Shown: positions 1 through 64,000 of the stretch, piece by piece
How positions within the stretch are numbered: the stretch's first letter is position 1
Layout of the letters: the number at the start of each line of letters is the position of its first letter
Assembly: GCF_008831285.2 (NCBI RefSeq)
Contig: NC_045147.1
Span: forward strand, 20,464,581-20,528,580
Origin: Nymphaea colorata
Taxonomy: Eukaryota > Streptophyta > Magnoliopsida > Nymphaeales > Nymphaeaceae
DNA: 64,000 nucleotides
Reading direction: 5' to 3'
Translations under genes and position numbers: made by a program
The notes under the pieces: generated by a model
What the model was told of the DNA's origin: nothing
What the model saw: only the letters and a program-made list of their open reading frames with translations
Database searches by the model: none

Positions 1-1201
1 ATTCTTTCCAAAATTGGCAAAATGATTTGTTGGTGCACATCTCAGACATGCAAGATCTTCCATTACTTTTTCAGCACTGCATAAAACATAGCCGAAGGCA
101 GTCAAAATCCTAAAACGCTGAAATATGTTATCAGATTACATACACGTGCTATCACTAACTATGAGTTTGATTTCCATAGATCATCCAAAATAAGATATGT
201 CTGCAACTGCATTCAAGTCAGGCCACATTAACCCTTTCATGCGATAGACAATCATTCTGAAGTGCTAAATTTCCCCAATTCCAACGTTTTTCATGTGCAA
301 ATCCTTGTTTGTCTTAGCTATCACCAATCATCAGTGTGTCCACGATTGATGTATCCCTAAAAATGCTGCATAAGTGAAGTGGTTTATTTACACCATATTC
401 ACTCACAAGGCCTGCTAAGGGTGCTCCATCAACAGGACATTCCTTATCCAAAAAAACGAACGACACAGAGCTAGAAACATATGGACAAAAGAGATTGGTT
501 TATCTATGTTTCAGGGGCCCAAAAAAGCATGATTATCAGACTGGCTACACTTCCTCCATGGTAAGCTAACTCACAAGGGCTTCGGAAAATTGCTCTCTAA
601 GCAACTATAATGGCCACAGGGCTACAAATAATGCACCACTCAGGTTCAAAAAGCATCTAAAATGGACAATCGCGTTAGCGAAACACAACAGGTACATATT
701 GGGATCTTTCAGTATGTGACAGTGAACAAAGTTTCGGAAGGAAATGCTCAGACGACAAGTTCGCGGACAACATAACAATGAATAATAGCACCAAATTAAT
801 TAGCAAACCTGACAATTGACACTCACTCGAGTCCCTTATGCAATTGGAGCCAAGGGCTCAAATGCGATATACTCTATACTGATGGACATAAGTGACCAAT
901 TTATAAAATTAGAAGGAGAATACAAGCAATTAAACTAATATTCGCTTCTCAGTAGCATGCTAGAAGATCTAGTATGACAATTTGTTTCATATGATCTCGT
1001 AGTACTGCTCAAGAAATCACCATTTAATACATGACAAGATTCAAACTTATTTCAAGAAAGATTGCAAAAGACTTCAGTAGTTTGCCTTAAATTCACTTGA
1101 AGCATCTGCCGAATCAGCAACTTACAAGTTGGATAAGGAAAACTACTAAGTAGATAATCGACTCCGAAATTGAAAATTCAAGAAAAGATGAGAACGGAAA
1201 C

Positions 1202-1613
1202 CTGGAACATCCTAACGAATCCGCCGCTCCTCTCGATCAACCGGCAGACGGCCAGCCCAGGGATGAAATCTATCAGGCGTTCGTAGTCCGTCAAGACGTC
1301 CCACACGGCCTCGAGACTTGTCGCAATACGGACCCTAGCCCGGACTCTCCGGCGGTTCCTGCCGGACTTCTCGATCTTTATAAAGAAGGCATCGCCACCG
1401 GGCGGAACCGATCCCGACGGCGAGACGGACGTCTCTTCTTCCTCATCTCGTTCACTGACGATGAGATCAACGGGGGGGAATCGGAGGGACGGGAACCCAG
1501 GACTCGTCCGACGGAAGAGAAGGGGGCTTCCGCGCGTTGGCGATGGGGAAGATGGTGAAGGAAGAGAGACGAACCACCAGGGGGTTTGATAAATCGAAGG
1601 AAGGAAAAGGCAT
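1202..1613 (-). CDS. START/polyketide cyclase-like plastid protein, exon 1 (partial, frameshifted)
   Basis: Reading the minus strand up to a CAG|GT donor at 1202 gives a conserved block with the motifs FFIKIEKSGRN, SLEAVWDVLTDYERL and DFIPGLAVCRLIER. This matches the N-terminal part of the plant COQ10-like START (polyketide cyclase/dehydrase, lipid transport) family, usually plastid-targeted; the exact ligand is not settled. The frame has no upstream ATG. ATGs at 1613 and 1692 lie in the other two frames and join it only if the C7 run (G7 on plus, 1472-1478) were one base shorter or longer. I prefer 1613: its peptide is Ser/Pro-rich like a transit peptide, and a TATA-like stretch at 1715-1722 sits too close to 1692. 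Later exons were not found at 1-1200 and probably lie outside the window. The frameshift may be a sequencing error or a real lesion. Confidence 0.6.
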
Positions 1614-1692
1614 TTCTGTCGTCCTGGCGAGGGTCGCTGCGATAGGAAAGCGGCGCGTAGAGGACCGGAGAGATAAAGAGGGTGCGCGCCAT

Positions 1693-2026
1693 CTGCGCGA
1701 CTCCGGCGGACGGATTTTATAGGGCAAACTGGTGGGCGTTCCCGGCGATTTTGAAGGGAATGGCGCGCAAGGGTATTTATGTCATTTAACTGTAAAAGCG
1801 TCTAATCGGTTGGTGCAGAAGGCGCCCCGGCGTGCAGGGGCGTTTCCATTATCAGCCCAAATGACGAAACTACCATCCACTTTATCTTCTTTGACGAAGG
1901 CATCTTTTCCTTCTTTGGGTTTTCGTTCACTGGCTCGTCAAATATCACGTTAAATGGCGAACTCGCGAAGCGTCACGAAAGAACCGAGTCCGTCCGACGT
2001 TTACTTCGGTCCTTTCGTCTTCCGCC
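1693..2026. promoter_or_regulatory. shared divergent promoter region
   Basis: This interval of about 330 bp separates two head-to-head genes: the START-like gene leaving to the left and the cyclophilin gene leaving to the right. A TATA-like TATAAAAT lies on the minus strand at 1715-1722. No clear TATA box is visible close to 2027 on the plus strand. GC-rich and CGTCA/TGACG-like motifs occur, but I assign no factor to them. Both flanking products are predicted to be plastid proteins, so shared regulation is plausible but not shown. Confidence 0.35.
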
Positions 2027-6524
<4,498 letters not shown>

Positions 6525-6756
6525 CTTTTCCTGGGTGCTTTTTCTTTGTTTCAATTTGCTTGTAGTTTCTTGGGCAGGCCTTTAGCATGTAGAAATTCAA
6601 GTCTATTACTCCATTAGCATGTTGGCTTTCGAGGATTTGTTCTTGTTGAGGCGGGTCACCCACCTGATACCTCAAGTTGCTTGAACGCAATTTCTGTAAG
6701 GATCTCGTGCAGGTATTCATCATTTGTTCATTTGGCCTCTGATAATCGAATTTGAC

Positions 6757-6762
6757 AATAAA
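6757..6762 (+). terminator. possible polyadenylation signal of the cyclophilin gene
   Basis: AATAAA lies 233 bases after the cyclophilin stop codon in AT-rich sequence with T-rich stretches around it. The position suits a plant 3' UTR. Plant poly(A) signals are loose, so this remains a candidate. Confidence 0.35.
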
Positions 6763-6769
6763 TTATTCT

Positions 6770-7639
6770 GTGTTCTATATTAGCGTTCAATACTGGAATC
6801 AGCTACACAGTGCACATGTTCGAGCATGCGGTTCATACTTGGCAGTTGGGGCTGACTCTGGGTTTTCTTCCAAACAGGCACATGAAGAGGTCTGGTCCTT
6901 GAATGCTTTTTTTGACGTTAAAATAAGCGCCTAAATAACTTGCTTGTTGCAAATAAGATTAAAACTGTTGCAGTTCGTTGTGAGCTTGATTCTCACATAC
7001 AATGAACATAGTTTACAAGTACCTGATGAACTTTTTATGTATTTATAATGAACCGCCTACTGCCTGAAGAAATACAAATGACCATCAAGTTTGTAAAATA
7101 ATTCACAAAAACGCATATTTGGCAACGAAACTTCAGGCCATTTTACTCCTAATGAGAAGGGAAATGCTTTTAAATAAAGTGTATTTTAACATAACAGGAA
7201 CCGGCATACCTGGATCAGGAAAAACCAACCGAAAAAATCCCCAAAAAGAGCAAGAAGATCGATTAGGGCTTTGATAGCGAATCTTCAAGTCTCGAATGAA
7301 AACCTCACCAGCGAGTAAAAGACCGAGAAAACATAGAGATAAAGATCGAGAGAGGGGTAGAGAAAGAGAGCTCAGGAAGGGAAAGCCAGGATCTGCAGGT
7401 ACACTGACAGGAGGAGATGCGGCGTGAGAGGCGTCGATCGAAGCCTTACTTTACAATAGCGAGAGGCAATTAAGTATGAAGGAAGATTCACGATCGGACG
7501 GAGATGACGATGGAGCTGGTCATGGGAGAGCCCCAAGGCTGTTACGCCCTCAAGTCGCAACAGAGGCTCCATTTTCCTTTCCGCAGTCGCCTCTGTGCCT
7601 ACCAAGGCTCGGAATCTTTTAAATTTTGCATGGATACAG
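6770..7639. other. intergenic stretch, no gene recognised
   Basis: I see no convincing gene. A small plus-strand ORF from ATG 7297 encodes a basic peptide with RKHRDKDRERGRERE, and overlapping ORFs on both strands at 7372-7809 look like exon fragments, but none matches a family I know. The purine-rich tract at 7310-7380 resembles a plant 5' UTR. Confidence 0.3.
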
Positions 7640-7936
7640 TCATATATGAAGGAAAACAGAACCATGATGTGTCTGCTCCAAGAACTAGCAGCCACCATAT
7701 AGCCAAATCCAGGAATTTGCAGTAACAATGAATTGCCAGAGCCAGTGAATACTCCTGTATCTGATAAACCAAATGCTCTCTTGGAATGAACAACAGCATG
7801 TGACAACACTTCAGAGTGGGAGTAGCGTGTTACCTAAGCAAGAATTTGATGCCGTTCACAGCAACAATGCATAACAAAAACAGTTTTTCTTTTTCCGTGC
7901 TTTTGTTTTTTGCTCATACATTACCACACAGAAATA

Positions 7937-8300
7937 TCACAACAGTTCCCTTGGATAAGTCTTGACAGAAAGGTGCCCTAGGCAGCATGATTCCCGTCTG
8001 AATTGAAGAAGAGCGTTCAATCCCTGAAGCGTCTCTCTTGTCATAATCAGATAGGGGTCTGTTGAGACTTTAAGTTGTAGGACGCTGCAGAAGAAAGTAA
8101 ACGGCTTTTTCCAGGCATTCACATTTTCCATGAGCTTTCCATTTTCCTTTGATTGTCTTCTTCCCTTCTCCCTCACCTTCACTAGGTGAACCAACAGCGG
8201 ATTTGCATCTAGAAGGGATATTGCAAAGTGTACGGGTGACTTGTTCCACAGTCCAGTTGGGGCAAACTTCAGCTGCATGAAACTGCTAATATTTTGGCAT
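7937..8300 (-). pseudogene. unrecognised exon-like fragment, copy 1 of 3
   Basis: On the minus strand one frame reads FHAAEVCPNWTVEQVTRTL and then a Lys/Gly-rich segment. After an in-frame stop, a second block contains SSIQTGIMLPRAPF and KGTVVIFLCG. The same blocks occur at about 29,480-29,740 and 53,867-54,120, where the first part is partly deleted. The composition looks protein-coding and the pattern recurs in three copies, but I do not recognise the family. The stop and the deletions in the other copies indicate decay. Confidence 0.35.
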
Positions 8301-10173
8301 TTTCTCCATGGTAGAATACATGAAGATGACAAGACCGAGAAGAAAAGAAAAACTACTAAAGTTTCACAGAGGAGGGTCCGATTTGTAGCAATAAATCAAA
8401 CTGCCTTAGCAAACAGAAGGAAAGCATCTGGAGAAACATTCATGATTCATGGGAGATAACTGTCTAGGTGTTGTTGACATATACTCCAACCAGGTTATAT
8501 GATATCTGGGTGGTTTTCTTTGTTAAGCGGACATGAGAGAAAACCCAATTTTGGATCCTAACAAGAGCTCTCTCCACGGGGTCTTCCCATATTCCAAAAA
8601 AGAGATGCCTATAATATAATTTTTGAACGGATTTGACAGAAAGAAAAGTGCCAACACCAAGCTCATTAAACAAAGGCATTTAGGGGAGTAGAAGGTGTGG
8701 AAGCTGCTGAGCGTTTAACTTCAGTTTCCAAAATGATCATGTCCATCAGCATCTATATTCAGTACCACCATGTTGGACCTGGAGTCTTTACCTTCTTAAT
8801 GAGCTTGGCGTTGGGCCTCTTTAGGTTCAAACATTATTCGAAGACAGCATCTATCTTTTGGATTTGGAATATGGGAAGAGCCCACGATTTGGAATATGGG
8901 AAGAGCCCATTGTTAGGATTTAGATCTTTTGTCATGTCTTTTTGTCCCTGCACATTTTTTTTAATAGCAAATAGAAGGCCAATGCCTCAACCCCAAACAT
9001 TGTAGCTCCAAACATGGTGGTACTGAAGATGGATACTCATGAACATGGACCCCGTTATGACTAGCTTAAAAAACCCGAGCTCAATCTGACTATTTAATTG
9101 GATTCCCAAAGGTTCGACATATAGGAATCTCCGATTTGAAAAGGGACAAAACTTCAAGGAGGGTCCTTTTCATTTTAGGACAGATCAGTCAATTAACTGG
9201 GCGTTCAGCAATTAAAAGATAGATAGATAGACGTCACTTCAACCAAGAGTAAAATGAGACCGATCTCGAACTAATTGATACCAACCACCATTAATTCACG
9301 ACCAACCAGCCCATATGGTATCTCCAAAATCACTAATGACATCCATAGTAAGATGCTTTCAGCCAGGCAATAACCAAAATCAGAACTGCGCCAACCATTT
9401 CCAGGCAATCAAGGACAGCCTTAATGTCGCTCATCAGCAAAGCTTACCTTAGCTTAAACACCAGGGTTGCCAAATTCTATAGGATGCTAAGCAAATCAGT
9501 CGGCCTCTGTATGACACTCCCATGCAGAAACATTGTTCACAAATCATTTGTCCTGACAGAGATATTTTTATTTTACTGTAGCCAGGGAAAACTTTGAACC
9601 AACAACTTTAAATCAGAAGCTCAGGACTCCATAACGACCAAACTCTCGTAAGCAGTTGATGGCCAAGCTTTACAATTAAGTTTGCCTGATTCAAGGATTT
9701 CCCATGTGACCTGCTCAAGAGAATGCTCCACAACCTGACTTCTATAATTTTGAGGAATATCATCTCTTTAGTATCTCTGTGTTTTATGGTCCACCTTTAT
9801 GAAGCTCAAAACAAATCTTACTAGACGAAAGTCTTAAGGTGATCACAACAAAAGACAACTGCCCTAGGGAAATATGTGGGTGTCATTTCAACAGAGGAAA
9901 ATGGCATTTAGCTTTTGACAACCAATTCAGATGTTGGACATGAGACGGCAGTCAAGAGTGCAAGACCTCAGCAAACAAACCTCAGTCTATAATTGTCATT
10001 ATAATTAAAAACAATAAAGAAAAGAGCATGGAATGTAATGGCTGCCATATCTCCCAGGCTGCAATGCATCTTCAAGTTATTAGATTTGAATAATATTGCT
10101 TGGAAAAACGTAGGTAAAACAGCACCCAAGCACATCATTTAAATGCATGGAAATGAATAAACAAAATAATCAC

Positions 10174-10275
10174 CTTGATGGTGCTGTAAGTGGAAAGCAA
10201 TACCACCAACAGGAATAAACTGACCACCTAAATGTTCAGATTCCTTCCATTTCCCAAGCAATTTCAACGGTACCT
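10174..10275 (-). pseudogene. unrecognised exon (VEIAWEW block), frameshifted copy
   Basis: This is the counterpart of the clean exon at 56,511-56,612. An extra A turns GGGAATGG into GGGAAATGG, shifting the frame after VEIAWE and creating an early stop. The donor side (CATCAAG|GTGA) is conserved. Function unknown. Confidence 0.4.
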
Positions 10276-10566
10276 CCTTCAAAATGAAATTTATGATGAT
10301 CCAAAAACAATATTGAAAAGATGACTAGGTTTCCGCCCATGGATGGACCCTTTAGGAGGTATAAAACCATTTTCAGGGTTTTCTTGAAATGTTTATATAT
10401 TCTAGATTTACCTAGATCCCACGTTCTAATATTTACCTATTCATTGTCAATTGAAGGAAGCCCGTAAGTGCCTCCCAATTAACATTGTCTCAATATTAAC
10501 ATGTGGAAATGCAAACTAGTTGAACAGTACGTGGAAATGAAAACAAAGAATACTCACCACTCGAAA

Positions 10567-11689
10567 GGGGAGAGAGAGAGAGAGAGATGAACATGGCAAG
10601 TAACGAAGAAGTATATACGCACATCAAAAAATAATAATTAAGAGGAGAAACCTTTCCAACAAAAAAAAAACAATTGAATATGACAAGAGAACGATACTCA
10701 CCTGAAGAGTGAATCAATACCATGGAAAAAGAGAGAGAGACCCAAAATTGAGAAGTTTTTTGGCTGTTGACCCTCTAATTAAACGAAGTAGACCCTTCAC
10801 AAACAAAAAATGGAGAAATCACCCAAGAAAATGTTCTTTTCCCAACAAACCCCATTCCTCAAACACAGAAAAGCCAAAGCCAAGCATGGCCTAAATTTAA
10901 ATCCAAACTAAACCAAAGTCCACTAATTTCCGTCTGCCATAAGGAATTTAAGAAGAGGAAGGAAAGTCTCAAAAAAAAAAAAAAAAAAAAACCGATTGTT
11001 TCCTGCTCCTCCTAAACTGGGAATGTGTCTTTACAAACTAATTGGCCATCTCCTCTTCCATTTCTCCCAAACCTCCAAAGAAGGCATTTTTGTTTGAAGT
11101 AGAAAACACATGGTTGCTTCACACCAAGGACCCCCATCAAGCATCAGGGTGTTGTGGTTTAATACTCTAATAAGAACAAAGAGTCTTAGGTTTGATCATA
11201 CTTTGGTGAGACAACATGGACTAACTGTGGGAAAAATAGTTGGATGCAACACTAGGGGGATGAATTTTGTTTGAAAGCTTTGCTTACACTTTTTCATGAG
11301 CAAAAGGCAAGCATTATATCAATTGGATCACAACTTCATTTGCCAGAATCTCTAAGAATTTAAAATTGAGCTTTGTGAGTGCAAGAGTTTGTGTGCAGGA
11401 GATATGTTCTCTTTTACCCAAAATATTTCATGAGTATTAAGATCTACCTCAAGCCGATGCTATCAAGCTTCTTGAAGGGACCTCTTTCCATCTCTAGGAT
11501 ATGAACATAGAGGAATAATTCTCAGCCTCATAGAAAAGTACAAAAATGGAGTAACTATTGAATTGGAATCTCGCATGTGCAAAAGATTTTCGCATTCGAT
11601 ACTTGAGATTTTGGCCCCATAACCTAATAATTCTTGACAGGCATCCTTTCTTTTTTTCTTTTTCTTTTTTTAGCACTTACGAGTTTTGC
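10567..11689. other. non-coding stretch with simple repeats
   Basis: No gene seen. It contains short (GA)n runs near 10,570, a poly(A) run of about 20 at 10,971-10,990 and AT-rich sequence. The part from about 11,480 resembles 39,230-39,400 and belongs to the dispersed repeat described at 39,190. Confidence 0.3.
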
Positions 11690-12215
11690 TTGGAGGATAG
11701 ACCTTTCTATCACCTTCAGCTTAGTGACAGTAGAGAAATTCCCCCCCTCTTGATGATGCTCTTTTTGTCTTTTTTGTTTTTTTTTTTTTCTTAGCACTTT
11801 TGAGGTTGCTTCGAGAAAGCTCATTCCATCACCTTCAACTTAGTGACAGTAGAGAAATCCCCCTGCAAGGAAGCCCATTCCATCACCTTCAACTTAGTGA
11901 TAGCACAGACATCCCCCCTCTTGGTGCCCCCATATGTTTTTTTTTTTTTTTCTAATAAGCACGTTTGAGGTTTGCTTAGAGGAAACTCATTCTATCACCT
12001 TCAGCTTAGTGATAGTTGAGAAATTCTCCCGCAAGGAAGCCCATACCATCACCTTCAACTCAGTGATAGTACAGAAATCCTCCACTGCGCTTGGTGCTCC
12101 CTTTTATTTCTTCTTTTTCTCTTTACCACTTTTGAGGTTTGCTGGGACGAACCTCATTCTATCACCTTAAGCTCAGTGACAGTAGAGAAATCCCCTAGCG
12201 CCCCTCTTGGTGCTT
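11690..12215. repeat. higher-order minisatellite (ATCACCTTCA-AGTGA core)
   Basis: Six copies of a core resembling ATCACCTTCAACTTAGTGA followed by TAGYRNAGAAATYCC start near 11,708, 11,828, 11,880, 11,990, 12,046 and 12,158. Spacing alternates between about 52-56 bp and 110-128 bp because every second unit carries a T-rich spacer ending near TTTTGAGGTTTGCT. This is a dimeric (higher-order) tandem array that has begun to diverge. Confidence 0.75.
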
Positions 12216-12479
12216 TTATTTTTTTGATATCCCCTCAGAATCTTATAGAATATGAGGGTTTCCTCTCATAGTATTTCATTGCTGAACCCTTACAAATGCC
12301 TGATTGTCAGAGTCAATGTAATATCCTTTCCCAACCTTTCTCAGCTTCATTGAACTGCTCCTCATTGCTCATATCGAAGGTCTAGGTAAATAAAGATATA
12401 ACTTGATGTAAACGTGCACAGTGATGAAACCAGAGTAGAATTCTTAGAGATTCCTAACAAAAGACAAGCTCTCGACCAT

Positions 12480-12880
12480 AGATCGGTAGACTGCTCAATA
12501 GATTACCACTCCCCTTCGAGGCAGAGGATTTGCAGAGGAAACCCTTTGCCTCGAGGCAGAGGGTATTCTCTGAACTCTGAAACCCTCCGCTTGGGAAGGT
12601 TTCCTCTGGTTTCAGAAACCCTCCGCCTGGAAGCAAAGGGTTTGTAGCGTTAAGAGAGAGAGACCTCTTACCATGGTTGGTGGTCGTCGGCGATTCTCTC
12701 CGGCGATGCTCCGGTTCGTCGCTGGTTGCCGGAGCCACCCCAGACAGCTGTAACTCTCGCAGAATCGAGAGATGAGAGAGGCCCCGAAAGAAATTGACGT
12801 TGAAAAGGAGAAAAGAAAGCGATGAAAGTATTTCTCCAAAGAGATGACCGTTGCGATAGGTTTCCAAATCTAACTCAGCA
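12480..12880. repeat. short GC-rich repeats, no recognised gene
   Basis: Three to four degenerate copies of a motif like GAAACCCTCCGCYTGG-AAGG lie between 12,536 and 12,640. The neighbouring minus-strand ORF of 137 codons is Ser/Leu-rich and spans these repeats, so I do not call it a gene. Related CCTCCTCGG...GAAACCC sequence occurs at 42,355-42,400. Confidence 0.35.
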
Positions 12881-13549
12881 ATTAACGGGAAAACCTATAA
12901 AAAGAAAGTAAAGGCTCCCATATGTGTATAAGATTATTGTGAGTGCAATTATTTAATCACTCTTCTCATTTGTTTCTTCATTGAAAATGAATGAAAATAG
13001 ATGGGCATCCAACGGCAAATTAAGCACAAGATTCCAGTTTCTTTACTATACACCTTATCAGTTCAACTTCTTAACTTGAGTCCATATTTAAGAGTCTTCA
13101 ATCAATTTTTAGATTAGGAGTAAAAGACTGGCTAATTAGTTGGTGTTTGCTCTATAACTGTTCAATTAGAGACACATGCTTATATATCTATCATATCAAT
13201 AGAAAGGAAAAATGAAAGAAAAATAAGTAGTGTCGTCAAAGATGCTGCACTTGCATTCATATTGAAGTAAAATATGCATGTGAAGGCCATCGTCCCCTCT
13301 ATGCAAGGTAGAAACATAGGCACTATAACGAATACAGAAAAGGAAATGATGGTCACTAAGGAATTCGTTGTCGTCGAGGCCCTTTGCATCGACCAATAAG
13401 AATTTCAGGATCCCGCAAACGAAACCATATTTTCTCCTCCTTCTTCTCTTTTGTCTCTGGTCTCTGTGCGTGATGCATCGAATGGTGAACGGATTCATAT
13501 CATTATGTACATACATCTATCTATTCTATCTCTTTGATTCCAAAATCCC

Positions 13550-13860
13550 ACCAGAGTGCGGGGTGCGGGTGCCAGTGCCGGAGCGGCACATCCCAAGAAA
13601 TTTAAGTGCGGGCGGTGTGGTGAGAGTATTTTATTATTATTATTATTATTATTATTAATTTCTTATATATATAACAAAATAAACATGTATATATTATTAT
13701 TACAATTTAGTTATTAATGTATATAGCTATTAATGTATTATTACAATTTAGTTATTAATTTCTTATATATATGACATTTTAACTGGGCTCGGGTGTGAGT
13801 CGGAGCCGCACCCATATCCGGTGCACACCCGACTCGATGCGACTCAGGTGCGACAGTAAA
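13550..13860. mobile_element. MITE-like remnant around a (TTA)n microsatellite
   Basis: GC-rich ends (GTGCGGGGTGCGGGTGCC at about 13,556 and GGGCTCGGGTGTGAGTCGGAG plus complementary CGCACCC/CACACCCGACTC blocks at 13,785-13,850) flank an AT-rich core. The core holds about nine TTA units at 13,630-13,656 and a repeated TTACAATTTAGTTATTAAT block at 13,700 and 13,741. Such ends are common in small hAT-type plant elements. I could not define clean termini or a target duplication. Confidence 0.35.
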
Positions 13861-14158
13861 ATAAAAGAGTCCAATGACTTGAGATCAGAAAAGGGGTCGG
13901 ATTGTGGCCGTCTGGTCAACATGACTATTTTCTTCTTCTTCTTACCATATGAAATCTTAAGATTGTCCACGTTTCAAGGCCTATTGAATCATAATCAAGA
14001 TCCAACAACATTTAGATCCAAATTGCTTTAGGTTAGGGTCTGAGGGATATTGGAGCAGATAACAGATTATTATAATTGCAGATCATTTTCAAGAAGATGG
14101 GATTACAAAAACTGTTTTGGGGAACTCTCTGGTAGTTTAGTAAATTGACACCTAGACA

Positions 14159-14395
14159 GTCCAGAAAAGCTTGTCGATCCACGTTCAAAATGTTTTTATT
14201 AGTTGGGTAATAATAATATTTTTCTAGTATAGGACTAGGAAAACACGGTATGATTTTTGTACTTAATATTTAAAATTATTGTTTATGTTCAAATGTTGCT
14301 AAATGTTTAGAAAACATTAGCCAGCCAAATCATTTTGGCACATTTAATTCAAAATAAAAAAATGTATATACCGTTAAATGTAATTTCTCTTGTAA
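14159..14395. repeat. dispersed repeat, second copy at 27,713-27,925
   Basis: The block from GTCGATCCA-GTTCAAAATG to CGTTAA with the inner landmark AAAACATTAGCCAGCCA is repeated at 27,713-27,925 and 51,732-51,940 with moderate divergence. No coding sense is evident. Confidence 0.6.
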
Positions 14396-14829
14396 TATAG
14401 ACCGGTTTAATCAGAGTTAATCGATACTGGGAAGCATGATTATGCTTCATTTCGGCTTTCATTCCAGACATAGGTCTTAATTTTCGTAATTTCCTAAAAG
14501 ATTTTATCCTTTGGACATGGAACACCGTGGTGCGTTACAAGGTTAATATTTATTAGTTTTTTCGTGGTCAAGAAGTTAGTGAAATCCAAAAATCCTTCGA
14601 TAGGCATTCATGGGTTCTATTTTCCTCAATTGTAAGACATGAAGTTATCCAAAGTTCATAAAATCTAGAGAAATAGTTAAGTGCATGCATATGACCATTC
14701 CGTCCCCATTTCAAAGGCTAGTTATATTAAATGAACAGAAAAAAAAGGGATTAGAGCTTTTTTATGTTTTATTGTGGGGTGTAAATTTCATTTCTTGTGT
14801 ATTTAAGATTGGATTCTTATGTCCACGTT

Positions 14830-14988
14830 ATACCGGTGGTTATTGCAACCGCTACAGATCTTACGCGGTGATGATTCGAACCGGTATAGATCTATTGCGG
14901 TGAAATCCTACGCCGCTTAGGACCATTTATACCGGTGATGCGGAAGTCACCGCTATAGGCCTACAGCAGTGATTTTAACCACCGGTAT
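14830..14988. mobile_element. foldback-like element with CCGGT/GCGGTGA subterminal repeats
   Basis: A perfect 12-bp inverted repeat, ATACCGGTGGTT at 14,830-14,841 and AACCACCGGTAT at 14,977-14,988, encloses a series of short motifs in both orientations: ACCGCTA-AGATCT, GCGGTGAA, TACCGGTGATG, CACCGCTATAGG, CAGTGATTTT. Arrays of such subterminal motifs are typical of CACTA-type transposons, so this may be one end, or both ends, of a non-autonomous relative. No CACTA terminus or target duplication was identified. Confidence 0.45.
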
Positions 14989-16981
14989 ATCTTATTATAA
15001 CTGAAAACAGCTTCCGCGTCCCAAACGCCCAGTATTCGTTTTGAGGCGCCTCATTCATGCACGTCAAGCCTGCACCACAGGTTATCGCTCGGGTCCCCAT
15101 CTCACTGTGTCTCTATTTTCTGATTAAAGTTTTTATCCGTCTTTTTTTTTTATCATATAGCTCTATTTTCGCTTTGTTTACTTTTTTTCTCAGCAGCATG
15201 GTAGAATTTAGCTAGCATAGGATTTATTCAACGTTGTATGTTGAATCAAATCGTGAAATTTCACGAGCATAGCGCATCGCTTCACCTTCTCGCACTCGAC
15301 AATATTGTATAATACTATGAATTGCTGGATAAAATTTGAAACTACAACCAAATCAATGAAATTGGGCAAATGTCCAAAAAAATTCTCAGAAGAAGACCTT
15401 GACAATAACTCAAATCCAAGCAAACAATTAAATACTAAAATAACATAAGAAATTTACCTCTCCACATAATCAGGCTCTCTTCTCGTTTTTATTTTTTGGG
15501 TAGCAAGATCAGGGTTAGGCAGAACCCTTCCAAATTATACCAACATAGCAGCACCCTGGAGCATTGGTATAAGAATTGGTCTAAACCAGCATGAATTGGC
15601 GAATAGACTCAATCATATGCAAGGGTCAAGTCCAAGAGTTTAAAAAATCCACCAATTTTCTGCATAACGGCTTTGACTTGGGAGTGAATCAGCCAATACA
15701 GACAGAATCACCCATCATTTAGCCCAACTCCAAGGATGCACTTACAACAGAAAAGAAAACAATATTTGAACAATTTTACAAACACATGTACATTCCATAA
15801 AAAAAGAACACAAACAAAATCCTTATAGTTTTTTTGCCAAAAAAGGAAAAGAAAGGAGAAAGGAAAAGCAAAAGCTCAAACATAAAGCTTGGATCATCGT
15901 AAAAGCCAAAATCTCACCAATGGCTAAAACCTTTCTATTTGAAACCCGAAAAGAAAGGCAAAGTTGTGAATCCAAGTTGATAGAAACCCAAACATAAAAA
16001 TGAAATCTCCTATATGTTCAAATCACTTCAAATATGATTACAAATGCATTGTAGTTTGATACGTTGAGAATTGGATATGTTTGTTTTTTTTTATTGTTCA
16101 AATAAGACAACTGATATATTGAAAATTGATTTCTCTAAAGTGAGCATGATTTCATATTAATTTTTTGAATTTTTTATTACATTTCTTTCCTATTTTTATT
16201 TGAATAATTTTCTAAAATTAAAAGCACATTCCTTAGTTAACTAAATTCACAAACAATTCAACCGATTCATTGAATCAATAGCCCATCCATATCAATTAAT
16301 CCACTTATCGAGCTCTTGACCCTCTTCAACTTGCTATTACATCCAAAATCCTAGCCAAGTGGACGAAGCACTTGACATGCATCTCCCTTGCACTTGCAGT
16401 TTGTGATGTTCATCATTTTACTAAATAATGTAAATCTCCCATTATTTTGATTTTAATAGGCATAGATGCTAGATTAACTTTTGTTGTAAATATTCTTTAC
16501 CAGTTTTATAGTTGTAAGGTATCATGACAGAAGTAACACAAACATCAAATCATCCCATACCTAATAGAACATAAATGCCAGAATAAAGATATAACAAGCT
16601 ATGACTGGATATAAGAGCTGCAAGATTCCTTGATAACATTAAATGACCTTGATTGTGAACAGCTGTGTGAGCTGCAGTACTCCTAAACTCAATACATTGG
16701 ACATGGTCCTCTCTAAATGTTGAGTCAAACTCTGTTGATGCTACAATGATCGATCAAATGTGATTGTGAAAAGTAGTAATCAGAGGTGAAGATAAGACAG
16801 ACACAGAATTAAATTACTTCATCTTGCCAAACAACTTCTGAAAATGTGAGGTGTCACGGACAGCCTAAGTTAAGAACTAATTCCATAGAGATTTGAAATG
16901 TAGCAACAGTGAGACACAAAAACCAGTGTGATGAGATGAAGCTGGCTAATGCATAGGCATGTACATGTACAGAGTTCTCAC

Positions 16982-17938
16982 CTTGCCAGCATGAACCATG
17001 CACAGCTTCAGCCAGTGCAATACCACCCTCACCAATATTACAGCTGAAAAAAGAAACAAATGAGACTGATATTTGCAACTCTGGAGCAGATAAATGTCGA
17101 AAAATATATACCTTGGCGTCAAACCCAATCCTCCAATCAATGCAGCACAAAGATCACTCATAATGCCTCCATAAAGGTTTGGCATCACCAACACATCAAA
17201 AAGAGAAGGATTTTCACAAGCTGGACGTACAGATCACTGAATTAACGTTCATTTAAGCCACACAATGAAAGTTTCCACTCAACTCAGAGTAACTAAGGTA
17301 CAATGCAAATTTGACAAATTGAAATACAATTTTAAAAAACTAAGAGATGGCTTGATGAAAAATAAGCAAATATGCAGTGTATAAATAGAATATGAATATT
17401 TTTGTTTTCATCATCATAGAATTAGCAACCGTATATACCATACCATCATAAAGCAATTATCAATGATGACTTCCTCATAATTGATCTCTGGATACTTTTC
17501 TGCTACCCCTCGGTAGCACTGCAACCAAAGAGAAGGGAAAGCTAAGTGAGATCAAGAGAGAAATCATCATCTCGAAATGGAAAGCAAATATAAATGTACC
17601 TTAAGAAAAAGTCCATCAGTCTTCCTCCTATTGTTGGCTTTGTGTATGGGAGAAACTTTTTTTCTTCCTTGGGTTTTACCATAGCGGAAAGCATATTCTG
17701 CAAATGTCAGACTAGCTTGTCTGGTAATGATTTTGAGACTTTCAACAACACCTCTAACAACCTGATTAGAAAAGAAAAAACTAACTGAAAAGCTCGAAAA
17801 AGAGGGCAATAGAAGAACAAGAGATTGGCATTGCTCCACAAAATTACCTGATGCTCCAGGCCGCTGTACTCTCCTTTCTCGTTCTCACGAATTGCCACAA
17901 GATCAACATTATCATATCAGGTTTTGTAAGCAGTAAAC
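16982..17938 (-). pseudogene. NAD-isocitrate dehydrogenase (catalytic subunit, IDH5-like) pseudogene, copy A
   Basis: Five exons with GT-AG borders are recognisable: 17848-17938, 17600-17761, 17444-17518, 17112-17220 and 16982-17043. They cover GEYSGLEHQ, VVRGVVESLKIITRQASL, AEKYPEI and [11 protein letters not shown] to [17 protein letters not shown], as in the mitochondrial NAD-IDH catalytic subunit, which oxidises isocitrate in the TCA cycle. Lesions: TGA at 17917-17919 where Arg is normal; a one-base deletion in the 17112-17220 exon (AAAAAT to AAAAT); loss of the metal-binding Asp (YGDI to YGGI); and an 11-base deletion replacing APDIA after AVHGS. The last lesion and the loss of two residues near FTAYK are shared with copy B. 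N-terminal and final exons are missing. It is not functional. Confidence 0.9.
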
Positions 17939-18883
17939 CTGAATTAGATGGATAGCATGAATCAAGGATTGCAGTTAGTAAAATTGAAATCAATGTGGGA
18001 AAAAGAGATTAATTGAACAACAAAATTAACTCCAGCAATTAGATGTAATGGCACAAACAACATAAAAAAGTCCACTTCACTATTTTTGTCAACTGACAAG
18101 GATCTTTATATATAAAAGGGAAACTCTTCATCCACTTGTACATTTTTATGGTACAGTAATATAAGGAGATATTTACACGTTACTAGTTTGTGATTCGCCT
18201 TTGCTTCAAAGAAGCTTTTTGCTCTGTAAAGAGTAAATATCTACCAAGAATAACCATCGTACATATACATAGATATGTACATAAAGGGAGAGAGAGAGTA
18301 AACCCCAGGTTTCGGTAATCCACAAATTGAAAAGATGATCCAAAGTGTCAGAACAACTTAGTTCCAAGTACATTTCTACCTTCCACTGACATTCAACACT
18401 TTTTCTATTTCCTATGAATTAGTTATGGCACACCTGAATATTCGGGAATAGCAATAAAATTATAAATGGAGAAGAACCAAAACCATGCAAAAGTGATCAC
18501 TTCTGTGTCATTTGATGTTTACCTACCAATTGTGCTAATTTCATCATCATTGGAAACTACAAATGGTAAGCAATTCAGGACAGGCAACATTCATCATATT
18601 TCAAGAGTAAAATGTGATAAGACGTACATATGCTTGCATTTTCTGAATTCATATTCTATTTTGCTTTCTGTCATCTTCATGGGTCCAGATCTAATCATGG
18701 TTCTTTCAGAGTGAGAACAATCCCTCAACTTTTCACTCTCAAATGACCAATTCTTGGAAAAGCTTCTATCAAATTAAACAGCTAAACCAAGAATCAACGA
18801 AATTGATGTATCAACATATATCCATAACAAAGCAGAATAAAAAAGGATGGAATAAAGAAAGCTTGTAGACAAAGTAACTATAC

Positions 18884-19172
18884 CGGAACACTCCAATGGA
18901 GAACCGCCCACATGACCATGTGCATTGAAGAACTCCTTCAACACCATCTCCTTGCAATTTTTTCATGCTTCAAACACCACTTCCTGCATGATTTCAATTT
19001 TCAAACGTCCATCACAGACTTGAAAGAATTTCCCTCCCTCAAATATCACCCAATATAATGACCTGTTACTTGGCCCATGTAAGCGGGTTCATCAAAAAGC
19101 GGCAAGACTTTAGCTGCGTTCAAAAAGATCAGATATGCCAAGGATGGGCTTGCATCCAGTAGCTCTACAAAT
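18884..19172 (-). pseudogene. probable MCM9 fragment (exons 2-3), unit A1
   Basis: Two exon-like blocks lie in order on the minus strand. 19070-19172 encodes FVELLDASPSLAYLIFLNAA...LPLFDE, and 18884-18983 encodes EVVFEAW...KEFLHAHGHVGGSPLECSG. Plant MCM9 has the pattern FAELxDxDxSLAxLIF...LPLFDEAA followed by KEFxHVRxxVSGSPLECPE near its N terminus, so this replication-helicase relative is the best match. In this unit TGG has become TGA in the second block (GAAGCATGA). The donor at 19,069 is intact. The identification is from memory of the family and is moderately sure. Confidence 0.55.
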
Positions 19173-19596
19173 CTACAAGCAGGAAAATGATTGATCACTA
19201 GAACAAATAAGATTTTTGGCCTTGGCCCATACCATGTAATATAACTAAGTGGGCCAAAATGTCCAATCATTAGCTGCAGTAATATCAATGTGGTACCATA
19301 TTCGAACACAAGATAATTTGCAAAGTCATAATTTTTCAGAAAAAGGTAAGCCAAAGGAGTTGGCTAACTAACAGGATCCATGTGCACATAACTCAACTGT
19401 GTAGCAGCAGGTTGCTGCTAAACTCAAATGGAATCACTATCTTTGGCTCTATTTCTCATTTTTACTGACTTCTTTATTCTAATTGTTACCATTATATTCA
19501 TATTTTTCCACAGTTTCGCAATTTTTTCCATCAAAAGTTTGACTTATACTTTAAGGTCAAGAACATATGGGATCTTGCAAATGCAAACACTCAAAT

Positions 19597-19599
<3 letters not shown>

Positions 19600-19634
<35 letters not shown>
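19600..19634. repeat. (GA)n microsatellite
   Basis: About 17 GA units at this point; the matching places in A2 (23,083-23,102) and B (47,104-47,122) have about 9-10. It lies just before the clathrin fragment and is the most length-variable site between the units. Confidence 0.95.
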
Positions 19635-19638
<4 letters not shown>

Positions 19639-19643
19639 ATTAC

Positions 19644-19770
19644 CTCTTCTCGACTTATCTACAAGGGTCTCAACATGAAGAAAAGAAGAAACCAAGAGTA
19701 TAAGGCCTTTGATAAAATCTTCAGGACACTCATCGTCTAAAAGCTTGCCAACAACTGAAGGAGATTTGCA
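19644..19770 (-). pseudogene. Clathrin heavy chain exon fragment, unit A1
   Basis: The minus strand reads [20 protein letters not shown] and then a degenerate version of SVRSLLPVEPLVDECEKR ending at an AGAG|GTAA donor. [16 protein letters not shown] is diagnostic for the clathrin heavy chain, the leg of the vesicle-coat triskelion. The second half is altered ([18 protein letters not shown]) and no neighbouring clathrin exons are visible. It is an isolated captured or duplicated exon. Copies: 23,109 and 47,130. Confidence 0.85.
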
Positions 19771-19788
19771 GGATTGACCACTCATCAA

Positions 19789-19790
<2 letters not shown>

Positions 19791-19819
<29 letters not shown>
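19791..19819. repeat. (AT)n microsatellite
   Basis: About 14 AT units. In A2 and B the same place is only ATATATAT inside a small palindrome AAGAATATATATATTCTT (about 23,254 and 47,275), so the array expanded in A1 or contracted in the others. Confidence 0.9.
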
Positions 19820-19822
<3 letters not shown>

Positions 19823-20606
19823 CAACACAACCGAAACTTAAATGCAAAAGCACATGCCAACTGAAAGAATGTATGCATAATACTCTAGGGAGAATAAAAG
19901 CAGGGCTAATAGACAAGCCATTGCTAAGTAGCCACATGTTGGTCCATTCATTGGCACATAAGCATGACAACAGCCTCATCTATAGAGCTCTAATTTGGCC
20001 CCCAGTGCCTACAAAGAGTTGGATGAACTTCATGTACATCCAAAATGCCAATGATTTATGATTAGGCAAAACAAGACATTTGACAACCATAGCCTACAAT
20101 AACGAGATTCCTACAAAGCTTGCTTTTAATCCTGTGAACAACCAAATCTAGTAAACTCTAGGAGGATAGCCTCATCTTATGTTCCCCAAGGGACAGATTT
20201 CAGATTTATTGGAAACAAGCTTGTAGTTGTTTCGTTGAAATAAAAAGATCAAGTAAAGAAAAAATAAGAAAAACACACTCTCTCTATGCCCATGAAATCT
20301 ACACAAGAAAGTAAAATGCCCACCATGGCAAAGACAAATCACCCCTCCATTCACACATGTAAGTTCTAGTCCATGCATTGCCTCCCATTCCGGATCTAAT
20401 CATGGTCCTTTCAGAGTGAGAACAATCCCTCTACTTTTCACTCTCAAATGACCAATTCTTGGAAAAGCTTCTATCAAATTAAACAGCCAAACCAAGAATC
20501 AACGAAATTGATGTATCAACATATATCCATAACAAAGCATAATAAAAAAGGATAGAATAAAGAAAGCTTGTAGAGAAAGTAACTATACCGGAACACTCCA
20601 ATGGAG

Positions 20607-21161
20607 TGTAAAGTCAGAATGTTGGCACAACCCACAGAACAAAAATAATCAGATTAGACGTGAGAACAAGGCAGCAGCAGGGTCAGCTTCATCATCATCT
20701 GGATCTAATGTTTCAGCAGACGTACAACAACTCCTCATGACAGCCCTGTCTAAGCTTCATTTGAAACAAAACGAGCAAGGAGAATGGTATGTGGACTCTG
20801 GAGCAGCAGCCCATGTTACTGGTGACGCAGGTAATCTCTCTAGTGCTCTCCCTTATTTAGATAAAGGCTCAGTTGTCACGGGAGATGGTTCCCATCACAC
20901 AATATCACACATTGGAAATGTACAAATTTCTATGGGCTCTTCTTCGATTCCATTAAAGAATGTTCTTGTTGTTCCAAGTGTCCAGAAAAATATTATTTCA
21001 GTGTCCAAGCTTATTGATGATACTCAATCCTCTGTTGAATTCACACCCTCTTCTGTTTATGTTAAGGCTGCTCCCTTTCCTCCATCGTCTTCTTTCATCC
21101 TCTCTTCTCAACATATCTGTTTTGCATACGGAGAGACGAGTACTTTGTGAAGATTCTTACA
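20607..21161 (+). repeat. 5' LTR of the copia derivative
   Basis: 555 bp, TGTAAAGTC to GATTCTTACA. It contains a 137-codon ORF (20737-21150) that is only the repeated protease part of the gag-pro frame and has no start signal of its own. The last 95 bp (from about 21,067) do not look like protease and probably are the original R-U5. Confidence 0.9.
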
Positions 21162-21174
21162 TGGTATCAGAGCC
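21162..21174 (+). other. primer-binding site, initiator tRNA-Met
   Basis: TGGTATCAGAGCC directly follows the terminal CA of the 5' LTR. This is the usual plant copia site, complementary to the 3' end of initiator methionine tRNA. Confidence 0.9.
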
Positions 21175-21381
21175 AGGTTGCATCGTCCTCCGGTGAGTGA
21201 TTTCAGTTTGATGTGATTAGCCCTAATCTGCCCTAAATTCTTTCTTTTCTAGCGTGATCATCCCTCTTTTCAGTTTCTGCCCTAAATCTTGCGTGATTTG
21301 CCCTAATTGATTTGCCCTAATCGTTGTGCCCTAATCTTCTCATCGTTTTGCCCTAATTTTTGTCGTTGCCCTAAATCAATT

Positions 21382-22818
21382 ATGGATCAGCCGACCCCCT
21401 CTCTTCTATCTTCCAGCTTTCTCTCCCAACTTATTTCACAAAAGCTGAATCATAGTAACTATTTGACTTGGAAACGTCAAATAGTCCCTTTTATCAAAAG
21501 TCATAGACTCTACGGGCATATCGATGGGACCACTCCAGCACCTCCTATGTATATTGACCGTGAAGTGAAGAAAACCGTAGTGGGAGATCAAGCTGCTGGG
21601 GCTGCGGCTATGAGTGAAATCAGATTTGAATATGAAACCATTACTGAAAATAATCCTGAGTATGAAGCTTGGCTGGCTCACGACCAGTCTCTTGTTGCCT
21701 ATATTACTTCTACTTTGTCAGAGGAAGTATTAGGAGGTATTGATGATGATTTAACAGCCCTAGAGTTGTGGTCTACCCTTGCCACCACGTATTCTCAAGT
21801 ATCCGAAGCACGTTTTCTGCAGTTAAGAAGGCAATTTCAGGACATCAAGCGTGGGACGCGTACTGTTTTGGAATATTTGAATGAAATTAAAAGTGTAAGT
21901 GATCAACTTGCTGCCATTGGACATCCCGTCAGCGACAAGGACAAAGTGCAACAAGCCTTGAGTGGACTGGGAACAGATTTTGATATGTTTTGCACAGCCT
22001 TGGAAGTCCTACCTATTCTTCCATCTTTCGAAGATCTCAAGGCTAAGTTATTCCAACACGAAGCTAGTCGTGTTCAGCGACAGAATTTGATTCCTTCCAA
22101 CAGTCACAATGTACTGATCACAGGGACACATGCATTGCAAGGGAATCGCACTCGTACTTGGATTCCTCAGGCAGGAATGGGAAGAGGGATTCTCCCAACA
22201 CCACAGGGCATGAATACTACATCTGCCACATCTAGAAGGGTTCCGACTTGTTTCTATTGCAACAAGAGGGGGCATGTAAAGTCAGAATGTCGGCACAACC
22301 CACAGAACAAAAATAATCAGATTAGACGTGAGAACAAGGCAGCAGCAGGGTCAGCTTCATCATCATCTGGATCTAATGTTTCAGCAGACGTACAACAACT
22401 CCTCATGACAGCCCTGTCTAAGCTTCATTTGAAACAAAACGAGCAAGGAGAATGGTATGTGGACTCTGGAGCAGCAGCCCATGTTACTGGTGACGCAGGT
22501 AATCTCTCTAGTGCTCTCCCTTATTTAGATAAAGGCTCAGTTGTCACGGGAGATGGTTCCCATCACACAATATCACACATTGGAAATGTACAAATTTCTA
22601 TGGGCTCTTCTTCGATTCCATTAAAGAATGTTCTTGTTGTTCCAAGTGTCCAGAAAAATATTATTTCAGTGTCCAAGCTTATTGATGATACTCAATCCTC
22701 TGTTGAATTCACACACTCTTCTGTTTATGTTAAGGCTGCTCCCTTTCCTCCATCGTCTTCTTTCATCCTCTCTTCTCAACATATATGTTTTGCATACGGA
22801 GAGACGAGTACTTTGTGA
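21382..22818 (+). CDS. copia Gag-protease polyprotein, truncated, runs into 3' LTR
   Basis: One open frame of 478 codons starts at MDQPTPSLL, chosen because copia Gag commonly begins just before a ...LNxxNYLTWK motif, here LNHSNYLTWK. An in-frame ATG at 21,307 lies in the leader and is less likely. Order: Gag capsid-like region (residues 1 to about 260, with the DUF4219/UBN2-type LWxxLxxxY signature as LWSTLATTY), CCHC zinc knuckle (C290, C293, H298, C303), then aspartic protease with catalytic WYVDSGAAAHVTG (D361). After KLIDDTQSSVEF the frame leaves protease sequence, reads 28 unrelated codons and stops. The frame crosses into the 3' LTR at the zinc knuckle, so the second half of the protein is LTR-encoded. 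The frame is free of stops, which fits a recent insertion. Confidence 0.9.
   Translation: MDQPTPSLLSSSFLSQLISQKLNHSNYLTWKRQIVPFIKSHRLYGHIDGTTPAPPMYIDREVKKTVVGDQAAGAAAMSEIRFEYETITENNPEYEAWLAHDQSLVAYITSTLSEEVLGGIDDDLTALELWSTLATTYSQVSEARFLQLRRQFQDIKRGTRTVLEYLNEIKSVSDQLAAIGHPVSDKDKVQQALSGLGTDFDMFCTALEVLPILPSFEDLKAKLFQHEASRVQRQNLIPSNSHNVLITGTHALQGNRTRTWIPQAGMGRGILPTPQGMNTTSATSRRVPTCFYCNKRGHVKSECRHNPQNKNNQIRRENKAAAGSASSSSGSNVSADVQQLLMTALSKLHLKQNEQGEWYVDSGAAAHVTGDAGNLSSALPYLDKGSVVTGDGSHHTISHIGNVQISMGSSSIPLKNVLVVPSVQKNIISVSKLIDDTQSSVEFTHSSVYVKAAPFPPSSSFILSSQHICFAYGETSTL
22264..22272 (+). promoter_or_regulatory. purine run acting as cryptic polypurine tract
   Basis: AAGAGGGGG, followed by CA, lies immediately before the 3' LTR start at 22,275 and encodes the Lys-Arg-Gly of the zinc knuckle. 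A purine run in this place is what primes plus-strand DNA in LTR elements. Its role here is inferred from position. Confidence 0.6.
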
Positions 22819-22829
22819 AGATTCTTACA
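22275..22829 (+). repeat. 3' LTR of the copia derivative
   Basis: 555 bp, same length and ends as the 5' LTR, with three visible base differences. Its first base lies inside the codons for Gly-His-Val of the zinc knuckle. Confidence 0.9.
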
Positions 22830-23108
22830 TGGAGAACCACCCACATGACCATGTGCATGCAAGAACTCCTTCAACACCATCTCCTTGCAACTTTTCCATG
22901 CTTCAAACACCACTTCCTGCATGATTTCAATTTCCAAACGTCCATCACAGACTTGAAAGAATTTCCCTCCCGCAAATATCACCCAATATAATGACCTGTT
23001 ACCCGGGCCATGTAAGCGGGTTCATCAAAAAGCGGCAAGATTTTAGCTGGGTTGATCTTGCAAATGTAAACATTCAAATATTGAGAGAGAGAGAGAGAGA
23101 AGAATTAC

Positions 23109-23236
23109 CTCTTCTCGACTTACCTACAAGGGTCTTAACATGAAGAAAAGAAGAAACCAAGAGTATAAGGCCTTTGATAAAATCTTCAGGACACTCATCG
23201 TCTAAAAGCTTGCCAACAACTGAAGGAGCATTTGCA
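23109..23236 (-). pseudogene. Clathrin heavy chain exon fragment, unit A2
   Basis: Same [15 protein letters not shown] block as at 19,644, with the donor at 23,108 kept. Upstream the sequence reads GCATTTGCAGG instead of GATTTGCAGG. Nearly identical to 47,130-47,257. Confidence 0.8.
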
Positions 23237-24012
23237 GGATTCACCACCCATCAAGAATATATATATTCTTGATCAACTGAAACTTACATGCAACAGCACA
23301 TGCCAACTGAAAGAATGTATGCATAATACTCTAGGGAGACTAAAAGCAGGGCTAATAGACAAGCCATTGCTAAGTAGCCACATGTTGGTCCATTCATTGG
23401 CACATTCAAGCCTGACAACAGCCTCATCTATAGAGCTCTAATTTGGCCCCCAGTGCCTACAAAGAGTTGGATGAACTTCATGTACATCCAAAATGCCAAT
23501 GATTTATGATTAGGCAAAACAAGACATTTGACAACCATATCCTACAATAACGAGATTCCTACAAAGATTGCTTTTAAACCTGTGAACAACCAAATCTAGT
23601 AAACTCTTGGAGGATAGCCTCATCTTATGTTCCCCAAGGGACAGATTTATTGGAAACAAGCTTGCAGTTGTTTCGTTGAAATAAAAAGATCAAGTAAAGA
23701 AAAAATAAGAAAAACACACTCTCTCTATGCCCATGAAATCTACACAACATGCCCACCATGGCAAAGGCAAATCACCCCCCCCCCCGTTCACACATGTAAG
23801 TTATAGTCCATGCATTGCCTCCCATTCCGAAGCAAGTACAGCTTCCAGTAACATAAACCAGTTCTTTGCAAATAGATAATTGGTGTTATCCCCAAGTTCT
23901 TTCATTTGGAAAAGAAACGTACTAAATCATTATGCAGGCAGTTTTTTGCAAAATAGACAAACTTCCCTTTGTAAACGCACAGAGCATTTGGTTGTCATTT
24001 CAACTGTCTTAC

Positions 24013-24076
24013 CTTGAGTCGCACCAGTGAACCCATCAAATGCCAGGTTACCAGGAGGTGCGTTAAGATGCACAAG
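24013..24076 (-). pseudogene. unrecognised exon-like block (LVHLNAPPGNLAF)
   Basis: A 64-base block bounded by CTAG acceptor and CAAG|GTAAG donor sequences encodes LVHLNAPPGNLAFDGFTGA. It looks like a real exon of a conserved protein, but I cannot place it. An identical block is at 48,036-48,099. Confidence 0.3.
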
Positions 24077-25439
24077 CTAGGTAACAGTCACTGAGTTAGT
24101 CTGTAGAAAACAAAAAATCACTAAGTGCACAAGATATTTGCAGAGGAACAAAATAAATCTTAAGTGCACAAAATAGAATGCTGGTGATCATTCTATTTGT
24201 GTTGATGTACCAAGTTGATTTAGTGAATCTTGATGAATTTGATGGGAAGAAAAGGGAAAAAGAACTTTTCAAGTGTAGGTGGTTGACTTTTTTCAAGAAA
24301 AAAAAATGGATATTTTTATGGGGACAAGAAAGACATGGAAAAACCTTACCAATCTCATAGTGAAGAAGAAAAATATTTCAAGAAATCTTTCTCAGTGTTT
24401 TATGCATAGGTATATTTATGACACAAATTTCTCCAACGAAGTACACCTTGAAATGTGTTTCTTGTTCATCAAGGACCCGCTAAATGATATAGAGGATAGT
24501 TTCTTTACACATTTTTCCCTCTTGGGAACACATCTTGAAAGCTTCCTGTTGACCAACAAAGAGGAGGGTCGTATAGATCTTTCATCTGTTTTATTGATAC
24601 ATACTGGACCTGGTTTTACAGTAGTCTCATATTTGGTTGCACATGAGCTGGACTTGCTATCTTTACATTTAATAATTTATTCTTGTTAAAAAATCTTTAG
24701 AAAAATTGTATTTTAAAATGTTTGCTTGCATGACTCGAAAATGATCATGCAATGAAAAAAATTTGGCACACGCATACAACCATTGCATACTGAGTCATCA
24801 TTATAGGCAGTACCAGTGGCAAAAAAACATGTGAATTTCTGATATGATGTTTTAGATCTCATTTCAGGAGAAACATGCTTATTTGGTCTACTGAGAGCAC
24901 CACATTCAAGACTTTGCATTGTACTAGCGTTCCAGAGATAGTCATGTATGAACGACTTTTATGGCAATTGAATCAACATATGAATTTATCAAAAATTAAG
25001 AGAAAATGATATAACAGTGCAAAACATAATTACATAAATCATTGATATGGAAATCTACAAATTGTTGTGCTAATGAATATGCATTATAATTTATAAGGCA
25101 TCTGTCCCCAAAAACTTATTTACCAAGTTTAGATTCAGTTGATTTAATGTAAGGAAGTCGTTAGTTTGTGGATCGGCCCCAACCACTTCTAACTCCTGGT
25201 AAAAGGGCCTAGTCCACATAGTTGAACAACAAAAAGTAGAAAAGAGAAAAAAAAAAAAAACTAAGTCTCCCACATTAACTTTGAATATTTTAAGATATTC
25301 TATTTGTAGAATAAATTCAAAAGACAAATATTTAAAGCAAAAAAGACACCCGTTTTAGCGACATTAGTGAAGCAAAATGGAGAAAAGAATAAAAGATCAC
25401 GCATGATGGAACCCAAAAGCCGACAAAACATGAACTTCA

Positions 25440-25535
25440 CTAACCGACTGGTGGTTTGAGCTCTCCACCAGCAGCATACTTGCCCATGACCCCGTTTTCA
25501 CCTTTTATTCCAGGGCAACTCCCATGTAGTGAAGT
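25440..25535 (-). pseudogene. unrecognised C-terminal exon-like block
   Basis: The minus strand encodes PGIKGENGVMGKYAAGGELK followed by PPVG and a stop. The composition suggests the end of a protein, but I do not recognise it. Repeated at about 49,463-49,557, where a 6-base deletion lies just outside. Confidence 0.3.
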
Positions 25536-26029
25536 CAAGTCTGCAAACATGAAAAATCAATATCTAGATTAGGTTTGTCCGAATTTCAACAGGAAAACTA
25601 AACAGATGCTTGATGGCGAATGGCGTAAACAGCTGCCAAGAAATACGGATTCTTTAACTCGACCTAAAAAGGTTTCGGCTTAAGCAGGCACAGCATCCAC
25701 ATCCATAATACTCCTATCGTTTCATACCCCAAGAAGAGAACACAGTTTCACAAAAATCAAACCTAGAACTAGAAGAGATAGAGAAAGAGAGAATAATTAC
25801 TGAATCAGTCTGACAAATGAAAATTCTCCTATGCTTAGGGCAGATGGTGAGCGAGGAAAGCAAGAATGATCAATTAACTTGAAATTTCGCTCAATTAGCT
25901 TGGGAAATGAAATTTCTCCTATGCTTAGGGCAAACAGCGGGCAAGTGAAGCAAGTAGCGACAACAATGTTGATAGATGGATAGTCAGCTAGAGGTCAAGA
26001 CCAAGAGACACAGATCAAGAGAAAAACAA

Positions 26030-26425
26030 TAAGAATGGCCAATCAAGGTAGAGAGGGAACCGGAGAGTAAGAGAGATGTACAGAAATCGCCAATCGGTAG
26101 ACAAAATATAAAGAAAGGGACAGATCGAGAGATCAAAGAGGAGACTGAACGAAAAACAGTCAGAATGGCCAATCGAGAGAGAGAGGGAGTCGGAGAGTGA
26201 GAGAGGTGTACATAAATCGCCAATCGGTAGACAAAAAACAAAGAAAGAGACAAATCGAGATATAGAGATCAAAGAGGATATTGAACTAAAACAGTCAGAA
26301 TGGCCAATCGAGGGAGAGAGGGAACCGGAGAGTGAGAGAGGTGTACATAAATCCCCAATCGGTAGACAAAAAATAAAGAAAGGGACAGATCGAGATCGAG
26401 AGATGAAAGAGGAGATTGAACGTTA
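26030..26425. repeat. purine-rich minisatellite, about 130-bp unit x 3
   Basis: Units starting near 26,033, 26,162 and 26,297 share AATGGCCAATCRAGG-AGAGAGGGA, GGTGTACATAAATCSCCAATCGGTAGACAAA and GGGACAGATCGAGA. The strand is strongly purine-biased. The same array is at 50,046-50,440. Minus-strand ORFs of 85-148 codons across it are products of the repeat. Confidence 0.8.
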
Positions 26426-27005
26426 ATGGAGATCGAGAGAACGTACTAGAAAAGAAGCAGGGAGAGATAGAGAGAGAGAGATCAGGAAAAGTACCGAGCG
26501 CGAGATAACAAAATGGGGAGAGATTAGATGAAAATAGGAAATTACATTTCTTATAGAAAAAATTGCTCACCCTAACATGCGCTTGTGCTTGTGCGGATAT
26601 TGGGAACGATTCCCCAAACCATGAACCAGGAAACGTGGTGGTGCGATGAGATGTTGTCACCGGCGGTGATGAGGTTGAGGAAGTTGGCCCAGCAGAGGAC
26701 GAGATGTGCAAAGATGTGGCGGTTTCGGAGGATGACGGCAATCTCTCCCAAACCCTCTCGAAAACCTCTCTCTCCCGTCGCCCCCTCGAACGCTTTGATT
26801 CCGTGAAATATTCGTGACTCGCTTGAAACGCAAAAAATCTCGCGAATTATTGCAGTGTCACCACTTGGCTCCTTTGTCTCTCGACCTTTTAGATGCCCCC
26901 GTTCCCTTCCGGTCATAGCGATCATTGTTCTTGTGGATCAAAAATTTTCCCAAACCAGAAAAACAGAACGAGCGAATGGAGGAGGGAGGAAACTTACAGT
27001 CTTAC

Positions 27006-27083
27006 TCCACCATCAGAGGCAAGTAGCGAATTGTAAAGGATGAACTGTGGCAACCCAGGCACGCAATCTGCATCCTCCTCCAT
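27006..27083 (-). pseudogene. possible MCM9 first exon, unit A2
   Basis: ATG at 27,083 opens MEEDADCVPGLPQFILYNSL and runs to a GGA|GTAAG donor at 27,005. Plant MCM9 proteins start with a short acidic segment followed by a hydrophobic LxxYLLxxH-like stretch, so this could be exon 1 of the MCM9 remnant. The clathrin block and unrelated blocks lie between this and exons 2-3. Identification is tentative. Copy in B: 51,021-51,098. Confidence 0.35.
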
Positions 27084-27539
27084 TCTCGGCACCATCGAGG
27101 ATCCAGCCTCGCTCCCATCGAGAGAGAGCGAGAGAGGGTGCTTTCCCTCAGATTTCCCCTCCTCCGATAGCACTCGGCGGGAAAAAAGACGGCCTTCAAC
27201 GGTGACGGTTGAGAAGTTGTGTTTCTTGAACTTCTTGATTATAACTTTAGAAAATTTAAAAGCGTCTCCCGGGTAATTCCCCGCCCCCAAGCAAGAAACG
27301 GAGGCAATCGATACACGGTCAACATTTTGGCGAGTAATGTGCCACTCCCTAGATTTGAAATCCAGATAATGCCATTTAAATCTGGATCCGAAGCTCCATA
27401 TGGAATTGACAATATGTGATCAGATTTAAGTTATATTATTCAGTTTAACTTGGTCTCAACCTTGGTAAATGAAATTCATATTCGAATAACTTAGACTCCT
27501 CCCTCATTTTTCAGAATTGTTCTTGGACCTTTCTATAGT

Positions 27540-28960
27540 AGGGGGCGGTGGGGTGGGGGAGTTTAGATGTCATTTATTTGCCCATGAAAGAGCAAATGCT
27601 CTACCTATAAATTCCTTTTTTTATCCTTAAATAGACTTAAAGATCGGGGCAATCCATGGATCAGATGCGGTTTAGCAGTTTTGACAGTTTTGGCTCTACA
27701 TATTTCCAATTCCCCTGTCGATCCAAGTTCAAAATGTAGTTCTATTAGCTGGGAAATAACAATATTTTCTAATATAGGACTTGGATAACACCACATGATT
27801 TTTGTACTTAATGTTTAAAATTATTGTTTTCGTTCAAATGCTGCTAAAATGTTTAGAAAACATTAGCCAGCCACATCATTTTGGCACATTTAATTCAAAC
27901 TACAAGAATTGTGTATCCCGTTAACAGTACTTTTGTTGTAAACATTCTTTAACCGTTTCATAGTTGTAAGATATCATGACAGAAGTAATACAAACATCAA
28001 ATCATCCCATATCTTATAAAACGTAAATGCCAGAATCCAGTGATGCTATAAACAACATGATCTAGCGTTTGGGTCATTTCTTCTCCCAAGAATATTAAAA
28101 GGATTACAAACAAAAAGGCAAAGGAAAGATAATTAAAATTAAGATTCCCTATCTCCCAGCAAGGTTCGATATGAAACTTTCCAACATATTTATCAAATAT
28201 TGGTCTTGCTGTCCGTCTTATGATATTGCATATTGCATGCAGAAGTTGCATAAAAACATTAGAACACAAAGTACTTTCTTGAATTTAGTGGATAAATGCC
28301 AAGTTTGAGTTTCCACCTTATCCATTTAAAACCAGACATCACTAATAAACATGTTCAACCAATATGCAGGAAAGGGCTGAAACTGTACTTGGATATAGTT
28401 CACCGAACAACTCTTCATCTATATAAAATGACAATCCAGCAAGACCAAAGCTACTAAATCGACAGCAAAGTACCACACGAACTTATCAATGTAGGAGCCA
28501 AAAGCAGAAAATTTTAGGTTCTTTTAGAAAGATGCAAGAGAAGGCAACCCACAAGTAAGTAAGCAGAATGTGAAATTCATGAAAAGTCAACTCAGTCATA
28601 ATCAGGATTCTTCACCCAAAAAGGCATGAAACTGGTTGCATCAAGGTTGAGTTCATCTCATGGACAGGTTTGATATACGGATCAGTGTAACAAAAGTTTT
28701 CAGTAGGAATAAGCCATGTAAACAAATCGATGAAACAGAAAATTAAATATTACGAAATCAGATATTTTAGTTAAATTAGTACAATCGAGAACATGCTTTC
28801 GTTAGTAAAATACTGATATTAAATAATTCACAGCTAAATGTTTAGGAAGCGAAAAAAATACATGTGAATCCTTAACATTGAGGACAATTAAGAGACACAA
28901 GCCCATTCACACAAACACACGCACATACACAAACAGATATATTACACGTATGGACTATGT
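27540..28960. other. non-coding stretch with internal paralogy to 14.2 and 16.5 kb
   Basis: No gene seen. 27,713-27,925 matches 14,159-14,395, and 27,928-28,030 matches 16,481-16,580 (landmark ATCATGACAGAAGTAA-ACAAACATCAAATCATCCCATA). The remainder to 28,960 is AT-rich without convincing coding sense. Confidence 0.5.
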
Positions 28961-29479
28961 GCACTAATAATGAGGGCAGCTTAAGTTGCATGGATAACTT
29001 TTAATTATATATTAAAAGTTCACCTATCACTTGGTAAATGAAACTAGTAGACATTATAAGAAACAACCGCAAAGCCGTAAGGACCTTGAAAAAATGACCT
29101 TGCCTGTTTTCTTTCCTATTTTCAGGAGTCACTACTGGGTGTAACGTCAGAAAACATGTCGAGAGAGCATCAACAGATGCAAAGGCAGTCATAACAACAT
29201 ATGAAGGAAAACAGAACCATGAAGAAGCCACCATACAGCCAATCTAGGAATCTGCAGTAACAATAAATTGCCAGAGCCAGTGAATCCTCCTGTATCTGAT
29301 AAACCAAATGCTCTCTTGGAATGAACAACAGCATGTGACAACACTTCAGAGTGGGAGTAGCGTGTTACCTAAGCAAGAATGCAAGAATTTGATGCCGTTC
29401 ACAGCAACAATGCATAACAAAAACAGTTTTTCTTTTTCCGTGCTTTTGTTTTTTGCTCATACCTTACCACACAGAAATA

Positions 29480-29890
29480 TCACAACAGTTCCCTTGGAGA
29501 AGTCTTCATAGAAAGGCACCCTTGGCAGCATGATTCCCGTCTGAACTGAAGAAGAGAGTTCAATTCCCTGAAACGTACTCTCTTGGCATGATCAGATCCT
29601 ACCTGTTGAGACTTTAAGTTGTAGGACGATGCAGAAGACAAGTAAGCGGCTCTTTCCAGGCATTCACATTGTCCATAAGCTTTCCATTTTCCTTGGATTG
29701 TCTCCTTCCCCTCTCCCTCATTAGGTGAACCAACAGCAGGAAGTGCGGACATGAGAGAAAACCCAATTTTGGATCCTAATAAGAGAACCCTCCACGGGCT
29801 CTTCCCATATTCCAAAAGAGAGATGCCTATAATTTTTAAAAGGATTTGACAGAAAGAGAGAAAAAGGTCAACACCAAGCTCATTAAGCAA
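29480..29890 (-). pseudogene. unrecognised exon-like fragment, copy 2 of 3
   Basis: Counterpart of 7,937-8,300. The block encoding SSIQTGIMLPRVPFYEDF and KGTVVIFLCG is kept, while the upstream CPNWTVEQ block is mostly deleted. A second block at about 29,275-29,350 encodes SEVLSHAVVHSKRAFGLSDT. The family is not recognised. Confidence 0.35.
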
Positions 29891-31338
29891 ATGTGTGCAC
29901 CAGCATGGTATTATTTAAAGAAATAGAAGGTGTGGAGCTGGTGAGCGTTTAACTTTTGTTTCCTACATGATCATGTTCATCACCTAAATGATCATGTTCA
30001 TCAGCATCCATATTCAGTGCCACCATGTTGGAGCTGGAGTGTTTACCTTCTTAATGAGCTTGGTGTTCGGCCTCTTTAGGCCTCTGTAGGTTCAAAATTA
30101 TACGAAGGCTGATAAAACAGCATCTATCTTTTGGAATATGGGAAGAGCCCATTGTTAGGATTTGGAACTTTTGTCGTGTCTTTTTCTCCCTGCACATTTT
30201 TTTTAATAGGAAATATAAGGTCAACGCCCCAACTCCAAACATTGTAGCTCCAAGCATAGCTTAAAAAACCCCAGCTCAATCTGATTATTTAATTGGATTC
30301 CCAAAGGTTCGACATATGGTATCTCTAATTTGAGAAGGGACAAACTTCAAGGAGGGTCCCTTTAATTTCAGGACAGATCAGTGAATCAACGGGGCGTTAA
30401 GGAATTAAAAGATAGATAGATAGACGTTACTTTAACCAAGTAGTAAAGTGAGTCACTTCAACCAAGTACTAAAGTGAGACCATAATCTGATCTCGAACTA
30501 ATTGATACCAACCACACCATTAATTCACGACCAACCAGCCCAAAATCACTAATGACCTCCATAGTAAGATGGGCCCTTTCAGCCAGGCATACCCAAAATC
30601 AGAACTGCTCCAACCATTTCCAGGCAATCAAAGACAGCCTTAATGTCACTCACCAGCAAAGCTTACCTTAGCTTAACTTTAGAGCAGGGTTGCCAAATTT
30701 TATAGGATGCTAAGCAAATCAGTTGGCCTCTGTATGAAACTCCCATGCAGAAACATTGTTGACAAATCATTTGTCCTGACAGGGATAATTTTATTTCATG
30801 TTTTCCTGTAGCCACGGAAAACTTTGAACCAAGAACTTTAAATCAGACGGTCAGGACACCATAACGACCAAACTCTTGTAAGCAATTGATGGCAGTCAAG
30901 AGTGCAAGATCTCAGCAAACAAACCTCAGTCTTATATGTACCTAACCCCAGTGTGTCTATATCCCAGGAAAAAAAAACACAAAGCAAGAAAAAGGCAAAC
31001 AAACAAACAAAAGAAAAGGCTCACTGGAGACTAACAAAAGTTGGCATAAATGAGAAATATCAAAGAAAAAAACTCTTCAGTCTTCACCATCAACTGCCTG
31101 CCAACATCCCTACCAGAGGAGCGAGATACTTCTATCCAAGTCTTTCAGAGTAGTGCAAATGCTAATAGCATAAAAACAATAAAGAAAAGAGCATGGAATG
31201 TATTGGCTGCCATATCTGCCAGGCTGCAATGCATCTTCATGTTATTAGATTTGAATAATATTGCTTGGAGAAACATAGGTAAAACAGCACCGAAACACAT
31301 CACTTAAATGCATGGGAATGAATAAACAAAATAATCAC

Positions 31339-31438
31339 CTTGATGGTGCTGTATGTAGTAAGCAATACCACCAACAGGAATAAACTCACCACCTAAGTAT
31401 GCAGATTCCTTCCATTCCCAAGCAATTTCGACGGTACG
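31339..31438 (-). pseudogene. unrecognised exon (VEIAWEW block), acceptor deleted
   Basis: Same block as 56,511-56,612, but about 30 bases carrying the acceptor and upstream intron are missing: GGTACGT runs directly into AAAACAATATTGG. The coding part otherwise matches copy B closely. Confidence 0.45.
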
Positions 31439-31921
31439 TAAAACAATATTGGAAAAAGGACTACGTTTCCACCCATGGTTGGACCCTTTAGGAGGTATAA
31501 AACCATTTTGGGTTTTCTTGAAATGTTTATATATTCTAGATTTACCTAGATCCCATGTTCTAATGTTTACTTTTTCATTGTCGATCGAAGGAAGTCCGTA
31601 AGTACCTACCTATTAACATTGTCTCAATATTAACATGTAGCATGTGCACTGTAGATGTGACGAGGCCCTTGTAGAACTCTTATGGTTCAAAAGAGGGGAA
31701 AATCTCTAAAAGGTGAGATAAACAATCAAATGATTTAACCTAAAAAAATAAAGCCCACAAAGAAGCATATCAAAAGCACGTAGGCCTGGTTACATGGGAT
31801 ATGGCATGGCAAGCACAAAAACTTGACATCACAAAACATACCAATCAAGCTTTTGTTGTCTCAGGCCTTCTTCAAAACAAAAAGTTTGCAAGACAGTAAA
31901 CAGCTAATGATGCATGCTATT

Positions 31922-34900
31922 CCGGACAACGGCTGCTTGGGGGTTAGGCCCCCATCCTTTTATTTCAACAAAATAAGAGGTATATACAACAAAAATTGAT
32001 CCAGAAGGACCTCATCATCTATGATTGGTTTCTTTAAGTGGATCCCACATGTCATCTGTGGGATTCCATCTGGTATACATGCCATTGTCCGGAATGGACA
32101 TCAAAAGGTTGGTGGCTTCAGCGAGAGGCCATCTCCTGCAAAAAACAATCCTATTGAGAAGACTGCTGAACATAGAGTTAGTGTCAGTGTTGCGCCTGCC
32201 TGTTAGGGTACTGCGGAATTGCTGCTTCCAATCGCCACTATTGGCCAGTATATAGATACGCCCTTGATTATCTTCTAAGTTAACCAGGTACCCGATGCAT
32301 TCCATAAGTATCTCGGTCTCCCACCATTCAGACATGTTGCCAAACCAGCAAGCTAGACCGTGGCGAAACCGGCCGGCTGTGTCTCTAATGAGGCCTGCGA
32401 CCCCTTTTCTACCAGCCATAAACAGGGAGGTAATGCTGATTTCCACCCATGTATCTGCTCGGTTTGCTCCATTGCTCCACAAGATCCCTGTGCATAACCA
32501 GTTTTGAGTTTTAACTCATTGCGATATAATCCATTGATACGTCCACCAATGATCGCAGCAGTGTGACCAGAAAATTTTGGCCACATTGCCTATAGGAATA
32601 TCTCCTCTATGCTTAAACTGGTTGCGCATTTTCCAAATGAATCAAATCCCCAAATGGAAACTGTCTTTCCAGCATTTATCCAAGGTTTTGTCTTTGAAGC
32701 CTTGCTTGTGCCACCTGATGAGTCCTTGCTTTAAGAATTGAGGGCTCCAATGCCATGGAGCAGTACGCCCAAACTTGCCATAGATGCAAGCCCAAATGGG
32801 TCTAGCACCCTTGCATTCAAAAAAAAGGTGTGAAATATCTTCACTCGCTTGCTTGCAAACATAACACCTTGATGCTAGATGACCACCTTGCTTTTTCACT
32901 AACTCATCCGTTGGAAGACGGTCAGCACAGCCTAAGTACACCGCACAGCCTAAGTACACCACCCAGGCGGCCCTTGGGAGTCGTCTTCCTTTCCACACTA
33001 GCATATTATCGATGGACTCATTGCCTTTCTTACGTATTCGTTGCCATATGTCGCGCCTGGTGATCTCCCCTTTATTATCATTCCTCCATGTAAGAACATC
33101 CGGCTGTTCCACCTGAATCGTAGGCAAAGAGGCAAGAATATTAAGACCGGTAAGGAAGCCTCTTATGTACTCCCCGTTCGTCTCAATGATCTCTTTGACT
33201 GAACACGGGATACAGTTTTGGACGAGATGAAGGTGAGATATGGGAATCTTGTCTATCAGTCGATCAACCCCCCAATGATCTGTCCAGAATTTTGCCAAGG
33301 CACCATTCCCTATTTTCCAAACGACTTGCTCTTTCACCTTGCTCCATGACCGCAACGCCATACGCCGCTCTGGACACCCTTTTTCTCCTCACACTACTGT
33401 CAAGCAGTCCCTTGCGCTCATAGTATCGCCCTTTGACAAGGGTAGCCCAAGGGGAGGCCTGCTGCGACACTAAAAAAGCCATGTTGGCCATATTAGTTTC
33501 CTTGATATCTCTGAGGCCCTCTAACTTAGGGAGGCAGAGAGTTGACCACTTCATGTGATGGTAATTTTTACCGTCTGCCATATCTCCCCACAGAAAATCA
33601 GTTGCCATTTTGTTCAATTGTTTGCAAGTTGCCGGAAGATTAGCAACTAGGCTCCAATAGCTAGGCATTGCGGAGAGAACATGTTTGATTAAACACAGAC
33701 GGCCTGCAAACGAGAGACATTTTTGTTTCCAGAGTGCAAGCTTTTGGGAGGACCGAAGGATTAGCTGTCTGCATTGCACCTTTGTCAAGGCATTCGTCTG
33801 AAGGGGAATACCAAGATAGGTGGTGGGGAGGGCCCCTTGACGCCAGCCCATTTCATGCTCAATGAGATTTAACACTTGACTGTCCATATTGAATGGGAGG
33901 ATTGTACTTTTGGCAGTATTCATAACCAAGCCAGAGCAGGAGGCGAACTGGAGGCGAACTCATCTAGACACACTTTTAAATGGCGCAAGTTTTAAAATAA
34001 TATCGCATTCACGGTATTCCAATTGGACTGGAAGAAATTATTACCAAACCCATCTGGGCCGGTGCCTCCATTACTGCCCACTAAATTTCTTCTGTAGTGA
34101 TAGGTTTCAATAGGTCAGCATTCTCCTCTAGAGACACGGTAGGGGCTAGGGCGAGAGAATGCGGTAGGCACCCATCACCTTGAACATTCGCTAAAAGATC
34201 GACAAAGAAGTCCGTGCAAGCTGAGAATATATCAGGCAGGTCTGTTAGGAGCTGACCCCCATGGGAGATAATGTCGATCTTGTTCCTCCTTCGCCTCCCA
34301 TTAGCGATTCCTTGGAAGAATTTGGTGTTGAGGTCTCCATCCTTGATCCATTTGATTCTGGATTTTTGGCACCGGCCACTTTCAATCTGAGACTGTAGGT
34401 ATTTAAGTTTAGATTTGATATCCGCAATATGGGGGGATAGATCATTGGCTGCACCTTTGCACCACATCTTTAACTTGTCCCTGGTGGTAGATAAACCCCA
34501 AAAACAACAAAAGTTTGACCTGTTGAGGGGATATAAAACTGGGCGACAATCCAATGGGGATGAGCATACCAGTTTTGGAGAGTCACTACCGTCGGATCCC
34601 AGAGGCCAAAGGCCAATGATGCGCGCCGAAAGATGGATGTTGGAGATTTGACAATAGTTTGGAATCTTGAACTAAACTTCTGAAGCTGTTCCGCGTTAAG
34701 CTTGGAATCAATAGCAAAAGCAATGGAAGACTTAGTAGACCTAAGAGTACTTAAGAACTCATGTTGGGCTGGAGTAACGTTCCAAGATAGGATCTTCATG
34801 GGCAAGGAGTTTCATGCCCCATCCTTACTTCTCTGACCGTTGTAATGGTAGAGAAGTCATCAGCCTTGTCCCCTGCCATCCCCTCAGGGAGGCTTCCATG

Positions 34901-36456
34901 TCCTCTAAGGACCCTCCTGTTGGCCCTGGACTAACCCTGCCATAGTTAGGTTCTCACCCTCTTTAGTCCTCCTTTCGACAACTTCCTTATGCTTGAGTGT
35001 TCTTTTCTTGGCCTTGTCAGCCAATTGGGCATTGATGGGAGATTTCATGGATTTACAATGACTCCTTGTATCGGGTAAAGCCTGAGAAGGTCCCTGTATG
35101 CTTTCGCTTTCCAATTGCATTGGGTTTTGTTGAGGACCTGTCGCGCCCTTACTTCTACTCTGTATGTCTTGTGTGCCTGAACGATTACCATCCGTTTCGT
35201 TGTTAGCAGCAACCAACTTGCTTGATTCCTGCCCATGATTGTCTTCAGGGGCTGTTCCCCTCTTTTCAGAGCGACGGAGATTCCTTTCCTCAACCTCTGT
35301 CCCCTCTGTCCCCTCCACCATATTTGAGATGTTGTGTTCCGAGTGAGAGTCTGGTTTTCATTGGGATCTTCTCTTGGGAGTTCTAACTTGTTGCCAGGCA
35401 TTAAGGGTGCTCTTGTCCCCTTCCTTGGGAGCCTCACTCAGGAGCCATCAAAGTGGGTTGTGAATCCACATTTATGACAGTACTTGACCTTAGTTTCCTA
35501 TTCAATAGATTGAACAAAAGTTTTACCAAACCCAAGCGGGATGTCGATTTTTACGCAGGCAGGCAAGCGCAGACACCATATCCAAATTCGGACACCATTG
35601 GAACTCTCAATCAGCATAGGCATTCCAGGATGCCATTGGTTAGCAATAAGCAGTCTTCCTCCCACAAACCATCGACCAGGCGACAAAATGAATTTCAAAT
35701 TAGCTTCAGAAGTTGTGCGGAGAAGGAACATACCTTTCCCAACGGAGGTGAACTTAAGGTCTGTGATACTAGGCCATAAGCTGCGAAGGCTCGCAAAGAT
35801 GAAGCTATAGTCGAGCCGACCTTTCCCAGCCCCTCCTGCTAGAGTTGCTATGGCGCTGAAGCGGAACGGCTGGCATATGACTCATATGATTGTTGAGAGA
35901 TAACCAGGCGTTTCTTCCCTGCCACCTCTTTCTTCTCCAGCGGGGGCATGTTCATCTCTGGAGGCTATCTCCATCCACAATAGCCGCCCACGATTTCCCC
36001 ATTTTTGGACTGTAAGGAGAAGGCAGATCCTTACCTCTAGCAGCACCATCTTCACTATCACCCAAAATCATGGGTTCTCCGCTTTCAGCTGGTTCTCCCA
36101 TCCTCGGGAGCGGGCCAGAGGCCCGCTGCAGCCAGCAACTCCTCCTTCCAACGTTTCAGGGTCGCCTCTGCCCTGTCTTTGCCTTGAGCCCCCTATGGAG
36201 GATATCACCCATTCACCCATAGAAAGTTTATCCGACAGCTTTACCTTTGCTCCTTGCAATCCTCCAGCAGCACCATCTGCAGTACCACCCTCCCTCATCC
36301 ATGGGTTCTCCGCTTACATCTGGTTCTCCCATCCTCGGGGGCGTCTGCTGGGCCAGAGGCCCACTGCGGCCGGCAGCTCCCCCCTCCAACGTATCAAGAT
36401 CGCCTCTGCCCTAGGAGAGAGAACGTTTCTCAAAAAGGGTTTTTACCTCTTCTGAG
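31922..36456 (-). mobile_element. L1-type LINE, copy A, internally deleted
   Basis: Flanked by a 15-bp target duplication ATGATGCATGCTATT at 31907-31921 and 36457-36471. Reading 5' to 3' on the minus strand: ORF1 (DUF4283-like, FVGGRLLIANQWHPGMPM) at about 36,430-35,500; linker; ORF2 start MPMKILSWNV at 34,805; remains of endonuclease; connection region (KWIKDGDLNTKFF); RT palm end and thumb (GMxW, TTYLGIPL, WKxKxLSFAGR) at 33,929-33,300; zf-RVT zinc finger (CYVCKQASEDISHLFFEC) near 32,850; RNase H-like RVT_3 (GVAGLIRDTAGRF) near 32,400. Most of the endonuclease and the RT fingers and palm, including the catalytic Asp motif, are deleted. Frames are broken. It is dead. Confidence 0.9.
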
Positions 36457-36870
36457 ATGATGCATGCTATTAAAACAAACCGAAACGTCATTCTATGCTG
36501 AAAGTGCTTCTTACAGATTATAGCGGGAGGACCTGCTCCAAAGCAGCATGTGAGGATAAAGTAGCTCCAGACAACATGCTTACGGTCCTCTTGCTACCAC
36601 TTTCAAGTTTCAGGAACCTCCTCATCCACACACTTTATTGCACACTATGCTGAACATTTTTTAAGTGTAAAGCTGCATTCAACCACGCGTATATGTAATG
36701 GTCTTTGGAATTTATCAAATTTTGACGTGCCTTGCATTAAAACCACATACTTTAAGCCTGCAAATTTGAAATACCAACGACAACCACAACTACAAAATAA
36801 TCATTGATTGAAGTGTACTTGAAATGTAAACCAAATACAAGAAAATTACGGCATGATATGGTACACAGAC

Positions 36871-36999
36871 AATATCAGTCAAGAGAGTTCCACGTTCAGG
36901 ACCAAGTTCAATAAGGTTCACTTTCTCAAGTTCAATAAGGTTCACTTTCTCTGATTGCCCATCTGTTCCCAAAGACATACACTCCATATGCCAATCATT
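36871..36999 (-). pseudogene. NDUFAF7/MidA-type methyltransferase exon fragment, copy A
   Basis: Past a TGTAG acceptor, the minus strand reads MIGIWSVCLWEQMG, then after a one-base deletion SEKVNLIELGPERGTLLTDI. This is the signature MIGxWxxxxWEQMG-PxKVNLVELGPGRGTLMADLLR of the mitochondrial complex I assembly methyltransferase NDUFAF7 (MidA). The SAM-binding GPGRG is GPERG here. Copy A also repeats EKVNLIEL in tandem (24 bases), absent from copy B. The frameshift is shared, so the exon was dead before duplication. No other exons of the gene were found. Confidence 0.75.
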
Positions 37000-37830
37000 C
37001 TACATCAGGAGTACCACTAATAAGTTCTAACTTCTAACATGCCAAAACCAGGGCATCAATCCATCAAGTCTCTTAGTAGGACAATACAATAATCACATAT
37101 ACAATTTCTAACATTTGCAATCACTATATCACATGCCATGTTTTAATTACAAAAAATGGGGAAGAGAGTTGGAGGCAACCCTATCACTAATGATTCCCAT
37201 TTCACCCAGAACAACCAAGACAAAACCCTTTCCTTTAACAAACAAACCACATATATATATATACACTCTATTCCAATTGCCTTGGATCTAACGTAACCCG
37301 TTCACATTCCAATCTCTTACCTGGGTGTCGAAGTGATGTTTGGCAGATTTGACATCAAGGGCACGCATCAGTAGTTACAAGTGATTCACCCGTGGATGCA
37401 CCCTCAGTATCTTCTCCATAAATACTGCACCCAGCATATCATGAACTACTCATGAATATACACATATGAAAGAGAGAGAGAGAGGGAGAGATGTTGCTCT
37501 CATTACTCTTGCAGCAAACCCAGTGCAGCCCGTGATTAAGATGCTCTAAACTATGAGCAATGTTGTTCAGAGTAGCCATTGGTATCTGATATTGACTGAG
37601 GAATGGAACTTTCTCCTGCTCTCACTGTGTGTGTCCCTCCGCAACCTGTAACAGAAAAGAAAGAGAAGGGCAGTTCACTATACTGCTGGTGCAGCTTCTT
37701 GATCGAACGTCCCTCTCTATTTATGCCTGCAGATGCTTTTTCGTTGTTTCCCCAAGCAGTTCAAGTGAAATCCTCTCATGTCAACGTCAATGTGCATGCA
37801 CCAAAAGTCTCTTCTGAGAAGCAAGGCCCA

Positions 37831-38050
37831 AAGCCACTCATTTTCCTTTAAATAAATGAATATGGGCAAAGAAACTCCAACATCCAACTAAAAACCTGCC
37901 CCCTTTTTCCAACTGTCATAGATATTCAATCAAGCAACCCCAAAGCCACTCATTTTCATTTAATGAAATGAATATGGGCAAAGAAACTCCAACATCCAAC
38001 TAAAAACCTGCCCCCTTTTTCCAACTGTCATAGATATTCAATCAAGCAAC
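37831..38050. repeat. tandem duplication of about 110 bp
   Basis: The block from AAGCCACTCATTTTC to TTCAATCAAGCAACC occurs twice in a row with few differences. The same doubled arrangement is present in B (about 62,812-63,028), so it predates the A/B split. Confidence 0.85.
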
Positions 38051-39189
38051 CTACAAACTTAAGCAATATAGATATGCAGTTCAAAGAATACATCAAGAAT
38101 GTGACGCAACCAGTAGACCCAAGAACTTGATCAAGTTTTATTTATCAAAAGAATTGAGCAAAGACAGAAAAAATAAAAAACCAAGCAACTATGTGACTAA
38201 ACAACCCATGCCACAATGGGAGTGAAAATCAACATGACAAGCACTATGCTGGAAAACCACTAAAGCAGAAAATAAAATAAAACAATTGAACTACTATAAA
38301 TCAAACCAACAATTCTCGACAAAACTAAAATAATCTAACTAAGAAAGAATATGATCATACTGAAAACAAATGAAACCAATAACCTTGACCTATACTGGAC
38401 AAGTACAATACCTAAGGCATCTACTCAACTAACATGACACAAGAAGAAATTGAGTACTAACCTGGTCTAAAGACATGAAGGACCCTGCTGAAGCAAAGGC
38501 ACCCTTGATAGTTGATGACTATGAAGAATACCTCCACCCTTGGCTGCTCACTTTTGTTTTTGAAAAAAGCATACGCCAGCCAAGCGGAAGAAGGGTGAAG
38601 AAAGGACGGGGTAGATGAGAAAAAGATCGATTAGTGGAGATGGGTTAGGCAAGAGATATGGGGCTTTCCACCCCCCTTTTACCTTGGATAATAAAGAAAC
38701 ACTATATTTTGCAAAACTACCTATTGCAAAAAGGCCAATACACATATTGGATGAAGCCAAGGACAAAACCCATAACACTTTGACAAAAATGTTATAAATA
38801 AAAAATCGACCAGTTCTTTTGAAAAGAGATAAGAGGTTTTTTATGACAGTCTCAACCCTAAGTCAAAGTTATGCCATTGAAAACCAGATACTCAATTAAG
38901 AGAGAATAATGGGTGAGGTTCCCAAATGATCTGACTCTCCCAAGATAGAGGAAAAGATGGACAAATTGTCACATTAAGCATAATTGGCCTGTCTTTGAGG
39001 AGTTTCATCCATTCCAAGAACGGCCTAGTGGTTTGGTAATGAAACGACAAAGATCTTTGAAGACCAAGGGGATTGGTTAGTTCCTCATATGCCTAGGAGG
39101 CCTCGAAACATAACAAGAGATGTCAAGTTTTTACTTTGAAATAGTTCAAAATGGTCAATTTAACTCATAAGCTTGAGTGCTTGTGTTGT

Positions 39190-39960
39190 GCAAATAACAT
39201 GTCTTTCGTTTATCCATAGTACCATACAAGCACCAAGATTCATTTCGCATCCATGTCATCGAATCTCTAGAAGGGATTTCATTCAATTTCCAAAATACGA
39301 ACATAAAAGAATCACCCTCAACATCGTAGGTAATCAAAAAGAGGAAAAGATATTGACCCCGTAATTGCACATCCACAAAAGATTGTCACATTCAATTCCC
39401 GCGAGTTCAGCCTTCATGCTTTTCATCTATTGGCAGGCACCTTTTGCTTTTTTTTTTTTTGCTTCTTTTTTTTTTTTTACATTCGACATTTTGCCTTTTG
39501 ATTTTTTTTTTCTTGCTTTTGATTTTTCTTTTCAGGCCAACCTTCACCTTTGAGGGAATACCTCACCACCCCAAAGGCTACTACGAAGCTCCACCGCTTT
39601 GGTGGGTATGTGTAGCTTTATCACGTGTCCCACCCGCTTCAACTTACGGGTGTTCGACGATCAAAAGGTTCATAAGTCATTATCTTCACGGAATAGACAT
39701 AAATCACCTATATGCCTACCCGGTACTCTTGATTACTGACCCAGAGGAACGACTACACAAGCCCCGAGCCCATCTCTCAACTCTCATTTTGCTACCTGCC
39801 AAGATCTTATAGAGCATTGTGGCTTCTCTCTCGGGATATTTTCCTCCTAAATCCTTATAGATGCTTAATTACCAAAGTCAATGGCTTTTCCTAGTCTTGA
39901 CTTCCTCAGCTTCATAGGATTTTTCTTGATTGCACATATCCAAGATTTTTCATTTTTCCT
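39190..39960. repeat. dispersed repeat related to 11.48-12.37 kb
   Basis: Aligned by eye: GAACATA-AGAAT, CAAAAGATT-TCRCATTC, a T-rich stretch, then AATCTTATAGA and TTTCCTC...TGCC/TTAATTACC-AGTCAATG match 11,500-12,320 in the same order at low identity. The two are probably remnants of one old retroelement family. No protein domain can be read. Confidence 0.4.
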
Positions 39961-39999
39961 CTTCCATTGATTGCTAACAAGAACTTGAAATTTTCTCCA

Positions 40000-41090
40000 T
40001 TCACTCGGGGAGGTACTAAAGATAAAGCAAAGACATAATATTGTGTGAGAAGACAATTTTAAAAAGCTTTTAAGCAAAATGTAAAATTTTCTCTTTTACA
40101 AAAGTTTTTGACATCAAATGTTATGTCACAAGGAGGATGGAACTCTACTCGCTAAAGAAAGGGTGATTTCAAAACAAGATGGGTTGGTTTGTAGAAGAAC
40201 GAATTTCACCAACTTCCCCATAAAAGCAGAACCTTTTACACAAAAGGTTGATCAAAAGGTAACCAGTTTCCATAAGATTAGGTGATCAAATGAGTGGAAA
40301 TTTCGCAAATGGTTTGAGTTAAGCTCTTCTCTTTTCTCGAAGGAAGCCCAGGATAAACTAATCATATGCAGCCAAATTTATAAAATCATTGGGTAAATGA
40401 CACTGAAAACTACAGGTGTTAGACTCAAAATGTAAGGCTATCCACCAAAGTTTTGACTAGTTTTGTGTTCTGGTTGCCCAAGGACTTTGTGAAATGATGA
40501 TTTTGCAAAAGGATACAACACAAGGAACAAGTTCTCCCCAAAGTCTCCTCATAAAAGTAGAGCCTTGTGGTGGACAAAATTCCCCAAATTCTCATGTCGT
40601 AAGGTTTCCTTGCAGAGGGTTTGATCATTGATCACCAAGAAAAAATGCCTACACCAACAACTCACTCTTCTAGCCAACTAAAAGGCCACTTTCAAGACTG
40701 AGTTGGATTGGATTGAATGGTTTGAAATGCTTTTGATCAAAGCTCGTGTTCAAGACCAAATGGAACAAATGGCTCCCCAAGATTTCTCTGCCCAAGCATA
40801 TGCATACAAAGGTCCTAAGAATATGACTCAAATTATGGTTTTACTATCTAAAAATCAATCCAAAGGTATGATAAACCATAGACTACACCCCTGGCTAGAT
40901 AGCACAAACAGAATCTGCTAAGATGCAACCCTCTTAGCAATAACACCAAAAAACAAAATGCATAAACCACCATGCATGTCCTAAATGAGAAAGTCTAAAA
41001 CCTGCTATACACCACTACTTAATGAATTCCTGCTATATCTTCAAACATAACGAAGCAAAACGAATTGATAAAGCTAACGGGTAACCACAT
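40000..41090. other. non-coding stretch, no gene recognised
   Basis: A plus-strand ORF at 40,703-40,921 (72 codons, WIEWFEMLLIKARVQDQM) might be a piece of a retroelement protein, but no family is evident. The rest is degenerate. Confidence 0.25.
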
Positions 41091-41126
41091 CGAGCATGTA
41101 TATACAGAGAGAAAGAGAGAGATGAC

Positions 41127-41520
41127 CAGAATGGCTTGGGCACCAAGAGCCAAGGCTTTCAACATGCCTGTCCAACGCCTAATTCCTCCATCAAGCAGAA
41201 CAAGAATTTTACCAGCGATAGCTTGAACAACCTATGCTTGAAATAGGAAGACCAACAGGGAGGGGAATCATGCATCTCTCAAATGTGTTAACAGCTTATC
41301 AGGGAAAGGACAAAATGGATAGAAGTTTTCTTGCACTCTGTTTTGAGAAGGAAAAAAGAAAAGCTTGTTTTTGTCAAGAAATAGCAATTTTGGAATCATT
41401 TGAGGTGAGTCAACGTTACCTCCTCAAGGGCAGAAATTGCAGCAGGTGCACAGTCAAGTTGGCGACCACCATGATTCGAAACAATTACGCCGTCTACTCC
41501 AACCTCAATAGCTTTCCCAG
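41127..41520 (-). pseudogene. Glycolate / 2-hydroxy-acid oxidase, two adjacent exons (fragment)
   Basis: Exon 41420-41520 encodes [20 protein letters not shown] then [13 protein letters not shown]. After a 188-bp GT-AG intron, 41127-41231 encodes VVQAIAGKILVLLDGGIRRW then TGMLKALALGAQAIL. This is the FMN-dependent (S)-2-hydroxy-acid oxidase family (peroxisomal glycolate oxidase and relatives). Catalytic His and Arg of SNHGGRQLD are kept. In the FMN-phosphate motif DGGxRRGTD, the second Gly and the Asp are changed (RRWTG). Both exons are open and correctly phased, but the other exons are not visible on either side. It is therefore a fragment or the residue of a deleted gene. It lies outside the A/B overlap visible here. 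Confidence 0.8.
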
Positions 41521-42199
41521 CTGCAGGAAGAAAAGGAAACACATCAAACAGGAGAGAGCCATTTCCATAACATTGTTAACATTCATACGGCCTTGTAATG
41601 CACCATGCCGAGAAAGTTGATTGTGCTTGTTAGACACATGAAATTAAAGATCAACTTTTTTCATAAACTAGGTGGGATTCCTACCATAATTCGCACCTAA
41701 CTTCCTCTTTCGAAAGCTTTTGATGCAGCATCTTAAAACTCCTTTACTGGTTATTTTGTTGGCAAACTCGATTCATGTGAAATGGTTAATTTGTAAGATC
41801 ATTTTGGATTCAGTCCTCAACTTTGCTCTTCAATGTTACCCAGGACCGAGCCCCAAGTACTTGATAACAACTGATTAACGGTTATTCTGACCATTGAAAA
41901 ATGAGTATCTGCAAAAGAAATATGAAATTTAAACGACAATGCTCCAATGAAGGATATCCCTTCATCACATGCTTCGATTGACCTAAAAAACACTTTTTGT
42001 TATTGCGACCCAATGAATTTCTCCTCTATCACCTCTGTCTTTTTCTTGACTTAAGACTTATATTTTTCAGATCGCATATGTGCGTAAATTCAAACTTATC
42101 GTATATGTTCTTGTGTAAATCACTTATAGGCACTACTGTATATTCAATTAAATCAAGCAATCAAGATAAGAGGGGCGACCAACACCATAAGCATGAAGC

Positions 42200-42524
42200 T
42201 CCCACCTGCCACTAACTTGACGCCGTCAATGGGTCAGAAGACGGTGAGACCTCTGACGACGTTGCCCATGTAGGTATTGTTGATGCTGGTGGCGGCTTGC
42301 TCCCCCAGCTTGGACATGAGGAACGTGAGGTTGAGCTCCACGGGAAGGGGCAGAGACCCTCCTCGGGCAGAGGTTCTCCTCGGAAACCCTCCTCCGACCA
42401 CAGCTAGATGGAGAGAGAGAGAGAAGAGAAGAGAGACTGAGACGGAAACCTCCTCGCACAGTAGATGAAGGGAAAGAAAGAAAGAGAGAAGACAACTTGC
42501 AGATGCAACGCTTGCTTTCCCCAA
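42200..42524 (-). pseudogene. unrecognised ORF with possible 5' exon character
   Basis: A minus-strand ORF of 96 codons starts MGKASVASASCLLSFF, passes low-complexity sequence, reads NLTFLMSKLGEQAATSINNT then YMGNVVRGLTVF, and stops. Past the stop the same frame continues PIDGVKLVAGG. The end looks protein-like, the middle looks like UTR. I cannot assign it. Confidence 0.25.
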
Positions 42525-42639
42525 CGATTCTTTATCTTTTCTTTTTTTGGTACATTCTTTTCCTTCCTTTTCTGTCTCTTCCTTCCCCTTTATGTCTCAA
42601 ATGACTTGGGTTGGATCTGGGGCAGTACCCTTAAACATC

Positions 42640-43550
42640 GTTCCATGCAAAAAAAACATTTTATTCATTAAATATAACTAAGGCCCATATATAGGTTTGT
42701 GTAATTTTTGCTTTTTACTTTTTAAATTAATTAAATATTTAAATTTTTGTAATTTAAAATAAAATCAGTGATAAGTGCCGATTATGTATTAATAAGTAAA
42801 TTGATATGGAGAGCGAACACCGATATTTACAACATTAGTCTGATTATATATGTTTCACAAAATCAGCTTATCTTTTTCTAAGGCCTATTGAATTAATTGG
42901 TTTGCTTTGAATCCTTAACTCAAATTAAGCATAGACAAGTTTGGCTGGTTGAAACGCAGGTTAGAGAAATGAGCTAAAATAAAAGTTACAATCAAATGTT
43001 GCATTGTTAATTTTTGAGTTCTAAATAATTAGATTCCAACATTGCTACAAGATTTCACCTGAGTCCAAAACATGCGAGTATGCATGTGGACTCGATGAAG
43101 TTCGGATCAGCTTGAGGCCGACCTATTTCCAGCCCTCGGTCGCCCCATCTAGAAGATTCCACACAAGGATTGATAAATGGAACAGTTAAATTCCAATTAA
43201 TTTAACTTGGTTCCAAGAATATTTTATGTTTAAATTCAAAATTTTTAAGAACCAACAAATGTCTAAATCCAGAGAAACTGAGTATAGTATCTTATTCCAT
43301 CTCGTATAAAAATTAAAGTAAGCATGGTGTGCCAAACTTTCTCTGCAACGCATAAGGTATATGGTGACAAATTCAGGTAAAAAACAGTATAATCCGTCTG
43401 CCACATAGCTGTTTTCGTGTAAGAACATGCATGTGAATAACTTTTCCTAAATGGGGAATGACTCCAACAATTCCAAATTAGTGTAGCGTTATTCAAACCA
43501 TTTGCCCAATACTTATGAGGCAAAATCCTTCAATTTTCCCATAAAAGCTA
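42640..43550. other. AT-rich non-coding stretch up to the gap
   Basis: No gene or clear repeat seen. AT-rich, with scattered ORFs only. Confidence 0.4.
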
Positions 43551-43650
43551 NNNNNNNNNNNNNNNNNNNNNNNNNNNNNNNNNNNNNNNNNNNNNNNNNN
43601 NNNNNNNNNNNNNNNNNNNNNNNNNNNNNNNNNNNNNNNNNNNNNNNNNN
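43551..43650. other. assembly gap of 100 N
   Basis: Exactly 100 undetermined bases, the conventional placeholder for a gap of unknown size. Copy B starts at the first base after it. Confidence 0.99.
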
Positions 43651-44928
43651 TTAGCCCATCTCCAAGGATGCACTTACAACAGAAAAAGAAAACAATATTT
43701 GAACAATTTTACAAATACACATGTACATTCCATAAAAAAAGAGCACAAACAAACCCTTATAGTTTTTTTGCCAAAAAAGGAAAAGAAAGGAGAAAGGAAA
43801 AGCACAAGCTCAAACACAAAGCTTGGATCATCATAAAAGCCAAAATCTCACCAATGGCTAAAAACCTTTCTATTTGAAACCCAAAAAGAAAGGCAAAGTT
43901 GTGAATCCAAGTCGATAGAAACCCAAACAGAAAAATGAAATCTCCTATATGTTCAAATCACTTCAAATATGATTACAAATGCATTGTAGTTTGATACGTT
44001 GAGATATTTGATATGCTTGTTTTTTTTTACTTGTTCTTATAAGACGACTGATATATTGAAAATTGATTTCTCTAAAGTGAGTATGATTTCATATTAATTT
44101 TTTGAAATTTTTATTACATTTGTTTCCTATTTTTATTTGAATAATTTTCTAAAATTAAAAGCACATTCCTTAGTTAACTAAATTCACAAAAAATTCAACC
44201 GATTCATTGAATCAATAGCCCATCCATTTCAATTAACCCACTTATCGAGCTCTTGACCCTCTTCAACTTGCAGCCCTTACATCCAAAATCCTAGCCAAGT
44301 GGACGAAGCACTTGACATGCATCTCCCCTTGCACTTGCAGTTTGTGATGTTCATCATTTTACTAAATAATGTAAATCTTCCATTATTTTGCTTTTAATAG
44401 GCATAGATGCTAGATTAACTTTTGTTGTAAATATTCTTTTACCTGTTTTATAGTTGTAAGGTATCATGACAGAAGTAACACAAACATCAAATCATCCCAT
44501 ACCTAATAGAACATAAATGCCAGAATAAAGATATAACAAGCTATGACTGGATTGGATATAAGAGCTGCAAGATTCCTTGATAACATTAAATGACCTTGAT
44601 TGTGAACAGCTGTGTGAGCTGCAGTACTCCTAAACTCACTACATTGGACATGGTCCTCTCTGAATGTTGAGTCAAACTCTCTTGATGCTGCAATGATCGA
44701 TCAAAGGTGATTGTGAAAAGTAGTAATCAGAGGTGAAGATAAGACAGACACAGAATTAAATTACTTCATCTTGCCAAACAACTTCTGAATATGTGAGGTG
44801 TCATGGACAGCCTAAGTTAAGAACTAATTCCGTAGAGATTTGAAATGTAGCAACAGCGAGACACAAAAACCAGTGTGATGAGATGAAGCTGGCTAATGCA
44901 TAGGCATGTACATGTACAGAGTTCTCAC

Positions 44929-45871
44929 CTTGCCAGCATGAACCATGCACAGCTTCAGCCAGTGCAATACCACCCTCACCATTATTACAGCTGAAAAAAG
45001 AAACAAATGAGACCGATATTTCCAACTCTGGAGCAGATAAATGTTGAAAAATATATACCTTGGCGTCAAACCCAATCCTCCAATCAATGCGGCACAAAGA
45101 TCCACTCATAATGTCTCCACAAAGGTTTCGCATCATCAACACATCAAAAAGAGAAGGATTTTTCACAAGCTGGACGTACAGATCACTGAATTAACGTTCA
45201 TTTAAGCCACACAATGAAAGTTTCCACTCAACTCAGAGTAACTAAGGTACAATGCAAATCAATTTTAAGAAACTAAGAGATGGCTTGATTAAAAACAAGC
45301 AAATATGCAGTGTATAAATAGAATATGAACATTTTTGTTTTCATCATCATAGAATTAGTAACCATATATAGCATACCATCATACAGCAATTATCAATGGT
45401 GACTTCCTCATAATTGATCTCTGGATACTTTTCTGCTACCTCTCGGTAGCACTGCAACCAAAGAGAATGGAAAGCTAAGTGAGGTCAAGAGAGAAATCAT
45501 CATCTCGAAATGGAAAGCAAATATAAATGTACCTTAAGAAAAAGTCCATCAGTCTTCCTCCTATTGCTGGCTTTGTGTATGGGGGAAACTTTTTTTCTTC
45601 CATGGGTTTTACCATAGTGGAAAGCATATTCTGCAAATGTCAGACTAGCTTGTCTGGTAATGATTTTGAGACTTTCAACAACACCTCTAACAACCTGATT
45701 ACAAAAGAAAAAACTAACTGAAAAGCTCGAAAAAGAGGGCAATAGAAGAACAAGAGATTGGCATTGCTCAACAAAATTACCTGATGCTCCAGGCCGCTGT
45801 ACTCTCCTTCCTCGTTCTAACGAATTGCCAGAAGATCAACATCATCATATCGGATTTTGTAAGCAGTAAAC
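44929..45871 (-). pseudogene. NAD-isocitrate dehydrogenase pseudogene, copy B
   Basis: The same five exons as copy A: 45781-45871, 45533-45694, 45377-45451, 45059-45169, 44929-44990. Where copy A has its stop, B keeps Arg (CGA). B instead has TAG at 45817-45819 in place of the Glu of REN-EGEYSG. The 45059-45169 exon is 111 bases (intact would be 110), with an extra G giving MSGSL. The Tyr of PNLYGD is Cys. The 11-base loss after AVHGS is shared with A. Elsewhere B is nearer the functional protein ([18 protein letters not shown]). It is not functional. Confidence 0.9.
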
Positions 45872-46837
45872 CTGAATTAGATGGGTGGCATGAATCAAGG
45901 ATTGCAGTTTAAAAAATTGAAATCAATGTGGGAAAAAGAGATTAATTGAACAACAAAATTAACTCCAGCAATTAGATGTAACGGCACAAACAACATATAA
46001 AAGACCACTTCACTATGTTTGTCAACTGACAAGGATCTTTATATATAAAAGGGAAACTCTTCATCCACTTGTACATTTTTATGGTACAGTAATAAGAGGA
46101 GATATTTGCACGTTACTAGTTTGTGATTTGCCTTTTCTTCAAAGAAGCTTTTTGCTCAAGTAAATATCTACCAAAAATAACCATCGTACATATACATAGA
46201 TATGTACATAAAGGGAGAGAGAGAGTAAACCCCAGGTTTCGGTAATCCACATATTGAAAAGATGATCCAAAGTGTCACAACAACTTAGTTCCAAGTCTAC
46301 CTTCCACTGACATTCAACACTTTTTCTATTTCCTATGGATTAGCTATGGCAAACCTGAATATTCGGGAATAGCAATAAAATTATAAATGGAGAAGAACCA
46401 AAACCATGCAAAAGTGATCACTTCTGTGTCATTTGATGTTTACCTCCATTTAAAAGCCTATACCAATTGTGCTAATTTCATCATCATTGGAAACTACAAA
46501 TGGTAAGCAATTCAGAACAGGCAACACTCATCATATTTCAAGAGTAAAATGTGAGAGAAGCAGAAAAGAAATAAGACGTACATGTGCTTGAATTTTCTGA
46601 ATCCATATTCTATTTTGCCTTCTATCATCTTCATGGGTCCAGATCTAATCATGGTCCTTTCAGAGTGAGAACAATCCCTCTACTTTTCACTCTCAAATGA
46701 CCAATTCTTGGAAAAGCTTCTATCAAATTAAACAGCCAAACCAAGAATCAACGAAATTGATGTATCAACATATATCCATAACAAAGCAGAATAAAAAAGG
46801 ATAGAATAAAGAAAGCTTGTAGAGAAAGTAACTATAC

Positions 46838-46937
46838 CGGAACACTCCAATGGAGAACCACCCACATGACCATGTGCATGCAAGAACTCCTTCAACACCA
46901 TCTCCTTGCAACTTTTCCATGCTTCAAACACCACTTC
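46838..46937 (-). pseudogene. probable MCM9 exon-3 fragment, copy B
   Basis: Open 100-bp block encoding EVVFEAWKSCKEMVLKEFLH then AHGHVGGSPLECSG, with CATGCAG acceptor and CCG|GTATAG donor. This is the uninterrupted form of the site where the copia element sits in A2. The preceding exon (19070-19172 in A1) is deleted here: GCGGCAAGATTTTAGCTGGG joins directly to TTGATCTTGC. Confidence 0.55.
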
Positions 46938-47129
46938 CTGCATGATTTCAATTTCCAAACGTCCATCACAGACTTGAAAGAATTTCCCTCCCGCAAATAT
47001 CACCCAATATAATGACCTGTTACCCGGGCCATGTAAGCGGGTTCATCAAAAAGCGGCAAGATTTTAGCTGGGTTGATCTTGCAAATGTAAACATTCAAAT
47101 ATTGAGAGAGAGAGAGAGAGAAGAATTAC

Positions 47130-47257
47130 CTCTTCTCGACTTACCTACAAGGGTCTTAACATGAAGAAAAGAAGAAACCAAGAGTATAAGGCCTTTGATA
47201 AAATCTTCAGGACACTCATCGTCTAAAAGCTTGCCAACAACTGAAGGAGCATTTGCA
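47130..47257 (-). pseudogene. Clathrin heavy chain exon fragment, copy B
   Basis: Same block and donor as 23,109-23,236; identical as far as I can see. Confidence 0.8.
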
Positions 47258-50200
47258 GGATTCACCACCCATCAAGAATATATATATTCTTGATCAACTG
47301 AAACTTACATGCAACAGCACATGCCAACTGAAAGAATGTATGCATAATACTCTAGGGAGACTAAAAGCAGGGCTAATAGACAAGCCATTGCTAAGTAGCC
47401 ACATGTTGGTCCATTCATTGGCACATTCAAGCCTGACAACAGCCTCATCTATAGAGCTCTAATTTGGCCCCCAGTGCCTACAAAGAGTTGGATGAACTTC
47501 ATGTACATCCAAAATGCCAATGATTTATGATTAGGCAAAACAAGACATTTGACAACCATATCCTACAATAACGAGATTCCTACAAAGATTGCTTTTAAAC
47601 CTGTGAACAACCAAATCTAGTAAACTCTTGGAGGATAGCCTCATCTTATGTTCCCCAAGGGACAGATTTATTGGAAACAAGCTTGCAGTTGTTTCGTTGA
47701 AATAAAAAGATCAAGTAAAGAAAAAATAAGAAAAACACACTCTCTCTATGCCCATGAAATCTACACAACATGCCCACCATGGCAAAGGCAAATCACCCCC
47801 CCCCCCCCGTTCACACATGTAAGTTATAGTCCATGCATTGCCTCCCATTCCGAAGCATGTACAGCTTCCAGTAACATAAACCAGTTCTTTGCAAATAGAT
47901 AATTGGTGTTATCCCCAAGTTCTTTCATTTGGAAAAGAAACGTACTAAATCATTATGCAGGCAGTTTTTTGCAAAATAGACAAACTTCCCTTTGTAAACG
48001 CACAGAGCATTTGGTTGTCATTTCAACTGTCTTACCTTGAGTCGCACCAGTGAACCCATCAAATGCCAGGTTACCAGGAGGTGCGTTAAGATGCACAAGC
48101 TAGGTAACAGTCACTGAGTTAGTCTGTAGAAAACAAAAAATCACTAAGTGCACAAGATATTTGCAGAGGAACAAAATAAATCTTAAGTGCACAAAATAGA
48201 ATGCTGGTGATCATTCTATTTGTGTTGATGTACCAAGTTGATTTAGTGAATCTTGATGAATTTGATGGGAAGAAAATGGAAAAAGAACTTTTCAAGTGTA
48301 GGTGGTTGACTTTTTTCAAGAAAAAAAAATGGATATTTTTATGGGGACAAGAAAGACATGGAAAAACCTTACCAATCTCATAGTGAAGAAGAAAAATATT
48401 TCAAGAAATCTTTCTCAGTGTTTTATGCATAGGTATATTTATGACACAAATTTCTCCAACGAAGTACACCTTGAAATGTGTTTCTTGTTCATCAAGGACC
48501 CGCTAAATGATATAGAGGATAGTTTCTTTACACATTTTTCCCTCTTGGGAACACATCTTGGAAGCTTCCTGTTGACCAACAAAGAGGAGGGTCGTATAGA
48601 TCTTTCATCTGTTTTATTGGTACATACTGGACCTGGTTTTACAGTAGTCTCATATTTGGTTGCACATGAGCTGGACTTGCTATCTTTACATTTAATAATT
48701 TATTCTTGTTAAAAAATCTTTAGAAAAATTGTATTTTAAAATGTTTGCTTGCATGACTCGAAAATGATCATGCAATGAAAAAAATTTGGCACACGCATAC
48801 AACCATTGCATACTGAGTCATCATTATAGGCAGTACCAGTGGCAAAAAAACATGCGAATTTCTGATATGATGTTTTAGATCTCATTTCAGGAGAAACATG
48901 CTTATTTGGTCTACTGAGAGCACCACATTCAAGACTTTGCATTGTACTAGCGTTCCAGAGATAGTGATGTATGAACGACTTTTATGGCAATTGAATCAAC
49001 ATATGAATTTATCAAAAATTAAGAGAAAATGATATAACAGTGCAAAACATAATTACATAAATCATTGATATGGAAATCTACAAATTGTTGTGCTAATGAA
49101 TATGCATTATAATTTATAAGGCATCTGTCCCCAAAAACTTATTTACCAAGTTTAGATTCAGTTGATTTAATGTAAGGAAGTCGTTAGTTTGTGGATCGGC
49201 CCCAACCACTTCTAACTCCTGGTAAAAGGGCCTGGTCCACATAGTTGAACAACAAAAAGTAGAAAAGAGAAAAAAAAAAAACTAAGTCTCCCACATTGAC
49301 TTTGAATATTTTAAGATATTCTATTTGTAGAATAAATTCAAAAGACAAATATTTAAAGCAAAAAAGACACCCGTTTTAGCGACATTAGTGAAGCAAAATG
49401 GAGAAAAGAATAAAAGATCACACATGATGGAACCCAAAAGCCGACAAAACATGAACTTCACTAACCGACTGGTGGTTTGAGCTCTCCACCAGCAGCATAC
49501 TTGCCCATGACCCCGTTTTCACCTTTTATTCCAGGGCAACTCCCATGTAGTGAAGTCTGCAAACATGAAAAATCAATATCTAGATTAGGTTTGTCCGAAT
49601 TTCAACATGAAAACTAAACAGATGCTTGATGGCGAATGGCGTAAACAGCTGCCAAGAAATACGGATTCTTTAACTCGACCTAAAAAGGTTTCGGCTTAAG
49701 CAGGCACAGCATCCACATCCATAATACTCCTATCGTTTCATACCCCAAGAAGAGAACACAGTTTCACAAAAATCAAACCTAGAACTAGAAGAGATAGAGA
49801 AAGAGAGAATAATTACTGAATCAGTCTGACAAATGAAAATTCTCCTATGCTTAGGGCAGATGGTGAGCGAGGAAAGCAAGAATGATCAATTAACTTGAAA
49901 TTTCGCTCAATTAGCTTGGGAAATGAAATTTCTCCTATGCTTAGGGCAAACAGCGGGCAAGTGAAGCAAGTAGCGACAACAATGTTGATAGATGGATAGT
50001 CAGCTAGAGGTCAAGACCAAGAGACACAGATCAAGAGAAAAACAATAAGAATGGCCAATCAAGGTAGAGAGGGAACCGGAGAGTAAGAGAGATGTACAGA
50101 AATCGCCAATCGGTAGACAAAATATAAAGAAAGGGACAGATCGAGAGATCAAAGAGGAGACTGAACGAAAAACAGTCAGAATGGCCAATCGAGAGAGAGA

Positions 50201-51020
50201 GGGAGTCGGAGAGTGAGAGAGGTGTACATAAATCGCCAATCGGTAGACAAAAAACAAAGAAAGAGACAAATCGAGATATAGAGATCAAAGAGGATATTGA
50301 ACTAAAACAGTCAGAATGGCCAATCGAGGGAGAGAGGGAACCGGAGAGTGAGAGAGGTGTACATAAATCCCCAATCGGTAGACAAAAAATAAAGAAAGGG
50401 ACAGATCGAGATCGAGAGATGAAAGAGGAGATTGAACGTTAATGGAGATCGAGAGAACGTACTAGAAAAGAAGCAGGAGAGATAGAGAGAGAGAGATCAG
50501 GAAAAGTACCGAGCGCGAGATAACAAAATGGGGAGAGATTAGATGAAAATAGGAAATTACATTTCTTATAGAAAAAATTGCTCACCCTAACATGCGCTTG
50601 TGCTTGTGCGGATATTGGGAACGATTCCCCAAACCATGAACCAGGAAACGTGGTGGTGCGATGAGATGTTGTCACCGGCGGTGATGAGGTTGAGGAAGTT
50701 GGCCCAGCAGAGGACGAGATGTGCAAAGATGTGGCGGTTTCGGAGGATGACGGCAATCTCTCCCAAACCCTCTCGAAAACCTCTCTCTCCCGTCGCCCCC
50801 TCGAACGCTTTGATTCCGTGAAATATTCGTGACTCGCTTGAAACGCAAAAAATCTCGCGAATTATTGCAGTGTCACCACTTGGCTCCTTTGTCTCTCGAC
50901 CTTTTAGATGCCCCCGTTCCCTTCCGGTCATAGCGATCATTGTTCTTGTGGATCAAAAATTTTCCCAAACCAGAAAAACAGAACGAGCGAATGGAGGAGG
51001 GAGGAAACTTACAGTCTTAC

Positions 51021-51098
51021 TCCACCATCAGAGGCAAGTAGCGAATTGTAAAGGATGAACTGTGGCAACCCAGGCACGCAATCTGCATCCTCCTCCAT
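51021..51098 (-). pseudogene. possible MCM9 first exon, copy B
   Basis: Identical to 27,006-27,083: MEEDADCVPGLPQF from ATG 51,098 with donor at 51,020. Tentative for the same reasons. Confidence 0.35.
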
Positions 51099-53866
51099 TC
51101 TCGGCACCATCGAGGATCCAGCCTCGCTCCCATCGAGAGAGAGCGAGAGAGGGTGCTTTCCCTCAGATTTCCCCTCCTCCGATAGCACTCGGCGGGAAAA
51201 AAGACGGCCTTCAACGGTGACGGTTGAGAAGTTGTGTTTCTTGAACTTCTTGATTATAACTTTCGAAAATTTAAAAGCGTCTCCCGGGTAATTCCCCGCC
51301 CCCAAGCAAGAAACGGAGGCAATCGATACACGGTCAACATTTTGGCGAGTAATGTGCCACTCCCTAGATTTGAAATCCAGATAATGCCATTTAAATCTGG
51401 ATCCGAAGCTCCATATGGAATTGACAATATGTGATCAGATTTAAGTTATATTATTCAGTTTAACTTGGTCTCAACCTTGGTAAATGAAATTCATATTGGA
51501 ATAACTTAGACTCCTCCCTCATTTTTCAGAATTGTTCTTGGACCTTTCTATAGTAGGGGGCGGTGGGGTGGGGGAGTATAGATGTCATTTATTTGCCCAT
51601 GAAAGAGCAAATGCTCTACCTATAAATTCCTTTTTTTATCCTTAAATAGACTTAAAGATCGGGTCAATCCATGGATCAGATGCGGTTTAGCAGTTTTGAC
51701 AGTTTTGGCTCTACATATTTCCAATTCCCCTGTCGATCCAAGTTCAAAATGTAGTTGTATTAGCTGGGAAATAACAATATTTTCTAATATAGGACTTGGA
51801 TAACACCACATGATTTTTGTACTTAATGTTTAAAATTATTGTTTTCGTTCAAATGCTGCTAAAATGTTTAGAAAACATTAGCCAGCCACATCATTTTGGC
51901 ACATTTAATTCAAACTACAAGAATTGTGTATCCCGTTAACAGTACTTTTGTTGTAAACATTCTTTAACCGTTTCATAGTTGTAAGATATCATGACAGAAG
52001 TAATACAAACATCAAATCATCCCATATCTTATAAAACGTAAATGCCAGAATCCAGTGATGCTATAAACAACATGATCTAGCGTTTGGGTCATTTCTTCTC
52101 CCAAGAATATTAAAAGGATTACAAACAAAAAGGCAAAGGAAAGATAATTAAAATTAAGATTCCCTATCTCCCAGCAAGGTTCGATATGAAACTTTCCAAC
52201 ATATTTATCAAATATTGGTCTTGCTGTCCGTCTTATGATATTGCATATTGCATGCAGAAGTTGCATAAAAACATTAGAACACAAAGTACTTTCTTGAATT
52301 TAGTGGATAAATGCCAAGTTTGAGTTTCCACCTTATCCATTTAAAACCAGACATCACTAATAAACATGTTCAACCAATATGCAGGAAAGGGCTGAAACTG
52401 TACTTGGATATAGTTCACCGAACAACTCTTCATCTATATAAAATGACAATCCAGCAAGACCAAAGCTACTAAATCGACAGCTACCACACGAACTTATCAA
52501 TGTAGGAGCCAAAAGCAGAAAATTTTAGGTTCTTTTAGAAAGATGCAAGAGAAGGCAACCCACAAGTAAGTAAGCAGAATGTGAAATTCATGAAAAGTCA
52601 ACTCAGTCATAATCAGGATTCTTCACCCAAAAAGGCATGAAACTGGTTGCATCAAGGTTGAGTTCATCTCATGGACAGGTTTGATATACGGATCAGTGTA
52701 ACAAAAGTTTTCAGTAGGAATAAGCCATGTAAACAAATCGATGAAACAGAAAATTAAATAAAAAATAATTTACAGCAATAAATTAACAAAGTAAAGGCAT
52801 GACTGTCTCTGTGAAGTGATATGGGGGAAAGAGTGGAATCACTAGAATAGGAAGCATTGGCAAACATAGATCCAGAGGCAATCAAAATTCATAATCATAA
52901 CTGCAGCGGCCAGAAATTCCCAAATGACAGACAAAAGGCTTAAGTGACCATGTGGCTGCGCAGCATGTACATTCTAAATGTCTTCATCCGATTAACTAAC
53001 AGCTAAGCAGCCTAAAGAGCAGATTTTTCCAGATATCATTTAACCAATTTTACAAATGTGTAAAACATGCCTTAGATTTTAGATGATGCTTACTTTCTAA
53101 CAGAGAAAACAACTTATATAGTACTAAAAGTCTAAAATCATGATTACGAAATCAGATATTTTAGTTAAATTAGTACAATCGAGAACATGCTTTCGTTAGT
53201 AAAATACTGATATTAAATAATTCACAGCTAAATGTTTAGGAAGCGAAAAAAATACATGTGAATCCTTAACATTGAGGACAATTAAGAGACAGAAGCCCAT
53301 TCACACACACACACGCACATACACAAACAGATATATTACAGGTATGGACTATGTGCACTAATAATGAGGGCAGCTTAAGTTGCATGGATAACTTTTAATT
53401 ATATATTAAAGGTTCACCTATCACTTGGTAAATGAAACTAGTAGACATTATAAGAAACAATCGCAAAGCCGTAAGGACCTTGAAAAAATGACCTTGCCTG
53501 TTTCTTTCCTATTTTCAGGAGTCACTACTGGGTGTAACGTCAGAAAACATGTTGAGAGAGCATCAACAGATGCAAAGGCAGTCATAACAACATATGAAGG
53601 AAAACAGAACCAAGCCACCATACAGCCAATCTAGGAATCTGCAGTAACAATAAATTGCCAGAGCCAGTGAATCCTCCTGTATCTGATAAACCAAATGCTC
53701 TCTTGGAATGAACAACAGCATGTGACAACACTTCAGAGTGGGAGTAGCGTGTTACCTAAGCAAGAATGCAAGAATTTGATGCCGTTCACAGCAACAATGC
53801 ATAACAAAAACAGTTTTTCTTTTTCCGTGCTTTTGTTTTTTGCTCATACCTTACCACACAGAAATA

Positions 53867-54277
53867 TCACAACAGTTCCCTTGGAGAAGTCTTCATAGAA
53901 AGGCACCCTTGGCAGCATGATTCCCGTCTGAACTGAAGAAGAGAGTTCAATTCCCTGAAACGTACTCTCTTGGCATGATCAGATCCTACCTGTTGAGACT
54001 TTAAGTTGTAGGACGATGCAGAAGACAAGTAAGCGGCTTTTTCCAGGCATTCACATTGTCCATAAGCTTTCCATTTTCCTTGGATTGTCTCCTTCCCCTC
54101 TCCCTCATTAGGTAAACCAACAGCAGGAAGTGCGGACATGAGAGAAAACCCAATTTTGGATCCTAATAAGAGAACCCTCCACGGGCTCTTCCCATATTCC
54201 AAAAGAGAGATGCCTATAATTTTTAAAAGGATTTGACAGAAAGAGAGAAAAAGGTCAACACCAAGCTCATTAAGCAA
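53867..54277 (-). pseudogene. unrecognised exon-like fragment, copy 3 of 3
   Basis: Nearly identical to 29,480-29,890, with the SSIQTGIMLPRVPFYEDF block and the same upstream deletion relative to 7,937-8,300. The long open frame on this strand (136 codons) is out of phase with that block. Confidence 0.35.
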
Positions 54278-55555
54278 ATGTGTGCACCAGCATGGTATTA
54301 TTTAAAGAAATAGAAGGTGTGGAGCTGGTGAGCGTTTAACTTTTGTTTCCTACATGATCATGTTCATCACCTAAATGATCATGTTCATCAGCATCCATAT
54401 TCAGTGCCACCATGTTGGAGCTGGAGTGTTTACCTTCTTAATGAGCTTGGTGTTCGGCCTCTTTAGGCCTCTGTAGGTTCAAAATTATACGAAGGCTGAT
54501 AAAACAGCATCTATCTTTTGGAATATGGGAAGAGCCCATTGTTAGGATTTGGAACTTTTGTCGTGTCTTTTTCTCCCTGCACATTTTTTTTAATAGGAAA
54601 TATAAGGTCAACGCCCCAACTCCAAACATTGTAGCTCCAAGCATAGCTTAAAAAACCCCAGCTCAATCTGATTATTTAATTGGATTCCCAAAGGTTCGAC
54701 ATATGGTATCTCTAATTTGAGAAGGGACAAACTTCAAGGAGGGTCCCTTTAATTTCAGGACAGATCAGTGAATCAACGGGGCGTTAAGGAATTAAAAGAT
54801 AGATAGATAGACGTTACTTTAACCAAGTAGTAAAGTGAGTCACTTCAACCAAGTAGTAAAGTGAGACCATAATCTGATCTCGAACTAATTGATACCAACC
54901 ACACCATTAATTCACGACCAACCAGCCCAAAATCACTAATGACCTCCATAGTAAGATGGGCCCTTTCAGCCAGGCATACCCAAAATCAGAACTGCTCCAA
55001 CCATTTCCAGGCAATCAAAGACAGCCTTAATGTCACTCACCAGCAAAGCTTACCTTAGCTTAACTTTAGAGCAGGGTTGCCAAATTTTATAGGATGCTAA
55101 GCAAATCAGTTGGCCTCTGTATGAAACTCCCATGCAGAAACATTGTTGACAAATCATTTGTCCTGACAGGGATAATTTTATTTCATGTTTTCCTGTAGCC
55201 ACGGAAACTTTGAACCAAGAACTTTAAATCAGACGGTCAGGACACCATAACGACCAAACTCTTGTAAGCAATTGATGGCAGTCAAGAGTGCAAGATCTCA
55301 GCAAACAAACCTCAGTCTTATATGTACCTAACCCCAGTGTGTCTATATCCCAGGAAAAAAAAACACAAAGCAAGAAAAAGGCAAACAAACAAACAAAAGA
55401 AAAGGCTCACTGGAGACTAACAAAAGTTGGCATAAATGAGAAATATCAAAGAAAAAAACTCTTCAGTCTTCACCATCAACTGCCTGCCAACATCCCTAGC
55501 AGAGGAGCGAGATACTTCTATCCAAGTCTTTCAGAGTAGTGCAAATGCTAATAGC

Positions 55556-56347
55556 CAATGTTATCCGTATCGTACGATACGGACGCGTATCGTACGATAC
55601 GTATCGTCTGTATCAACAAAAACGATACGACACGCCTACAATACACGATACGGAGGTGTATCGTAGACGTATCGCCCATATCGTACGATACGGGCACTGT
55701 ATCGTACGATACGGTCGATACACCCCCGTATCGTACGATACGGGGGAAAAATGGCAAAAGGGTCCGATGGCCCCTTTTTTTCATTTTATTTCAAAAGATA
55801 TGCTCCTCTCTCTCTCTCTTCTTGTTTCTAAACATTGCAAGAGACGTGGGAGGAAGAGATTTTCCTCATTTGCTTTAAGTTTTGCCCGTGAGATAGCTTT
55901 CTTTCTCGTAGAGGGCACAGTGGAAAGCTTGGAGAAAGAGGGCTTTTTGGATCATGAAAGATGATAACTATGTCTATATGTTTTGACTTCTGAACTTATG
56001 AATTGTGATGTAATCGAATACTCTTTGGCTGCTTAGTATGTTATTTTGATTTTTGAATGTCTGATTTCTTATTTTGGAATGTGTTGTTCATATTCATACT
56101 TCATAGTTCATACTTCATATACATGAATGATGAATGTTCCTTTAAATACATTTTTCTTGATTTTTTCTTGTTTTTTCGAATTTATTTAATTTTTTTCTGA
56201 TTTTTTCTATTTTTTATAATTTTTTAATATTTTTTACAAATTAAAAATTAATTTTACGATACGTTACGATACATTTACGATACGTTACGATACGGCGTAT
56301 AGGTCGGCCTGACCGATACGCGATACGATACGCCAGTGATAACATTG
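55556..56347. mobile_element. hAT-like MITE with palindromic GTATCGTACGATAC repeats
   Basis: 792 bp with perfect 10-bp terminal inverted repeats (CAATGTTATC / GATAACATTG), flanked by the 8-bp direct repeat CTAATAGC (55548-55555 and 56348-56355). Copy A has the empty site with one CTAATAGC near 31,161. An 8-bp duplication points to the hAT superfamily. The left 190 bp hold at least six copies of the self-complementary GTATCGTACGATAC, and the right end has GATACGTTACGATAC repeats. No transposase. ORFs across it are repeat artefacts. Confidence 0.85.
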
Positions 56348-56510
56348 CTAATAGCATAAAAACAATAAAGAAAAGAGCATGGAATGTATTGGCTGCCATA
56401 TTGCATCTTCATGTTATTAGATTTGAATAATATTGCTTGGAGAAACATAGGTAAAACAGCACCGAAACACATCACTTAAATGCATGGGAATGAATAAACA
56501 AAATAATCAC

Positions 56511-56612
56511 CTTGATGGTGCTGTATGTAGTAAGCAATACCACCAACAGGAATAAACTCACCACCTAAGTATTCAGATTCCTTCCATTCCCAAGCAATTT
56601 CGACGGTACGTC
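56511..56612 (-). pseudogene. unrecognised conserved exon (VEIAWEW block), best copy
   Basis: A 102-base block between TTTTGCAG acceptor and CATCAAG|GTGA donor encodes RTVEIAWEWKESEYLGGEFI then PVGGIAYYIQHHQ. Damaged versions are at 10,174 and 31,339. It is clearly exon-like, but I do not recognise the family and see no adjoining exons. Confidence 0.45.
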
Positions 56613-57344
56613 CTGCAAAATTAAATTTATGATGATCCAAAAACAATATTGGAAAAAGGACTAGGTTTCCACCCATGGTTGGACCCTTTAGGAGGTATAA
56701 AACCATTTTGGGTTTTCTTGAAATGTTTATATATTCTAGATTTACCTAGATCCCATGTTCTAATGTTTACTTTTTCATTGTCGATCGAAGGAAGTCCGTA
56801 AGTACCTACCTATTAACATTGTCTCAATATTAACATGTAGAAATGCAAACTAGCCGAACAATACGTGGATGATAACAGAGAATACTCACCACTTGAAAGA
56901 CCAGCGCATCCGCATGCTGAAAAGATGGGATTTTTTGGTCGAAAGGGCAAAAGTCACCAATTTAACTTGAATTCAACATTCTTACATAAAGAGATGCATT
57001 CAGAAAGTCCAATTTTGCAATTTGGCATATATGCATAGATTAGTAGTTCCATGTGCACTGTAGATGTGACGAGGCCCTTGTAGAACTCTTATGGTTCAAA
57101 AGAGGGGAAAATCTCTAAAAGGAAACTTTTTCACTATGAGATAAACAATCAAATGATTTAACCTAAAAAAATAAAGCCCACAAAGAAGCATATCAAAAGC
57201 ACGTAGGCCTGGTTACATGGGATATGGCATGGCAAGCACAAAAACTTGACATCACAAAACATACCAATCAAGCTTTTGTTGTCTCAGGCCTTCTTCAAAA
57301 CAAAAAGTTTGCAAGACAGTAAACAGCTAATGATGCATGCTATT

Positions 57345-60300
57345 CCGGACAACGGCTGCTTGGGGGTTAGGCCCCCATCCTTTTATTTCAACAAAATAAG
57401 AGGTATATACAACAAAAATTGGTCCAGAAGGACCTCATCATCTATGATTGGTTTCTTTAAGTGGATCCCACATGTCATCTATGGGATTCCATCTGGTATA
57501 CATGCCATTGTCCGGAATGGACATCAAAAGGTTGGTGGCTTCAACGAGAGGCCATCTCCTGCAAAAAACAATCCTATTGAGAAGACTGCTGAACATAGAG
57601 TTAGTGTCAGTGTTGCGCCTGCCTGTTAGGGTACTGCGGAATTGCTGCTTCCAATCGCCACTATTGGCCAGTATATAGATACGCCCTTGATTATCTTCTC
57701 AGTTAACCAGGTACCCGATGCATTCCATAAGTATCTCGGTCTCCCACCATTCAGACATGTTGCCAAACCAGCAAGCTAGACCGTGGCGAAACCGGCCCGC
57801 TGTGTCTCTAATGAGGCCTGCGACCCCTTTTCTACCAGCCATAAACAGGGAGGTAATGCTGATTTCCACCCATGTATCTGCTCGGTTTGCTCCATTGCTC
57901 CACAAGATCCCTGTGCATAACCAGTTTTGTTCCATTGATACGTCCACCAATGATCGCAGCAGTGTGACCAGAAAATTTTGGCCACATTGCCTATAGGAAT
58001 ATCTCCGCTATGCTTAAACTGGTTGCGCGTTTTCCAAATGAACCAAATCCCCAAATGGAAACTGTCTTTCCAGCATTTATCCAAGGTTTTGTCTTTGAAG
58101 CCTTGCTTGTGCCACCTGATGAGTCCTTGCTTTAAGAATTGAGGGCTCCAATGCCATGGAGCAGTACGCCCAAACTTGCCATAGATGCAAGCCCAAATGG
58201 GTCTAGCACCCTTGCATTCAAAAAAAAGGTGTGAAATATCTTCACTCGCTTGCTTGCAAACATAACACCTTGGTTCTTTATTTTGGAAAACATGAACAAT
58301 TTCCTGGCTGAGAAGAAAGCTGTCTTGGATGCATCTTCCCTGTAGGAAGGCACTTTGATTATTGGATATGATCCTGTTGAGGATTGGCCGCATGCGCTGG
58401 ACCATGATCCTGGTAATAAATTTCATCGTGCTAGTACAGAGGGATATAGGGCGAAATTTGTCCAACTGCTTAGCTCCTTGCTCCTTGGCAGCAAGATGAT
58501 GTGAGTCCTGTTAATGGATTTAACCAGCTTGCCGGAATGAAAAAACCCAGTGATAGCCGCAGAAACGGCCTCCTTCACAGTATTCCAATTGGACTGGAAG
58601 AAATTATTACCAAACCCATCTGGGCCCGACGCGGAATCCTTATCTGCCTCCATTACTGCCCACTGAATTTCTTCTGTAGTGATAGGTTTCAATAGGTCAG
58701 CATTCTCCTCTAGAGACACAGTAGGGCCTGGAGCGAGAGAATGCGGTAGGCACCCATCACCCTGAACATTCGCTAAAAGATGAAAAGAAGTCTGTGCAAG
58801 CTTAGAATATATCAGGCATGTTTGTTAGGAGCTGACCCCATGGGAGATAATGTCGATCTTGTTCCTTCGCCTCCATTAGCGATTCCTTGGAAGAATTTGG
58901 TGTTGAGGTCTCCATCCTTGATCCATTTGATTCTGGATTTTTGGCGCCAAAGGCGTTCTTCTAGGTGCAGGAGCACCGAAAGTTGTCGCTTGAGGTTGCA
59001 CTCTTCCTCTATCGCCTGAAAGTGGCCACTTTCAATCTGAGATTGTAGGTATTTAAGTTTAGATTTGATATCGGCAATATAGGGGGATAGATCATTGGCT
59101 CCACCTTTGCACCACATCTTTAACTTGTCCCTGGTGGCCTCTAGTTTGTAAATGAGTTTAATCATTGCGCAGCCTCTAATGTCCACTGTCCATGCAGAAT
59201 CAACTTGGTTTTTGTACCCTGCCATGTTCATCCAGTATTGAAAATGCCGAAATGGGGTACGTCCCCAAGTTGAGTACCTACGCTTTGAAATGCAGAGCAT
59301 CAGATATTGTCCTAGGGAGCACTTCCAATTGCAGCAACAATTCTGGATCGTCCACCCATTCTTTGGAAACATAACATCGATCTTCTTGGACATCACATTA
59401 TCTTTGCCCACCTGGTTAGTCCAAGTGAATTTCTTATCTTGGCAAGAAACTTCAGTTAACGCCGATGAGGTGACAAAGTTTGATAAGGCAATGCAGGCGT
59501 AGAGTGGCGGGGCCCTCCTAGTTTTTTCATTGCTGTTTAGCACTGCGTTAAAGTCGCCCATACATATAATAGCCTCACTGCACCGGTTCAAAGTATCAAG
59601 AAGGATAGGGAACATGGTCTTCCTTATTCTAAAATCAGTGTGTATAAACCCCAAAAACAACAAAAGTTTGACCAGTTGAGGGGATATAAAACTGGGCGAC
59701 AATCCAATGGGGATGAGCATACCAGTTTTGGAGAGTCACTACCGTCGGATCCCAGAGGCCAATGATGCGCGCCTAGGGTCCCGAAAGATGGATGTTGGAG
59801 ATTTGACAATAGTCTGGAATCTTGAACCGAAACTTCTGAAGCTGTTCCGCGTTAAGCTTGGAATCAATAGCAAAAGCAATGGAAGACTTAGTAGACCTAA
59901 GAGTACTTAAGAACTCATGTTGGGCTGGAGTAGAGGCCAGCCCGCGGACGTTCCAAGATAGGATCTTCATGGGCAAGGAGTTTCATGCCCCATCCTTACT
60001 TCTCTCGAAACCCATTTCCATGTCCTCAAAGGAAGGACCCTCCTGTTGGCCCTGGACTAACCCTGCCATAGTTAGGTTCTCATCCTCTTTAGTCCTCCTT
60101 TCGACCGTCTCAGAATTGTCACTCACGGTGGGAGGACTGGTTCGCTTCTTGGCTCCAACAACTTCCTTATGCTTGAGTGTTCTTTTCTTGGCCTTGTCAG
60201 CCAATTGGGCATTGATGGGAGATTTCATGGATTTAGAATGACTCCTTGTATCGGGTAAAGCCTGAGAGGGTCCCTGTATGCTTTCGCTTTCCAATTGCAT

Positions 60301-61784
60301 TGGGTTTTGTTGATGTATGCTTTCGCTTTCCAATTGCATTGGGTTTTGTTGAGGACCTGTCGCGCCCTTACTTCTACTCTGTATGTCTTGTGTGCCTGAA
60401 CGATTACCATCTGTTTCAGATTCCTTTCCTCAACCTCTGTCCCCTCCACCATATTTGAGAGAGCTTCAAACTTGTTGTGTTCCGGGTGAGAGTCTGGTTT
60501 TCCTTTAAAGGATTGGGATCCTCTTGGGAGTTCTAACTTGTTGCAGGCATTAAGGGTGCTCTTGTCCCCTTCCTTGGGAGCCTCTTTCATCATGCAGGAG
60601 CCATCAAAGTGGGTCATCAAAGTGGGTTGTGGATCCACATTTATGACAGTACTTGACCTTAGTTTCGTATTCAATAGATTGAACAAAAGTTTTACCACCT
60701 GTTACTTCTAGTTCAATTTCTCTTCTAGTTCAATTTCTGGTGTTGGCCTAAACCCAAGCGGGATGTCGATTTTTACGCGGGCAAAACCAAACCGGTGGAG
60801 GTGCCTAGTATATTCGTCAGCTTCCACGAATGTACCACCTATTAAATCAGCAATATCCGTGAACACCCGAGGATTCCACCATTCCACTGGCAGGTTCAGG
60901 CAAGCGAATCCAAATTCGGACACGATTGGAACTCTCAATCCGCATAGGCATTCCAGGATGCCATTGGTTAGCAATAAGCAGTCTTCCTCCCACAAACCAT
61001 CGATCAGGCGACAAAATGAATTTCAAATTAGCTTCAGAAGTTGTGCGGAGAAGGAACATACCTTTCCCAACGGAGGTGAACTTAAGGTCTGTGATACCAG
61101 GCCATAAGCTGCGAAGGCCCGCAAAGATGAAGCTATAGTCGAGCCGACCTTTCCCAGCCCCTCCCACTAGAGTTGCTATGGCGCTGAAGCGGAACGGCTG
61201 GCATATGACTTCATATGATTGTTGAGAGATAACCAGGCGTTTCTTCTTTGCCACCTCTTTCTTCTCCAGCGGGGGCATGTTCATCTCTGTCTGGAGGCTA
61301 TCTCCATCCACAATATCCGCCCACCATTTCCCCATTTTCGGACTGGAAGGAGAAGGCAGATCCTTACCTCTAGCAGCACCATCTTCACTATCACCCAAAA
61401 TCATGGGTTCTCCGCTTTCAGCTGGTTCTCCCATCCTCGGGAGCGTCTGCTGGGCCAGAGGCCCACTGCAGCCAGCAACTCCTCCTTCCAACGTTTCAGG
61501 GTCGCCTCTGCCCTGTCTTTGCCTTGAGCCCCCTATGGAGGATATCACCCATTCAGAAAGTTTATCCGACAGCTTTACCTTTGCTCCTTGCAATCCTCCA
61601 GCAGCACCATCTGCAGTACCACCCTCATCCATGGGTTCTCCGCTTACATCTGGTTCTCCCATCTTCGGGGGCGTCTGCTGGGCCAGAGGCCCACTGCGGC
61701 CGGCAGCTGCCCCCTCCAACGTATCAAGATCGCCTCTGCCCTAGGAGAGAGAACGTTTCTCGAAAAGGGTTTACCTCTTCTGAG
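57345..61784 (-). mobile_element. L1-type LINE, copy B, internally deleted
   Basis: Same insertion as 31,922-36,456, with target duplication ATGATGCATGCTATT at 57330-57344 and 61785-61799. ORF1 runs 61,719-60,847, then shifts frame into the zf-CCHC_4-like LPVEWWNPRVFTDIADLIGG. ORF2 starts at ATG 59,976 (MPMKILSWNVRGL, endonuclease motif). The endonuclease is kept (ICMGDFNAVL near 59,560), as are RT fingers (SGPDGFGNNFF, NQSAFLQGR) at 58,720-58,280. Then a deletion joins HVFQNKEP to the zf-RVT finger, removing palm, catalytic Asp and thumb. RNase H-like end at about 57,900-57,780. It has a 39-bp tandem duplication (QNPMQLESESI) near 60,310. It is dead. Confidence 0.9.
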
Positions 61785-61870
61785 ATGATGCATGCTATTA
61801 AAACAAACCGAAACGTCATTCTATGCTGAACCAAATAGAAGAAAATTACGGCATGATATGGTACACAGAC

Positions 61871-61975
61871 AATATCAGTCAAGAGAGTTCCACGTTCAGG
61901 ACCAAGTTCAATAAGGTTCACTTTCTCTGATTGCCCATCTGTTCCCAAAGACATACACTCCATATGCCAATCATT
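61871..61975 (-). pseudogene. NDUFAF7/MidA-type methyltransferase exon fragment, copy B
   Basis: Counterpart of 36,871-36,999 without the EKVNLIEL tandem repeat, and with the same one-base deletion between CLWEQMG and SEKVNLIEL. GPERG replaces the SAM-binding GPGRG. Confidence 0.75.
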
Positions 61976-62811
61976 CTACATCAGGAGTACCACTAATAAG
62001 TTCTAACTTCTAACATGCCAAAACCAGGGCATCAATCCATCAAGTCTCTTAGTAGGACAATACAATAATCACATATACAATTTCTAACATTTGCAATCAC
62101 TATATCACATTCCATGTTTTAATTACAAAAAATGGGGAAGAGGGTTGGAGGCAACCCTATCACTAATGATTCCCATTTCACCCAGAACAACCAAGACAAA
62201 ACCCTTTCCTTTAACAAACAAACCACATATATATATATATACACTCTATTCCAATTGCTTTGGATCTAACGTAACCCGTTCACATTCCAATCTCTTACCT
62301 GGGTGTCGAAGTGATGTTTGGCAGATTTGACATCAAGGGCACGCATTAGTAGTTACAAGTGCTTCACCCGTGGATGCACCCTCAGTATCTTCTCCATAAA
62401 TACTGCACCCAGCATATCATGAACTACTCATGAATATACACATATGAAAGAGAGAGAGAGAGGGAGAGATGTTGCTCTCATTACTCTTGCAGCAAACCCA
62501 GTGCAGCCCGTGATTAAGATGCTCTAAACTATGAGCAATGTTGTTCAGAGTAGCCATTGGTATCTGATATTGAATGAGGATTGGAGCTTTCTCCTGCTCT
62601 CACTGTGTGTGTCCCGCCGCAACCTGTAACAGAAAAGAAAGAGAAGGGCAGTTCACTATACTGCTGGTGCAGCTTCTTGATCGAACGTCCCTCTCTATTT
62701 ATGCCTGCAGATGCTTTTTCGCTGTTTCCCCAAGCAGTTCAAGTGAAATCCTCTCATGTCAACGTCAATGTGCATGCACCAAAAGTCTCTTCTGAGAAGC
62801 AAGGCCCAAAG

Positions 62812-63028
62812 CCACTCATTTTCTTTTAAATAAATGAATATGGGCAAAGAAACTCCAACATCCAACTAAAAACCTGCCCCCTTTTTCCAACTGTCATAGA
62901 TATTCAATCAAGCAACCCCAAAGCCACTCATTTTCTTTTAAATAAATGAATATGGGCAAAGAAACTCCAACATCCAACTAAAAACCTGCCCCCTTTTTCC
63001 AACTGTCATAGATATTCAATCAAGCAAC
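62812..63028. repeat. tandem duplication of about 110 bp, copy B
   Basis: Same doubled block as 37,831-38,050. In B both halves read TTTTCTTTTAAATAAATG, whereas the second half in A reads TTTTCATTTAATGAAATG. The halves are therefore more alike in B, perhaps by conversion. Confidence 0.8.
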
Positions 63029-64000
63029 CTACAAACTTAAGCAATATAGATATGCAGTTCAAAGAATACATCAAGAATGTGACGCAACCAGTAGACCCAA
63101 GAACTTGATCAAGTTTTATTTATCAAAAGAATTGAGCAAAGACAGAAAAAATAAAAAACCAAGCAACTATGTGACTAAACAACCCATGCCACAATGGGAG
63201 TGAAAATCAACATGACAAGCACTATGCTGGAAAACCACTAAAGCAGAAAATAAAATAAAACAATTGAACTACTATAAATCAAACCAACAATTCTCGACAA
63301 AACTAAAATAATCTAACTAAGAAAGAATATGATCATACTGAAAACAAATGAAACCAATAACCTTGACCTATACCGGACAAGTACAATACCTGAGGCATCT
63401 ACTCAACTAACATGACACAAGAAGAAATTGAGTACTAACCTGGTCTAAAGACATGAAGGACCCTGCTGAAGCAAAGGCACCGCTTGATAGTTGATGACTA
63501 TGAAGAATACCTCCACCCTTGGCTGCTCACTTTTGTTATTGAAAAAAGCATACGCCAGCCAAGCGGAAGAAGGGTGAAGAAAGGACGGGGTAGATGAGAA
63601 AAAGATCGATTAATGGAGATGGGTTAGGCAAGAGATATGGGGCTTTCCACCCCCTTTTTACCTCGGATAATAAAGAAACACTATATTTTGCAAAACTACC
63701 TATTGCAAAAAGGCCAATACACATATTGGATGAAGCCAAGGACAAAACCCATAACACTTTGACAAAAATGTTATAAATAAAAAATCGACCAGTTCTTTTG
63801 AAAAGAGATAAGAGGTTTTTTATGACAGTCTCAACCCTAAGTCAAAGTTATGCCATTGAAAACCAGATACTCAATTAAGAGAGAATAATGGGTGAGGTTC
63901 CCAAATGATCTGACTCTCCCAAGATAGAGGAAAAGATGGACAAATTGTCACATTAAGCATAATTGGCCTGTCTTTGAGGAGTTTCATCCATTCCAAGAAC

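Follow-up and report, generated by a model that had tools for sequence, protein, structure and literature searches.

In normal reverse transcription of an LTR retroelement, the first DNA extends from the tRNA site to the 5' end of the RNA and then moves to the R region at the 3' end. Pulsinelli and Temin are said to have described, in 1991, deletions in retroviruses that result from errors of strand transfer. In HIV (nef) and MMTV (sag), the LTR overlaps with coding sequence. The TR-GAG elements, which are short non-autonomous LTR elements encoding Gag, are multicopy and have ordinary, non-coding LTRs. To our knowledge, many non-autonomous plant elements have LTRs unlike those of any autonomous element, and the replacement of an LTR has rarely been seen in the act.

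Sabot and Schulman (2007; PMC1950507) describe complex insertions arising by template switching, in which two elements are fused, the normal LTRs are kept and a third LTR lies internally. Asymmetric LTR pairs of HIV-1, one intact and one deleted, are explained by strand transfer in PMC9278108, and the biology of the polypurine primer is dealt with in PMC3185511. The element described below, referred to as the derivative, resembles the complexes of Sabot and Schulman in that a single aberrant reverse transcription is inferred from a target duplication and highly similar outer LTRs (PMC1950507), and differs from them in that the LTR itself has been rebuilt. It has in common with the retroviral strand-transfer errors an aberrant transfer during reverse transcription and deletions next to the LTRs. 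Unlike the asymmetric HIV-1 pairs, both of its LTRs carry the same new sequence, and therefore an ectopic plus-strand primer is needed. In contrast to the TR-GAG elements, it was found as a single copy, and its LTRs are derived from coding sequence. No description of coding sequence becoming both LTRs was found in the retroelement literature, of which subscription journals and older retrovirus-vector work were thinly covered, so that this is weak evidence of novelty. Strand-transfer errors being known, the derivative is a further variant with an unusually complete record: a single genome contains the parent, the product, the join, the mimic of the plus-strand primer and the empty target site, all of them young enough for base-by-base reading.

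The derivative is a unit of 2,223 bp at 20607-22829 of the window (the whole stretch of 64,000 nucleotides of Nymphaea colorata that was analysed), on the plus strand, as are all its features given below. It is bounded by a 5' LTR (20607-21161) and a 3' LTR (22275-22829), both of 555 bp, which align with three differences and no gaps (552/555 identical) and have ends of the TG...CA type (TGTAAAG...CTTACA). The target-site duplication TGGAG stands on its left at 20602-20606 and on its right at 22830-22834. The primer binding site, TGGTATCAGAGC (21162-21173), which is presumably of the initiator-tRNA-Met type, adjoins the 5' LTR directly and is the sole site with at most one mismatch in the window. 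By pattern alone it is weak, at least one such match being present in 16 of 100 shuffles, and the call gains weight because the four parental elements compared have TGGTATCAGAGC at the same place. The 3' LTR is directly preceded, within gag codons, by AAGAGGGGGCA and then TG, as against GAGGGGAGC and then TG for the parents' native polypurine tract; the cryptic tract proper, AAGAGGGGG, occupies 22264-22272 and has the GAGGGG-N3-TGT form of the native one. With near-identical TG...CA repeats, a 5-bp target duplication, a primer site and a polypurine tract, the derivative has the features by which LTR retrotransposons are recognised, and those marks that the original prediction had listed (equal repeats of 555 bp, TG...CA ends, primer site and 5-bp duplication) are confirmed.

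The composition of the LTRs is peculiar. In the 5' LTR, 20607-21065 is coding-derived, running from the zinc knuckle to the protease, and occupies the place of U3; positions 1-467 of the LTR are matched at 98-100% by 38 other places in the genome. The remainder, 21066-21161 in the 5' LTR and 22734-22829 in the 3' LTR, corresponds, by comparison with the parent LTR, to the last 96 bp of the latter. The statement of the original prediction that the first 460 bp of each LTR are coding holds in that the LTR is mostly coding; its limit needs to be qualified, as the parent-LTR part is 96 bp long and has GGxTGCTC in common with the coding part.

The open gag-protease frame, 478 codons at 21382-22815, reads into the 3' LTR and is closed by a TGA at 22816-22818. 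Pfam recognises in it Retrotran_gag_2 (copia type; 2.2e-24) and Pol_BBD (1.4e-15), the latter being a protease-region model, while a zinc knuckle (CCHC) at residues 289-305 (22246-22296), within which the 3' LTR begins, scores slightly below the Pfam cut-off for zf-CCHC. The derivative has no pol, and the copia assignment of its frame is by the gag type, Retrotran_gag_2. In a protein search, the nearest named proteins to the product are from Nymphaea, and 23 of the 80 proteins found contain VYVK or a near variant of it, followed by D in 22 of the 23. In the derivative VYVK is followed by foreign residues, and the breakpoint was first placed there. Relatives were found neither in viral contigs, by protein or by the pattern of LTR and primer site, nor in genome contigs by protein.

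The locus is a head-to-tail duplication with units at about 18684-20388 and 20389-23829, and the element is present in the second unit only. When the element and one TGGAG are removed, the flanks align with the upstream paralogue (18684-19120) over 437 bp, of which 418 are identical, without a gap across the insertion point; the empty target site in the paralogue has a single copy of TGGAG. The empty site indicates that the 2,223-bp unit was inserted whole into a single one of the two copies by an event of the integrase type; duplication of gag-protease sequence in tandem on the spot does not account for it. Pfam finds no host-gene domain in the ORFs next to the insertion. Since both LTRs have the same junction of coding and LTR sequence and the target duplication flanks the whole unit, the coding stretch became LTR before integration, as originally predicted. 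A genomic rearrangement after insertion, in which a normal Copia copy acquired the direct repeats by recombination, gene conversion or duplication in tandem, is suggested by the location of the locus within a tandem duplication; it is extremely unlikely, however, because the repeats run precisely up to the 5-bp target duplication and have TG and CA as integrase-type ends, the paralogue retains an intact empty site, and the same junction is found in both repeats.

The 555-bp LTR was searched against the window's own genome (407.8 Mb in 783 contigs, possibly incomplete), and 40 of the 731 candidates were scored. Among the 40 places, the only two full 555-bp matches are the derivative's own LTRs, and at least 38 further places match positions 1-467 only, at 98-100%. 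All 38 relatives were fetched, together with five longer stretches. In 31 of the 38, two LTRs can be aligned over the whole of a parent LTR of 275 bp (TGTTAG...CTTACA), so that a parent with a different LTR exists, as had been expected. Exact 5-bp target duplications are present in 30 of these 31, and 20 are 5,075-5,077 bp long. The LTR pairs are identical in 18, and one more pair has no mismatch and a 19-base gap; one relative (L043) has LTRs of 256 bp only, and another (L041) has lost about 0.9 kb of its interior while both its LTRs are intact. The stretch of 1,573 nt from the primer site to VYVK aligns at full length and without gaps in 23 of the 38 relatives. The closest fetched copies, L018 and L021, show 5 differences from the derivative in 1,656 positions, at four of which the derivative is unlike every fetched copy that covers the position. 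Judged by these sequences, the derivative stems from a Copia element that is young and present in many copies in this genome.

The parental Ty1/copia-type element (LTR of about 275 bp, total length of about 5.08 kb) and the derivative are alike in the primer site, the leader, gag, the start of the protease region, the last 96 bp of the LTR and the 5-bp target duplication. The derivative differs in having lost all that follows the protease region in the parent, together with the native polypurine tract and positions 1-179 of the LTR, and in that its LTR of 555 bp is mostly coding-derived, as compared with about 275 bp in the parent. The precedents of coding-overlapping LTRs in other retroelements raise the question of whether the derivative is an ordinary member of a family whose usual LTR includes gag-protease sequence. 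This is very improbable, since the protease sequence runs past the position of the join in all 38 fetched relatives, the LTRs are about 275 bp in 31 of the 38, and no further full 555-bp LTR match was present among the 40 scored places of the 731 candidates. The observation named beforehand as one that would overturn the prediction was a parent whose LTR includes all of the 555 bp, and the parent LTR of about 275 bp is not of this kind.

At the join, the protease reads TTTATGTCAAGGATGCTCGAA, the parent LTR GTTAAGCCGGCTGCTCCC, and the derivative TTTATGTTAAGGCTGCTCCC. Comparison with the parents identifies GTTAAGGCTGCTC as the junction block, where protease coding sequence meets parent LTR; it lies at 22729-22741, with its 5' copy at 21061-21073. 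The protease GGATGCTC and the LTR GGCTGCTC are identical at 7 of 8 positions, within a wider shared block, GTxAAG...GxTGCTC. In gag-pro, only one of 1,626 8-mers matches GGCTGCTC of the LTR at 7 or more of 8 positions, and that one is the site used; in the whole 4.5-kb interior there are two such among 4,518. The join is thus situated where donor and acceptor have matching sequence, as in strand-transfer errors. TATGTTAAGGATGCTCG occurs at 27 other places in the genome, and the five of these that were read are just 76-81% similar.

The T at 21063 and 22731 (in GTTAAG) is absent at that protease position in all 38 close copies; of the first 460 bp in the 5' LTR, this is the sole base unlike at least nine in ten of the close copies. 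Being only a few bases away, it probably belongs to the same event as the join, and it may be either an error that the reverse transcriptase made while switching or a base taken over from the GTTAAG of the LTR with three bases lost. The presence of both the join and this T in the two LTRs indicates that both predate integration. A parent LTR variant lacking CCG was considered as a source of the junction T and C, and was found in none of 66 tabulated LTR sequences, nor genome-wide at up to one mismatch.

Subgenomic RNAs spliced to encode gag and protease occur in plant Copia elements (BARE1 and Arabidopsis Ty1/copia; PMC3735527 and PMC8892269), and such an RNA might have been the template. The parental breakpoint, however, is GTCAAGGATGCTCG (AAG/GATG) in 37 of 38 copies, with no GT donor at the join. 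The join thus does not coincide with the ends of a GT...AG intron, and the idea has very little probability.

The start of the new LTR may be compared with the native one: the native tract AACTTGAGGGGAGC is followed by TGTTAG, versus AACAAGAGGGGGCA followed by TGTAAAG at the coding site. GAGGGG occurs exactly twice in the 4.5-kb interior of L018, as the native tract and as the cryptic site, both in the form GAGGGG-N3-TGT. Dinucleotide shuffling of the stretch between the primer site and VYVK (1,573 nt) gave this motif in 6 of 2,000 sequences, and a looser motif (nine purines with TGTA within 2 bases) is found in 140 of 5,000 codon shuffles of gag-pro. Within 21162-22334, no purine run of at least 7 other than AAGAGGGGG has a TG in the next 3 bases; the run at 22179-22189 is longer, has no TG after it and was not used. 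The proposal that the zinc-knuckle codons served as plus-strand primer is supported by AAGAGGGGG, which closely mimics the native tract at the same spacing to TG.

It is probable, on the evidence above, that the derivative was formed and integrated after a single aberrant reverse transcription, which combined a misdirected first-strand transfer with a polypurine mimic in the coding sequence. Minus-strand synthesis would have set out from the tRNA site and covered about 96 nt of the LTR. The nascent strand would then have skipped the transfer to the 3' R and re-annealed to the protease region via the imperfect match of GGCTGCTC and GGATGCTC, and synthesis would have proceeded through the protease, gag and the primer site. 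Because in such a course the native polypurine tract is never copied into the minus strand, another plus-strand primer is required, and the coding look-alike fits: the zinc-knuckle codons AAGAGGGGG, with their GAGGGG-N3-TGT, would have primed the plus strand after cleavage by RNase H at the mimic. The second strand transfer would have placed the protease sequence joined to the LTR end at both ends, giving an LTR of 555 bp. Finally, the integrase would have accepted these ends, since the new end starts with TGT and the old end finishes with ACA, and inserted the DNA into one copy of the tandem duplication, duplicating 5 bp of the target. The single insertion is the sole case on which this order of events is built.

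Where the parental transcript starts bears on the first transfer. By eye, there is a TATATCC near position 48 of the parent LTR and an AT-rich TTTAATTAAAG near position 140. The former suggests transcription from near position 80, and hence a premature jump; the latter would allow a start near 180, in which case the strand transferred would be a complete strong-stop. A hairpin predicted in the template at the switch point might favour pausing, although its stability is at chance level: shuffles were as stable in 22 of 200 cases with the 24-mer, in 57 of 200 with a stretch of 35 nt and in 59 of 200 with one of 181 nt.

The original prediction invoked an RNA already deleted for the polypurine tract and U3. 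In that form, a genomic copy or an RNA in which the protease was fused to the 3' LTR at about position 180, without the native polypurine tract and U3, would have served as template, and the cryptic tract would then have been used. Such a template yields the same product, and deletions of a microhomology type are known in the parental family, as in the copy that lacks about 0.9 kb of its interior (L041). A deletion is not needed, though, as a normal RNA suffices, and the genome yielded no copy with the deletion: both among the 40 scored places and with a pattern allowing up to 2 mismatches, the junction is present only in the derivative's own two LTRs and in no other close copy in the assembly. 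Moreover, if transcription starts upstream of 180, the strong-stop would presumably end in about 100 nt without a match, so that its extension would fail. A deleted RNA may have left no trace in the genome, or a deleted copy may since have been lost or may be missing from the assembly. The pre-deleted template, although the foremost alternative, is nevertheless rather unlikely, and the first-strand jump from a normal RNA is preferred here over it. Two places in the genome, C14:8192905 and C14:8197953, have 2 mismatches to the junction pattern; they are 5,048 bases apart and may well be the two LTRs of a diverged copy.

The record as a whole indicates that one replication cycle is enough to turn coding sequence into an LTR end competent for integration, and that a new U3 end having TGT in common with the old one is accepted by integrase. 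In the parental family, the plus-strand primer may be recognised mainly by GAGGGG placed at a constant distance from TG. For pipelines that date or annotate LTRs, a caution follows, as an 'LTR' may be coding sequence.

The original prediction also held that a non-autonomous family was born in one step. This is not supported: in this single assembly the junction was found in one insertion only, and not in a multicopy family of the TR-GAG type, and further copies with the 555-bp LTR, for which a search had been proposed, were not found among the 40 scored places of the 731 candidates. The product has lost most of the parent LTR, including positions 1-179 with the TATA-like motifs seen by eye, and the promoter was probably lost with them. 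A broader generalisation would be that Copia families with a polypurine look-alike in gag repeatedly convert gag-protease sequence into LTRs by misdirected first-strand transfers and so yield integration-competent elements. If true, such formation of new LTRs would be a general origin of non-autonomous elements with orphan LTRs; we regard it as doubtful. The sequence of the new LTR start occurs at 59 exact sites in the genome, of which one is the derivative's 5' LTR, and against recurrence, all of the other 58 are still in coding context; four of the 58 have a one-base variant of the tract.

All three differences between the LTRs of the derivative arose in the 3' LTR. For the two in the coding part, the 3' LTR, and not the 5' LTR, is unlike all 38 fetched copies, and at the third, the base in the 5' LTR is that of the four parents compared. 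With a substitution rate of 1.3e-8 per site per year, 3 differences in 555 positions correspond to an insertion age of roughly 0.2 million years, and the gag-protease frame is still open.

The derivative is inserted in a tandemly duplicated region of the window, in which 18684-20388 and 20389-23829 form a head-to-tail duplication of approximately 1.7 kb. The two units match at 93-99% in ungapped blocks of at least 100 bp, and a segment of about 450 bp (19121-19570) is present in the first unit and absent from the second.

Some of the fetched genome copies of the parental Copia family lack sequence. In L041, approximately 0.9 kb of the interior has been deleted, with microhomology of a few bases at the join, while the 5-bp target duplication and both LTRs are intact. 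In L034, the 5' LTR lacks about positions 58-158, and the 3' LTR is of full length. The LTR variants GTTATGGCTGC and GTTACGGCTGC, at positions 8192905 and 8197953 of contig C14 in the same genome (spacing 5,048 bases), are probably the LTRs of one diverged copy.

At the protein level, the zinc knuckle of the Nymphaea thermarum relatives is spelled CNKKGHVK in some (P0002, P0003, and P0006) and CNKRGHVK in others (P0010-P0012), and the derivative shares the latter type. On this protein-level comparison, the KR spelling may permit the polypurine mimic (GAGGGG-N3-TGT) in the zinc-knuckle codons.

Elsewhere in the window, five minus-strand ORFs (in 32642-33929 and 57776-61719) resemble, by eye, fragments of LINE-type elements. 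In a Pfam scan of three of the five, 33264-33929 (minus strand) had no domain match, 58812-59720 gave an endonuclease match below the cut-off, and 60847-61719 matched DUF4283. The remaining ORFs look RT-like by eye.
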